Positions 1 to 64,000 of a stretch of DNA of 64,000 nucleotides are shown here, in pieces. Every line of letters starts with the position of its first letter. The stretch's first letter is position 1. The stretch covers positions 124,001-188,000 of the forward strand of contig NC_041682.1 of NCBI RefSeq assembly GCF_900005765.1, read 5' to 3'. A program made the position numbers and the translations under genes. The DNA is from Plasmodium relictum (taxonomy: Eukaryota > Apicomplexa > Aconoidasida > Haemosporida > Plasmodiidae). The notes beneath the pieces are model-generated. The model made no database searches, was not told the origin of the DNA, and was given only the letters and a program-made list of their open reading frames with translations.

Positions 1-1010
1 GAATACAGTTTTTGCTTTAACCACATGCTTTTACAATTTTTATGATACACTACAGAATATAATATCCCTAACAACAATCCTACTAAGTTTGGGAAAACAA
101 CTGCTGAATTATTTATTAGTATCCCATAAATTAACCATAAAAAAGAGGAAAAAAATAAGATTACGTAAGGTAAACCATCTAATTCTCCAGCTGATTTTCT
201 TTTTAATATCTTAAATATTGTAGGAAATAATATAAGTTGCATAAATATAGATGATGAAATTGATAATATTTTCAAAAAATATAAATTCGAACCTTTTGGA
301 TGATTATTTTTATTTATTTCTTCATATATTTTTTTACTTGTTAAATCAATATATTCATTTTCTAAATTTTTATTTTTACTGCCATTCATCTTACTATTTT
401 GAGGGATGTTTTCATTTTTTTGATCAGGCGCATTTACTTCTTTATTTTCAATTTTAATTTCTTCTTTTTTTGGTGTTATTTCTTTGACTACAGAATGTTC
501 CACTTCCTTGGAATTTTCTTCTGCTTTTATATTTTCTTTAGAAACTTCTGTTTCTTTAATATCCTCTTTTGTATTTTGTGCATTTGAATTTGAATCATTA
601 TTTTGTAAAAATGCTGCTTTGAGATTATTTTTATTATCTCCTAATTTTTCAATTGAATTTGAATTTTTTTTCTCAACTTTTGGTTTATTTATTTCTTTTA
701 TTCCACTTCCTTGTATATCTTCTATAGCTTTTTCCAATTTTTTATTATTAGTAGATTTTCCTTCTTCCACATTTTTTGCAGTTTTTGTTTCTTCTTTTTT
801 TAAATTTTCTATTCTTACATTTTCAGAAATTATTGTTCCTTCGTGCTTTATATTTTCCACTTTTATTGTTGGGTCCACTATTTTTTTTTTATTTTGATCA
901 ATTTTAAATGCGCTTATTATCTCTTTGTTACCCTCACATTTTATTTGTACACAATTCCACAGAAAAAATAGAAGAGCACTTTGTAATAAAAACCTTTTTA
1001 TAATACCCAT
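1..1010 (-). CDS. SWEET/MtN3-like sugar transporter, C-terminus cut by window edge
   Basis: An open frame runs leftward from the ATG at 1010 to the window edge without a stop (336 codons plus two bases). Residues 1-25 form a hydrophobic leader (MGIIKRFLLQSALLFFLWN) that looks like a signal peptide. A charged Lys/Glu/Asn region follows to about residue 235. From about nt 290 leftward come membrane helices with SWEET-family signatures: KSAGELDGLPYV, SSFLWLIYG, and NLVGLLLGILYSVVY. These match the end of helix 1 and helices 2-3 of an MtN3 unit, where the family has K-S-T/A-G, the first-helix proline and W-x-x-Y-G. SWEET proteins are bidirectional sugar transporters with two three-helix units; the rest of this one lies outside the window. 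The long leader region is unusual, since typical SWEETs start almost directly at helix 1. From memory, a P. falciparum MtN3-like gene lies near VPS45 on chromosome 2, which would agree. Family call fairly secure; substrate and location unknown. Confidence 0.75.
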   Translation of the reverse strand, partial: MGIIKRFLLQSALLFFLWNCVQIKCEGNKEIISAFKIDQNKKKIVDPTIKVENIKHEGTIISENVRIENLKKEETKTAKNVEEGKSTNNKKLEKAIEDIQGSGIKEINKPKVEKKNSNSIEKLGDNKNNLKAAFLQNNDSNSNAQNTKEDIKETEVSKENIKAEENSKEVEHSVVKEITPKKEEIKIENKEVNAPDQKNENIPQNSKMNGSKNKNLENEYIDLTSKKIYEEINKNNHPKGSNLYFLKILSISSSIFMQLILFPTIFKILKRKSAGELDGLPYVILFFSSFLWLIYGILINNSAVVFPNLVGLLLGILYSVVYHKNCKSMWLKQKLY

Positions 1011-3597
1011 TTCATTTTTTATTTTTAAAAATTGCAAATATTTTTATAAATGTTAAACAATTAATATAATTTAAAAAAAAAAAAAATAATAAAAATAAAA
1101 ATATACAAAAAAAGAGAGGGTAAAATTACATTTATATCTACATATGGCTCTAATATTTTACATATTCAAAAAATTTTCATCTCCAGATATTAAACATAAA
1201 AATTTAATATTTTTAAGATAATAAACTCATAAAATAGTGACAATTTTTTTCTAATCCATTAAAAAAAATATATTTTTAAGAATACAAAATCAATTACATA
1301 TATGATTAACAAATTATTCTGAAAAAATTAAAACGTAATAAGATGGAAAAAATTACGTAAACATTTCCAGTAAATTAAAAATAAGTTTTAAGTTAAAAAT
1401 ATATATCAGGCATGCGTAATTTATTTCTTTTTTTTTCCTTTTGTTTTAAATTTCTATACGAAACATTAATATTTTTTAAGAAAAATCAGTTCTCATATAT
1501 TAATTAATTCATAGAAAAGCTTGAAGCTATATTTTACATTTATTTAAATCTTTAAAAATAAAAAACACATCAGGAACAATGTGTAATTAATTTTTTATTT
1601 TATTTGGTATAAAATCAACAAAAAAAAAAAAAATAAAATAAAAAACTTATAGTACCTTAATTAAAATGTAGAACAGTTTAATAATTAAATATTGCAATTA
1701 TTTTAAATTTTTTCACTTTATATGTTTTATTCTTGTTATAAACAATTAAAAAAGAAAAAAAAAAGCAAAAATCAAAGTAAAAAATACAAAGAGGTATACT
1801 TTCTTAATATTTTTATTATTATCAAAAAATTAAAACATAAAAAAAAAAAATTGTACATATATATTAAAGCTATTTTTAAATTAGCTAATTCAAGATTATA
1901 TATATATAATACTAAATGTTTTTTTTTTCCTTATACAAACTCAAGTAGTTTACTAAAAAAAAAAAAAAAAAGAAATGCACAATTCTATTAATATTTATAT
2001 TTGCATTATTTTGTTAAAAAAATATATTCATATATATATATGAACAGTTAAAGAAAATATGCATATGTATATTTTTTTTTTTTTTACGAATTAAAATCCA
2101 TAATAATAAAATGAACTATAAGTTACATTAAAAGTTTTTTCTTTTTTTGAGATTTTTTTTATATCTTACAAAATTTTTTTTTTTATTTTATCATGCTGTC
2201 TAATAAAAAATGCACAATTAATAAATTATTAATTTTTAAAAAATATGGGATATACATATTTACATTAAATGGAAATTTTATATATATAAATGTGTATTTC
2301 ATGGCATGTGTTTTTTTTTTTTTTACAATATATTAAATTATTTATTGCACATAATCGCAATAAAATTCAAAAAATTCATATTTTCCTTTTTAAAATGATT
2401 GTAAAAAAAAAGAGCTAGTGCTAGTTAATAATGTTATTTATTTTTGCTTTTTTAAAAAAAATAAAGATCTCATTAATCTTACACTTTTTTTTTTATTTTT
2501 TTTTTGTGAGCATAAAAAATTTTACCTACTAAAATTTTTTGCAATGTTATTCTTTTTAATTATAAATTAAAAAAATTATGAAAATTACAAAAAAAAAAAA
2601 GAAAATAAATTAATTACCATTTTCATTTAACTAAAAAAATAATATAAATAAAATTATAATATAATTTTAATATTATTTTTATTATGAAATAAACAAAAAA
2701 AAATAATTAAAAAAAAATAACAGATATATTATTAATGAAAAATTAACTTTAAACTGAAGAAAAAAGCTTCACAAAAAAATAAAAAAAAATCATAAAAATA
2801 TAAATGAGAAGTATTTAGCATTATATATATATACAAAATTTTCAATAAAGCAAAATAACAAATTATTAATAATATTTTTTTACAAAAAATAAATGGAATT
2901 TGCAGAATTGTTCTTCACTATATTATAAATACATTTTTTATGTCATAATCTTTTAAATTTATCAATGAATTAAAAAAATAAATAATAAAATAACAATGCT
3001 AATATTAAAATTAGCAATAATAAAACAATATAACGTTCTAAATTGTTGTAAAATTAATATATCTTAATGAGTATTTTATTTTTAATTTTTACTTTTTTTT
3101 TTTAATCTTGTAATAACATATAAAGTTTCCAATATTTTTATCATTATTAAAATTATATATGAAAAATATCAAAATTTTAGAACATCATATTAAATACTTG
3201 TATTTCATTAGAAAAGTTATTAATACTACTTTATATAATAACCCATATATTTAATGCTCTTTCATTTGTATTTAAGTAAAGTTTAAGTATTAATTAAAGT
3301 ATATTTTTTAAAAAATTCAATTATATATATATAATTTTCTTTTACCAGAATTTATACTTTAATTTTCGTTGTAAATGATATTATTTTTTATTCTGTTAAT
3401 ATAAATATGCATTTTTAATTTTTTCAAAAAAATTACAACATGATATCCCATGTATTTTTATTCCAAATTTTTTTTTAAACTTCTAATATAAATTTATTTA
3501 CATTTTATATTTTATCTAAATTATCATAAGTGAATTTGTAACTATCTTTCAAACTTTTATTATTTTTTAAAAGAAATAAAGACTTATATACCATATT
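1011..3597. other. Intergenic, A+T-rich, no gene seen
   Basis: This 2.6 kb lies upstream of the SWEET-like gene and downstream of the WD-repeat gene. It is almost all A and T with many poly(dA:dT) tracts. The open stretch at 1722-1991 is Lys/Asn/Tyr low complexity with no splice partners or conserved pattern. No RNA gene is evident. The promoter and 5' leader of the SWEET-like gene must lie in the part near 1011. Confidence 0.6.
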
Positions 3598-6500
3598 TTA
3601 TTTATTCTTATAAAAATTTGTGTTTGAATCATTTGCAAATGAAGTATTCATACTTTTCTTTTTAGAGTTATTATTTAAAATACTAAAACGTCCATTAATA
3701 TGATTTGTATTTATCGAATTTTCATTACACTTTTTCACTACATTTAAACTTACAATGTTATATTTCATATATTTCATATTACCATCATAAGAGTTTTTTA
3801 AATGTGTATTTTTGCTTATTTTATCATTGTATAAATTAAAGATAGAATTCATTTCGTTATTTCTTTTTAAATAAGTATTATCCTTGTAACTAATTCTATT
3901 GCTAATAAATTTTCCATAATTTACCTTATTATCGTATCTTAAATTAGAAGTTTCATTTATATATTTTTTACTACCAAAATTATTAGCATTAAAATAGTTA
4001 TTTTGATATTTCTTGTCACTATAATTACTTTTTTTCTGATTATTATTTTCTCCTTTGTTATTATATGGTAAATAATTGCATCTATAATTATTATTTTTAT
4101 TATTTTCATTATTATCGTTATTAAAATATAAATTATTTTTATAAAAATAATTATTTTTTATATAAGTAATCCTATCATCATAACTATGATATATGTAATT
4201 ATCATTATAAATATTATTTTCATAATTAAAAGCATATTTACTACTTTCATAATTATTGCTTTTATAATTATTACCTCCATCAGAATTATTAACACAGCTA
4301 ATTATTTCGTTAACCTCTTTTTTAATAAAATTTTCATTTTTCCCAATATTCACTTTATCTAATTCATTTTTAGGATAAAAGGCTTTTCCTTCATTTGAAA
4401 TAATATTATTTTTATTGTCATTTGTATGTGTTGCTATATTACTAATATTACTCTCATATGAAATAAAGCAGCCATTTGCATATCTTTTAATTATTGAAGC
4501 ATTATTTACATAATTTTTTGTAGTGTTTTTTTTTTGGTCTAATTCACTTTCTTTTAAAATATTCGTGCTTAAATATTTCTTTAAATAATCCATTATATAA
4601 TTACTTTTGTTATTCTTTTTCAAATTGTTATCTTTATCTGCATCTTTACATATAGATTCACTATCATTTTGATATTGATCATAAATAAATACTTCTTTAT
4701 CATATTTATTATTTGTTTCATAAGAATTAATTTTATCTTTATTTTTTTGATCTAATGATAGAAATAAAACCTTTTTTGTATTCTCTTTATAATTACATTC
4801 TTTGATTTCATATGATTTTTCTTTTTCATCATAATGGCTTCCATTAATTAATTTTTTATAATTAGAAAATTCAACATTTTTTTTTTGCAAAATACTTTTT
4901 AATAATTTATATTTTATATAAGAAATTTTTTTTTTTTCATGAGCGTTCACTTGATTTCTTATTAAAATATCATCTTCTTTGCGGGATTTTAAAATCTCCT
5001 TTAATAATATTCTATCTTTTAACTTGAGATTGCTTTTAAATACTTTTTTTTGGATAGCGATATTATTGCCATTATCCTGGATACAATTTTTTTTTTTTGC
5101 CTTACTTAAACTACATGATGATATTTCTTTTATATTTAATTTTTTTACTTTTGGTTGATTATATAAATTTATAAATGAATATGTTTTTTTAACCTTTTTT
5201 TTTTCATTTTCATCTTTTTTTCTTTCTTTTATTTCTTTTGTTTCTTTCGATCTATGTTCTTTGTTTAGCTTTTCTTTTATATGATTTATTTTCTTTTCAT
5301 TATTTTTATTTTTTTTTTCTTTTACTCTTTTTACTTGTTTTCTTTTATCTTCCTTAATTTCTTTTACTTTCTTCATTTTGCTTTTTCTTTTCCCTTCTTC
5401 TCTTTTTCTTTCCTTTTTTTCTTTTTCTTTTTCATTTCCTTTTTCTCTTTCTTTTTCTTCTTTTTCTTTCCCTTTTTCCTTAATTTTATTAATTAAATTT
5501 GTTTTTAATTGTATTTTTTTATTAGGAATGTTTTTTGTTTTATTTTTTTTTAAACATGTGTGAATTCTAGAGTTTACGTTTCTAATATTTCTAAGAAAAT
5601 TATTTTCTTCTATATCATATTTTTTTTCATTTGTTAGTGTATTTGATTTCCTTTTTTCATTTGAAAAATTATTTTTTCTTTGTATATCTATGTGAGGATT
5701 TTTATTTTCATAAATCATATCATTTTTTTCATTAGAAGTTTTATTTTCTATCAAACAATTTAAATTGTTACAAGAAGAAAAATTATCTGTTCTATTAATT
5801 GTATAAGAATATATAATAAAGGCAAAAGAATCTAAAAGGAGGATACATCTATTTTTTTTTTTATCTAAGATATTTTCCGTTAAAATAAAATTTTCACTAT
5901 TATAATAAAAAAATTCACATAACCATGTATTTTCATATAAGATATTAAAATATATACAATCCATTTTGTTATTTTTTGTTTTTGAAGAATTAAAAGAACA
6001 TAGATGATAAATGTAAGAATTATTATTTTCCTTTGTTGCAATATAAAATAAATTATCAAAATTTTTTAATAAATTTATATGTATAATGTTATTAATATTA
6101 AGATAACGTACACACTTTAGATCAATTTTCTCATTCCCTGAAATATTTAATTTAAATAAAAATATACTATGTTTTAAAGAGCATAATAAAAAATTTTTTG
6201 ATTTATTTAAAACTAATCCTATTATTTTATCATTAAATACTTCTTTTTCTATGTTATTTGATTTTCTTACGAATTTTTTGTCAATAATTTTCTTAATAGA
6301 AAAAATAATTTGTACTTCATTTCTTCTCGAATTATTATGAAAAAATTTTTTTTGTACAAAATTTTTTCCTTCTATCTTATTGATAACTTTTACATTATTA
6401 TTTGAAATATCAAAAAAATATAAGTTGCCTTTTAATGTACCACATATTAAAATGTTATGTGAGTAAAAAACAAATGCACTGATATTTATTTTAGCTAAAG

Positions 6501-8624
6501 TTAGTAACTTAAAAGAATTAAAATTAATTAAATTCATTTTGTATAATGAATTTTCAATGTTATAAATTATATGATCATTTTCAAGTATGAAATAATTTAT
6601 TCTGTAACTTTTTTTGTAAATAAAACAAATTTCATTATTGATCAAATCATAAATTATTAATTCATTATCTGATGTTCCTAATACTAAAATATATATATCC
6701 AGCAAACAACTTGAATTTATATATTTATTCTCAGTTATATTAAAATTGATTTTTTTCAAGCTATCTTCAAATAAATTATTATGGTTGCTTTTTTTTTCTT
6801 CGCAGTAAAAAATTATACTATTTTCTTTATTTTTATATGCATCTCCTGATTTCGGTCTAAAAACTTTATTGTTTATCGAGCTATTTTTGTTAGATTTATA
6901 AATTCTAAAAGAATTTAATTTTTTTTCCAATATATTGGAAGAAAGACCATAATCTAGAATATTATTATTACTTAAAAAAAAACTATCAATTTTATTGTGC
7001 TTTTCAAATATGTCAATGCTTTTATATACTCTAAAATTATGTACGTTCATAAAAAATAATATTCCAAAAGAATTTAATATTAATATATTATTTTGAAAAA
7101 TAAAAATGGAGGCAATATTATCATTACATATTTTCTCCAAATGAACAATTTTATGTGGTTCTATAAAATCAATAATTATAATTATCCCTTTTTTAGTTCC
7201 TACAACCACAAATTTTTTGTTTTCAGAATCATTTTTTTCCTTCTTCTTTTTTATTAAGTTTTCATAATGTCTTTTTTTAATTTTTTTTTCAATAATTTTT
7301 TGTAAGTTAAAAATTATATCCATATCATTATTTTCTTTTGCATATACAAAGGTAATAATTTCAACTACATTTATTTCATCATTAATGAAATTATTAAAGT
7401 AATCATTTATATGTTTTGATATATAATTATATGAAGAATTATTCGAGATGTTTTCTATATTTAATTCGTTCTCTATATCTCTACATTTTTCTCCAAATTC
7501 TTTTTTATTTTTTTTTTCTTCCTCTATCTCTTTTATTTTTTTTGCATTTTCATCTACTTTTTTTTTCTCTTCATTCCTTTTTAAATGAGTATCCTCAAAA
7601 TAATTTTCATATGTTAACGTAGCATCATCTTTAAAACAAAAGTGACGATTTAGAATAAGCTTTTTTATAAATAAATGAAAATGAAATATAGAAAAAAAAC
7701 TATGATCTCGTTTAATTAAGGAAAATGTATTATTATCTAAATAGTAATTACATCGAAAGCTTTTATATCTTAACTTTTCATAGAGAATATAATTCTTCAA
7801 TAAGTATGTAAATATATATTCCTCATTATATATGCATACAATTCTATTAATATCTACAAATATCTTAAAATTTCTTAGTAATACATTATAACTTTTTTTA
7901 CATTTTTTAAATGGTTTTAAAAAGGAGATATAATAGAAAAAAATATCATCCTTCTTATATTTTTTAATTTTTATATAACTTAAAGCTTCCCCATTTACCT
8001 TTTTATAATATATTTTTTTAAATAATTTTTTTTTTAATTTTTTATTTTTTTTCGGCAAGCTATAAAAAGATTTACATTTTATATAATTTCTAAATGTTTT
8101 TTTTTTTTTTTTTATTTCATTTACAATTGAATACGTTCCATTTCTAATGTATTTTTCATCTTTCTTATTAAATATATTACATGAATTATATTTTTGCGAT
8201 TTTTTTATTATAAGTTTATTTAAATTCATAAAAAGATTATCATCATTTTTTATGTCATTTCTTTTTTTTTTTAAATGAAAATCATCTAACTTTTTTATGG
8301 CATTCACATACTTTCTTTTCAACAGTGTTTTTTTTTTTTTATATACAACAAAAAATACAAAAAATATTAACTTATCATAGTATTTACACAACAATAAAAT
8401 ATTCTTATCATTTAAAAAATCTATATCTAAAAAATTTTCTTTCTTTATTTTTATTTGTGTTAAAATTTTTAAATTTGATTTATTCCATAAATATATTTTT
8501 ATTCTATCTCTACTTTCTTCTGCACTTAGAATTGTTCTACAATTTTCTTTGCATCTGATGAAGATAACCTAAATATTAAAATTAAGAAAAATAATATTTA
8601 TAAATAAATGAATTCGCAAATAAA

Positions 8625-8672
<48 letters not shown>

Positions 8673-9135
8673 TAATTATGAGCATCTGCGAAATTTGAAA
8701 ACAGAAATATATATGAACAGTTCACTTATAAATTAGAAAACAAGATATACATAAATGACCATGACAATATTTAAATAATATATAATGCATATATATTTTT
8801 TTATTTGAAAAATAGTATTATTTTAAATTTATATGCAAATTCCTTTTAGTAAGTATTTAATAAAAATTTACTTTATTTTTATGATAAGAAAAAATCGATT
8901 GGTTTTGATTAAATAAGTCATATATAATTATCAAGTTATTGTAAGAATAAATAATTTTCTTGTAAGCAAATTTGAGCAAATTATTTTTACATCCATAATA
9001 TCCCTGAACATGCTCAGGTATTAAATTGATTTTGTATTTTTCATTATCATTTAATGATGTTAAATCAAAATTGTCTTTAAGTATATTTACTTTTTTTTTT
9101 TCAATTAATAAATTATACAATGAATTATTTGCCAT
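3598..9135 (-). CDS. Large WD-repeat protein, two exons, 1744 aa
   Basis: Exon 1 is 9135-8872 (88 codons, start MANNSLYNLL). The intron is 8871-8569 (GTAAAT...TTTAG), and exon 2 is 8568-3598. The join is phase 0 and restores a WD-type sequence across the junction, with H-K-N-K followed by VIFIRCKENCRTILSAEES and IKIYLWN. More propeller-like blades occur at about residues 540-620 (VVVGTKKGIIIIIDF), 725-830 (LVLGTSDNELIIYDL, ILICGTLKGNLYFFDI) and 890-980. From about residue 1115 the protein is a long Lys/Glu-rich stretch (nt 5200-5500), then an Asn/Tyr-rich tail. The globular part therefore probably forms two beta-propellers, a scaffold for protein complexes. Two-propeller WD proteins are frequent in axonemes (CFAP and EML types), but nothing here proves that role. 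It shares a 1.57 kb divergent promoter region with the Ku80-like gene. Confidence 0.75.
8629..8668. repeat. (AT)n microsatellite in intron 1 of the WD-repeat gene
   Basis: About twenty uninterrupted AT dinucleotides lie within the 302 bp intron. Likely length-polymorphic; no other function visible. Confidence 0.9.
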
Positions 9136-10708
9136 ATTTTACATTGTATCATTTTATATATATTTATCTTAATATTTTATATACATAATAATTAGATAAA
9201 CTACTTTATATGCTTACTATATCATAATAATAATGCATTAAAAAAAAAAAAAGAAAATATTTTATAATTTGTCTTGAGAATTAAAAAAGAAAATTATCTC
9301 TTTTTTATTCTTTTTTTTTCCTTTTTTTTTTTTTTTTAGTATTAATCGGTAAATATAATATTTTTCATTTTGTTATAAAGTGATATTTTGGTGTAATCGT
9401 TAAAGTTTTATTAAAGTCTATTATGTGCATATAATTTTGTATAAAATTTTTTGCGAGTTCGAGTTAACTATTTATAATTATTTATCGAAATATCTAAACA
9501 AAAAAATAACAATATTATATTTTTTTTTAATTATTACCATTAAAAAAAATATATATATATATATAATTTTTTTCGACTTTTTCTTTTTTTATGATTTATT
9601 TAAGGAACAAATGCAAAAATATTCTTAAAATATTTTACATTTTTATTTTTAAATAGCATGTTGAAATAGAGAAAAAAAAAATTTTTATTTAATAAATTTT
9701 TATGAAATAAAAAAAAATTACAAAAAAATTATATATATATTCCTTTTAAAATTTAGATATATGCATATATTTAATTTAAATATATGTAAATACATACATA
9801 ATATATATATATATATATATTATTATTTGATTAATATAAAAATTCGTTAGACTATATTATGATAAAATATGTTTACACATCTTTTCAACTAAGATTATAG
9901 AAAGATGTGATAATTGAAAATTTTAATCTTATTTTTATTTGAATGAATTATTTTAAGAATTATCCAATTTTTAAATAATATTAACATCTATTTTACATGC
10001 ATGTGTTATATCTATATAAAAAGGAATTAAAATTTTGTCTAATAAAAATAAAATATTCTTAAAAAGAAAAAAGGAATATATATTTATCAATAAATTAAAA
10101 ATAAAAGGATATATATAAATGTAAGTTAAACAAGAATGGCTCAAAATCGAATTTTTATTTTGATTATTTCATATTAAATTTACTAACATATTTAATTTTG
10201 AGAAACTTAAAAAAAATTAAGAATTTTTAAGAACTATAAAATAAATAATCAAATATTATAATTTATAAAAAAATTTCTTATAAGTACATGTGGATTCATT
10301 TGCGTCCTTTTTAATGTACTATTTTTTTTTTTTTTACCTTTTATATAACAACTACTAATTTTTAAGAAATCTTAAGAAAATGATAAAAATTGTATTTTAG
10401 ATATTTCACATTTACAAAGTTTTAAAAGAAAATTACATTAAAGTTTGAGTAGTTTTATATTTATTTATAATTATATAGGTTATAATTATTGATAAAAGAA
10501 AAAATATATGGTCATTTTTAGAAATGAATTCATATAATTTTTTCTATATTTTTAAAAATTAAATATTTTTCATAAAAGAGAATTGAATCTTGTCTTTAAA
10601 AAAAAAAAATATTACATTAATATTAATAATTGTATTAGTAGTTGTATTAATAAAGTTACTATGCCAACAATTGCAAACATAAATATATAAAACGAACAAA
10701 TCAAAAAG
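9136..10708. promoter_or_regulatory. Divergent promoter region between WD-repeat and Ku80-like genes
   Basis: The region is A+T-rich, and both flanking genes read away from it. It holds poly(dA:dT) tracts and a perfect palindrome acatgcatgt at 9995-10004, whose core TGCATG is the site reported for the ApiAP2 factor AP2-SP in Plasmodium. A single hexamer is weak evidence. The open stretch at 9425-9628 is low complexity and not believed. Confidence 0.4.
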
Positions 10709-13462
10709 ATGAAGGAAATAATAAATAGAACAGTTATTATAGTAGAATACACTCCCGATTTGTTTTATTACAATAGTATAAAAAAGAATATATCAAATCA
10801 TGAAATACTTATTGAACTTTTATGTACATTTTTAGAAAAAAAAATACTTTATGATTCTACATGTGAAATTAGTCTTATATTATCTGGATTTCAATCAGAT
10901 GAAAAATATTCTAATAATAAATCAAATATTTACATATTAGAAAAATTGAAAAGAGAAAATTTTGATTCGTATAAAAATTTATTAAATGATATATTGTTGA
11001 ATAAAAAGTTCGGTCAAAAAAGTAGTTATAATGAAGCTTTTATGAAAGCGTTTGAGTTATTAAATAAAACTAAAAGTTCTAAAAAAGTGAAATATAAAGA
11101 TAAATTAAATAATTTCATTATATTCTTAACTTGTCAAACGAGTAAACCTATTTATTTTCGTTTTTATGAATATATTTTGAAAATTTTGAAATATTATGTA
11201 TCATTAGTAGTTATTGGATTAAATTTTAAAAGTAACACATTTTTCGATAATTTGATAGATTTAAATGAATATGTAAAAAATAATGAAAATAAAATGAAAA
11301 GGATAAGTATTGAAAATCAAATAGAATGGAATAAATTCATTCTTTTATGTGAAGGCTCTATTTATTCATATAAAGAAGCTTCTCAAAGAATAAAAAGTTA
11401 TAATTTAACTTACGATAAGTCAAAAAAGAAGTCATTAGTAAATTTTATAATTCCAAATGCAATAACGATAAATGTAGAAATATGTTCTTACACATGTGCT
11501 CAGGGAATCCCCAAACTAAATTTAAATGAAATTTTTATTGATAATTATTATGAAAATGTATCAAAAAGTTTTACTTATTCAAAAGATAAAAAAAAATGTA
11601 ACTCTTCTTACAACAATGAAGCTAATCATGAACTAGATCAATTAGAGATGTTTTCTATTCATAACAACTATCTTTATTTCAATGAAGAAAACAATTTTAA
11701 TACATTAAAGAAATATTTATCTTCTAGTTTTGAAGAAAATAAATTAGATAGAAAATATATGCTAGAAGGAAAAGTAATTAATGAAGATAATAATAAATTA
11801 AATAAAAATAAAACTATACATAATAATGTAGTAAAATATTACAAATATGGAAACAGCCATTATATGCCTATTGATAAAATAAATAGAAATATAATAAATG
11901 ATACGGATCAATATGAAATAAAATGTTTGTGTGCAATTAAAAAGGATAAAATTGATTGGGCAAATATTGTAGGAACTACTTATTTTATTGTTACTCATAA
12001 AAAAAAAAAAATGGATTTTAAAATAATGAATTATTTAATTTATTCATTGATTAAAACAAATTATATTCTAATATGTTCCTATAAAACAAAGTATTCTAAA
12101 TTTTATACTGTTGGATTAAAGCCTATATCTGAGAACTTAGCTATTTTAAATTTGTTTTTTTTAGCTTATAAGGAACATATAAATTATTTTAACTTTAATA
12201 TGATTGAAGCCGATGAAGAAAATTCTAATATATTCGATGAACTAATTGACCTATTAGATGCAAGTAAAGAGTTCTTACCAAATAAAAAAGAAATGATTGG
12301 CAATAACAATATCGGAAATAAACTTAAAAGTAATATTGATTGTACAACTAAAAATTTAGAAAAGTATAAAAAATATGCTCCGAAAAAATCTGATCGAATT
12401 GATAAAAGAAAAATTTTGAAAAAAATAAAAAAAAAAATCGAGGAACAAGGAAAACTACATAAAGAAGAAAAAGAGAATTTAAAAGAAAAAAATAATATAC
12501 AACACAATCTAGAAGAAGAAAAAGAAATGCATAAAATTATAAATCAAAATAAAGAAAAACATAAGAAAAAGAAAAATGAAAATACTGACTATAAATGTAA
12601 TTCTGATACTAATGATTATGATAATTATAGTGATAATGATGAAAACGACAACAGTAGCTATTATGATGATAATAATTTTAATAAAATTAAAAAAAAAAAT
12701 GATTTCTTTAGTTCTTACTCAATAAAAAGTATAAAGGAAAGATTATTGATTAGAGATATGCATAATATAATATTAAAAAGATTTTATGAAATGTTAGCAG
12801 GTCAGTGTAGGTTACATTTTACTTCAGAAAATAGAAATTCAAAGAATAAATTTACTAATGAAAGATATATCCCACTTCTTTATAAAAGTGAAATTAATAA
12901 ATTTCTTAATAATAAAAAAATTACGAAATTACAGGATATAATTGATAAAATAAAATTAAAATTTGCAATTAAATTAGAAAAAAATTGTATGATACAAGAT
13001 ATTTCGGAAAATAATAAAATTACTAGATTAAAAAGTTGTAATTTTAATAGTAATAATAATTTATTAAAGAAATTTAATTTAAATATAAATAATAAAATCA
13101 GTAAAAATACTAATAGTCTTTTATTAGTTGGCAAATCAAATAATTCATCTGCAAATACTGATAATGAGGATATTCATTTTTTAAATAATATAAAATTCAA
13201 AAAAGACCTTAATCAATCATATTCTTTTAAAAAATATTTTTTAAAAAATGAACTACATTTTGGTTCAGATGATGATGATGGAAATTTAGCATATACATAT
13301 AATTTATATGACGTTAATAAAATAAAAATATTGAGATTGCATAATATTGAATTATATGATACAGAAGAATTACTTGATGTTTTTAATAGAAAAAATAATT
13401 TCAGAAAAATCTACTGTACAAATGAATCAATACAGCCAGCAGAAAAAAAAATTAAAATATAA
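10709..13462 (+). CDS. Ku80-like DNA end-binding protein (candidate), 917 aa
   Basis: The gene is a single exon starting at ATG 10709. Its domain order matches eukaryotic Ku80. Residues 6-175 look like a vWA fold: a first strand VIIVEYTPDLF without the metal-binding D-x-S-x-S (as in Ku), then CEISLILSGF, a central SYNEAFMKAFELLN helix, and strands NNFIIFLTC and YYVSLVVIGLNF. Residues 241-495 resemble the Ku beta-barrel: an entry strand AITINVEICSYT, a KYYKYG segment like the family's G-(Y/F)-R-Y-G, then FKIMNYLIYSLIKTNYILIC and FYTVGLKPISENLAILNL, matching the helix, strand and L-x-P order. After it, IFDELIDLLDASKE fits the helix after the barrel, and about 680-705 (NIILKRFYEMLAG) fits the start of the C-terminal arm. 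A Lys/Glu then Asn/Asp-rich insertion separates these helices (about 540-670). Ku80 pairs with Ku70 to bind broken DNA ends. Plasmodium is usually said to lack Ku, so this needs a profile search. The alternative is a conserved Plasmodium protein with only fold-level similarity. Confidence 0.6.
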   Translation: MKEIINRTVIIVEYTPDLFYYNSIKKNISNHEILIELLCTFLEKKILYDSTCEISLILSGFQSDEKYSNNKSNIYILEKLKRENFDSYKNLLNDILLNKKFGQKSSYNEAFMKAFELLNKTKSSKKVKYKDKLNNFIIFLTCQTSKPIYFRFYEYILKILKYYVSLVVIGLNFKSNTFFDNLIDLNEYVKNNENKMKRISIENQIEWNKFILLCEGSIYSYKEASQRIKSYNLTYDKSKKKSLVNFIIPNAITINVEICSYTCAQGIPKLNLNEIFIDNYYENVSKSFTYSKDKKKCNSSYNNEANHELDQLEMFSIHNNYLYFNEENNFNTLKKYLSSSFEENKLDRKYMLEGKVINEDNNKLNKNKTIHNNVVKYYKYGNSHYMPIDKINRNIINDTDQYEIKCLCAIKKDKIDWANIVGTTYFIVTHKKKKMDFKIMNYLIYSLIKTNYILICSYKTKYSKFYTVGLKPISENLAILNLFFLAYKEHINYFNFNMIEADEENSNIFDELIDLLDASKEFLPNKKEMIGNNNIGNKLKSNIDCTTKNLEKYKKYAPKKSDRIDKRKILKKIKKKIEEQGKLHKEEKENLKEKNNIQHNLEEEKEMHKIINQNKEKHKKKKNENTDYKCNSDTNDYDNYSDNDENDNSSYYDDNNFNKIKKKNDFFSSYSIKSIKERLLIRDMHNIILKRFYEMLAGQCRLHFTSENRNSKNKFTNERYIPLLYKSEINKFLNNKKITKLQDIIDKIKLKFAIKLEKNCMIQDISENNKITRLKSCNFNSNNNLLKKFNLNINNKISKNTNSLLLVGKSNNSSANTDNEDIHFLNNIKFKKDLNQSYSFKKYFLKNELHFGSDDDDGNLAYTYNLYDVNKIKILRLHNIELYDTEELLDVFNRKNNFRKIYCTNESIQPAEKKIKI

Positions 13463-13733
13463 AATTATTTAAAAAAAAATAGAGATAGTAAGGAATAATA
13501 TATATTTATCGTAAAAAAAAGTCTTTAACTTTTGATAATTAGAATAAACTTAAAAAAAAGAAAAATATTTAACTATTTTTTTTTTTTAAAAGTAAATAAA
13601 AAATATGAAAAAAGAGAAGAAAAAAAAAAAAAAAAAGAAATATAAAAATTTTTTGTAGAATATTTTTGTAAAGACTATTAACAATAAACTTTTGTATATT
13701 TGATTGTTTTTTATTAGTAAATATTTAAAGAAA
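13463..13733. other. Short convergent spacer, shared 3' region
   Basis: A 271 bp A+T-rich gap separates the stops of the Ku80-like gene (plus) and VPS45 (minus). It holds several poly(A) and poly(T) runs and no gene. The 3' UTRs of the two genes probably overlap here. Confidence 0.6.
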
Positions 13734-15767
13734 TTAATTTTTTATTAATTGTAAGACATCTGCTAGAAATGATTGAGAGTTATGTATCTGTGTAGATCCT
13801 AGTAAAATTGTAATATTATATTTTTTACTTAAATATTGTATATCTTTATATTCTTCATAAGTTGCACCACCTATGAAAAATACGATTATAGAATTTGGTT
13901 TTTTATTTTGATTTTGTTCAATATTTAAAAAATTTGTAGAAGTATATATCTGATTATTTAATTTTAACTTAATTAAATCGTCTATTAGGTAATATATATA
14001 TGATTTATGTAATGTAAAGACATTTGATGTTCCCTTAATTGTTCTTGTTATGGTTGTCTTTGCAAAATTTAAAAACGTTTGTTCTTTAAATAGTTGGTTA
14101 TTTCTTGTTTCTTCATTAGAATATAATAATAAAGCATCTATTAATAATATTTGATCTTTATCAATATTTCTTTTTGTTAGTTCATTTTTTAGTATTTTAA
14201 TATTCTCTTCATCTTCATATTTTAAAGAATATAATAATGATAATCGTAATATGTCATAATTAGTATATGCATAGTTTTTTATTGTGTCTAATACTTGTTT
14301 AAAATGTTCAGTTTTTTTATTATATATAGCTATAGATTGTTCTAACTCTGAAATATAAAACAATTGTCTTTTATCTACAATCTCTGAAAACTTATGCAAT
14401 ATATTAACATGTTTTGTAACGTTTCCTGATAATTTTTTATAATTTGGATAAATTTCTATAAACTTTTGAATATCATCAATAGACTCCAAGTTACTTTTTT
14501 TTGATGTTTCTTCCTGGTAGATATCTACATAATTCTTAACTGCCTTTCCTAAATCTCCAAAATTGTCAAATAAATGTTCATTATAAAAATCGTCATAGTT
14601 ACATGACATCACAATTTTTGCATCTTCATTATTGTTTTCTAAATTTATTTTATTATTTTCTATTCCAATTAATTCATGCAACATTGCTTGATAAGTCCAC
14701 TGTGTTAGTAAAGGAGTAATAGGATCTTCTCTTCTATCAATTATTATGAGAGAACAACAATTTCTTTCTGTATGTATATTTTGATTAATTAAATTATTAA
14801 ATTGATAATTACTTTCATTAGCATAATTTAATCTTTTATACTTCTCTAATTCTTCATTATATTTTTCATAGGATTCTAAAACTCCTGAAAAAATAGATTT
14901 ATGTTTTAATATCTTATTCTTTAATAAATCAATTATATATTTGCAAATATTCGAATGTTTATTATATATAACGTCTGGCAACTGTTTAATACAACATAAT
15001 AAAGAAAATATTCCATCTACAATTCTATTTATAATTTGATTTTCAAATAAAATAAAATTAGAATAATTTATATCATCATCAACAGTATTACTATCATTTT
15101 TATAACCATTATCATCAAAAATGAAATTATCATCTTTTATTTCATTAAATTCATCTATTGTCAGTTTTTCATATTTCTGAAAAGCTTTATATTGCTTAAA
15201 ATGAAATTTTTTTTTCTTTTTGTCATTCAAAACAAATCTATTATTTTTATATAAAAGGGATGTATAATCAATATTTAGAGTAAATAAATAATCGTGTAAT
15301 ACATAAGTATCTATATAATACTCTATGATATTTTTAATTACTTCAAATTCATCCGCTTTTGCTAACTTTTCTATATATTTTTCATCTAATATATTTGTAA
15401 AAAATATATAATATTCTAAAAAAATTGGTTTTTTTAATTCTTTAATCAATTTTAATATATTAGTGTGGGTAGGCCTTAACAAAAATATAGCCTTTAAATG
15501 TTTTAAATTTTTTATCTTGTGATTCTTGAAATCAAATTTTTCATTTTTATTATTTATATCTTCGAATATATTGTTATCATTAAAATTTAAAGTTAAAAAT
15601 ATCTCTTTTTCCAATATATATGAATGGGAAAAAATTAAAGAAATAATGCTTTTTGTTTCGTCGTCTAAGATTAAAACTTTATATCCTTTTACACGATGAA
15701 CAATCAAATTCAAATATTCTTCATAAATATTTATTAAGCTCTTAAAAAAATAGGGGTTAGTTTCCAT
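13734..15767 (-). CDS. VPS45: VPS45, Sec1/Munc18 family vesicle-fusion regulator
   Basis: The start is the ATG at 15767 (METNPYFFKSLI); the frame stays open to 15809 but without another ATG. The 677 residues carry the Sec1/Munc18 layout. The N-terminal domain has YKVLILDDETKSIISLIFS and, like VPS45 proteins, IFLLRPTHTNILKLI. The family hallmark SLIIIDRREDPITPLLTQW lies near residue 337, followed by W-T-Y-Q-A-M-L-H-E-L. The C-terminal block VFFIGGATYEEYKDI ends with LLGSTQIHNSQSFLADV, typical of VPS45. SM proteins clasp SNARE bundles; VPS45 acts with a Tlg2/syntaxin-16-type syntaxin in Golgi-endosome traffic. In P. falciparum it has been tied to haemoglobin uptake. At about 570 residues in other eukaryotes the family is shorter; the extra length is mostly an acidic/Asn insertion around residues 205-245. 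All core blocks are present, so it looks intact. Confidence 0.93.
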   Translation of the reverse strand: METNPYFFKSLINIYEEYLNLIVHRVKGYKVLILDDETKSIISLIFSHSYILEKEIFLTLNFNDNNIFEDINNKNEKFDFKNHKIKNLKHLKAIFLLRPTHTNILKLIKELKKPIFLEYYIFFTNILDEKYIEKLAKADEFEVIKNIIEYYIDTYVLHDYLFTLNIDYTSLLYKNNRFVLNDKKKKKFHFKQYKAFQKYEKLTIDEFNEIKDDNFIFDDNGYKNDSNTVDDDINYSNFILFENQIINRIVDGIFSLLCCIKQLPDVIYNKHSNICKYIIDLLKNKILKHKSIFSGVLESYEKYNEELEKYKRLNYANESNYQFNNLINQNIHTERNCCSLIIIDRREDPITPLLTQWTYQAMLHELIGIENNKINLENNNEDAKIVMSCNYDDFYNEHLFDNFGDLGKAVKNYVDIYQEETSKKSNLESIDDIQKFIEIYPNYKKLSGNVTKHVNILHKFSEIVDKRQLFYISELEQSIAIYNKKTEHFKQVLDTIKNYAYTNYDILRLSLLYSLKYEDEENIKILKNELTKRNIDKDQILLIDALLLYSNEETRNNQLFKEQTFLNFAKTTITRTIKGTSNVFTLHKSYIYYLIDDLIKLKLNNQIYTSTNFLNIEQNQNKKPNSIIVFFIGGATYEEYKDIQYLSKKYNITILLGSTQIHNSQSFLADVLQLIKN

Positions 15768-16948
15768 TTTATTTTTAAAAAAGATTTTACTCCAAAAAAA
15801 AAATAACAAAAATAAACTTATAATTACTTAAAATAATTCATATCAAAAAAAAAAAAAAAAAAAAAAAAATCATAAGATAAAAATTTGAATTATTTTTTAA
15901 TATTAAAAGAAAAAAAAAAAGGTAAATTTACAAGAACAAGCATTTTTCCATTTATTTTTGTTTTGATACTTAAAAAAAAAAAAAAAACGAAAAACAAAAA
16001 AAGTAAAATATAAATCTTTTATTTAATTTTTTTTTTTTTCATTTTATATTTTTATAAAAAAGTATTTACACATTCGTATATTTTTAAAAAAAATGTAACA
16101 TAATGAACTAGTGGTATAATTATTATATTTTTCATGGATAAAACTTTATTTTTTTTTTATTTAATTTTGTTTATTTATTTATAAGTTACTTTTTAATTCT
16201 ACTTTAATATTTCTAATTATTAAAATATATTTTTTTTTATGCATATAAAAAATTTTATCGTGTTTTATTAGATACACGTGTTATTGCTATATTTTTTTAT
16301 GGATAAAATATTCCCTAGTAAACTGTTTCATTAGACAAAGATTTAAAGATGTTGAATAAAAAATTCTTCCAATTTTTATTTATTTTATTCTAATATCATC
16401 ATAATTTCAAAACATTATTTTATTTTATTTTTTTGTATATAAAAGTATCATAGAATTAGAATTATTGATATGTATTATTTTAATTTTTCTTTTGCTATTG
16501 ATTTATCCGAAATTTTATGTGGCTTTTAAGCATACCAAATAAAAATTAATAAAAAATTTATATATGCCATAACAAAATAAAAATAATAATTAAAAAGTAG
16601 TATAATGTCAAATTTATATAAGAAACTGTTTTAATGTAGTATTTATTGCCATATTTATTCTATAAAAAAAAAAAATCTGCATTCAGCATACGAATATTTC
16701 GATTTAAAAAATATTACATTTTTTATTATTCTTCAGAAATTTTTTTCTTTTCTAATAATGTTTGGTAAATAATTGAAATACTTAATAAAAATAATTTATA
16801 ACAAAGAAAAAAACAAAGCATTATAAATATAAAAAAAATATATTATAATTTTTTTTTATTTACAAAAAAAAAAGTAAAAAATTAAAATTAAAAAAAAAAT
16901 ACAAATAGCACATAAAAATATTAATTTTTATTTTAAATGATAATAAAT
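15768..16948. other. Intergenic, A+T-rich, no gene seen
   Basis: This stretch is upstream of VPS45 and downstream of the first helical-repeat gene. It starts with a 26-base poly(A) run at about 15845 and holds many other homopolymers. I looked on the minus strand for a missing RAP-domain exon of the upstream gene and saw none. Confidence 0.6.
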
Positions 16949-19900
16949 TCATTTAATTAATAATACCATATCAATCTGATATGGAGTATTTTTTAAATTG
17001 TGTTCATATGATATTTTTATTTTGTTATTATTGATTAATTGACGTAGAATATTTAAAACATTTTTTTGAATTTGAGATTGTGTAGTTGTCATTTGTCCAT
17101 CTTCATATACTTGATTTAATATATAATTAACAAAATATAAATATCTTATATTTATTGTTTTTAATAAATATATACTTTCTGTAACTAAAAAAAAATGATA
17201 AAGAGTATGTAAACTTATCAGTAACATAGATTGAAAATTATAAGACAGTGTTTTTCTATTAAAATTTTTGTTTTTATATAATTTATATATATAATATATA
17301 ATTTGAAATATATATGATAATATAATATAAAATTTATCAAACATATATAACTGGCAAATAGATGTTAAAATAAATAATACGTGAATAAGATAAGATAATT
17401 GTGATTTTAATGAATTTTTGATATTAGTAAATATATAATTAAAACAAGCACATAATACTTCTTTGTCATAAATACTCATTTTGTTTAAATATGAAATTAT
17501 GCTTATAATATTCATAATATTTAATTTTTGTAAATCTAGTCTCCTATAAATTGTGTAAAATAGTGTTTTATCAAAAATATTTAATCTTGCATAACTAATA
17601 TATATACCACATAATAACCTACTATCAAAAGACTTTTCTTCTTTTAATATTTTATTTTTTATTAATTTTATCAACTTTACTTTTATATCATAGCATTGAA
17701 TATCTTCTGTATAACTCATATAATTAAGAAGTGAGCTTAAGCAAATTAAATTAAAATTTTCTTTTTCATTTTTTCTTTTTTTTTTTGTTGTTGTCTTAGA
17801 ATTATATTGCCTTAAAATTATTTTCATAATCATTTCAATTAATTTTTTATCTAAACATTTATAATAAATTAGCCCATTTATTATTTTAGTAATATTTACA
17901 GGAAGTAAATTATCTAATCTTTTTGTGTCACTAGCATTTTCTTTTATATTTTTTAAAAATGATTTCCATATATAAAAAATAATCAAATTTTTTTTTTGGT
18001 TTACTTGGAGACTTTTTTCGTTTTTTTTTTTTTCTATTAATATATCTTGATTTATTTCTTTTATAAAAAAGAAATTCTCTCTTAAAAAATCTTCGTTAAA
18101 TTTTGTTCTTCTTATATAATTTGTAAAATAAAAACAAATGAAATATGTATAATAGCAATAATTTAATTTAGAAAAAATATTTATAATATTGCTTAAAACA
18201 ACTAAATCAATATTTCTATATTTCGAAACTAAAAATGTAATTGTATAAAAAAGATTAATATTAATTATTCTGTGCTCATAACATATATTCAAAAAATGAC
18301 TTAAATATTTTAATAAATCATTAATACTATTTCCTTTATAATTCAAAGTATCAATTTTTGAATTTTCTTTTTCTAAATTCCCTTTTTTTAAATGAAAATC
18401 ATTTTCAGCTCTATTATTTTCATTTACATTATTTTCAATTAAATTATTTTTATATGCATTATTTTCTATTAATATATATTCGTTATTCTGTTCTTTTTTT
18501 CTGCTATTTCCATTGACTATAATTTTTTTTTTTTGTTTATCTAATTTATTTTCTTGACATTCATGCAATATTTGAAATATGTATTTTTCAATTAAATTAT
18601 TTATATTAGGAAACAAGGATAATATAATTTTTCTTATATCGTCATTTCTTTTTTCACTGAGAGAATTTTTTTTTTTCTCATAAAAAGTGAGAGAATGAAG
18701 AAATTTAATCAATTCTTCCAGGAGAAATGCGTTTTTTTCTTCTACTTCATTACTACAAATAAATACAAAAGAAATATTTAAATTGCTATAATGTTTGATA
18801 TAATTAATTGATTGATTCATATGTTTTTTTATTTCTAAAAGATTCATAGAACTATTATCATTATTAGTTTTCTCTATATTTTTCACATGAAAATTTTGAT
18901 TCAAAAATTCTTTTACTTCATGATAATTCATAACTTTAATTTTATTTGGATCATAAAAAAAAAAAGAAAAAAATATTTTTATGCAATTTTCAAAAATTTC
19001 AAAAAAATCATTATGAAAATTTTTATCATATAAAATTGTTAAACTGTACAGTAGAGACATATAGCATTTCCAAAAATATTTATCTTTTATTTTTTCTTTT
19101 TTTATTTCATTTTTTGAAAATATAATAATATTTTTAATTATATTAATATATTGTTCATTTAAACATTCATAATTTATTTTATTAGTCACTAAAAGATCCT
19201 TATGAAAGGATATAATCTCGTAAAGTAATTTTGTTATATCGGAAAAATAAAAGCAACTATTTTCCAACTTCATTGGATCATTTTTTCCCTTTTTAATAAT
19301 ATCTCTATTTTCTATTTCATTAATATCTTCTTTATTATTCATATTATTATGATCAATATTAATTTCATAATTATTTTTATTATTAAAGAATATATCCATA
19401 TCATCTCTATCAAAATTATCTTCTTCTTTTTCCAATAATAAATCACCATTGTTAAATTTTTTTTTGTTGTTAAATTTAAAAAGTAGATATGATAGCTTAT
19501 TAATAAAGTTGTTAATAGTATCAATTGGAAAATTAAACGAATCTAATTTATGTAATTTAAATAATATAATAACAATTTCATTTATATTATTTGCCTTGAA
19601 ATTAAATATGTTTTTATAGATTAAGTTAAGAAGTATTTTTAATATATCCTTACATAAATTTGGAGTATCTTTAAAATAAGGAAACTTATTGTAATAAATA
19701 TTTTTATCATAAATGTAACTGGAGCATAAAAAAAAAAAGGATATTAAATCATTTGAATTTATACTATTAATTTTTTTTTTGTTATAAAAAAAATAGTTTA
19801 TTAAAAATAATTTATATAAATCTTTGTTTTTCACTTTTTTATTTAATACAAATATCTGGTTAATGCTCATTTCATTCATTAATTTTGTAATAAATTCACT

Positions 19901-20329
19901 TTTCTCATTTATATATTTTTCCAATTCATCTTTACTATAATCGACTGACCTATATAATTTATTATTGGCTTCATAATTTTCATTTTCAGTATCATTTTCA
20001 TAAACGTCGAACTCATTCAAATGTGTTTTTCTTGATTCTTTTCTAGTTATTTCTTTATTTTCCTTATTAAAAGTATATGAATCGGAATTAATTGTGCTGT
20101 CAATAGAATGTTTATGATTTTTATTTTTGAAATTATAATTTAAAAAAATATTTACTTCTCTGTGAAGTTTCAGTATTTCTTTTAAGCACTTTTCTTCATC
20201 TTCATAAATATGTGAACTTAATTTGTTTACAAAAAAACAGGTATTTCTATTTGGAGACGAAAAATTATTTACATATTTTTTTTTTTTTATAGTATTTAAT
20301 GTTGAGATTATATATTTTATAAATATCAT
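16949..20329 (-). CDS. Large helical-repeat (HPR/RAP-like) protein, putative organellar RNA-binding
   Basis: The gene is a single exon of 1126 residues from ATG 20329. The N-terminus (MIFIKYIISTLNTIKKKKYV) is basic, hydrophobic and poor in acid residues, as in a mitochondrial presequence. Most of the chain is predicted helical, with repeated Leu/Ile-rich units of about 35-40 residues (for example near LICLSSLLNYMSYTEDI and LLCGIYISYARLNIFDK). The end, SQIQKNVLNILRQL followed by TPYQIDMVLLIK, matches the S-x-x-Q/H-x-x-V/I-x-x-x-L-x-x-L ... Y-x-I/V-D block that closes the helical part just before the RAP domain in apicomplexan heptatricopeptide-repeat proteins. No RAP domain follows; the protein simply stops there. 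Such proteins bind mitochondrial or apicoplast RNA, often fragmented rRNA. A second gene with the same closing block lies 1.9 kb away on the other strand. Family call is by pattern only. Confidence 0.55.
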   Translation of the reverse strand: MIFIKYIISTLNTIKKKKYVNNFSSPNRNTCFFVNKLSSHIYEDEEKCLKEILKLHREVNIFLNYNFKNKNHKHSIDSTINSDSYTFNKENKEITRKESRKTHLNEFDVYENDTENENYEANNKLYRSVDYSKDELEKYINEKSEFITKLMNEMSINQIFVLNKKVKNKDLYKLFLINYFFYNKKKINSINSNDLISFFFLCSSYIYDKNIYYNKFPYFKDTPNLCKDILKILLNLIYKNIFNFKANNINEIVIILFKLHKLDSFNFPIDTINNFINKLSYLLFKFNNKKKFNNGDLLLEKEEDNFDRDDMDIFFNNKNNYEINIDHNNMNNKEDINEIENRDIIKKGKNDPMKLENSCFYFSDITKLLYEIISFHKDLLVTNKINYECLNEQYINIIKNIIIFSKNEIKKEKIKDKYFWKCYMSLLYSLTILYDKNFHNDFFEIFENCIKIFFSFFFYDPNKIKVMNYHEVKEFLNQNFHVKNIEKTNNDNSSMNLLEIKKHMNQSINYIKHYSNLNISFVFICSNEVEEKNAFLLEELIKFLHSLTFYEKKKNSLSEKRNDDIRKIILSLFPNINNLIEKYIFQILHECQENKLDKQKKKIIVNGNSRKKEQNNEYILIENNAYKNNLIENNVNENNRAENDFHLKKGNLEKENSKIDTLNYKGNSINDLLKYLSHFLNICYEHRIININLFYTITFLVSKYRNIDLVVLSNIINIFSKLNYCYYTYFICFYFTNYIRRTKFNEDFLRENFFFIKEINQDILIEKKKNEKSLQVNQKKNLIIFYIWKSFLKNIKENASDTKRLDNLLPVNITKIINGLIYYKCLDKKLIEMIMKIILRQYNSKTTTKKKRKNEKENFNLICLSSLLNYMSYTEDIQCYDIKVKLIKLIKNKILKEEKSFDSRLLCGIYISYARLNIFDKTLFYTIYRRLDLQKLNIMNIISIISYLNKMSIYDKEVLCACFNYIFTNIKNSLKSQLSYLIHVLFILTSICQLYMFDKFYIILSYIFQIIYYIYKLYKNKNFNRKTLSYNFQSMLLISLHTLYHFFLVTESIYLLKTINIRYLYFVNYILNQVYEDGQMTTTQSQIQKNVLNILRQLINNNKIKISYEHNLKNTPYQIDMVLLIK

Positions 20330-20890
20330 ATTACTTTAAAAATAAGAATCATTTTAATAAAAACTTAAAATATCTTTAATTTTAATGTTATCAAAATAAA
20401 TGTCATATAAATAAATACAAGAAATATTAACAATTATGAATTAAAAACAAAGAACATCCTCCAATATAAAAATAAAAAAACGAAAAATATTTTTTAAATA
20501 AAAAATTTACATTTTTAAAATTTTAATTTATAAATAAATTATTTTTCTTATTTAAAAGTTGAAATTCATATATATAACAATAGTCTTTTCTATTCTACTT
20601 CTAAATACTATTTATTTAATTTTATTTCAATTTATATATATAATTTATGTCAATAGCATATTTATAAATTAATTTTTTTTTTTTTTTATTTTTGTAATGC
20701 TACAACTATTTTAAAAATTAAGTTACAAATTTAAAAAATTTATGTTCATTTTTATAAGTGTTTATACTTGAAAAATTGTTATAATTAATATTAAAAAAAA
20801 ACTAATGATCAAATAAAAAATTAAGAGTATGTTACTTGTTCTTTATGGCATAATAAAAAAATTTTTTTTTTATAATGTAATTTAAAAACA
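20330..20890. promoter_or_regulatory. Divergent promoter region (helical-repeat gene / Alba gene)
   Basis: 561 bp of A+T-rich DNA lies between two genes reading away from each other. Poly(dA:dT) tracts are present; no specific motif stands out. Confidence 0.45.
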
Positions 20891-21672
20891 ATGATTAACG
20901 ATTTAAATAAAAAAAAGAAAAAAAAAAAAAGAAATGAAATAACAATTGAAACTATTCAAAAAGAACATTCGCCAATTTTAAAAAAAAAGAATATAGATAT
21001 TTATATTACATCTGACAAACCAATTAAGATTTATTATGATAGAATTTTAAAAATATTAAATAGTACAAAACAAGTAGATAGCATTATTGAAGGAGATAAT
21101 AAAATTAATAATTCTTTTGTATCAAATGATGAAATTCATATATATGCAGTTGGTTCCAATATAATCAAAGCTTCTTATTTAATTCAAGATATAGTTAAGC
21201 ATTATTATCAGCTTTTAAAAAATATTCAAGATTCTTCTATGAAAAACAAAAAAAAAGACATTGATATTTCTTCCTTCATAGATATTAAAATAAATAGTAA
21301 AACTCTTATTGTGAATGATAATATAATTTTAAATAAGTTTTTGATTAAAGAAGAATTTTTAAGTGATAACTTTGATGATTTAATAAATTTTTCTAAACAA
21401 TCATATAACCCAAATATTCATAAGTATATTGAAGTTAGTTTCCATTTTATTCATATTATGTATCTATATTTATTTATTTATATTTATATACACATTTATT
21501 TATTTGTTTAGTGTATAATTTAGTAAGAGTTATTCTATAGTTTAATTCATTTTAGCAGTAAGCATATTTTCTCTCATTTTACTTTTTTATTTTTTTTTTT
21601 TTTTAGAAAAATAAAGAAAGGAGACTTACAAATGTTATTATTTCATTAAAAAAAAAGAATTTCGAATCATAA
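20891..21672 (+). CDS. Alba-fold nucleic-acid-binding protein, two exons, 202 aa
   Basis: Exon 1 is 20891-21433 and exon 2 is 21607-21672. The intron has GTTAGT at its donor and a T-rich run ending ATTTTAG-type at its acceptor, phase 0. Splicing replaces an implausible Tyr/Ile tail with KNKERRLTNVIISLKKK, which fits the last Alba strand. The Alba core is visible as DIYITSDKPIKIYYDRILK, then DEIHIYAVGSNIIKASYLIQ, the conserved strand-Gly-helix unit. The N-terminus is Lys-rich, and about 60 residues (118-178) separate the core from the final strand, a longer gap than in standard Alba proteins. The pattern strand-insert-(K/R)-R-x-x-N/T-x-I recalls the RNase P/MRP subunit Rpp20/Pop7 as much as the Plasmodium ALBA family. 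It is probably an RNA-binding subunit. It sits between two putative RNA-binding repeat proteins. Confidence 0.65.
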
Positions 21673-22237
21673 AAGTTTATTTTTTCATATTAAGATTTTT
21701 ATAATTTTTTTTTAAAGAAATTATTTCTTTATATTTTTTCTTATGAACTTAAAAATCTTAATTATGATAAAAAAAAAAATTAAAATGTAAATATTTTTAC
21801 TTTTAAATATTCATAAAAAAGGGAAATTTAAATAAAACGTTCGGAAGTAAATTTCTATTTTCATAAATTAGGTTAAAAAAATATTAGGTTTTAAAACTTC
21901 TTTAATTAAAAATAAATCATGAATATAAAGTTTATATTATACTAAAAAATTATATGAAATAATAAAAATATTTCTTATAAAAAAAAAAAAAAAATACAAA
22001 ATAAATGTACAAATAATGATAATTAAAATAATTTCTCTAAACATTTTTTCTTTTTTTTTTATGAGACCCTTATTTAAATATGTTTTCTTTAAATTTAACT
22101 ATAAAAAAATTAAAAAAATAAATATATGATTACAGTATAATAAATTTAATTGAAATAAGACGACATACTTTTTTATTTCTCTTAACTATATTTTTGTTAT
22201 ATTTAAAAAAAAAAATATATTTTTTTTTTGTTCTTTT
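21673..22237. other. Intergenic spacer, no gene seen
   Basis: 565 bp of A+T-rich DNA lies between two plus-strand genes. It contains the promoter of the second helical-repeat gene; no distinct motif is seen. Confidence 0.55.
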
Positions 22238-25200
22238 ATGAATTTTCATAAAGAAATAAAGAAATGGGTAGAACAAAAAAAACATTTAAAAAAACTAAAA
22301 AGAGGTAATTATTTTTTTTTTAAAAATAAAGTTAAAAAATCACTTTTTGGAAACATATCAAATAATAATTATGTAAAAGAAAAAGTATCTAATGAAACAA
22401 ATGTAAAAAAATGTAGCTTTTTATCTAATAAAAGCATAAATCATTTACTATACAATGATAGAAATCATTGTAACAATTCCTCTTTTTATGAGGATTATCA
22501 CAAAAGGGATTATCAAGAAACTAATATTTATTATTTAAAAAGTATTATATTAAATTTAAACAGTATACATTATTTATTTTATAAAAACGATGATATTTAT
22601 TTAAAATTATCTCAGATATTTCAAGAAGAATTGCGGCGCTTAAAATTAATACTTAATCTAGAACAAGAAAAAAAATTCATCATATCTAATGAGCTTTATC
22701 ATAAAAATAAAATTTCTATAAACTCTTGTAGTTTAAATTTAGTTGATATAATCAATTTATTTAACTTTTATATATATATAGAAAAATATTATTTCTATTT
22801 TTTTTATATAATTTTAAGTACAATTGAAAAATTTCAGGATCTTTCAAATGTTAATGACACTATATCTATCAATTTTCTAAAATCTTGTTTAAAATTAAAA
22901 AAAGAAATAAATAAAAATTTTGATATAAGTGAGTATAAACATTACATGAGGAAAAGAAAAAAAAATAATTACACTATTTTTCAAAATTACTTTTATCTTA
23001 TGAAAAATAACATTTTTACCAAAAACAATATTCATACTTTATCCCATGTTGCAAAGGACTACCAAATATTTTCTTTCTTAAATAATAGTAATAAAAAAAG
23101 GAAATATATACACTTTATTTGTCTAAAAAAAAAATGTTATGAAAATATAAATTATTCAAAATTTAAGAAAAGAAAACATAAAGATTTAATGATAAAATGT
23201 GATTATTTTATAGAAAAATGCATTTTTTTATTTTTAAATAAAGACATGGACATAAGTATTTTCACAAAATATATTAAAATACTTCAAAATATAAACATAT
23301 ATAATAATAATTTTATAAGTTTAATAAAAAATTATCTAAAGAAGAATTATGAATATTTTACCACTGAAGAACTTATATTTGTGATAAAGTATTTAATGAA
23401 AATGAAAGAGCCATGTAAAGAATATAAAATATCTTTTGGTTGTATAAAAACAGATATTTACAAAAATATAAATGACTATAACATAATAGATATTGATAAC
23501 ATTATTTCCATTTTTTCAAAAAACAATTATTATGATGAGAAATGTTTAGATATTATTACGAATTATATCATAGAGAATTTAAACAAAGTGAATTCGAATA
23601 CACTTGTTAAAATTATAATCAATTTATATAATTTGAATTATAAAAATAATGAATTATTATATACAATGCTGAATAAATATAATCCTCTTATTAGAAATAG
23701 CAGGAAAAAATCAAATATAAACAACTTCTTTTTAAAAAAAACAAAATTAATATATAAAAAGAAAAAGGATATGAGCGTACATCAAAATAAAATATTGAAA
23801 CCTTCCCATGATAATACTGTTTGTCATAATTCAAATTCTATCAATATAAAAACTAAAGAAAATATTTCAAATAGTAAATATTTTAGAAATTTTGATGATA
23901 TAAAAGTTAAAGAATTATTATTATTTATAAAAATATTAATAGAAAACAATATATATATAGATAACAAATGGTCTCAATATTTTTTTTCATTAGTTAAAAG
24001 TAAATTTCTTTTCATTAAAAAAAAAGATTTTTATTTATTATGTTTTGCATTGCTGCATTTAGAATCTAGGGAAGTTTTTTCTAATTTTTTCCTTTTATCT
24101 AGTAAATATAATATATTTAAAAAATATTCTATGCAAAAATTATTTTCATTAAATGATTTATCTTCTATAATTCAAATTACTTTATTATTTAGCTTTCATA
24201 TATATAGATATAATAGTGATGTGTTTTTATTATTATTTTTTTATGTTCTCGATCAATTTTATAAAAGTTGCAAATATGAGAAGAAAGATAAACATCAAGA
24301 AGACCAACAAAGCTTTACAAAAGAAGAGAAATTATTTAATATTTCTTATAGAGACGATAAAGAAAATATGCTTCAAAATAATGAGGAGAATGTATATATG
24401 CATGATTTAAAAATATATGAAAGAAATAAGAATAATAAATATAGGAAAAAAAAAGAAAAAAAAAAAAGGGATGAATTAAAAAATAAAATAATGAAAATTA
24501 CAATACCATCATGTGATCAAATAAAAGAAAACATTTCTTTCCAAAGTTTATTTCAAATGGAAGATAAAATACAAGAAGTATTTCAAAACGGTAATTTAAA
24601 ATATTCTCAAAATGAAGAAACAAATGAAAATAAAGAAACAATCAATAAAAATAAACATATAAAGAAGAACAATGGTCTGCTAATAGATAATATTCATATA
24701 AAAAAAAATAAGACTTTAATTAGTAATAATTCATTTACCAAAAACAAACAAAATATATATAGAAATGAGGAATATATGAATATCAATTTCAACAATTTTA
24801 CTCATTATGATAATAATATTAAAAATGAAAAGGTAGAATTATGTAATAATGAAAATAAATATGATGGGGATATTATTATTAATAATAATAGTAGTCTTTT
24901 ATATTGTGAAGATTCTTTAATAAACAATAAGAAATTAATTAAAGAGAACAATAGTGAATTTTTTTTTCATACAAATTATAAGAATGAAAATTCTGAAAAA
25001 CTATTAAATTACTATACAAATGATTATTTTAATAAATTAAGAGATTCGCGTCATATAATTATAATTATAAACAATTTTTATTTTAATTACATAATAAGAG
25101 CCTGTAAAAATAGTAATAAAAATAATTTTTTTCAAAATACCAATGAAAATTATTTGTTAAATAAACTAAGGTATAAACATTTGTCATTAATTTATAAAAC

Positions 25201-25511
25201 TTATGAATTGTGCTCGTCTTATATTAGCATGTCTTTGGAAACAATAAAAATTATGAACAATAACAAAAACATCCTTTCTTCTAAATTTCATAAACAAATA
25301 CTATCTATCTTAAGACAACTTGTAAGTTGTTTAAAAATAAAAATACACATATTAATTATATTTCTTAACTATATATTATCAAATATATTCATTCTATAAT
25401 AAACAAATAATATATTTTTTTTTTTTTTAGGATTCAAAAAATGAAATAATAAGTGAATATGTTCAGTACCCATTTCAAATAGATATTTGCATAAAAAGAA
25501 AATTTGTTTAA
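22238..25511 (+). CDS. Second large helical-repeat (HPR/RAP-like) protein, two exons, 1054 aa
   Basis: Exon 1 is 22238-25321 and exon 2 is 25431-25511. The donor is an excellent GTAAGT at 25322, and the acceptor is a poly-T run ending in AG at 25430; phase 0. Splicing changes the tail from a hydrophobic read-through to ILRQLDSKNEIISEY and PFQIDICIKRKF. This gives the same closing block as the other repeat gene: S-K-F-H-K-Q-I-L-S-I-L-R-Q-L ... Y-P-F-Q-I-D. The body has Leu/Ile/Tyr-rich helical repeats (for example LIFVIKYLMKMKEPCK, NTLVKIIINLYNLNYKN) broken by a long Lys/Asn-rich insertion at about residues 700-930. The N-terminus is rich in Lys with few acid residues, possibly organelle-targeting. 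The closing block normally precedes a RAP domain, but none follows. Likely organellar RNA metabolism, by family resemblance only. Confidence 0.6.
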
Positions 25512-25863
25512 CTTTCGGTCTCATTTTTTTTTTTTTTTATGTATCAATGATAAAATACTTTTTCACATATTTGTTTTCAGATTAATATGAGAAAATAATT
25601 TATATATATTTAAAGATTTACTAAATTATTTCATATATTTTTAAAGATTTTTTTAAATATAAGCATATGAATTTATATATATTTCTTTTTTTATTTTATT
25701 TTTTTTTTATAGTGAAAATTTCTATCTTAATATACTTAAAAATATAAAATATAATAAATAACAATTATAAGTTACAAATTTAAAGAATCAATATGTTATT
25801 TCAATTTTTTAAATAAAATTTTAAAACGTTACATATATATATATATTTAAGATAACATATTTT
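25512..25863. other. Convergent 3' spacer
   Basis: 352 bp of A+T-rich DNA lies between the stops of the second helical-repeat gene and the Snf2-type gene. No gene is seen; it probably carries both 3' UTRs. Confidence 0.6.
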
Positions 25864-28800
25864 TTATCCATTTAAGGATGCTTTTATTTTTTTATTTTTT
25901 TCTTCTTTTGTTTCATTTATACTATGTTTTCTTTTTCCCTTCTTCGAGAAATATTTATTTGTTGAGTTTATAGGAGAATATGTATCAAATGGGCTTTCTT
26001 TTCTACTTAGGGTTCTCATATTATTTGGAATATCCTTTTTACTTAAACTTCTCATATTATAGGGATTACCCACTTTACTAGTACTTTCATTTTTATCTAA
26101 ATTTTCTTTTCTAATTAAACTCCTCATTTTATTGGGTGCTTCTATTTTATCCATTTCTTCCTTTTTATTTTCCATTTTATTTGAATTTTCTTTTTTACAT
26201 GAAGTCTCTGTTTCGCTTTCATTTTCTATTTTTTCTTTACTCTTCATTTTTAAAAAGGATTTTTCATTGCTTGAACATTTTGAAGAAGAAGCATCTATTA
26301 ATTTTAAGAATTGTTTCTCTGTTAATTTTTCTTCCTCCATTAAGTTTGTATTTATAACTTTTCTTTTTCTTTTAAGACTTATTTCGTGCATTTCATTGGA
26401 GTCTTCATAAAATAGATATGATGGTAATTCTTCTTTATTAATTAATTTGTTTGATTTAATTAATATCCTTTCAATTTCATTTTGATTTTTTTCTTTTAGT
26501 ATAAAACTATAATAATCCTCTTCTCCATTTTCGTTTACTTCATTGTTATCAACTAAATTAATTTTTTCATTCATTTCTTCATCTAATGATGGATTATTTT
26601 CTATATTATTTTTTTTATATAAATTATGCATATCTGTTTCTAATTTTTTATCTAAAGAATTTGATACATCACTTTGAGAATTTTCTATTTCTATTTCTTC
26701 TTCATCCTTAGATCCTTCTTCATATTTTAAATCGTTATCATATTTTCTTTTTTTTAAATTATTTTTATTTTTGTATATCATTTTCTCTTTTTTCGTTTCT
26801 TCTTGCATATTTCCATTTTTTTCTCTTTTTATTTCATCCTTTTTTAAATCGCATTCACTTTCATTATCTCTTTTTTCTTCCTTTTCTGATCCGGTATATT
26901 TCATATTTTCCTCTTTTTTTTTATCGATATATTCATTTTCTTCTAAATTTTGTTCTTTATTTTCATTTTCATCTGTTTCTTCATCCTCATTTTGATAATC
27001 ATCCTCTTTTTCTTCTTTCTTTTTAATATCCCTCAAGTATGGATTATTTTCTTCTTTTTCATCTTCACTCATATAAGTAAATTGATTATTACTTTCATTC
27101 TCATGATTCACCAAATTTAAAAGAGAATAATAATATTCTCCAAAATAGTTTTTATCAAAATTATGAAAATATTCTAATTCTTCTTCACTTCTTCCCATAT
27201 AATAATTTAATAGTAAAGGGTTAGTAGGTTGTATTGTAATATTACTGTTTTGATTTCTTTGAATAATATTTTTTAATTTGTTTTGTCTGTCTTCATCATT
27301 ATATATTTTATTAAATAAACCTGCTTGTATAACTTTATCATTAATACTTAGCTTGTGTTGTGCTTTTTTGAAAACTAACTGCTCTACCCCAGATAGTGTT
27401 ATAAATCGAAAAACTTTGACAACGTTTTTTTGCCCTATTCTATGACACCTACACATTGCTTGTATATCTTGATGAGGATTGAAATCACTATCAAAAATTA
27501 TGACAGTATCAGCAGTCTGCAAATTTAAACCTAAACTTCCTGATCTCGTAGATAATATAAATATCATTGTGTCCTTATTTCCACCGTTAGATTCATCATC
27601 ATTAACATTTTCATTATGCTTTATTTTTTTACTATCTTCACTTTGATTTTCATTTTCATGTTCATTTATACTTTCATGTTTGTTTTCATACTCATTTTTA
27701 TCATCATCCTTATTTTTATTTTCATCATTTGAATTGTCTTGTATATTATCTATCTTGTTAAATTCATCAATAATTTTTTTTCTCTCTTGCAATCCTATAT
27801 TTCCGTCTAACCTATGATATTTATATCCTCTAAATTCTAAATAGTCACATAAAATGTTCATTAATTTAGTCATTTGAGAAAATATTAAAACTTTATGTTT
27901 AAATTTTAAAAGTTTAGGTAGCATTCTATCTAATACTTCAAATTTTCCGCTACATTTTATCATCATATCATCAATTTCATAATCATATAAAAATAGATAT
28001 GGATGGTTAACAATTTTTCTTAATTGCATAACAATATTTTGAAAATTTTTAGTAGTAATAGAACCATTATTATTAACCTGTTTAAATCCTTTTGTTTGTA
28101 TTTGTTTATATAAAATCTTTTGATACAGAGATAATTCTATATGCACATTGTATTCATATTTCTTAGGTAATGATTTTAACACATCTTTCTTAACTCTTCT
28201 TAACATAAATGGTAACAGAACACTGTGTAATCTATTAATAATTAATAATTGTTCTTCTTCTGTTATTGTTTCATACACATCCTTTTCATTATGCAATGGT
28301 CTAACAAACCATTTCTCAAAATCAACACAAGAGGAAAATATTTTAGGAAGAAGAAAATTAAGAAGGGACCAAAGTTCGGATAAATTATTTTGTAATGGGG
28401 TTCCTGTTAATAGTACACGATACTTACTTTTAAATTCAGATAGAATTGAATGAAATCGTGATTTATTATTTTTCATACGATGTCCTTCATCAACTACTAT
28501 GTAATTCCATGATATTTTCATCAGAAATGTTTTTTCTTTTATAATAAAATCAAATGTAGTTAAACATATATCAAAGTCACTCTCCACTAGTTGTCTTGCT
28601 ATGCTTTTTCTTTCTAATTTACTACCTCTATAAGTAATTACATTTAAAGATGGACACCATCTGCTAAATTCACTAAGCCAATTTGGAAGAGTAGATAATG
28701 GAACAATAATTAAATTCTTAACATTGATATTGTTTTTAAACTCCTTTAAATATGCAAATAGGCTTATGGTTTGAATTGTTTTTCCTAAACCCATTTCATC

Positions 28801-30873
28801 AGCCAATATGCCATGCAAATTATTATTATATAAAGAGATTAACCATTCTAATCCTTCTAACTGATACTTCATTAAAGTACCTCCAGTTAAAATAGATGGT
28901 TGCTTTACTTTTTCCTTAACAGTATGAGAAACATTATAATATTTTTCTCTAGCATTTTTATAATTCGATTTTTGTAAACCTTTCATATTTTCTTCATAGT
29001 CTATTTTATCCTCACTATCAACATTATTTTTTTCATTAAATGTGTCTTTTTTTTGATGCAAAACATTTTTAGACATATTATTGAGAAACTCTTCCGTTAT
29101 ATCTAATAATTCTTGTAATCTTTTGTTTTTTGCTGTTTTTATTAATTTAATGTATGCATCCATATCATTTTCTTTTAATAGTCTCATTCTTTCTTTTTCT
29201 TCTTTTTCTAATATAACTTTTCTTTTTTGTTCTATTGCTTTCATTTGATTATAACACAATTTAGCAATACTTTTCTTATTTCTCCTTTTTTCTTCATGTA
29301 ACAAAGTTATATAATTATTATGCTTTTTTAAATTATTCCAATTAGATGTTAATATATATTGTTTTAAACTTGTCATTTTATTATGTATTTTAGAGTTTTT
29401 TTGAATACTTTTTATGTATTCTTCCAAATTATTTTTAACAACTATATCTATTTTCTTTGCATCTTGATTGAAATTTAATGCCACTTTATTTTTATCTAAA
29501 ATTTTCTTCGTTGGTTCTCTTTTATCAATTTTTTTTTCTTTTTTTGTATCATAAAGTTTATCAAAAATAGCATCTACTCTGTTTTTATTTCTCCGTGATT
29601 TATAAGCAAATATGTTAGATATCGGCTGATTTTTATAGTTAGAATTGTTCATACCTTTTATTGGTATTTTCATTGGTTGACTTTCATTAATTATATAAAA
29701 TCCAAACATTGAGTTAATAACGTCTGACCTTAATTTTTTTTGATTTAATTCTATTTTTTTAAAATTATTTTTATCTGAAAGAAAATTTTTTATTAATGTC
29801 ATTGTATTTTCAAGATCACATCTAATCCTTTTATCACCTTTTGATGTAAGGGCCATATTTAATAAATTTTCAAAAAAATCTAAATTAAAATTAGCCATCA
29901 TATTATATCGTATAAATATTTGATCTACATACCTAAAATAAATGTTTTTTGCCTTTTCTAATTTTTTAAGCTCAGATAATTCTTCTTCATCAAATTTTGT
30001 ATTTTTTAAAATTTCTTCATCTGATGTACCAGAGTTTTCAGAAATATCCTCGTCACAATTGGATGAATCAGAAAATAAGTAACTACTTTGAGAAGATCCT
30101 TTTGAATTTTTAGAGCATTTAGATGAAATTGAACAATCGGAGCATGAAGAAGAAAGGGTGGAACTAGAAGATAAGGATGTAGTGTCCTTTATTGGGAACT
30201 CAGTTAATTTTTCGTGAGTAAGTAGTTTATTACACTTTAATTCGTTACTTAATGAATTATTCAATTTATTATGTGATGAAGCCTTTTTACATTTTTCTTT
30301 TTTTTTTCTTTTTTTTATATTATCTTTATATCTTAAATATTTTAGCTTTAATCCTATATCCATTAATTTATCTACCTTATTATTTTTATTATTAAAATTT
30401 AATTCGTCATATAGGCATATTACATTAATGTGCTCATTAATATAATCATTCAAAGCACGGGTAACAAAGATCTTATTATCTTTTCTAATTTTTAAGTGCT
30501 CACTTAAGTATAAGTATTCAGAAAAATCCGAATTATCAGTAGGTTCGATTACTCTTTTTTTTTCTAGATCTGTCTTTTTATTCATAGTATATGGCATGCC
30601 TTCGTTCATTTCTTCTCCTGTATTTTCATTTGTCTTATAAGTTATGTTTACATTATTTTTTTTCCCTGCTGCATTTTCTTTATTATTACATATCATATCT
30701 TCCTTAGGAATTTTATCACAAATCAAATTTTTATTCATAGTACATACTATGTCTTTTTCATTTTTTTCATTCATGTTTTTGCACAAATTTTCATCTGGAA
30801 TTTCTTTGGACACTTTAAAAATAGTGTCATTAGATTTATTTATTTCTATAATATCGCTACTAATATTCATCAT
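25864..30873 (-). CDS. Snf2/BRG1-type chromatin-remodelling ATPase, 1669 aa
   Basis: The gene is a single exon starting with two Met codons (30873). A Ser-rich then acidic N-terminal region (residues 232-290) precedes an HSA-like basic helix (about 505-560) and a post-HSA block with YIKLIKTAKNKRLQELL, which places it with Snf2/Sth1/BRG1 rather than ISWI. The ATPase begins near 670 with L-M-K-Y-Q-L-E-G-L-E-W-L. Walker A is DEMGLGKTIQT (about 691), motif II is D-E-G-H followed by R-M-K-N (about 795, BRM-type), and LLTGTPLQNNLSELW follows. The helicase C lobe has VLIFSQMTKLMNIL, STRSGSLGLNLQTADTV and CHRIGQ (about 1147). A 60-residue Asn/Asp/Glu insertion interrupts that lobe between HRLDGN and the STRSG motif. 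I see no bromodomain. The last 400 residues are charged, with a degenerate N-M-R-S-L repeat. It probably slides or ejects nucleosomes. Confidence 0.9.
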   Translation of the reverse strand: MMNISSDIIEINKSNDTIFKVSKEIPDENLCKNMNEKNEKDIVCTMNKNLICDKIPKEDMICNNKENAAGKKNNVNITYKTNENTGEEMNEGMPYTMNKKTDLEKKRVIEPTDNSDFSEYLYLSEHLKIRKDNKIFVTRALNDYINEHINVICLYDELNFNNKNNKVDKLMDIGLKLKYLRYKDNIKKRKKKEKCKKASSHNKLNNSLSNELKCNKLLTHEKLTEFPIKDTTSLSSSSTLSSSCSDCSISSKCSKNSKGSSQSSYLFSDSSNCDEDISENSGTSDEEILKNTKFDEEELSELKKLEKAKNIYFRYVDQIFIRYNMMANFNLDFFENLLNMALTSKGDKRIRCDLENTMTLIKNFLSDKNNFKKIELNQKKLRSDVINSMFGFYIINESQPMKIPIKGMNNSNYKNQPISNIFAYKSRRNKNRVDAIFDKLYDTKKEKKIDKREPTKKILDKNKVALNFNQDAKKIDIVVKNNLEEYIKSIQKNSKIHNKMTSLKQYILTSNWNNLKKHNNYITLLHEEKRRNKKSIAKLCYNQMKAIEQKRKVILEKEEKERMRLLKENDMDAYIKLIKTAKNKRLQELLDITEEFLNNMSKNVLHQKKDTFNEKNNVDSEDKIDYEENMKGLQKSNYKNAREKYYNVSHTVKEKVKQPSILTGGTLMKYQLEGLEWLISLYNNNLHGILADEMGLGKTIQTISLFAYLKEFKNNINVKNLIIVPLSTLPNWLSEFSRWCPSLNVITYRGSKLERKSIARQLVESDFDICLTTFDFIIKEKTFLMKISWNYIVVDEGHRMKNNKSRFHSILSEFKSKYRVLLTGTPLQNNLSELWSLLNFLLPKIFSSCVDFEKWFVRPLHNEKDVYETITEEEQLLIINRLHSVLLPFMLRRVKKDVLKSLPKKYEYNVHIELSLYQKILYKQIQTKGFKQVNNNGSITTKNFQNIVMQLRKIVNHPYLFLYDYEIDDMMIKCSGKFEVLDRMLPKLLKFKHKVLIFSQMTKLMNILCDYLEFRGYKYHRLDGNIGLQERKKIIDEFNKIDNIQDNSNDENKNKDDDKNEYENKHESINEHENENQSEDSKKIKHNENVNDDESNGGNKDTMIFILSTRSGSLGLNLQTADTVIIFDSDFNPHQDIQAMCRCHRIGQKNVVKVFRFITLSGVEQLVFKKAQHKLSINDKVIQAGLFNKIYNDEDRQNKLKNIIQRNQNSNITIQPTNPLLLNYYMGRSEEELEYFHNFDKNYFGEYYYSLLNLVNHENESNNQFTYMSEDEKEENNPYLRDIKKKEEKEDDYQNEDEETDENENKEQNLEENEYIDKKKEENMKYTGSEKEEKRDNESECDLKKDEIKREKNGNMQEETKKEKMIYKNKNNLKKRKYDNDLKYEEGSKDEEEIEIENSQSDVSNSLDKKLETDMHNLYKKNNIENNPSLDEEMNEKINLVDNNEVNENGEEDYYSFILKEKNQNEIERILIKSNKLINKEELPSYLFYEDSNEMHEISLKRKRKVINTNLMEEEKLTEKQFLKLIDASSSKCSSNEKSFLKMKSKEKIENESETETSCKKENSNKMENKKEEMDKIEAPNKMRSLIRKENLDKNESTSKVGNPYNMRSLSKKDIPNNMRTLSRKESPFDTYSPINSTNKYFSKKGKRKHSINETKEEKNKKIKASLNG

Positions 30874-32349
30874 AAAAAAAAAGAATTTAATTTTTTTTAA
30901 AAAAATATATAAGCAATGTTACAAAAAAAGAAAAAAAAAAACTGTATAAATATTTATATATATATATATGTGTGCGTGTGTTTAAAATGCTAGTGTGCTT
31001 TCAAATATAATGTAAGCACTTATGGAATATTTTATTTTAATTTTTTATGTTTTAACATAACACATAATAAAATAGACAATACTTCTTTTAAGTAGTTTTA
31101 TTTCTTAATTAAAAAAATGCAAAATTCAGTTTAAAAAAAATATAAAAAATACAATAATAAAGAACTGAAAAAAACTTTAACATTAAAATTTTATATTCAA
31201 TTGTTTATAAAAATCGAGTAATGTTAAAAGTGAAATGAAAATTTTTTATTCATATTAATTATATATCAAATATAAAAAGAAAATAATAGAATTAAAAGAA
31301 AAGAAAATAAGTATATTTAATTAAATAAAATGAATAAGGTTAAAAAAAAAAAAAAAAAAGAAAAAAAAAACATTTAAAAATACTAATCATAGAAATTTAA
31401 ATAAAAAAATAAAAATTTTAATTTTTAATTATTTTTTCTTCTATATGTATTTTTACTTATTACAAATTATTTTATATCAAACAATATGATAAGTGTTTTT
31501 GTATTATATAGTATTTTGTTTTTTTATTTTTCTATTATGTTTTCAAGATATATATTTTCATAAGAAAAAAATAACCTAATAAGATTTCTACTTTCCTTAA
31601 TAATAAATAAAATAATATAGTAATTGTAAATTACACTTATTTTTAACATACGAAAAATATTAATTCAATATGAAGAAACAAATAAACAAAAAAAAAAAAA
31701 AATTATATTTTTTTGTATTCTCTTTTATTCTTTTTCACAAATGACAAATAGAAATAATAAAAATTATTTAATGCTTCATTACATATTCACATGGAATTAT
31801 TTAAAATATTATAAAATATATATGAAATATGAAGACATTAATTTAAATTTTTTATATTTAAAATGTATACACAAAAAAAAAAAAAAAAATAAAAAATTAA
31901 ATAGAATAATAATAAAATATATCGTGCATTTCTATGAATGTGTAATAAAAAAAAAAAAAAATAATAAAATTACATAAAATAAAACCTTAAAAATATAAAA
32001 TTTTTTTTACTTATTCTTTAAAATTTTCATTATAATTTTATTTTATATTTTAGAACATATTTATTATGTTTGTATTACCCTTTTTTTTTATCATACGCGA
32101 TGTCTATTTTTTTTTTTTAAATGAAAAACCATCCTGAAAAAAAAATATTATTTTCATCCTTTAACAATTTTTTTTTTTAATGCATTTAGTTCTATTCTAA
32201 AATTCTTAAATGTTTTTAATTAAAAAATAAATTAGTTATTTTTTCTTTATAATTTCTTTATATAAAAATTTTTTTTTTTTATTGAAAAATAAAAAGAATT
32301 TATGTATGCATATTTTTCTCTTTATTTAAAGTAATAACTTTTAATTAAA
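30874..32349. promoter_or_regulatory. Divergent region between Snf2-type and DHHC genes
   Basis: 1.48 kb of A+T-rich DNA with strong poly(A) tracts (about 31343-31372, 31681-31702). The open stretch at 31741-31977 is Lys/Asn/Tyr low complexity and could not be joined in phase to the DHHC exons, so it is not called. A short (AT)n tract and GT-rich tgtgcgtgtg lie just upstream of the Snf2-type start. Confidence 0.45.
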
Positions 32350-34321
32350 ATGAAACAAAGCATAAGGAAAATATTTTTCACTTTATATAAATCTTTTTAT
32401 ATTTTACTAGTATTAAACTTGATTAGATAAAAAAAAAATTCTATGAAAATGGAAAAAGAATTATGTATATTTAAAAAAATACATATATTACTGATATTTT
32501 AATTTGTTCTTTATTTTAATTAACAGACATATGCTTTAATTTTACAATCAATTTATTTGTGTTCTAAATTTATATTATCCTTCACGTAAAAAAAAAAAAA
32601 AAAAAAAATACTTATATATATTTAAAATATGCATTCTAAAAAATTAATTTTTTTCAAAAAATTGTAGAAACATAAATTATATGCTTTTATGAGATGTATT
32701 CCCTATTGAAAATAATAAAAAATCATTATTTTATATTTTATTTTATTTTTTTTTATTTTTGCTCTTGTTTTTAAATATTTATATGTTCATATATTTCAAT
32801 TTAAAACTCATTTAAATTTTTAGAATATACATTCAAAAAATATTTGTTTTTCTTCTAGAATAAAAATAAAAATTTTTTCTTTTTTGTCATTTTGGTTTAC
32901 ATCTTTTATGACTATATGGTGTCATATAAAATGTTTTTTAAAAAATCCTGGAATTTTAAGTCAATCAGGTTTAATAATTTTTTATTTCAAATATGCTTTT
33001 TTTAATATTATATTATTTATTTATCCTTTCTTTACATATTTATTTTGTCTTAATTTTTTTTTTTTTCCCCCTTTTTTTTAACTGGTAGAAGTCTTAGAAG
33101 AAAATATATATGAGTGTAACAATAAAATAGAAATGTGTAAAAGATGTAATTTACTAAAAATAAAAAGATCTCATCATTGTTCAATTTGCAATAAATGCAT
33201 AATAAAAATGGATCATCATTGTAAAATTATAAAAAAATATATAATTTATACAATATTGATAAAAAAAAGAAAGAAAATAACTTAATTACTTTAATATTTA
33301 TATCCTTTTTTACATTTACCTATACCTTTTTTATATTAATCATATAGGCATATGGATAAACAATTGTGTTGGTTTATATAATCAAAAATATTTTATTCTT
33401 CTAAATTTTGTATATATATAAAAAAAAAAAAAAAAAAAATTATTTATATAATAAAAATATACATATGGAGGAATATAGAATATCATTTTATAATTTTTTA
33501 TTTTTTTGAAGTATTCTTTATTAATGTGCTTGAATTGCGGTTTTATAATTATTTATAAAATTATAACATGCATTAAAATCCAATATAATTTAAAAAGAGA
33601 AATTGTAACTCTGAAAATAGTAAATAAATCTTTGTTTAAATTTTATTTCATTTTATTTTTTTTTTTTTTTCTTCAGTGTGTAATGTCAAAATTGGACATT
33701 TTCCTAATTTTGGTAAGAAATATAAAGGAAAAGGAATTACATATTGTTTATTAATTATCATATTTATTGTAATTATTTGATATGATTAAATATTGGATTT
33801 ATTTTATATTAATTTTTATTTTTATTTTAGATAAATACATTTTGCTCCCTTATATTTGGGATGCTAGCTTTTGTTATGCTCGTTGATCAATACTGTGCAA
33901 TTAAAACAAATACAACTGGTTTTTTTTAATTTGAAAAAATATATAATTATAAAAAAAGAAAAATATATATATGAAATATGATTTTATCTTTATTAAATAT
34001 ATAAATATAAAGAAAAAAAAAATTTATATTTTTTAAAAACTATAATTATATAATTATAATATTTTTAAATACTGATTTAGGTGTAGAATTTTTAAAAAAA
34101 GAAAGAGGGGAAATAAAATCATTTAGTAAATTAATTATAGAAGTTTTCGGACACCCATTTTCTTATATATGGTATAATAAAGAGAAAACAAAAAAAAATA
34201 TATATATTTATAAATGCCAAATTTAAATAATTTTAACGTTTTATTCTTATTAATACAATTTTATTTTAGGTTTCTACCAATTGATAAAAAGAAAGAAAAA
34301 AAGAAAAATTTCAATAAATAA
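32350..34321 (+). CDS. DHHC protein S-acyltransferase, ten small exons, about 260 aa
   Basis: Exons: 32350-32409, 32527-32585, 32859-32968, 33089-33220, 33348-33409, 33512-33604, 33677-33712, 33831-33918, 34081-34171, 34270-34321. All phases agree, giving 260 residues. Exon 6 may instead end at 33619 (GTAAAT), adding five residues. The zinc-binding Cys-rich domain is clear: CKRCNLLKIKRSHHCSICNK, then C-I-I-K-M-D-H-H-C, continuing over a splice site to IWINNCVGLYNQKYF. The catalytic Cys (about 121) has its codon split by the intron. Two helices precede it (exons 1-3) and two follow (exons 5-8), the standard four-helix layout. N-P-G stands for the usual D-P-G, and T-T-G-V-E resembles the TTxE motif. 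The enzyme transfers palmitate to Cys on membrane-facing proteins. Exons 1-2 are the least certain: the first donor (GTATTA) is weak, but the phase and hydrophobicity fit. Confidence 0.85.
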
Positions 34322-35544
34322 GCAATTTAATCATAAAATATATAAATACTTCTAACTTAAAATGAATATTCTTTCAATAAAAAAAAAAAAAAATATAATA
34401 AAATAAAATAAATATTTACAATAAAATTTTTTTTTTTTATCATTTAATACATCTATTATTTCCTTTTATTATTTTCTCTTATTTATTTGTTTTAATTATT
34501 AATTTATCTTTTATTATTTCTTATAGTTTTTAATCATAAAATTTTTATTTTTAATAATCTTTTCTTTATCATTGTCATTTGTCTCAAAAATATGCACATA
34601 TTTGTTATTTTTTTGTAGTTTTTTATTCTTTTACTTTTTTTTTTGTTAATTTTTTTTTAATTTATCCTTTTAAATATTATGTAAAAGATTCTTTTCAGAA
34701 TTTTGTTATTTTTTTATAGAAAAGTATTTCACAGAATACAAAAAAAAAAAAAAAAAAGAAAAAGAAAAGAAAAAGAAATAAAATAGAAAATAAATGAATA
34801 TTTTTCGTATTCAAATAATAATATAAAGTTATTTGAATATATAGGAACATGATATATATATATATAAAGAAATAAAGTTTTGAAAAATAAGAGATATATA
34901 AATATAAATTAATTTTTCAAATAATAAGATGAAATAAATACCTATATTTATATAGTTAATGAAAATGATTTAGAATTACAAACTTCAATAATATAAAAAT
35001 ATTTTATCATTAGTATTATAATTTGTTTTATTATTCTATTATTATTATTTAATTATAATTTTTTATTAATTATTACTATTTTATTATGTTCAAGTTTTTT
35101 GTAAATTAAAATTATATAAAAAATGTTTCATTAGTTTCTGCTTTTACATATTAATTATCACATTTTTTTATAAGCATTTCGTTTCACTTCTTTTCTTATT
35201 CATTTATCATTTTATTTTTATAAATAATAAATTCTTATCTTCTTTATTCTTCTTAAATAAAACATGATACTAATGTTTTTTTTATAAGCATTAGACTTTG
35301 GCTTCTTCATTGTCATTTAACTTTTTATATTTATTTTAAACCTTCTTATAATTTTGTTAATTGTTTTTTTTAAAGTATTATCTATGATTATTCTTATTTT
35401 ATTTATTTACTATTCTTTTTTTTTAAATATTTGGCATACTATATATATTAATATTATAAACAGTTAAAATATATTTTTTTTCTTTATTTCCTTTATTTCC
35501 TTTTTTTTTATTTTTATTTTTAAAATGAAATATGTCATAAGAAA
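34322..35544. other. Intergenic, T-rich, no gene seen
   Basis: 1.2 kb lies between the DHHC gene and ORC5 (both plus). It is strongly T-rich toward ORC5, as is common for Plasmodium 5' leaders. A short purine run of A with scattered G lies at about 34740-34782. No gene or RNA recognised. Confidence 0.55.
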
Positions 35545-37860
35545 ATGCACAAGTTAAAGAATAATGAAAGTGATATAAACTCAGATGATTGCAATGAAAC
35601 AGCTGAAGAATGTATGTATATCTTTAGTCCTTCAAAAAAAAAAAAAACTGATACTTTTAATGATTTAAAAAAAAATGAAGAATCTTATACTAAAATGAAG
35701 TATGAAAAGAAATCATTCAGCAATTTAACTGATAACAATAAGAATAAAGAGAAAAAAAAAATATATTCATTAGATTCACAAAATAAGTATTCAAGCCACT
35801 TAAATATTACAGGTTTAAGAAAAAATGAAAATGATGGTGATGAAGTTGAAAAAGAAAATGATGATGATGAAAAAGAAAATGATGATGATTGCAAAATTTC
35901 TAATATTAATGATATAGATGAGTATGAGAATGAAAATTGCTCAGAGGATATGAATGAAAATAAAAATTTTTATGATGAAGAATTGAATGAAATAATAGAT
36001 AAAGAGTATTTTAAAGAATTGATCCCTGCAATACCTCATGATATTTTAAATTCCTATATTAGTTGTTTAAAGACATGTGGTTTTGAAAGACACGTACAGT
36101 TACATAGATTAATTAATTTATTGGGTGATTTAAGAGATCCTATTTCGGTTATTCAAATATTAGGATTACCAGGAATGGGAAAAACAAAAGTAGTAAAAAA
36201 TTTTATTCAATTAATGAATGTGCCCTTTGCATATGTTAACTGTTTAATGGCTGTTTATCAGTCAGGAAGATCAGCCAGAAATGTTATATATCATACCATA
36301 TTAAAAGATTTAAGTATTAATCTTCTTAAAGAATTTAATGAATATAAAAAAATAAATAATATAATTAACTATTCTTATGATCCAACTAAATTAGTACCTA
36401 ATCATGTTTCTAGTGCAGATAATTTTTTTAGTATATTACATAAGCTTTTATCATTTAGACCGGAAGATGAAAATAACAGAAATATAAAAAGAAATGAAGA
36501 TAATAATAAGAAAAATAGTCCATTAAATAAGAATGATAATGAGAAAGTCAAAAAAATAAAGATGACAACTAATCAGAATTATTATAAAGATAAATTTTAT
36601 GATAGATCAGTAGTATTTATTTTAGATAATATTAGATATTTAGTTAGAACTCATCCTGATTTGTTCTATGCTTTGACTAGAATACATGAATACATTAAAG
36701 GCCCATATAATGATTTAACAAAAGTTAATAAAACGACTAGAGGATTGTGTATTATTTTAATTAATAGATCTCCATTGCCTGATGAAATTTTTGATGGGCT
36801 TCCACAGCCACCCACTGTTTGGTTTGATTCCTATACAGCAGACATGTGTAAAAATATTTTATATAGGTTATATGATACTATGTGTTTTGAATCTTTATTA
36901 ACAATTAATGATAAAGATTTGAAAATATTTTATTTAAAAGAAAACAAAAAAGAATTTCTCATTAAGAGAAAAGAAATTGTGTTAGAAAATGATGTTATTT
37001 ATGATATTTGGTGTAGATATGTAGATTATATTATTAATGTTTCATATAAAGACTATAAAAGTGATTTTCATGAATTGCTATTTATTTGTTCTCATATGTG
37101 GCCTTTATTTATAAAACCAATATTAGATGGAACTCTTGAACCAATTGTTGAAAATATGAATGCATTACAAAGAAATATTGATACTCATATTCGTGTAGCT
37201 ACTTATAATCATGCCAGTCATTTTACATTTGAATTAATCGATTCTGTTTTTTTAAACGAAAGTAACTTAAAAAATAAAATCGATTTATCTTTTTATTCAA
37301 AAATTCTGTTAGTAGGAGCTTATTTAGCTTCAAGAAATTTGCCGTTAACAGATAAAAGATTTTTTAATGCAACTGTAAAAGGGGGTGCTTTTAGTTTACC
37401 TAAAAAAAGAAAGGCAAGAAGTAAAAATGAATCTATTTTAACTTTAATAGGACAATCTATTCCTAAAAATTTTACTTTTATTAGGTGGTTATGTTTAACA
37501 GATTGCTTATTGGTATGCTTTTATGATGAACAACTAATTTTAAATAGTTTAATTTGTCAACAAATAAATACATTAATACAATTAGGTTTTATCACTTTTT
37601 CTTCTTCCAATAACTTGTCTTGCTTAGTTAGAAATAGCTTAATGAATGGAGTACAATGGAGTGGTTACTGTGGTAGTACTCTTTTAAACACAACTAATAA
37701 TTTTTCTTCTATAACCAATAATATTTTTAGTGAATCAAATCATTCAATGAATTATGAATCACTAGATCCATATACCAAATTAGTTATTCAAGTTCCTGAA
37801 GAAACTATTAGAAATATTGCTAAGGAAATGAAAATACCATTAGATGAGTTAATTATTTAA
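35545..37860 (+). CDS. ORC5: ORC5, origin recognition complex subunit 5
   Basis: The gene is a single exon of 771 residues from ATG 35545. The first 150 residues are charged low complexity with two copies of E-N-D-D-D-E/D. The AAA+ core begins near residue 180 (HVQLHRLINLLGDLRDPIS). Walker A is ILGLPGMGKTKVV (about 206-218), YVNCLMAVYQSGRSARNV is typical of ORC5, and the Walker B strand is VVFILDNIRYL (about 355). After it come sensor-like LCIILINRSPLPDEIF and a C-terminal region with KILLVGAYLASRNLPLTDKR, also an ORC5 block. A Lys/Asn insertion of about 40 residues lies between Walker A and B. Both Walker motifs look intact, so ATP binding is likely. ORC marks replication origins and loads the MCM helicase; in P. 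falciparum ORC5 has been linked to replication foci. It converges on RPB2. Confidence 0.95.
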   Translation: MHKLKNNESDINSDDCNETAEECMYIFSPSKKKKTDTFNDLKKNEESYTKMKYEKKSFSNLTDNNKNKEKKKIYSLDSQNKYSSHLNITGLRKNENDGDEVEKENDDDEKENDDDCKISNINDIDEYENENCSEDMNENKNFYDEELNEIIDKEYFKELIPAIPHDILNSYISCLKTCGFERHVQLHRLINLLGDLRDPISVIQILGLPGMGKTKVVKNFIQLMNVPFAYVNCLMAVYQSGRSARNVIYHTILKDLSINLLKEFNEYKKINNIINYSYDPTKLVPNHVSSADNFFSILHKLLSFRPEDENNRNIKRNEDNNKKNSPLNKNDNEKVKKIKMTTNQNYYKDKFYDRSVVFILDNIRYLVRTHPDLFYALTRIHEYIKGPYNDLTKVNKTTRGLCIILINRSPLPDEIFDGLPQPPTVWFDSYTADMCKNILYRLYDTMCFESLLTINDKDLKIFYLKENKKEFLIKRKEIVLENDVIYDIWCRYVDYIINVSYKDYKSDFHELLFICSHMWPLFIKPILDGTLEPIVENMNALQRNIDTHIRVATYNHASHFTFELIDSVFLNESNLKNKIDLSFYSKILLVGAYLASRNLPLTDKRFFNATVKGGAFSLPKKRKARSKNESILTLIGQSIPKNFTFIRWLCLTDCLLVCFYDEQLILNSLICQQINTLIQLGFITFSSSNNLSCLVRNSLMNGVQWSGYCGSTLLNTTNNFSSITNNIFSESNHSMNYESLDPYTKLVIQVPEETIRNIAKEMKIPLDELII

Positions 37861-37909
37861 AAAAGCATTTGTCGTAATTTATTCTTTAATTTACTTTTTT
37901 CATCTTAGT

Positions 37910-37968
<59 letters not shown>

Positions 37969-38526
37969 CTTTTATCATTTTTCTTATAGATTTTAAACAT
38001 ATTCATTTATAATTACTTTTATTAACTCTTAACCAAAAACTAATTTGATCCTCACCGATTCTTTTTTTTTTTTTTCATCTTTATTCAAAAAAAGAAAAAA
38101 AAAGTTTTTTGAATCATTAATATGAAATTATGAAAATTAAATTTTTAAAAAACATTTCAATAATTTATATATATATGAACTTTCATAAATTTTTTTAATT
38201 AAAATTATGGTTACAGTAGTTTAAAATTCATTCAATTTTTAAAAAAAAAAAAAAAAGGAATATTATTTACTAATAAACATTTATATATTTTTTCAAATGT
38301 TACAAAAAAAAAAGATAAAAAAAAAGTTGTTTTAAAAATAAAATTTTAATTAAATAAATAAAAAAATACAAAAATAAATATACAAAAAATTATATGTGAA
38401 AAAATTATAGCATTCTAGAATTGTTCATTCATATTTTTTAAAGAGCGATATACTAAAATTAATCATTTTTTTTACTTTTTTTTTTTTTATTACATTTTTT
38501 TTTTTTAATATTTTTATATTTTTACT
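37861..38526. other. Convergent 3' spacer between ORC5 and RPB2
   Basis: 666 bp of A+T-rich DNA with a long AT microsatellite near its left end and several poly(A)/poly(T) runs. No gene is seen. The 3' ends of both transcripts must fall here. Confidence 0.6.
37912..37966. repeat. (TA)n microsatellite downstream of ORC5
   Basis: About 27 uninterrupted TA dinucleotides lie 50 bp after the ORC5 stop. The longest perfect dinucleotide run in the window; likely polymorphic in length. Confidence 0.95.
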
Positions 38527-41500
38527 TTATACATCCTCTAGTACCAATTTTGGATATATAGCCATAGTAATTAATTCTTGAAATAATAATTTACAAGCAT
38601 AAGGAATAAATATTTGTGAAATACTTGTTTTGCTATTACACACAGTACATTCATATGCATTTTTGTTAATATCAGCGATACAACATAAACCACAATTATC
38701 ACAAACATGAACACGGTAAGCATCACTTTCCTCAAATAATCTTTCTTTTAACATCTTTGCAGCACCATGAGAAATCATACAATCTCTTTCCATTTCCCCA
38801 AATCGTAATCCACCATCTCTTGATCTTCCTTCAGTTGGCTGTCTTGTAATCATAGTTAATGGACCTCTACTTCTTGCATGTATTTTATCTTCAACCATAT
38901 GTTTTAATCTTTGATAATATGTAGGGCCAATAAATATTTTCGATTTTATCATTTTTCCATTATGACCATTATATAATATTTCATTTCCATATTTTTCATA
39001 ACCTAATCTATGTAATCTTTGAGATATTTCTTGGACTGTAATTTTAGAAAATGGGGTTGCATCTCCTTCTTCCCCTTCTATTGCTGCAACTTTTCCTGCT
39101 AAACATTCGACTAAATGTCCAATTGTCATACGAGAAGGGACAGCATGAGGATTCATAATAATATCAGGAAATGTTCCATCTTCGCTAAAAGGCATATCTT
39201 CTGTTCTATATGTTATTCCTATTGTTCCCTTTTGACCATGTCTACTTGCAAATTTGTCTCCAATCTGAGGTATACGTACAGAGCGAACCTTTACTTTTGC
39301 AAATTTATTTCCACGACTATTAGAAGATAACATAACAGTATCTATTACTCCATTTTCATTTGAACGCAAACTTAAAGAGCAATCTTTTTTATATTGTTTT
39401 AATATACTAGATGAACTAATCGTTAAGGTAGGGACTTCTATATCTTCTTTACTACTACCAACAATGGTGGTTCCATATTTAGCATTATTAGTACTTGCCA
39501 ATGTGTTTCCACTACTGAAAAAAGTGGTACTAGAAGGGCTTGAAGATGCACTGCTCGGAGAAGCAGGACTAATGCTAGATTTATCATTAATTGGAGAATC
39601 AGGTAAAGTATCTGAAGCATTTGATGAAATAAAACTGGAAGAAGAATAAACATTGTTACTCGCAGAAGAATCTTTATTAGGAGAACCAGTTATAGTTGAT
39701 GAATTGTTATATATTTGGGTATTTTGTGTTTTTTTTTGTATAATAATTTCATCCTCATCTTCAATATTTGGAGATACTTTTCCTATAATAATATCATCTC
39801 CCAAAACTCTAATACCAGGTGCTATTAATCCATCATCATCTAATTTGGTATAATCTCCTCTTTTTAAATTTTTAACAACACGTACAGATGGTTTTTCAAA
39901 GGATTCTATTATTAAACTTCCTTGCTGCTTTTCTTCACTAGTGTAAGTACGATAAAAAACGCTCCTAAATAATCCTCTATCAATAGATGATTGATTCATA
40001 ATTAGACTATCTTCTTGATTATATCCAGTATAGCACATAATGGCAACAATGGCATTAATACCAGCTGGTAAATCTCGAAAGCGCAAATACTCCATTACTT
40101 TAGTGCATACTAAAGGCCTTTGAGGATAATATAACAAATGAGCTAATGTATCTAAACGTATATTAAAATTTGTTACATAAATGCCCATAGCTTGTTTTCC
40201 CATGGCACTTTGATATGTATTACGTGGACTTTGATTGTGATCACTAAATGGAATGATAGATGCGCATACTCCTAATATTAAAGAAGGATGAATTTCACAA
40301 TGAGTGTAATTATTATAATAACCTGTTCCTGTTTTTAAATCATCAATAAACATACTTATCATAGTAGTTTCTTCTTCTTCACAATCAATATACTCAATAA
40401 TCCCCTCTTGAATTAAATAATCCCAATTATAAGTTTCAGGATATTTTGCTATATTATTTACATGCTCTTTTGTTAATTTTAATTTGTTCTCACCATTAAC
40501 ATTTTTAACTACATATAGAGGCCTCATAGCTCTACCTGAATCGGTAAATATTTTTATTTCCTTACTATTTACATCTCTCACAATAGATGCTTCTGGTGAT
40601 ATATCACATCTTCTTCTTAATTCATATAAAGTTTCAATTAAATTATCTATTTGATTAAAGCATCCCACCCATTTACCATTTAAAAATAACTTTACTTTTT
40701 CTTTCATTAATTGAGGAGGTACTTCATCAAGAGATTCCAATCCCCATTCGGATAAAAATTCATAAATGTTATTTGTTGAAGTTCCAACACTAATATCGCA
40801 CATAAGAGATAAATTTTTTACTAGACCAACAGATTGCCCTTCCGGAGTTTCAAAAGGGCAAATCATTCCCCAGTGAGTATTATGTAATTGCCTAGGTTTT
40901 GCCATTTTCCCTTCTCTACCTAATGGCGTATTTAATCTTCTTAAATGAGATAAACAAGATGAATATGTTAAACGATTTAATACTTGTGCCACCCCTGTTC
41001 TAATAACTTTTCCGTCTTTATCTTTCCCCCAATTTCCAGTAGCCAATTGATATTGCATCCCTTGAGTAATCTGAGAACAACTCCTAATAGCACCAGCTAC
41101 ATCAAAAGGCTTATTATTATCAATTTGTCTTTGCAATACTCTTTTTACGTCTTTTGCCATTTTACGAAAATAAGTTGAAAAACTACTAGCCATTAAAGGA
41201 CCTGCAATATCTAATCTTTTTTTTCCGAAATGATCTCTGTCATCTTCTTTAATTCTACCTAATTCAGCCAATAATAAGCGATGAATCATATAACCAATAA
41301 AATAAGACTTTTTACTTTCAACTCCTGGCCCTGTACCCATGTGAGGTAATACTTCTTTACGTAATAATTCTTTTGCATATAAAATTCTTTTTTCTCTTGA
41401 AGCACCAACAGTTGGCCCTCTTTTTCCAATAAAATCCAAACATATATCTTGAGTTGGGTAATCTATGCATTCTTCTAATGTTTCTCTTAAAGAATTTATC

Positions 41501-42464
41501 ATTAATTTGTCATTAAAATCATATACAATTCTTTGTAATATATCTCTATCGGAAGTACATCCCAAAGCACGAAATAAAATTCCAACAGATATCTCTGTTC
41601 TTATATAAGGCAAAGTGGCTACTAATTGGCCACCTGTCTTTGCACTATTTCCTCTAGATCCTGATTTTGTTTTCATTTTAACTGAAAATGAAGAAGTAGC
41701 TTGAGATCTCTCCATTTGAGATCTTATTTCAGCAACCCAACCAAATTTCGATGGTTGTTTTTTTTTAAATACATAAATAAAATTATGAGCCATTCTTTCC
41801 TGTGCTACTAATACTTTTTCTCCTCCATTAACAATAAAATAACCCCCTTGATCATATGAGCATTCTCCCATATCAGTTATTTCATTTTCAGGCAATCCTT
41901 TAGTCCAACAAAACATAGATTTTAACATCAAAGGAATCCTACCTAAATTTATTCTTTCATATAAAAATTTCTCTTTTAAAACTTGTTTTTTAGTGGTTTC
42001 ATCTATTACGTATGTGCTCTGTTCAATATCAATATAAATAGCTGAAGAGTAAGTTAAATTTCTTAGTCTAGCTTCTTGTGGCCATAAATTTTTATTAGTT
42101 AAATTTTTTTCATCATAAAAAGGTCTATCTAAAGATAACTGACCAAATTTTAAACAATATATTATATTATTATTTTCTTCTTTATCAGATTTATATTGCG
42201 GTTGTGGCTTTATTTCTATTTGAGGATATTCATCAATAATTTCTTGCATTCTATATTCGATAAAATCATTATAACTTTCAATTTGCTGATTTACTAAACC
42301 ATGACTTCCAAAAAATGAACCAATTACCACCCAACTATCTTCTTCTGTTATCTGTTCATTTTCTGTTTTTTTATCTTCATTTTTTTCCTCTAAAATTTCA
42401 AAAAAAAAAAAATATATATATATATATATGCATACAAATATACATATATGTACTATTCAAAATA

Positions 42465-42522
<58 letters not shown>

Positions 42523-42745
42523 TTTTATATATAAATATAATCATACTTTTATATATAAATATAATCATACTTTTATATATAAATATAATCTTAAAAAACC
42601 ATTTCTATAATTTTATAAGATATAAAATAAAAATTATATATATGTATATTTTTTATAATACGAAATATCTATGAAAAAAAAAAATCTCTGAATAACCTGG
42701 CTTGATGAACTCATTAGAAAAATATGATTCAATTTTAACAGCCAT
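38527..42745 (-). CDS. RPB2: RPB2, second-largest subunit of RNA polymerase II, two exons
   Basis: Exon 1 is 42745-42697 (MAVKIESYFSNEFIKP plus one base) and exon 2 is 42389-38527; total 1303 residues. The long frame alone starts at an internal Met in the middle of the conserved EEDSWVVIGSFF block, so an upstream exon is required. Exon 1 fits in phase, although its donor GTTATT is weak. RPB2 landmarks follow in order: LVNQQIESYNDFI, YFIVNGGEKVLVAQER, CPFETPEGQSVGLVKNLSLM, GYNQEDSLIMNQSS, GDKFASRHGQKGTIGITY, and GRSRDGGLRFGEMERDC. The C-terminal zinc site is C-D-N-C ... C-T-V-C. A Ser-rich insertion of about 110 residues sits between GDDIIIGKVSPN and LRSNENGVIDTV, where other eukaryotes have a short loop. 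The enzyme makes mRNA in the nucleus. The Pol II type is clear from the overall match and the short C-terminus. Confidence 0.95.
39395..39731 (-). other. Ser-rich low-complexity insertion within RPB2
   Basis: About 110 residues of Ser, Thr, Asn and Pro with several S-P pairs (TGSPNK, DSPIND, ISPASP, SSSPSS). They interrupt RPB2 between two well-conserved blocks, upstream of the GDKFASRHGQKG motif. The surrounding sequence aligns closely with yeast RPB2 without it. Confidence 0.75.
42390..42696 (-). other. RPB2 intron 1 with AT microsatellite and 24-bp tandem repeat
   Basis: The 307 bp intron carries a pure AT run at 42470-42520. It is followed by nearly three copies of a 24-bp unit (acttttatatataaatataa plus tcat) at 42521-42590. 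The open stretches on the plus strand here are only these repeats translated. Confidence 0.75.
42521..42590. repeat. 24-bp tandem repeat, about 2.9 copies
   Basis: Copies start at 42521, 42545 and 42569. The first two are identical and the third is cut in its last bases. They are continuous with the AT microsatellite to the left, from which the unit probably grew. Confidence 0.9.
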
Positions 42746-43767
42746 TTTTAAATTTAAAAAAAAAAATTACAAATATTTTCCAATTTATTGAAAAATAAAA
42801 TAAAGAAGAAAAAAAAAAAAGAGATAAATATAATACATTAGTTCTGTATTTATTCTCAAAAAAAAAAAAAAAGAATAATAAAATTTTTACATATATTTAC
42901 TTGCTATATAAAAATATAATATCCTTTAACATATTTTTGGATATATTTATATCCTTATAAAGTACTTAAAAACAAATTTATTTGTTTATTAAATACATTT
43001 TTATTTTTTTAAATAATATGCTTTTTGATATAAAAATTAAAAAAAAAAAACGTATACTGATTCGATTTTATATTTTAATTTTTTTTGGAGTTTTTTTATA
43101 TAATAAATAATCAAAAATAAAAATATAAAAATGTAAGAAACATTAAAACGTTTATAAAAATTAAAAAATATTCAAATAAAAATAAAAAATATTCAAAATT
43201 ATCAAAAAGAAAAAATTAATATAATTCCGAATTAATAAAATTAGTGGTACTTAAAAAAAAATGAAAATAATAAAAATAATAATTCTATTTCCAAAAAATT
43301 AATGCAGTTCTTTTTTCTTTTTTTTTAAAAATATTTTAATAGATTAAATAAAAATTTTGTAAGCACCTAATATTTTAAATATTATACATGTACATATATA
43401 TATATATATTTAAATTAATTCTGAATCTTACATGAATGTTTAATTTTTTTTATATTATAAGAAAAAATAAATGAAGCATATGAAAATAAAATTAAAATAT
43501 AATAAATAGAAGATTTTTTCTTATTCTTAATCTTTTTTTTTCAAATTTTTTTTTGTTATGCACATGTTTCATAGTAATATTAAACAAAGATATACATATA
43601 ATTCTTTTATTAAAAAGAATTTAGAAGTAAATAAATGTAAAAGAAGAATTTAAGTATAAAGATTAATATGAATTTAATATTTTTAAAGTCACAGAATATA
43701 TCTAAAAAAAAAAAAAAGATAATAATAAAATAAAACATTATTCTTTTTTTAATAAATATTTTTTAAA
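42746..43767. promoter_or_regulatory. Divergent promoter region between RPB2 and GET2-like genes
   Basis: 1.0 kb of A+T-rich DNA between two genes reading outward. Poly(dA) runs are present; no distinct motif is seen. Confidence 0.45.
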
Positions 43768-44745
43768 ATGGACAAAAATTCTCTAAAAAGAAGAAACAGA
43801 TTACTTAAAAAAAATGAATCAAGGATGAACATATTACTAGGGAAAACAGTAGATGATAATATTTCACAAAATAATAATAATAATAAATGTAGTAATTATC
43901 AAATTTATGAAAAACAATACTCAAATAATATGAGTGAAAATGAAAATGTAGAAAATGAAATTTTAAATTGTGTAAGCGAGAATAAAAAAATTATACATGA
44001 AAATACATCTTTTGAAAAAAATTACTTTGATAATATAATTGAAAATAATTCTAATATTTCTGATAACAACAAACATTTAAATACAATAAATTATGAAGAC
44101 AAAATAGAACAAAACAATATAAGCGAAAAAAAAGAAAAAAATGTTAAAGAGAATCATTTTAGAAGTAAAAACAAAATATCACAATCAGATGTTAACTCTA
44201 ATAATAATGAAAACATATTTAATATAATAAAAGACAGAAACATTAATTATAATTCATTAAAAGAAAGTTCTGAATTTAATATTAATAATATGAAAAAATT
44301 ACATTTTTTATTATTAATAATTCTTTCTATACTTTTTAGTTTTATAAAATTAAAATATAATAATATATTAACTAACAATATTTTCAATAATTCTGGAAAA
44401 CAATTTTTATATTTCATTATGTCAAATAATTTTTTTATTTATTTTTCATTTATTTATAATGTAATGTTTTTATTAATCGATATTTCATTATATCTCATAA
44501 AAAATTATATAAGTAGAAAGGATTTAATCGAAAACATCAAAAATATAAAAAGGAAATTAAATAATGAATCTGAATTTTTCTTTTTTATCATAAATAATTT
44601 GTCAGTAGTTATAATTTTTTTTACAAGTATTATAAAAACTTATGTAATTTCTATGTTTTTAGTTTATTTATTTGATGATATTTTTTATAATAATATATTT
44701 TATATTTCTTCAGTGAATCTGATTAAAAAGAAGTATAGTTTATAA
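43768..44745 (+). CDS. GET2/CAMLG-like ER membrane receptor (candidate), 325 aa
   Basis: The gene is a single exon. The N-terminus has a basic helix, SLKRRNRLLKKNESRMNILL, then G-K. This matches the cytosolic GET3-binding motif of GET2/CAMLG, a run of Arg/Lys followed by R-x-N-x-I-L/M-G. A loose Asn/Glu-rich linker runs to about residue 174. Three hydrophobic helices follow at about 177-195, 222-244 and 275-305, and the protein ends soon after in KKKYSL. A basic N-terminal motif, long linker and three C-terminal helices is the GET2/CAMLG architecture. That protein, with GET1/WRB, receives tail-anchored proteins from the ATPase GET3 at the ER and inserts them. A GET pathway has been described in P. 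falciparum. The linker and helices are too diverged to prove the match by eye; otherwise it is a Plasmodium-specific membrane protein. Confidence 0.6.
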   Translation: MDKNSLKRRNRLLKKNESRMNILLGKTVDDNISQNNNNNKCSNYQIYEKQYSNNMSENENVENEILNCVSENKKIIHENTSFEKNYFDNIIENNSNISDNNKHLNTINYEDKIEQNNISEKKEKNVKENHFRSKNKISQSDVNSNNNENIFNIIKDRNINYNSLKESSEFNINNMKKLHFLLLIILSILFSFIKLKYNNILTNNIFNNSGKQFLYFIMSNNFFIYFSFIYNVMFLLIDISLYLIKNYISRKDLIENIKNIKRKLNNESEFFFFIINNLSVVIIFFTSIIKTYVISMFLVYLFDDIFYNNIFYISSVNLIKKKYSL

Positions 44746-45144
44746 CTCGTTTGAAATATTTTTTTTTTTGAATGCATTTATATATGTTTTTTTTTCTTTA
44801 ATAAATAAAGAAATATTTTTGTAATAATTTAAAATAAAAAAAAATTTATAAGAATGTCATTTTATTTATTTTAAAAATATAATTTTTATGAATGTTAATC
44901 ATATTAAAAATGCTATTTTCTTTATATATAAATATATATCTTAAATTTAAATAAAAAATATTTTTTGCTGAATAATATAAAAATTATTATTTTATCATTT
45001 AATAAAATAAAAGTTAAATAGAATATTCGTATATTAAAATTAAAAAAAAAAAAAAAAGTTTAATAATTATATATGAAAAATTAACGGTATGCTTAAGTCA
45101 CAAGTACATAAAAAAAAATTAGATAAATTAATAAATATATATAA
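44746..45144. other. Convergent 3' spacer
   Basis: 399 bp of A+T-rich DNA between the stops of the GET2-like and CHERP-like genes. No gene seen. Confidence 0.6.
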
Positions 45145-47616
45145 TTATATTTCTTTATTCTTTAAATCATAAAATTTCTGAGCAATAGTTTCATGATATA
45201 CATACGCTTTGCTTCTCCTGTATTTTTCGAATACATCGTTGTCATTTGATTCTTTTACAACTGAAGAATAATAATCAAAAATGGAAGTATTATGATCTTT
45301 TTCATCATTCCAACTTTGTGCATTTTCAATAGCTATTTGACTAAAATTAACATTTTTACTTTTTTTATTTTTCTTCTGGTTATTACTATCTGATAAAAGT
45401 TCAATCATCGAGTTATCAAATAATTCAACAGAAGAAAACGTTGTATTAGTATCACTTGAATAATCATTCTGATCATATTTATCATTAGTTAAATTATTAC
45501 TGTTATTACATAATTTTGAATGATTATTGCTATTTTTATAATTTTTTTTTTTTTTGTCTAAATTTTTTAATTTTTTATAATTTTCATATGCATTAAATCC
45601 ATCTGAATCAGAAGCATCACTGCTTTCAATATCTTCATCATTTATAATTTGCTTCAATTCATCATAAAAATCATTTATTTTTTCATTTAATTTTTCTGAA
45701 GAATTTATAGATGGAGGAGTCTGATAGGTATAAGAAACATCTATAGGAGTATAAGGAATTAAAGGATTTTGTAATTTTTTTCCTTTTTTCGAAATATATT
45801 TTAATAGTGTAGCTAAAAAACCAACAGAAATATCCTCTGGATTTTTGTTTACATCGTTAGTTACCATTGAATTATTTAAGTAATTCATTTTATTTTCATC
45901 AATATCCTTTTTTCTAAATTTTTCATGTAAATTATAACCTTTCGAAAAATCATTAGAATTTGATGAAGGTAATGGAGGAGGTGGTGGTGGTGGTGGCATT
46001 TTTTGATTTTGATAATTTTGATTTTGAAAACCATGTGAATTTAAAAATTTATTTGAATTGCTATAACTATAATGTTCATTTTTACTTTTATCTAAATGAT
46101 TATTATGATGATGATTATTGTCATAATGAAATATATTTAATAACATTTTTGTTTCCTGAAAATTATTAATTGATAGCTCATTCCATTTATAAACCATTTG
46201 TAATAAAACATTTATTGAATTCTGATCTTTATAATATGCACATGTATATGCATCTTGAATTATTGAATTCATATATATTTTAAATTCAGCCAATGCCTTT
46301 TTTTTATTATTTAGCATAAAATTTCTTAACAACTCATGATAAGAAAAAACCAAATTTAATTTATTTTTAAAATTTACACATTTTAATATTTTATTATAAA
46401 AATGTAAAGATATAACTTTACTATTGTTAAGATAATCACATTTATTTAATATCCATTCATTTGCTTTGTTAATGCTATCTTTTTTAGGTTCTTCACAATA
46501 TGTTAATAATTCTTCTAAAAAAAATTTCTCTTCCTCATTTAATTCATGTGAAATATTACAATTTACTAGTTCTTCATTATTTTTGTATTCTTTGGTGTTT
46601 TTATTATGAGTTTTTGAATCCTTATTTATAATATTATCGTCATTAAAATTATTATGATTATCGTTGTTACATGTATTATTCTTTTTGTTCATAATTTCTT
46701 CAGATTGATCCTTTTCATATGTACAAAAATTTGTTCTAATTAGATAATTCTCATTTTTATCATAACAAGAAATAGGATCCTTGTTTTTTTCATTAAAATT
46801 TGTATTTTTATAATTTATATTACTATTTTTGTAATCACTATTAATGATACTTACTTCTCCTATATCATCGAAATTTTTATTTTGTTTATTACTCTTATAA
46901 TTGTAACAATAATTAATGCAATTTTCATTGCTATTAATATTTTGATTGTAGTTAAAATTCTTTTCAACATAATCATCATTATAAGTCATTTTATTATTAT
47001 AGTTTTCATTATTATAATTGTTATTTTGATCATAATTGTGACGACTATAATTAGTATCATAATTATTATTGTTATTATTATTATTATTATTATTATAAAT
47101 ATTACTATAAGAAGTATAATTCATGTTCTTATTGTTACTATAATTATTACTATTTTCATAATTATAGGAACCTCTATAATTAATGTCATTTGCATTGCTA
47201 TTTAAATCATTATTTTTTGATATATTTTTAGAATGACTCTTCATAATAATGTTATCATTTTCATCGTTATAATTATTATGATATTTATAATAATCATCAT
47301 TATTTTTATATTTCTTGTATTTATTATTATCATCGTTATTACTTAGATAATTGTAATTCATATTATTTTTATTTGAAGGAGAATTATTAAAACTCTTGCA
47401 GTAATCATTAGGATTATAATTATTTCTGTTAATAGAATTATACTTCATAATACTGTAATCATTGTTTTGATTTTTATTGCTATAATTATTTGTCTTCTTT
47501 ATATTTTTATCATTTTCTTCACTATACTCTTTACTTTGCTTATATGTTTTATAATTTAATTTATCCTCATTATGTTTATTTTTGTATAAATTGTAAGAAC
47601 GCCCCTTGTCATCCAT
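45145..47616 (-). CDS. CHERP-like splicing-associated protein with CID domain, 823 aa
   Basis: The gene is a single exon from ATG 47616. The first 360 residues are Asn/Tyr/Lys-rich low complexity. A helical block at about 362-492 (EEEKFFLEELLTYCEEPK, then WILNKCDYLNNSKVISLHFY and LVFSYHELLRNFML) has the look of a CID/RPR domain, which binds RNA polymerase II tails. A run of eight prolines follows near 545. Residues 595-655 contain VGFLATLLKYISKKGKK, YTPIDVSYTYQTPPSINSSE and a final F-Y, like the P-Y-x-P-L/I-D ... P-P-x-x-x-S-E-x-L ... F-Y block of CHERP. The C-terminus FEKYRRSKAYVYHETIAQKF resembles the Y-R-R-N-K-S-Y motif that ends CHERP. Human CHERP works with U2 snRNP and SR140 in splice-site choice. 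The SURP and G-patch motifs of the animal protein are not visible here. Confidence 0.7.
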   Translation of the reverse strand: MDDKGRSYNLYKNKHNEDKLNYKTYKQSKEYSEENDKNIKKTNNYSNKNQNNDYSIMKYNSINRNNYNPNDYCKSFNNSPSNKNNMNYNYLSNNDDNNKYKKYKNNDDYYKYHNNYNDENDNIIMKSHSKNISKNNDLNSNANDINYRGSYNYENSNNYSNNKNMNYTSYSNIYNNNNNNNNNNNYDTNYSRHNYDQNNNYNNENYNNKMTYNDDYVEKNFNYNQNINSNENCINYCYNYKSNKQNKNFDDIGEVSIINSDYKNSNINYKNTNFNEKNKDPISCYDKNENYLIRTNFCTYEKDQSEEIMNKKNNTCNNDNHNNFNDDNIINKDSKTHNKNTKEYKNNEELVNCNISHELNEEEKFFLEELLTYCEEPKKDSINKANEWILNKCDYLNNSKVISLHFYNKILKCVNFKNKLNLVFSYHELLRNFMLNNKKKALAEFKIYMNSIIQDAYTCAYYKDQNSINVLLQMVYKWNELSINNFQETKMLLNIFHYDNNHHHNNHLDKSKNEHYSYSNSNKFLNSHGFQNQNYQNQKMPPPPPPPPLPSSNSNDFSKGYNLHEKFRKKDIDENKMNYLNNSMVTNDVNKNPEDISVGFLATLLKYISKKGKKLQNPLIPYTPIDVSYTYQTPPSINSSEKLNEKINDFYDELKQIINDEDIESSDASDSDGFNAYENYKKLKNLDKKKKNYKNSNNHSKLCNNSNNLTNDKYDQNDYSSDTNTTFSSVELFDNSMIELLSDSNNQKKNKKSKNVNFSQIAIENAQSWNDEKDHNTSIFDYYSSVVKESNDNDVFEKYRRSKAYVYHETIAQKFYDLKNKEI

Positions 47617-49723
47617 TTCTATTTATAATTTTATTATTTAAAAAATTTTATAATTTTTCTTCTTTTATTTATTTTTTATTAAATTTAATAAAATTAGTAA
47701 TCCTTTTTTTTTTAATTATTTTTTATTATTTAATTTAATTTTTTTTTTTTTTTTTTTTTTGTTTCATTTTATATAAATATCAAATATATATTATTACTTT
47801 TTATATAATCTTTAAATATAGTATTTATTAAAATTATTTTTAAAATGCTATTACTTCTTTTGAATATATTATTTATATCTTTATAAAGTATATTTTATAA
47901 AATATTTTTGATAGCAATATATATACCTTTGAACTTGTTAAATGTATTATTCACTTTGTTAATTTTAATTCATTATATTTATTCATCGTTAAAAAATTTA
48001 AGAAAAATATACACTATTTCAATAAAAAATTGTGTAATTTTAAAACCCAGTTATATATTTATTATATAATGGAAATCATTTTTTTTTTTTCTATACTTTT
48101 TAAAAAAATAATAAAAGGTATCTAGTAACTTATAAATACAAATTTTAAGTTTTCTTTGAAGTTCAAAAAAAAAGACCTTTTTATTACCAAATTAAAAAAA
48201 GATAAATATGTTTTTCAATAAAAAATGTAAATTTGCATTTTTGTATAACGTTAAAAGATATAAAAATAATAAAGTTATGAATAATTAACCAAATCTTTGA
48301 GATTTTTTTATTATTATACATTAAAAAAAATAATAATAAAATAAAATAAAATGAAATTATTGTATAGTGAGTTTTTTTTTTTTTTTTTTTGAACTCGAAA
48401 TTTTATATTTATTTATAAGTATGTAAAAAAAAAAATTGGGAAAGAACATTAATAAAGGTTATAATAATTTTGATTATAAATTAAATATACTTTTCAACTA
48501 TTCTTAATTTTTAAAAATTCTGTATAATTAAATTCTTTTTGTTTTTATTTTTATCTTTTATAATTATTTAATACATTTTATTGAAATATGAGGCTTACAT
48601 TTATATAATTATTTAACGTATTTTAATTTTAACTTTATATTTTTAATGATATTTAATTTTAATGTATTTTAATTTTTGTGAATTGTAAAAATGTATAGTT
48701 TATAAAGTTATATAAATATTTCTTCTTTAAAAATTGTCAATACTTTATATATTTATTTATTTATTTTTTTTTTTATAATGATTCATAAAATTTTCAATTA
48801 AATAGTAAATATGTATATATCATTGTTTTATTTTCATTTTCTTTAATTCCCATATTGTGTGTAAATGAAAAATAATGAAGAAATAAAAATTTCATTTTAA
48901 TTTAAAAAATATTTGAAACATAATGTTTATTTAAAAAAAAAAAAAAAAAAATACACTAAATACAAGTTATTACAACAAAGAATAAAAAATTAAGAAATTT
49001 TTCTTTTTTTTAAGCTTATTCTTAACAGAAATTATTAGCCTATATAATTGTAACATTAATACATACGAATTAAATTTTTTTTTTATTCTTATATTACTGT
49101 TTAATATTACATTTAGATATTAATATTAAAGAAAATAAACTTAAAATTAGAAAAAAAAAATATAAAACTTTCATAAATTTTTGTTACAGAACTATTTTTT
49201 TGTTAATATTTTTTAAAGGTTTTATTTTTGTAATTTATAAAAAAGAAAAAAGAATATATTAAATAATCCTCATTAAATATTAAAAAACCTATAATTTTTT
49301 TAAAAAATTAAAATACAATATTATTATTTTTATTTTATTTTATTTTTTTTGTTATTTGTAGCTCAATGAAAAATATAGATCTTTATTAAAGGATTAATTA
49401 ATATATATTTTATTATTTACTTAACTTGTATTTTTTATTTTATTATTTTCCTTACTTATATATTTTTTTATTTTATATTTTTTTCTCTTATTTATCCTAT
49501 ATTACAATTTTATTGTGATGATCAATTCATGTGCAACTTATTTTATACATTTATTTTATAATATATTTTTATCTTCTTTAAATATATATATATATATATA
49601 TTATTAAGCACTAATACAATTTTTTTCCTTTTTTTTTGTTTTTATCTTTATATATATATATATGAAATTGCATATTATTTTTTAATCAAATTGTTTTTGT
49701 TAAAAAAGGAAAAAGCACTTAAA
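47617..49723. promoter_or_regulatory. Divergent region between CHERP-like and Asn-rich WD-like genes
   Basis: 2.1 kb of A+T-rich DNA between outward-reading genes. It has T-rich stretches near each start, poly(T) at 47741-47760 and 48370-48390, and an (AT)n tract at 49583-49600. I searched both strands for short exons and found none that could be supported. Confidence 0.45.
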
Positions 49724-52700
49724 ATGGAAGAGGATAATGATTTTGAGGTGGAAAATATATCAAACATAGATGAATTAGGCATACTAAAAATTTCTGAAAA
49801 TTTGAATAAAAATGAATATAATGAATTGACTGATACAAAGAGTTATATTAATGATAACTCGAAAAGAAATATAAATGATAAAAATAATAATATAACAAAA
49901 TATAAAAATAGTAATGACTATGATGAATCAGAAGATAATGTAGATAATTGTTCAAGTTCATATGTTAAAAAGAGTAAGACAAATTCAAAAAATGTTAATA
50001 ATTTAAAATATATTAATAATAATTCAAATATAGATTCAAATGTTAATGAAAATAAAAGTACTAAATTAAATAATGATATAAATTTAAACAGTGTTAATAA
50101 AAATAAAGCTAATTACGAAAAATGTATTAACGATATAGTAAATAATAATAAAAATAAGGTTAATACTAACATTTACAATAACAAAAGCGATAACAATATT
50201 ATTTGCAATAATAGCCTTGATGGTAATACAAATAATAATAATAACAATAATAATAGTATTTACTCTAATGATAGTAATAATAATATAAATGATAGTGATA
50301 TAAATATTAATAATAATTTTGATAAAAATATCAACGAAAATAACAAAAATGTTAATTATACAAATAACGGAAATGATCATATTAATGATAAGAATTTAAA
50401 TAATATTAATAATAATTCTAATAGAGATACTAATGAAAATAACGAAACTTCTAACAGCATATATAACAATATTGATAATGTTAATAATAGTAATAATAAT
50501 ATCAATGATAGTAAAATAAGTAAAAATAGTAACAATATATATAATAATAATAAGAATAGTAATATAAATGATAATAATAATAATAATAGCAATATAATTG
50601 ATAACAATATAAATATTAAAAATAATAAAATTAATAATAATGAAATTATTAACAATATAAATAATGGTAGTGATAATATGAATGATAATGATATACATAA
50701 TAATAATAATAACATCAACGATGATAACAATAACATTGATAATAATCCAAAAGATGATAAAAGTAATAGTAATATTAATGTTGGCAATAATGAAAACGAT
50801 AATGAAAGTAATATTAATGATTTTAATAATAGTGATAATAATAATAATAATAATGAAAATAATAAATTAAATGATTATAGCCTGAATAAAAAAGATGAAT
50901 CAAATTATATAGAAAACAGTAGTTTTAAATCATATAGTGCAAAAGATTTAAATTCAGTAGAAATAAAAACTAAAAAAGATAAAACATCTTTAAGTAATTT
51001 TTCAAGTTCTATATCTAGATCAGATAGTACGAATAGCAATTTAATAAAAATAAGTCAGAAAAATGAAGAATGGGAACAAAAAAAGAAATGGAATTTTTCA
51101 TTTTTATTTAAAAATATAAAATCAATAGTTGTAAAAAATTATATTTTTGTAGCTAAAAAATGTGGAATGCCTAATCAGCCAAATAAACCAGGTCCCGTTT
51201 TAGCTATAAGTATAGAAAAAGGAAATAAAAATGAATTAAATAATATAATAGTTCAAACACCTTGTGCATATGAAAAATATTCATTAAAAGGAAAGTTGAT
51301 TCAGCATAAAAGCTTATATCCTTGTACAATTACTTGCATGATAAATGGTAGTATAGGTGGGATAGGGAAAGTGGTTATCTTAGGAACACAAAATGGCTAT
51401 GTATTAATTTATAAAATTGACAAATTTGAATGTATATTAAAATTAAATACAAAAGAATGCTTAAAAAGATATTTTAGTAATTCTCCAAATAATATGAAAA
51501 CTATGAATTATATTGGCATAAAAGACAAATTAATGAATTATTATAATAATGAAGAAAATAATAATATGATGAATTTTTCAAAATTAAGTGATTCTGATAA
51601 TGATTTATCATATCAAATTTCAGGTATCTCAGTTAAATCAACTTTTGCTAATTTTATACATTGGATAATCGCAGGTAATATGAGAGGCTACATTTTTGTA
51701 TGGGAAGTTCCAAGTGGAAACATAATAAAAATCCTTATCCATCCACTTTATTTTTTTAACAATTTAAAAAAAAAAAATAAAAATAAGTCAAGCAATGATT
51801 ACTCTTCCAGTTCTAGTGAAAATTTCAGTTACAAAAAAAAAAAAATTCGAAAAAGAAATATAAAAACAAAGAAGAATAATAATCAAAAACATTTAAATAA
51901 AAATGTGCAAAACGATAAAATAAAAACACAACGAACGAAACAAAATGATAAACACTTGAAAAAATTATATGTTAACAGTAAAGAGAAAAAAGAAAATAGT
52001 TATTCAAAAAAAAAAATGAATTCTTCAAGTGATACTAGTTACCATAGCAATACTGTATCAAAAAATAATTCTAAATTCTACAAGAAATTCAAAGAAAAAA
52101 ATAGTAAGATAATTTGTGAAGGAAATGAAAAAGGAAATTTCCAAAAAGTTTCTCCAAAAAAAGTAGAAAGAATAAAAACAAAAGAAAAAAATGAAAAAAG
52201 TATGGTAATTGATAATTATCAGGATAAACAAAATGATAGAGAAAAATGCGAAAACAATTTGAATTATGAAGATGAGAAAGAAAATGAAAAAGAGGATGAA
52301 AAAGAATCAAAAGAAAAAAATAGTGATGAAAATGAGAGTGATGAAGAAAATGATAGTAATAAAGAAAATGATAGTGATGAAGAATATGACAGTGATGAAG
52401 AATATGACAGTGATGAAGAATATGACAGTGATGAAGAATATGACAGTGATGAAGAAAATGATAGTGATGATGAAATTGATAGTGAATATGATGAAAATGA
52501 TATAGAAAATGATCATGATGATAATGAATATCGTAGAAGAGATAATTCTAGTAGTAATTATTTAAGCTATTGTGATAACCTAAACTCCATTGATAGAAAT
52601 AATAAAAGAATAAAATCAAAAAAAAAAAATCCCTGCCATGAGAAAAATATTTCAAATAAATGTTACGTATCAGCTATACTAGCTGTCACACATAAATATG

Positions 52701-53227
52701 AATTATGGGTAGCATTTGGTAATGGCTATATAGCTGTTTATGATTTGTATGATTTTCAGTTACTTCTTTATACATGTATTTCAAAAAGTCCAATAATGGA
52801 TCTAAAATATTCAAAAATATTAGAAGATGTTTTGCTATTAATCGGTAATAACTATTTATCTGTATGGGATACCAAAACTTTAAGGCAAACTAAAAAAATA
52901 CCGACTAATCAAATTACTAAAAACTCTTCATTATCTACTATTTATTTATTAGAACCACCTAATTCGTGGAAATATAAAAAGGTAGTTCTTATTGCTGGGT
53001 GTAATAATGGATCGTTGTGTGTAACTAACATAACAAAAAAAATGGATGGTGATTTAATTTTTTCATATGTTAAAACTTATGATAAATATTTTGAACCTTT
53101 TGTACCAATCAGTTATATATATATTGAGCCTAGTATTAATGCTGCTTTTGTTGGAGATGCTAGTGGTGTTGTTTTTACTTTACCAAAAATCCTAAATACT
53201 TTAAAGCATGATGATAATTCTAAATAA
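49724..53227 (+). CDS. Asn-rich protein with WD-like propeller, 1167 aa, function unknown
   Basis: The start chosen is ATG 49724 (MEEDNDFEVENIS); the frame is open to 49691 but with no earlier ATG. Residues 1-450 are almost entirely Asn, Asp, Ser, Lys and Ile. From about 465 the chain is ordered and blade-like: VVILGTQNGYVLIYKI, then IIAGNMRGYIFVWEV with the W-D-like ending. Lys-rich and acidic repeats separate this from a second ordered part at about 985-1167 with LWVAFGNGYIAVYDLY, LLIGNNYLSVWDTKT and VLIAGCNNGSLCV. Together they suggest a single beta-propeller interrupted by about 270 residues of low complexity. The acidic insert holds four identical 18-bp copies encoding D-S-D-E-E-Y. I do not recognise an orthologous family. 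Likely a scaffold; no catalytic motif. Confidence 0.7.
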   Translation: MEEDNDFEVENISNIDELGILKISENLNKNEYNELTDTKSYINDNSKRNINDKNNNITKYKNSNDYDESEDNVDNCSSSYVKKSKTNSKNVNNLKYINNNSNIDSNVNENKSTKLNNDINLNSVNKNKANYEKCINDIVNNNKNKVNTNIYNNKSDNNIICNNSLDGNTNNNNNNNNSIYSNDSNNNINDSDININNNFDKNINENNKNVNYTNNGNDHINDKNLNNINNNSNRDTNENNETSNSIYNNIDNVNNSNNNINDSKISKNSNNIYNNNKNSNINDNNNNNSNIIDNNINIKNNKINNNEIINNINNGSDNMNDNDIHNNNNNINDDNNNIDNNPKDDKSNSNINVGNNENDNESNINDFNNSDNNNNNNENNKLNDYSLNKKDESNYIENSSFKSYSAKDLNSVEIKTKKDKTSLSNFSSSISRSDSTNSNLIKISQKNEEWEQKKKWNFSFLFKNIKSIVVKNYIFVAKKCGMPNQPNKPGPVLAISIEKGNKNELNNIIVQTPCAYEKYSLKGKLIQHKSLYPCTITCMINGSIGGIGKVVILGTQNGYVLIYKIDKFECILKLNTKECLKRYFSNSPNNMKTMNYIGIKDKLMNYYNNEENNNMMNFSKLSDSDNDLSYQISGISVKSTFANFIHWIIAGNMRGYIFVWEVPSGNIIKILIHPLYFFNNLKKKNKNKSSNDYSSSSSENFSYKKKKIRKRNIKTKKNNNQKHLNKNVQNDKIKTQRTKQNDKHLKKLYVNSKEKKENSYSKKKMNSSSDTSYHSNTVSKNNSKFYKKFKEKNSKIICEGNEKGNFQKVSPKKVERIKTKEKNEKSMVIDNYQDKQNDREKCENNLNYEDEKENEKEDEKESKEKNSDENESDEENDSNKENDSDEEYDSDEEYDSDEEYDSDEEYDSDEENDSDDEIDSEYDENDIENDHDDNEYRRRDNSSSNYLSYCDNLNSIDRNNKRIKSKKKNPCHEKNISNKCYVSAILAVTHKYELWVAFGNGYIAVYDLYDFQLLLYTCISKSPIMDLKYSKILEDVLLLIGNNYLSVWDTKTLRQTKKIPTNQITKNSSLSTIYLLEPPNSWKYKKVVLIAGCNNGSLCVTNITKKMDGDLIFSYVKTYDKYFEPFVPISYIYIEPSINAAFVGDASGVVFTLPKILNTLKHDDNSK
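52385..52456 (+). repeat. 18-bp in-frame tandem repeat, four copies
   Basis: The unit tatgacagtgatgaagaa occurs four times without a mismatch at 52385, 52403, 52421 and 52439. Diverged copies flank it (S-D-E-E-N, S-N-K-E-N). It encodes Y-D-S-D-E-E in the acidic insert of the WD-like protein. Exact identity at DNA level points to recent slippage or unequal exchange. Confidence 0.95.
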
Positions 53228-54114
53228 TCTTATTTTATTTTACTTTTTTTATTATAAATCCTTATTAAAAGATTATACAATTAAACCTTAATTCAAATAT
53301 AATTGATTTGTATCATTTTAATATATTAATTTATATTAGAGCTAATTATAGAATACGTAGTTTTAAAGGCAAAAACGTTTTTAAAATAAAACAAATTTGC
53401 AAAATATTATAAATTTATTATTATATTACATATATATATAGATTTTTTTTTTTTTATGTTTTTCAGTGCAACATAAAAGTTTGTAGAATATAAGATTCCA
53501 AAAAATTTTTTTAATATATTATTTTTTTATTTTTAATATATACTTTTTTTTTTTTTTATGCTATTATTAGGCTTTTAATACATATGTTATATCCCTTAAA
53601 ATTAATTATATTCCTCAAGATACATGCCAAATTTATACAATATTGAATAGTATCTTTTCTGCAGTTTACAAGAACAAAGAATTCTTATTATAAATGCATT
53701 TATTTTTAAGATATTACTTCATAATTTTATACTTTTGATAATAATAAATAAGAAAAAAACTTATATTCATACTGTATGTATGATCAAAATTAATTTTAAA
53801 AAGAGAAAAAAACAAAAAAAATGAACATAAAAATTATTCACCAGAATAAATAGGAGTTTTTTTCTTCAAGTTTTATAATAATAATATACATACTTTAAAA
53901 ACCTTTCACATAATTAAACATTTTCGTAAATAAAAGTACACATATATAACAAATGAATGATTTATAAGAATTAAAAATAAAACATTTTTTTCTTTTTCTT
54001 TTTATTTCATTTTATTTTAATCATTCCTTCCATTAAAAACAAATTTATGCATAATTTATTAATTAAAAAATAAATGTACACACATATATATATATGAAGA
54101 AATATTAAATCATT
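53228..54114. other. Convergent 3' spacer, no gene seen
   Basis: 887 bp of A+T-rich DNA between the stops of the WD-like gene and the coiled-coil gene. No open frame, RNA gene or repeat of note. Confidence 0.6.
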
Positions 54115-54825
54115 TTATGAATTCATTTTAATTAAATCCATAACCATTTTTGTTTCAAAATCATTATAATTTTTATAGCTACTTATTTCATTCATTAAAT
54201 TGCTTTCATATTTTTTAAGATAATTAATGTTGTAATTTTTATTATTTTCTTGTTTCATAACCAATAATAATTTTTTTAGTTGATTTTGTCTTCTTTTTCT
54301 TTCGTTAAGAGCCTGTATCCTTTCTTGGGTAAGATCTTTCAAATAATCATCTTTTTTATTTAACCATTCATTAAATTTGTTTTCTACGTCATTCTTGACG
54401 TACATTTTTTTCTCTAATTCCTCTTCCATTTTACTGACTTCTTCTTCTAATGTATCATGTTCAAATTTATAAATTCTTGTTTTGTCTTTTAATGATTTTA
54501 ATTTTGTTTCCAATTTGATCCTTGTCTCTTCTTTAAATTGTTTTTCACTTCTTTTCATACTTAACTTTTTAATGTTATTACAAATATGCCACTGTAATAA
54601 ATCTTTCTTTTGTTGTAATAAATTTAGTTCTTTTTTTAAAAAATCATATTGTTCTTCTGCTTGCTTTAATAAATTTTTCAATTCACTATAATTTTCAATT
54701 AAACTGTAATTATTCCTAAAGTCTATTTGGTCATATTTTGATTTCGGTTCAGTTTTTATTCCATTGGAATATAGTTTCCCTTTAGAATCAAGATAACGTA
54801 ATTTTTTTATACTTTTTTTTTTCAT
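54115..54825 (-). CDS. Coiled-coil protein, 236 aa, function unknown
   Basis: The start is ATG 54825 (MKKKSIKKLRYLDSKGKLYS); the frame is open a little further upstream, but without an ATG. A basic N-terminus is followed from about residue 45 to 215 by an almost continuous coiled coil with Leu/Ile heptads (ELKNLLKQAEEQYDFLKKE, LEEEVSKMEEELEKKM, LTQERIQALNERKRRQNQL). There is no membrane segment, signal or catalytic motif. Unlike most neighbours it has no long Asn tract, so it is compact for this genome. Small proteins like this are often structural parts of the cytoskeleton, axoneme or kinetochore, but nothing here selects among these. Confidence 0.75.
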   Translation of the reverse strand: MKKKSIKKLRYLDSKGKLYSNGIKTEPKSKYDQIDFRNNYSLIENYSELKNLLKQAEEQYDFLKKELNLLQQKKDLLQWHICNNIKKLSMKRSEKQFKEETRIKLETKLKSLKDKTRIYKFEHDTLEEEVSKMEEELEKKMYVKNDVENKFNEWLNKKDDYLKDLTQERIQALNERKRRQNQLKKLLLVMKQENNKNYNINYLKKYESNLMNEISSYKNYNDFETKMVMDLIKMNS

Positions 54826-56550
54826 TTTATAATTATTAATAAAAGAAAAAGAAAATACAAAAATTAATTTAATTCTTGTTGAAAACAAAAAAAAAAAGAA
54901 AAAGAAAAATATAATTAAAAAATATTAAGGAATAAAGATCAAGTAATACTAAAAAATGAAAAGTAAATATTGAAAAACAGTAAAATATCTTTTATTTTTT
55001 ACATTTTTAATTTATATATCTAATATTTCTGTTAAGAAGTAACAATAAAATAATCTCTATTATTTTTGTTAATTGAAAATATACTTACACATTTATAATT
55101 TCATTTATGTTAAAATATCAATCATAAGTTTCTTTTGTATACAGAAATAAAAAAGAATAAAAAATGAAATAATATAACAATATTAATTATGTTATGATTT
55201 CAATATATATCAATTAAGTTTGATATTGAAAATTTTATAATAATTTATTTAACAACATACACATATTTTTCGCGCAATTAATCTCATAAAATAAAAAAGA
55301 AGACAAAAATACTATTATTTTCCATTATTTCATATTATACCGTTATTACACGTTAGTATTTTTATTATAAGCAAGCTTTTTTTTTTTTAATGACCTGAAT
55401 TGTACATATTTTTTAATGTAAATTATTTATTTTTTTTTTTTTTTTTCTACAAAGCGAAATGAACTTAAACTTTAATTATACTTTACATTCCTACATATAA
55501 TAAAAACTAAAATTACAAATATTCTTTAAATATAGCTTAAAGTCTTTTTTTCTTTATACATTAAAAATACATCTATACATGTGTATAGCAAAGAAAATAT
55601 GAAAACTGTGTATAAGTAAAAATACAGTTTATGTTTTTTCGTTTAGTATACTTAATTTAAAAAAAAAAGGAAAAATAATAAACTTCATTTTTGTTATAAT
55701 ATTTCAATTTACAATAATTAAATTTTTTGCATATCAACTTTTAAAATATATATATATATATAAAATATAAAATTAAATAGACAATATATTGTTCAGTAAT
55801 GCACAATTTTTTCAGTAATTTAAAAATTATTATTAATTTTATTGTATATTTATATAATTAAATACGACATACTTGCTTTGAAAAATACTCCTTTATTTCT
55901 TTTTAAAATACATCTTTTTTTATAATCAAGAAATATACATAATTCTATTTTATGGTTTATATATATATTAAAAAAGATAGATAAAACTAATAATAAATAA
56001 AATTTTTTTAACATTCTTTAAATTTTAAAATAATTCTCTTTTTAGTAAGTAAAACATTTTCTGATTAGAACTTTATTTTGCTCATTACAATTATAATTAT
56101 TGAAATTTATACTATACGTTTTTATAAAAATTTTGTTCTTTTTAGTCATAATCTCTTAAATAAAGAATAAATTCTAAGTTTAACAAATCTAAAAATAAAA
56201 TAATGTTATCTATTTCATTTTTCATTTTTTATTATTATTATCATATTATATTTTTTTTTTAATGTGCACAAAGATTTAAATTTTTTTTTTTTTTTTCTTT
56301 TTTCTTTTTTCCTTTTTCTTTTTTTTTATCAAAATTTAATTTTTTTTTTTATTAAACTACATAGTTTTAACTTAATTTTTTTTTTAAAAAATATAAACTC
56401 AATTCACCTTTCTTTTTTTTATTCTTCTTTTTAACGACTTTGCTTTCATCATAAGTAACTACATTATCTCAAGGAATGCTTTAAGTGCATAAATAACAAT
56501 ATATATATATAACTTATGTTTTATTAGTTATATGTTTTTTATTATGTATA
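54826..56550. promoter_or_regulatory. Divergent region between coiled-coil and RING genes
   Basis: 1.7 kb of A+T-rich DNA between outward-reading genes. An imperfect inverted repeat lies at 55198-55231 (tttcaatat ... atattgaaa). T-rich tracts at 56250-56350 precede the RING gene. No gene is recognised on either strand. Confidence 0.45.
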
Positions 56551-56653
56551 ATGGGAATAATTGGCTCTTCTCTTTCTAATAATCAAAATAATGCCTTTCA
56601 TGATTCTCCTGTAAGGTTTTAAAAAAATGAAAGAAACAATGCTTTATAACTTT

Positions 56654-56701
<48 letters not shown>

Positions 56702-58350
56702 TACTAATCTAAAAATGAGTATAAAAGAAGCAGAGATATAAATGAAATATCTTACCATGATAATTATTTTTATATGTGATATTTTTAAAAATATAGAATT
56801 GTATATATTTTTCAAAATGTTTTATAATTTTCATTTTGCAAATTCACAATTTTTTTTTTTTTAAGCATCCCCGAATTATTTCATTAAACCCATCTTATAA
56901 TAATGTAAAAATATAATTATAAATTAAAAAAAAAAATAATTATTATATATAAGAATAGGTTTATTTAAATTTGTTTTTTTTAAATTATGTTTCTTATTAG
57001 AGATCAGCAAATGAAAACTTGTGTGATTTAATATCACAAGGACCAAATATAAACATTCAGAAAACCTCGGTTGTTCGAAATTCTATAAATTTACGAAGAA
57101 AAACATTAAAATTAGTAAATAATGGAAATAACGTTTATTTAATAAATTTTATTTTTGATTCACTATATGATGTAGAAATGTCTATTTATTTTTGTTGCAA
57201 AGAAGAAATTTCCGAAACACAGGAAGCATCGTATAAATTATAAACATAATTTTTTACTTTTATGCTTTATATTATTTTTATTATTTATTAAAATAATTTA
57301 TATATATATTTATACTTATTTTTAATAAAAATTTTTATTTTCTTATTTCTTTACACTTTTTTTAACTATCATTATGTTTATTTATATGTTTTTTAAATAT
57401 ATATTTAATTGTTTTTTTTTTTTTTTTGTTATTCTGTTTAATAGATATACCCCAACGAAATATAAAACAATTAAAAAAATATTTCCTAAAGAAGTAAATC
57501 AAGTATATATAAGTGAACCAGAAGAAGGAATTGATTTGAAAAATATTGATATAAATGATTTAAAATGTAAACCAAGTTATGAATACACTATACCCATTTT
57601 AATTGTTCTAAAATCTATAGGATCATCTATACCTCAAGCACAATTTAATTTTGCCTATATACAAGAAAATGAAATAAAAGAAAATAATAATGGAAATGAT
57701 AAATATAAAATTGTTCTTTATAGACAAAAAATACAATTTGGTAATAGAAGTTTTGAAGTTCAAGAAATATTTGGTATAGAAAAATCTAATGAGGCACAAA
57801 CTGATCCTGTTAACAATTTTTTATCAGGGAGGTATATTACAATATAATTTAAAAAAAAAAATTACATTGATATTTAAATATAGAATGATACATACAAGTA
57901 TATATATATATATATATATATATATTTTAATATTTTAAAAGGGAATGTGTAATATGCCTTTCTGAAGAAAGAGACACAGCTATTTTACCATGTAGACATA
58001 TGTGCCTCTGTAACTTGGTAATTTGTATTTTATCTTTATATAAATTTCTTTAGTATCATTATTATAATTTTCTTTTCTTTTTTTTCATTTTTTTAAAGTG
58101 CGCCAACATTGTTAGAATGCAAAATACAAAATGTCCTATTTGTAGGCAAGGTATAATGAAAATATTTCGATTTTTTATATAAAATATAGTATAATTCTAT
58201 TAATGATAATAATAAAATAATTAAAAAAAATAAATAAAACAAATTACCAATATCCCATTTTGCATATCACTTTTATTATTAAATTTTACAGCTGTTAGAG
58301 GTTTACTACAAATTTCTATTGAAAATAATAAAGTTACTAATAATACATAA
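56551..58350 (+). CDS. MGRN1-like RING E3 ubiquitin ligase, N-myristoylated, seven exons, 300 aa
   Basis: Exons: 56551-56610, 56866-56904, 57001-57230, 57445-57831, 57942-58017, 58099-58150, 58292-58350. All phases agree. The first residues [11 protein letters not shown] fit a myristoylation signal (Gly2, Ser6). Exons 3-4 match the domain unique to the MGRN1/RNF157/plant LOG2 family: [12 protein letters not shown], then [19 protein letters not shown], and [10 protein letters not shown] just before the RING. The RING is C3HC4 with Cys241, Cys244, Cys256, His258, Cys262, Cys265, Cys276 and Cys279, and contains [12 protein letters not shown], a family hallmark. The tail [12 protein letters not shown] matches the R-x-L-L-Q-I that ends the family's RING region. 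Such ligases attach ubiquitin to membrane proteins, reaching them through the myristoyl group. Exon 2 (13 codons) is the least certain. Confidence 0.88.
56657..56698. repeat. (AT)n microsatellite in intron 1 of the RING gene
   Basis: About 21 uninterrupted AT dinucleotides inside the 255 bp first intron; a shorter run lies in intron 4 at about 57899-57925. Confidence 0.9.
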
Positions 58351-60490
58351 AATGAAAAGAAGTTTTATTATTTAGATATATATTCAGTAAGAATATAAAT
58401 AACTTTATTTTTTGGATTTTATCTGATTTTTTTAAAGGAATATTTAATATTTTCAACATTCTCCACTTATATAAAGTGTATATTTAAGAACATTATTTTA
58501 CAATCATTTTTTTTTTTTTTTGTTATTTCTTGGCATTCTTTTTATTTGTATTTATTTATAGCTAATTTTTTTTCTCTCTAATGAATTAACTTTTATAAAA
58601 TTTCTTTATAATGTAGATTTTGCATTATCTTTAATGAAATATATATACCAACATATAATTTAATACATAGAATGCTTATTTCCCCTTTTTTTTTTATTTT
58701 TGTGAATATTTTTTTTGGTAAATAATTTTTAAAAACTTTTACATTTAAAAAATTTTTTCTAAAAAAACTTATTCTTTCTTTTTTAAAAGTAAATGTCAAT
58801 AAAATATAAAAAAAATTTTATGAACTTCACAAAATATATATCAAAAAGGGATAATATATGAGTATATTTTTTGAAATTGAATTTTATATATTTCTTTTTT
58901 TATCTTTTGTTAAGACAAATTTTCAAAAAATACTTGAGTCATATGGTAAGAATGAAAAAAAAATAGAATTAAAAAAAATATTTTTTAGTAAAATATAGAT
59001 TTTTTTCAATATTAATGAGAAAGCAGTTTTCCATTAAAAGACCAAAAAAAAAAAAAAAATGCAACATTAAAGTGTTTATTTTAATTAATTTTCGTTATGT
59101 TATTTACAACACATATATTTATAATATGAATAACTATATATAATAAAATTATCAGAAAAAGTTCGCTTGTTGCTAGCGTAAAACGTTTTAATACATTTTG
59201 TATTATTAATATATATATAAGTTATTTTTATACATAATATTCATTTTATAATTTCAAGTGTTTATGCACTGTCTTTTAATTTACATGAACTTTTTATATT
59301 GAAGTGTTTAAATCGATATCAATAAGTATTTTAATATTTATGGCTTCTGTAAACATACTTTTCTTATTTGTACTTTTTCTACAATGTTTGAATTAATTTT
59401 TCATGGAATATTTTCTAATTTAATTTTAAATTGTATCTTTTTTTTTTACCGTAAATTTTTTTACTATACAAATTTTTATATAATATATATTTTAATAACA
59501 TTTGCATGCTATTTTTGTTTCCTTAACTTATTTTAAGTATTTCATATAATGGGCCACATAATTAGAAACATTGTAGAAAAAATTAATACAACATTTTAAT
59601 TTTCTTTTTTATCACAAAAATATCTTACTTTTTATTGCATAGGAACATATAAAAATTTATAAACCTTTTTTTATATTTTAGGTTTACTAAATAGTGCATG
59701 TCGGAATATATATTTATAAACTATATAATTAAAATAAATTCCGTTACCAAAAAGAAACACTTATCAATTATTTCTTTTATTTCTAAAAATTATAGTTAAA
59801 AAGAAAATTTTTTCTTTATTGTATTCATTTTTTTTACAATAATATTAAAAAAGAAAGGGAGAAAAAAAAAAATAAAAAAAGAAAAACAGAAAGCGGAAAA
59901 GAAAAAAGAGAAAAGAAAAGCAGAAAGAGAAAAAGAAAAAGAAAAAGAAAAAGAGAAAAAGAAAAGGAAAAAGAAAAAGAAAAAGAAAAAGAAAAAGAAA
60001 AGGAAAAAGAAAAATATAATGAAAAAGAAAGATATATGAAAGGAAAATAAATAAAAAAAAAAAATCAAAATGAATAAAAAAAAAATAAAAACATAAATAA
60101 AAGATATATATGAAAAATAAAGTTAACGTAAAAAAAAAAAAATAAATAGAAAAACATAATATTCAGAAAAAAAATTAAAAAAAAAATTCATATTTTAAGT
60201 TAATGCAGAAAAAAATAAAATAAATTAATCATTTGCTATATTTATATTATAATGTATTCTAAATATAGCATGTGCTAATTTTTTACAAGTGCTTTATGCT
60301 TTAAGAAAAAAAAAAAAAAAATAGAATTTTTTAGATTCACTTTTTTATAAAAAATCATTTTTTCTTTTCTTAATCTTTTATTTAAATAAAAAAATTTTAA
60401 TTATAAAATTAAAATAGCTGTTACTTTTTACAAAAAAAAAAAAAAATAAATTTTTTAATTTAAAAAAAAAAATTGCATAAAATATTAAAA
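58351..60490. other. Intergenic, upstream of the acyl-CoA synthetase
   Basis: 2.1 kb between two plus-strand genes. The open frame at 58593-58799 on the minus strand is low complexity. A slightly less A+T-rich patch (gttcgcttgttgctagcg, 59160-59178) does not fold into anything I recognise. TGCATG occurs at 59503-59508. A purine-rich tract follows at about 59850-60020. No gene is called. Confidence 0.55.
59922..60014 (+). repeat. Homopurine GAAAAA-type tract
   Basis: 93 bases without a pyrimidine on the plus strand, built mainly of GAAAAA hexamers, within a longer purine-rich block that starts near 59850. The reverse frame it leaves open (59796-60068) is only Phe/Ser and not a gene. It lies about 480 bp upstream of the acyl-CoA synthetase start. 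Confidence 0.9.
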
Positions 60491-62668
60491 ATGTTTATTT
60501 TTAATCTTTTTGTTTTATTTTTTTATTTATTTGAAACACCACATTATTATTCAAAGAATCTGACAGGAGGATCATATAGTGAAGTATATGCTAAATCATG
60601 TACAGATGAAGAAATATGCATCTATCATAAAATAGATTATGATAATAAGCCTGCCATAAATTATACGTATACGCATATATTTGAGTTAATTTTGAAGAAA
60701 AATAAATTTAATAATAAAAAGCAAGCTATTATAGAATATGAATGTGGAAAACCTAAGTATTTCTTAACATATGATGCACTTTTTAATAGAATTTTAGGAT
60801 TTAGTCATTCTCTTAATAATTTTGAAGGAGGAGTACCTGTTAAATCATTTGATGAAGAAAAACAAAATAATGGTAAGTTTAGGCTATTAGGAATATATGG
60901 AAGTAATTCTGCCAATTGGATAACTGCAGATTTAGCAGCAATGATAAGTGGTGTTACAACTATAGTAATGCATTCTAAATTTAGTGTTGATGAAATTGTT
61001 GAAATTTTGAGTCAATCAAAGTTGGAATGGCTATGTATAGACCTTAATTTAGTTGAAAAGCTATTAGCTCGTAGAGATGACTTACCAGATTTAAAATATC
61101 TTATAATATTAGATCATGTGAAATCTTCAAATGAAAGTAATGATAAAAAAGAAGAAGATAATCACGAGGTTGATGAAGTTTGTGAAAATGAACAAGAAAA
61201 ATTAAAAAAATTTAATGAATTAAAAGAAATAGCTGATATGTCAGGAATTAAAATAATAAAATTTGAAGATTTAATAAATATTGATGTAGAAACTGTTACT
61301 ATACAAAATAAAAATAAAGATTTTATTTCTAGTATAGTATACACTTCCGGTACTTCAGGAAAACCCAAAGGAGTTATGTTATCTAATAAAAATTTTTATT
61401 ATACTATAGTTCCACTATATGATTTTAGCTTGTTTGCACATGGCGTCGTGAAGCATCTTTCTTACTTGCCCCTTTCTCATATTTATGAAAGAATTAATGT
61501 ATTACTTTGTTTATTAAAGGGATTAGAAGTGCATGTATGGAGTAAAGAAATTAATTATTTTATAAAGGATCTAGCAGAAGCAAAATCAAGTTTTTTAACT
61601 GGTGTACCTAAAGTTTTTAGCAAATTATATACTAATATTATGACAGAGATAAATAAGTTGCCAAAAGTAAAGCGCTTTTTTGTAGGGCAGATTTTAAAAA
61701 TACGTAGATACAATAATAATGGGAAATTTAGTAGATTCATTGAATCTATTACTCGTGTTTCAAAAAAAATCAAGAAGAGAATCAATCCCAACTTAACATT
61801 TATGATAAATGGAGGTGGTAGATTATCTCCTAAAATAGAAAAAGAATTACGCATTTTGTTAGATGCAAAAATTTATCAAGGATATGGACTAACTGAAACA
61901 ACTGGTCCTATATTTTTACAACATAAAAGAGATATGAGTTATAATAGTATAGGTGGTCCTATTTCTAATAATACTTTATTTAAATTAGCATCATGGGAAA
62001 CCTATAAAACTAATGATAAAATACCAAAAGGGGAATTATTAATTAAAAGTGATCAATTATTTAACGGTTATTTTTTAAGAGAAGATCAAACAAAAAATGC
62101 TTTCACAGAAGATGGATTTTATAAAACTGGTGATATAGTTCAAATTAATGAAAATGGATCTCTTACATTTTTAGATAGATCAAAGGGATTAGTTAAGTTA
62201 TCTCAAGGTGAGTATATAGAAACAGAAATGTTAAATAATCTTTATTCTGAAGTTCCTTTTATTAATTTTTGTGTTGTATATGGAGATGAAGATTTAGATG
62301 GGCCGATAGCTATTGTTTCGATAGATAAAGATATATTTACCAAAAGTTTATTAGAAGATGATATTTTAACTAACCAAGGTATTTCTGAAAAAGAATTTTT
62401 AACGTTACTAGATGACGACATGATAAACTCAGACATTTATTTAAATTATGTAAGGACAAAAATGCATGAAGTTTATAAAAAAACTAACTTAAATAGATAT
62501 AATTTAATCAGTACTATTTATTTAACTGTAAAAACTTGGAATACTGATAATTATTTAACTCCTACATTTAAAGTAAAGAGATTCAGTGTATTCAAAGATT
62601 ATTCATTTTTCATTGAAAAGGCTAAAGAATATCACTTTAATTCAAAGGTAGAAACAGTCAAAATATAA
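60491..62668 (+). CDS. Long-chain acyl-CoA synthetase with signal sequence, 725 aa
   Basis: The start is ATG 60491 (MFIFNLFVLFFYLFE); the frame opens slightly earlier but with no ATG. The first 20 residues are a strong hydrophobic leader, so the enzyme probably enters the ER or is membrane anchored. The AMP-binding fold is complete: the P-loop YTSGTSGKPKGVMLSN (about 284-299), then YLPLSHIYERI, GYGLTETTGP (about 464) and DGFYKTGDI (about 541). The fatty-acyl signature region continues with LDRSKGLVKLSQGEYIETE. It activates long-chain fatty acids to acyl-CoA with ATP, feeding lipid synthesis. Plasmodium has an ACS family that is expanded in P. falciparum, with ACS8 near RPB2 on chromosome 2 as I recall; this gene's position suits that locus, but I do not assign the number. 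A short acidic insertion lies at about 216-235. Confidence 0.93.
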   Translation: MFIFNLFVLFFYLFETPHYYSKNLTGGSYSEVYAKSCTDEEICIYHKIDYDNKPAINYTYTHIFELILKKNKFNNKKQAIIEYECGKPKYFLTYDALFNRILGFSHSLNNFEGGVPVKSFDEEKQNNGKFRLLGIYGSNSANWITADLAAMISGVTTIVMHSKFSVDEIVEILSQSKLEWLCIDLNLVEKLLARRDDLPDLKYLIILDHVKSSNESNDKKEEDNHEVDEVCENEQEKLKKFNELKEIADMSGIKIIKFEDLINIDVETVTIQNKNKDFISSIVYTSGTSGKPKGVMLSNKNFYYTIVPLYDFSLFAHGVVKHLSYLPLSHIYERINVLLCLLKGLEVHVWSKEINYFIKDLAEAKSSFLTGVPKVFSKLYTNIMTEINKLPKVKRFFVGQILKIRRYNNNGKFSRFIESITRVSKKIKKRINPNLTFMINGGGRLSPKIEKELRILLDAKIYQGYGLTETTGPIFLQHKRDMSYNSIGGPISNNTLFKLASWETYKTNDKIPKGELLIKSDQLFNGYFLREDQTKNAFTEDGFYKTGDIVQINENGSLTFLDRSKGLVKLSQGEYIETEMLNNLYSEVPFINFCVVYGDEDLDGPIAIVSIDKDIFTKSLLEDDILTNQGISEKEFLTLLDDDMINSDIYLNYVRTKMHEVYKKTNLNRYNLISTIYLTVKTWNTDNYLTPTFKVKRFSVFKDYSFFIEKAKEYHFNSKVETVKI

Positions 62669-63334
62669 AATAAAAATATAAAAAAAATAAATTAAAATAA
62701 GTGAAGAAAAATCAAAAAGAATTTACAGGAAATTAATAAGATAATGATTGCGTATGTATATATATTTTAAAAGAGATTGTATGTAAATATGCTATTTTAT
62801 ACAATTTATATTATTTTAATAGAATTAATTATTATTTTAATTTTAATTTTTTATTTTAATTTTTATTTTTATTTTATTTTTTTTTTTGTTTTTTATGAGT
62901 CTTTATGCCGTAAATAATTAGTATTATATAATGATGCATATATAATACTAAAATATATTTAGTAATGTTTTAATATTTGCTTTAGTTTTTAAAAAAAAAA
63001 AAATTAATTTTTTAAAGAGATATTATAACGAGCACCTTTTTAATTTTTTTGTCGAACTTCACATTTAAAATTGTAAGAAAATAAGATTTTAAAACTCTAT
63101 TGAAAATTTTTTACAGTTCTATCAAAATAATTATTATATATATTTAAATAAAAACAAAATTTACCAATAATAATTTTTAATAAAGGCAAAAGAAATGAAA
63201 AAGAAAAAAGAAAAAAGAAAAAAGAAAAAAGAAAAAAAAAAAGAATAACCATCAAAATAAAAATTAAAAAAAAACTAAAAAATTAAAATTAAAATGCTAA
63301 AGTTGTATACATATGTAATATATATACATATATT
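62669..63334. other. Convergent 3' spacer
   Basis: 666 bp between the stops of the acyl-CoA synthetase gene and the minus-strand gene at the right edge. It contains a GAAAAAA repeat at 63197-63244 (about six units on the plus strand). No gene seen. Confidence 0.6.
63197..63244 (+). repeat. GAAAAAA heptamer repeat
   Basis: About six purine-only units of G followed by five to seven A. Simple repeat in a 3' intergenic region. Confidence 0.85.
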
Positions 63335-63570
63335 TTATTCCTTTGTTTTTTTTTTTGATGGAAAAGGTAAAACATATAAGGTACCGATGGTGTCTACAGC
63401 TAAAATTTTTATTTCATTTTTTTTTTTTTTCTTATTCTTATTTGAGGTATTTTCTGTTAATAAATCTTCTTCTGAGTGATAAAACTGTGCTAAGCATATG
63501 TTATATTCTCCTTCCTTATTTATCTATACCAAAATTAAAATAAAATAAAAATTTGATATGTCAAGTAAAT

Positions 63571-63601
<31 letters not shown>

Positions 63602-64000
63602 AACCTTAATATTTTCAAATATAATTTCATCCTTCAAAAGCTTAGTTGAAACAGGTTCCATTAAAATTTCACTTGATTCCATTATATTTCTTTCAATAAA
63701 TTCGGGTCTAAAAGAAAAAAATAAAATAAAAAATAAAAGATAACTATTATTAAAAAAAAAATTTTATAATAATTTTAATTTATTACAAGCAAGTAGAATT
63801 TTTATTTACTACTAAAAATTGTAAGCACTCATGTAAATTATAACCCTAATAAAAAAGTAAATAATATATATATATATATATATAAAGTATGTATAAGATG
63901 TGAAAAAATAAAATATTTTCTGTTAATATATTTTATTATATATTTTAAAAACTAAAACATTTATGTACTTTGACAGTTATGAACTGAGGTATATCCTGGT
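63335..64000 (-). CDS. Unrecognised gene, last four exons; 5' part beyond the window
   Basis: Reading right to left: exon 64000-63969 (cut by the edge), 63845-63787, 63707-63605, 63523-63335 (stop TAA). Each boundary has GT...AG and the phases agree throughout, giving 127 residues that stay open across four joins. The sequence runs QDIPQFITVK, GYNLHECLQFLVVNKNS, then FIERNIMESSEILMEPVS, ICLAQFYHSEEDLL, a Lys run, and IKILAVDTIGTLYVLPFPS before a basic tail. Alternating hydrophobic residues in the last part suggest beta strands. I recognise no family. The open frames on the plus strand in this region (63294-63543) are shadows of the last exon and flanking Phe-coding T tracts. Confidence 0.7.

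What the first reader, a model, noticed from the sequence alone, without database searches (positions are those of the whole stretch)
10709..13462. Candidate Ku80 in a genus described as lacking classical NHEJ
The protein follows Ku80 in order: a vWA-like domain without MIDAS residues, a strand opening the beta-barrel (AITINVEICSYT), a K-Y-Y-K-Y-G segment where Ku80 has G-F-R-Y-G, a helix-strand pair like the A-L-S-S-L-I-H-A-L ... V-A-I-V-R-Y region, an L-K-P motif, then the helix N-x-x-D-x-L-I-D and a C-terminal arm start. Several spacings also agree with human Ku80 as I recall it. Published surveys say Plasmodium has no Ku70/Ku80 or ligase IV. Either a diverged Ku80 has been missed, or some Plasmodium lineages kept it.
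Basis: partly seen in the sequence, partly recalled or inferred. Interest (0 to 1): 0.92.

Follow-up and report, generated by a model that had tools for sequence, protein, structure and literature searches.

The report
Missing Ku80 of avian malaria parasites
This gene of a bird malaria parasite looks like Ku80, the published-as-absent partner of the DNA-end-binding protein Ku70, so these parasites probably kept both halves of the Ku ring although the genus is said to have lost the repair pathway it belongs to.

Summary
In detail: an intact 917-codon frame at 10709-13462 of the Plasmodium relictum genome (species). A whole-genome scan with Pfam Ku (PF02735) finds two genes at E<=10: this one (34.6 bits, cut-off 25) and the known Ku70, PRELSG_0411800. 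The one relative found, P. gallinaceum PGAL8A_00407100 (66% identical), has a fragment that passes the Ku cut-off by itself (31 bits). A human+yeast Ku80 barrel model scores P. gallinaceum well above 1000 shuffles and P. relictum just above; the Ku70 model scores neither above. Residues 20-128 align to human Ku80 20-128. Several weaker tests were negative. The genome paper reported Ku70 and said Ku80 'is not present' (PMC5880244); this is most likely that missing partner. Whole-protein Pfam scans miss it. Only one ATP-dependent DNA ligase, LIG1-like, was found, so classical end joining is unlikely; protection of DNA ends or telomeres, as in trypanosomatids, is my best guess. Structure prediction was off, so fold and dimer are untested.

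The parts
10709..13462 (+). Ku80 candidate gene, 917 aa, single open frame (P. relictum); orthologue of P. gallinaceum PGAL8A_00407100
10709..11428 (+). N-terminal vWA-like part, aa 1-240; aa 20-128 align to human Ku80 20-128 in the same register; begins right at the N terminus as in Ku80, without the N-terminal extension seen in Ku70
11444..11494 (+). possible first strand of the barrel, FIIPNAITINVEICSYT (aa 246-262), followed by an insert up to about aa 333
   Evidence: read by eye against human CRLTIGSNLSIRIAAY; covered neither by the Pfam match nor by the alignments
11708..12193 (+). Ku beta-barrel/bridge region, aa 334-495, matching PF02735 positions 24-174 of 190
11834..11851 (+). KYYKYG segment pairing with human QGFRYG and yeast KAYRYG of Ku80
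12026..12085 (+). helix-strand pair MNYLIYSLIKTNYILICSYK pairing with human Ku80 [20 protein letters not shown]
12227..12250 (+). NIFDELID, start of the C-terminal arm, pairing with human NAVDALID
12314..12736 (+). K/N-rich low-complexity linker, aa 536-676, least conserved part (52% identity to P. gallinaceum)
12737..13459 (+). C-terminal region, aa 677-917, 62-73% identical to P. gallinaceum by segment; no Pfam match; the vertebrate DNA-PKcs-binding tail motif (recalled) not seen

Best explanation
The gene encodes a strongly diverged Ku80 subunit. With the Ku70 already known in the same genome (PRELSG_0411800, C4:439675-441447, about 300 kb away) it most likely forms the Ku ring: a vWA-like domain, a beta-barrel and bridge that thread onto a DNA end, and a C-terminal arm that wraps the partner. 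Ku-family membership and the Ku80 assignment rest on sequence statistics; fold, dimerisation and DNA binding are inferred. Because no LIG4 was found, the ring most likely does not drive classical end joining. It more likely caps broken ends and telomeres, limits resection and steers breaks towards recombination, telomere healing or ligase-I-dependent joining, as is proposed for Ku in the trypanosomatids that also lack LIG4. The role is inference, about 55% likely; the identity as Ku80 about 90%.
For: PF02735 34.6 bits over cut-off 25; two genes in the genome match at E<=10. Fragments 33.3, 33.7 and 31.5 bits. P. gallinaceum fragment 31.0 bits. Human+yeast Ku80 barrel model, aligned without the candidate: P. 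gallinaceum 14.8 and P. relictum 8.4 bits, against 8.3 as the highest of 1000 shuffles (500 per species; 712 reported) and 1.8 as the highest of 36 other open frames of the window (23 reported); human+yeast Ku70 model 2.5 and 6.4 against a shuffle maximum of 7.7. Human Ku80 vWA model: P. relictum 8.8 and P. gallinaceum 8.2 bits, 1 and 0 of 1000 shuffles as high, aligned 20-128 to 20-128 and 21-127 to 21-127. hhalign with human Ku80 21.5 against a maximum of 19.8 in 100 shuffles; with human Ku70 18.5 against 21.5. Barrel tree puts the candidates outside the five Ku70s, 82% support. Ku70 partner present (PMC5880244 section 7). Conservation 76% in the vWA part and 72% in the barrel against 52% in the linker. 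One LIG1-like ligase gene found. Precedent for Ku without Lig4: trypanosomatids (PMC6635534 section 8); loss of Ku80 alters telomeres in Leishmania mexicana (PMC8716037 abstract).
Against: Whole-protein Pfam scans of both species give no Ku match, and a 159-aa piece (aa 239-397) gives none. No PDB chain matched at E<=10. P. relictum clears the Ku80 barrel shuffles by only 0.1 bit; with full-length models (human+yeast Ku80, shuffle maximum 10.1; human Ku80, shuffle maximum 11.1) P. relictum (6.7, 4.0) lies inside the shuffle range, and P. gallinaceum (12.4, 10.5) is above only the first. A seven-member Ku model gave P. gallinaceum 13.6 (shuffle maximum 2.3, other frames 2.9) but P. relictum -4.0. 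hhalign against the human+yeast Ku80 pair scored 18.1, inside the range of 100 shuffles (maximum 22.1), though in register. The yeast Ku80 and combined Ku80 vWA models did not find the vWA part, and the combined Ku70 vWA model gave P. gallinaceum 9.1, 2 of 1000 shuffles as high. Raw identity in the barrel block is no higher to human Ku80 (16-19%) than to yeast Ku70 (17-20%) or avian Ku70 (16-22%). Ku_N found nothing in the genome, but it missed the known Ku70 too and no control rang. No fold prediction could be run. Nothing here tests expression or a telomere role.
Confidence: 0.85

Rival explanations
1. The Ku ring is a working end-joining factor: it recruits ligase I or an unseen ligase partner, giving avian parasites Ku-dependent end joining.
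For: Both Ku genes are conserved in two species. DRMBL (SNM1-type nuclease) genes are present, 2 over the cut-off, and a PI3K-like kinase frame with a sub-threshold FATC match.
Against: Single LIG1-like ATP-dependent ligase gene, no LIG4 found; no polymerase-X palm. XRCC4 was not found, but no control rang, so that is uninformative.
Confidence: 0.3
2. It is a Ku-family protein but not the Ku80 subunit: a second Ku70-like or ancestral copy with its own role.
For: Raw identity does not separate Ku80 from Ku70; the human Ku70 vWA model also matches weakly and in register, 6 and 10 of 1000 shuffles as high, and the combined Ku70 vWA model finds P. gallinaceum (9.1 bits, 2 of 1000).
Against: The Ku80 barrel model outscores the Ku70 one and the human Ku80 vWA model outscores the human Ku70 one; tree split 82%; no N-terminal extension; Ku70 is already there as a separate gene.
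Confidence: 0.07
3. A relic on the way out: both Ku genes are decaying and no longer work.
For: The P. relictum Ku70 has lost its C-terminal SAP-like part: downstream of its stop lies a remnant with 3 further in-frame stops and a frame change. Only 2 of the 50 avian-specific core genes showed blood-stage expression (PMC5880244 section 7); whether this gene is among the 50, and which two, is not known here.
Against: This frame is open over about 900 codons in both species, with the domain parts more conserved (76%, 72%) than the linker (52%); Ku70 is 82% identical between them.
Confidence: 0.06
4. Chance: a K/N-rich protein that resembles Ku by composition.
For: AT-rich genome; whole-protein scans do not report Ku; several of the weaker models do not exceed shuffles.
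Against: Two genes in the whole genome at E<=10, one of them the known Ku70; 0 of 4 scrambled controls; Ku80 barrel model above 1000 shuffles and 36 other frames.
Confidence: 0.03

Closest known systems
Eukaryotic Ku80 (XRCC5; yeast Ku80; PDB 1jeq_B, 8s82_L)
   Same: Order of parts, N terminus starting at the vWA part, [FY][RK]YG segment, barrel/bridge match, NxxDxLID arm start.
   Different: About 16-19% identity in the barrel block; insert inside the barrel region (about aa 263-333); long K/N-rich linker; different C-terminal region; no Pfam Ku_N match.
Ku70 of P. relictum and P. gallinaceum (PRELSG_0411800, PGAL8A_00014200)
   Same: Same Pfam barrel family, same two genomes.
   Different: Separate gene about 300 kb away; clear Ku70 by model; N-terminal extension; SAP-like end in P. 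gallinaceum.
Ku70/Ku80 of trypanosomatids, retained without LIG4 (PMC6635534, PMC8716037)
   Same: Parasite with both Ku subunits and no LIG4 found.
   Different: Unrelated lineage; a telomere role was tested there, not here.

Membership tests
Ku family (PF02735) | Match to the Ku beta-barrel model above the curated cut-off | tested here: met
   34.6 bits in the genome scan, 31.5-33.7 bits for three fragments, 31.0 bits for the P. gallinaceum fragment, cut-off 25; whole-protein scans negative
Ku80 subunit | Scores with Ku80 rather than Ku70 models | tested here: met
   Barrel models (P. relictum by a narrow margin), vWA against human references, tree split 82%. Against: full-length models and raw identity do not separate cleanly, combined Ku80 vWA model negative
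Ku80 subunit | vWA-like N-terminal domain | tested here: met
   Human Ku80 20-128 aligned to 20-128, 1 and 0 of 1000 shuffles as high; sequence signal only, no fold; Pfam and the yeast Ku80 model negative
Ku80 subunit | Ku70 partner in the same genome | tested here: met
   PRELSG_0411800, identical over 591 aa, PF02735 45.4 bits
Ku80 subunit | Barrel-and-bridge fold and heterodimer interface | not testable with these tools
Ku80 subunit | C-terminal PK-binding domain and DNA-PKcs tail (vertebrate type; recalled as not universal, so not disqualifying) | tested here: not met
   No Pfam match at E<=10 in aa 538-917; tail motif, recalled, not seen
Classical NHEJ pathway | DNA ligase IV | tested here: not met
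   PF04675, PF01068 and PF04679 each find one and the same gene; by coordinates 36 codons follow the last ligase domain in its frame, too few for BRCT domains (BRCT requirement recalled)
Classical NHEJ pathway | XRCC4 | tested here: inconclusive
   No match at E<=0.1, but no control genome rang
Classical NHEJ pathway | Polymerase X (palm domain PF14792) | tested here: inconclusive
   No match at E<=0.001; only 2 of 14 controls rang, none over the cut-off

The most novel reading that the evidence does not exclude
Avian malaria parasites carry a complete Ku70-Ku80 ring that outlived the loss of ligase IV and now guards chromosome ends. The pathway was lost in steps: ligase IV before the avian and mammalian lineages split, Ku only in the mammalian line.
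Probability: 0.55. Interest if true: 0.85.

Novelty: new member of a known kind. Interest (0 to 1): 0.77.

Why it matters
The genome paper of these species left a paradox: a Ku70 without its obligate partner. This gene would resolve it and correct the view that the genus has no Ku heterodimer. It would give a natural comparison, Plasmodium with and without Ku, for what Ku loss does to indels, telomeres and subtelomeric families; a link between the lost pathway and the odd features of Plasmodium genomes has been called worth exploring (PMC6635534 section 8). It also adds an unrelated case of Ku kept without ligase IV, a combination that paper calls unusual.

Tried and rejected
Pfam on the whole protein gave nothing, so fragments were scanned: three of the window's pieces containing the barrel passed the cut-off, the N-terminal 197 aa, the C-terminal 380 aa and a 159-aa piece gave no family match. 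NCBIfam gave nothing for Ku, also not for the Ku70s. PDB sequence searches gave nothing at E<=10 for the candidate or the single Ku70; the avian Ku70 profile gave one weak, apparently chance calmodulin match. The profile-profile comparison of avian Ku80 and Ku70 was too thin to decide. Global hhalign mode gave nothing useful. A first barrel model was built on an alignment that included the candidates (seven-member model 26.1 and 25.8 bits); I replaced it by one aligned without them, where it fell to -4.0 for P. relictum and 13.6 for P. gallinaceum. Searches for mammalian-Plasmodium relatives found none, but only the 7999 or 8000 candidates sharing most words were scored, so absence there is inference. 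The syntenic interval in other Plasmodium species could not be read. The PI3K-like kinase matches do not identify DNA-PKcs. Two broad paper searches listed 30 of 47 and 15 of 56 papers, most of which I did not open.

Full report
What is there. The window lies at C4:124001-188000 of a 22.6 Mb, 514-contig genome. The genome is Plasmodium relictum: the protein of its Ku70-like gene is identical to PRELSG_0411800. The finding is a single open frame of 917 codons, 10709-13462 on the + strand. A frame at 3601-8568 without a Pfam match and a SWEET-type sugar transporter at 3-1043 lie on its other side.

Is it Ku? The Pfam Ku barrel model, run over the whole genome in six frames, gives 34.6 bits here (cut-off 25). 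The only other gene matching at E<=10 is PRELSG_0411800, whose two stretches reach 49.7 bits together (two candidate frames passed the first look). Plain scans of the whole protein report nothing for either species, while fragments of 340, 296 and 163 aa reach 33.3, 33.7 and 31.5 bits. I infer that the low-complexity composition trips the program's filters; both proteins also show no precomputed Pfam domain in the protein database, which may be why the gene was overlooked. The P. gallinaceum orthologue, a 'hypothetical protein' PGAL8A_00407100, is 66% identical over 98% of the query; a 342-aa fragment of it reaches 31.0 bits. Three shuffles and one reversal of the P. relictum fragment gave 0 of 4 Ku matches.

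Which subunit? A barrel model from the two Ku80s, aligned without the candidate, scored P. gallinaceum 14.8 and P. relictum 8.4 bits; the highest of 1000 shuffles (500 per species, 712 reported) was 8.3 and of 36 other open frames of the window (23 reported) 1.8. The matching Ku70 model gave 2.5 and 6.4, inside its shuffle range (maximum 7.7). Against: full-length Ku80 models gave P. relictum 6.7 and 4.0, inside the shuffle range (maxima 10.1 and 11.1), and P. gallinaceum 12.4 and 10.5; the seven-member Ku model supports P. gallinaceum (13.6, shuffle maximum 2.3) but not P. relictum (-4.0). Five-member Ku70 models gave -26.1 to -14.7 (all).

The vWA part scored 8.8 (P. relictum) and 8.2 bits (P. 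gallinaceum) with human Ku80, with 1 and 0 of 1000 shuffles as high, aligned 20-128 to 20-128 and 21-127 to 21-127. It scored 5.6 and 5.5 with human Ku70 (6 and 10 of 1000 as high). For scale, the avian Ku70s scored 1.3 and 6.4 with human Ku70 (84 and 3 of 1000). The yeast Ku80 and the combined human+yeast Ku80 vWA models did not find the candidate; the combined Ku70 model gave P. gallinaceum 9.1 (2 of 1000) and P. relictum 0.8 (171 of 1000), while the avian Ku70s gave 17.0 and 19.7 (all).

A nine-sequence barrel tree separated the five Ku70s from human and yeast Ku80 plus the candidates with 82% support; that alignment included the candidates, and raw identities do not separate the subunits. 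hhalign gave 21.5 against human Ku80 (100 shuffles, maximum 19.8), 18.5 against human Ku70 (maximum 21.5) and 18.1 against the Ku80 pair (maximum 22.1), in register. Taken together I judge Ku family membership about 95% and Ku80 about 90% likely.

Anatomy. vWA-like part aa 1-240; possible first barrel strand aa 246-262 (by eye only); insert to about 333; barrel and bridge 334-495; arm start 507-514; K/N-rich linker 536-676; C-terminal region 677-917. Identity to P. gallinaceum is 76% in the vWA part, 63% for aa 241-333, 72% in the barrel, 52% in the linker, and 62-73% in the C-terminal segments. This gradient is what selection on a folded core would leave; codon-level rates could not be computed for want of P. 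gallinaceum DNA.

What does it do? The Ku70 partner is there. Three ligase-domain models each find one and the same gene on C14, at E<=10 for PF01068 and PF04679 and E<=0.001 for PF04675. By coordinates only 36 codons of its 857-aa frame follow the last ligase domain, too few for the BRCT domains of LIG4 (recalled), so I read it as LIG1; I did not scan that frame further, and a BRCT exon beyond an intron is not excluded. No polymerase-X palm was found, with weak controls. XRCC4 was not found, without a working control. Two DRMBL (SNM1-type) genes pass the cut-off and a third is below it. So the set looks like Ku without ligase IV. That combination is described, and called unusual, in trypanosomatids, where Ku is reported not to take part in classical joining and to have telomere roles (PMC6635534, passages and section 8). 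In Leishmania mexicana loss of Ku lengthens telomeres without harm to genome integrity (PMC8716037, abstract). In subtelomeric regions of P. falciparum telomere healing was the commonest repair seen (PMC5550746, passages). I therefore favour end and telomere protection, marked as inference.

What is in print. Bohme and colleagues reported Ku70 in both avian species and wrote that a Ku80 orthologue 'is not present' (PMC5880244, passages, section 7). Searches for Plasmodium gallinaceum with Ku70, Ku70 with avian malaria, Ku80 with relictum, Ku70 with Haemoproteus, and the gene identifiers listed that paper and one other, a bird MHC paper by its title. The identifier PGAL8A_00407100 was in no main text. 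The library holds open-licence PubMed Central papers only, and supplements could not be read, so the gene may sit in a supplementary table of avian-specific genes of unknown function.

Evolution. Toxoplasma and Neospora kept all components and Plasmodium was scored as having lost them (PMC6635534, passages). Ku in two avian species, and no mammalian-Plasmodium relative listed (capped searches), suggests that ligase IV went first and Ku later in the mammalian line. In P. relictum the Ku70 tail, which carries a SAP-like segment in P. gallinaceum (15.5 bits, below the cut-off of 23.9), is broken by stops and a frame change.

Verdict. Not shown: fold, dimer, DNA binding, expression, role.

Noticed in passing
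L002:638-909 (-), C4, outside the window: Downstream of the P. relictum Ku70 stop lies a remnant of the C-terminal SAP-like tail that P. gallinaceum keeps, with 3 further in-frame stops and a frame change.
   Followed up: partly
P0005 (unnamed assembly contig of 2259 bases): A 655-aa Ku70-like protein 33% identical to the avian Ku70, Pfam Ku 39.9 bits, from an unnamed source; may be another haemosporidian.
   Followed up: no
L010 (C11) and L009 (C14): Frames of 4135 and 8319 aa with PI3/PI4-kinase domains over the cut-off (35.7 and 39.0 bits); the first also has a FATC match below its cut-off, so they may be PIKK-type kinases.
   Followed up: partly
window 10709-13462 and P0002: Whole-protein hmmscan misses a domain that fragments show at 31-34 bits; other low-complexity Plasmodium proteins may hide domains the same way.
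   Followed up: partly
window 20876-21508: Alba-like match just below the Pfam cut-off (21.4 against 25 bits).
   Followed up: no
C12:1652665-1652970 and C9:826014-826196, outside the window: Two DRMBL (SNM1/Artemis-type) genes over the cut-off.
   Followed up: no
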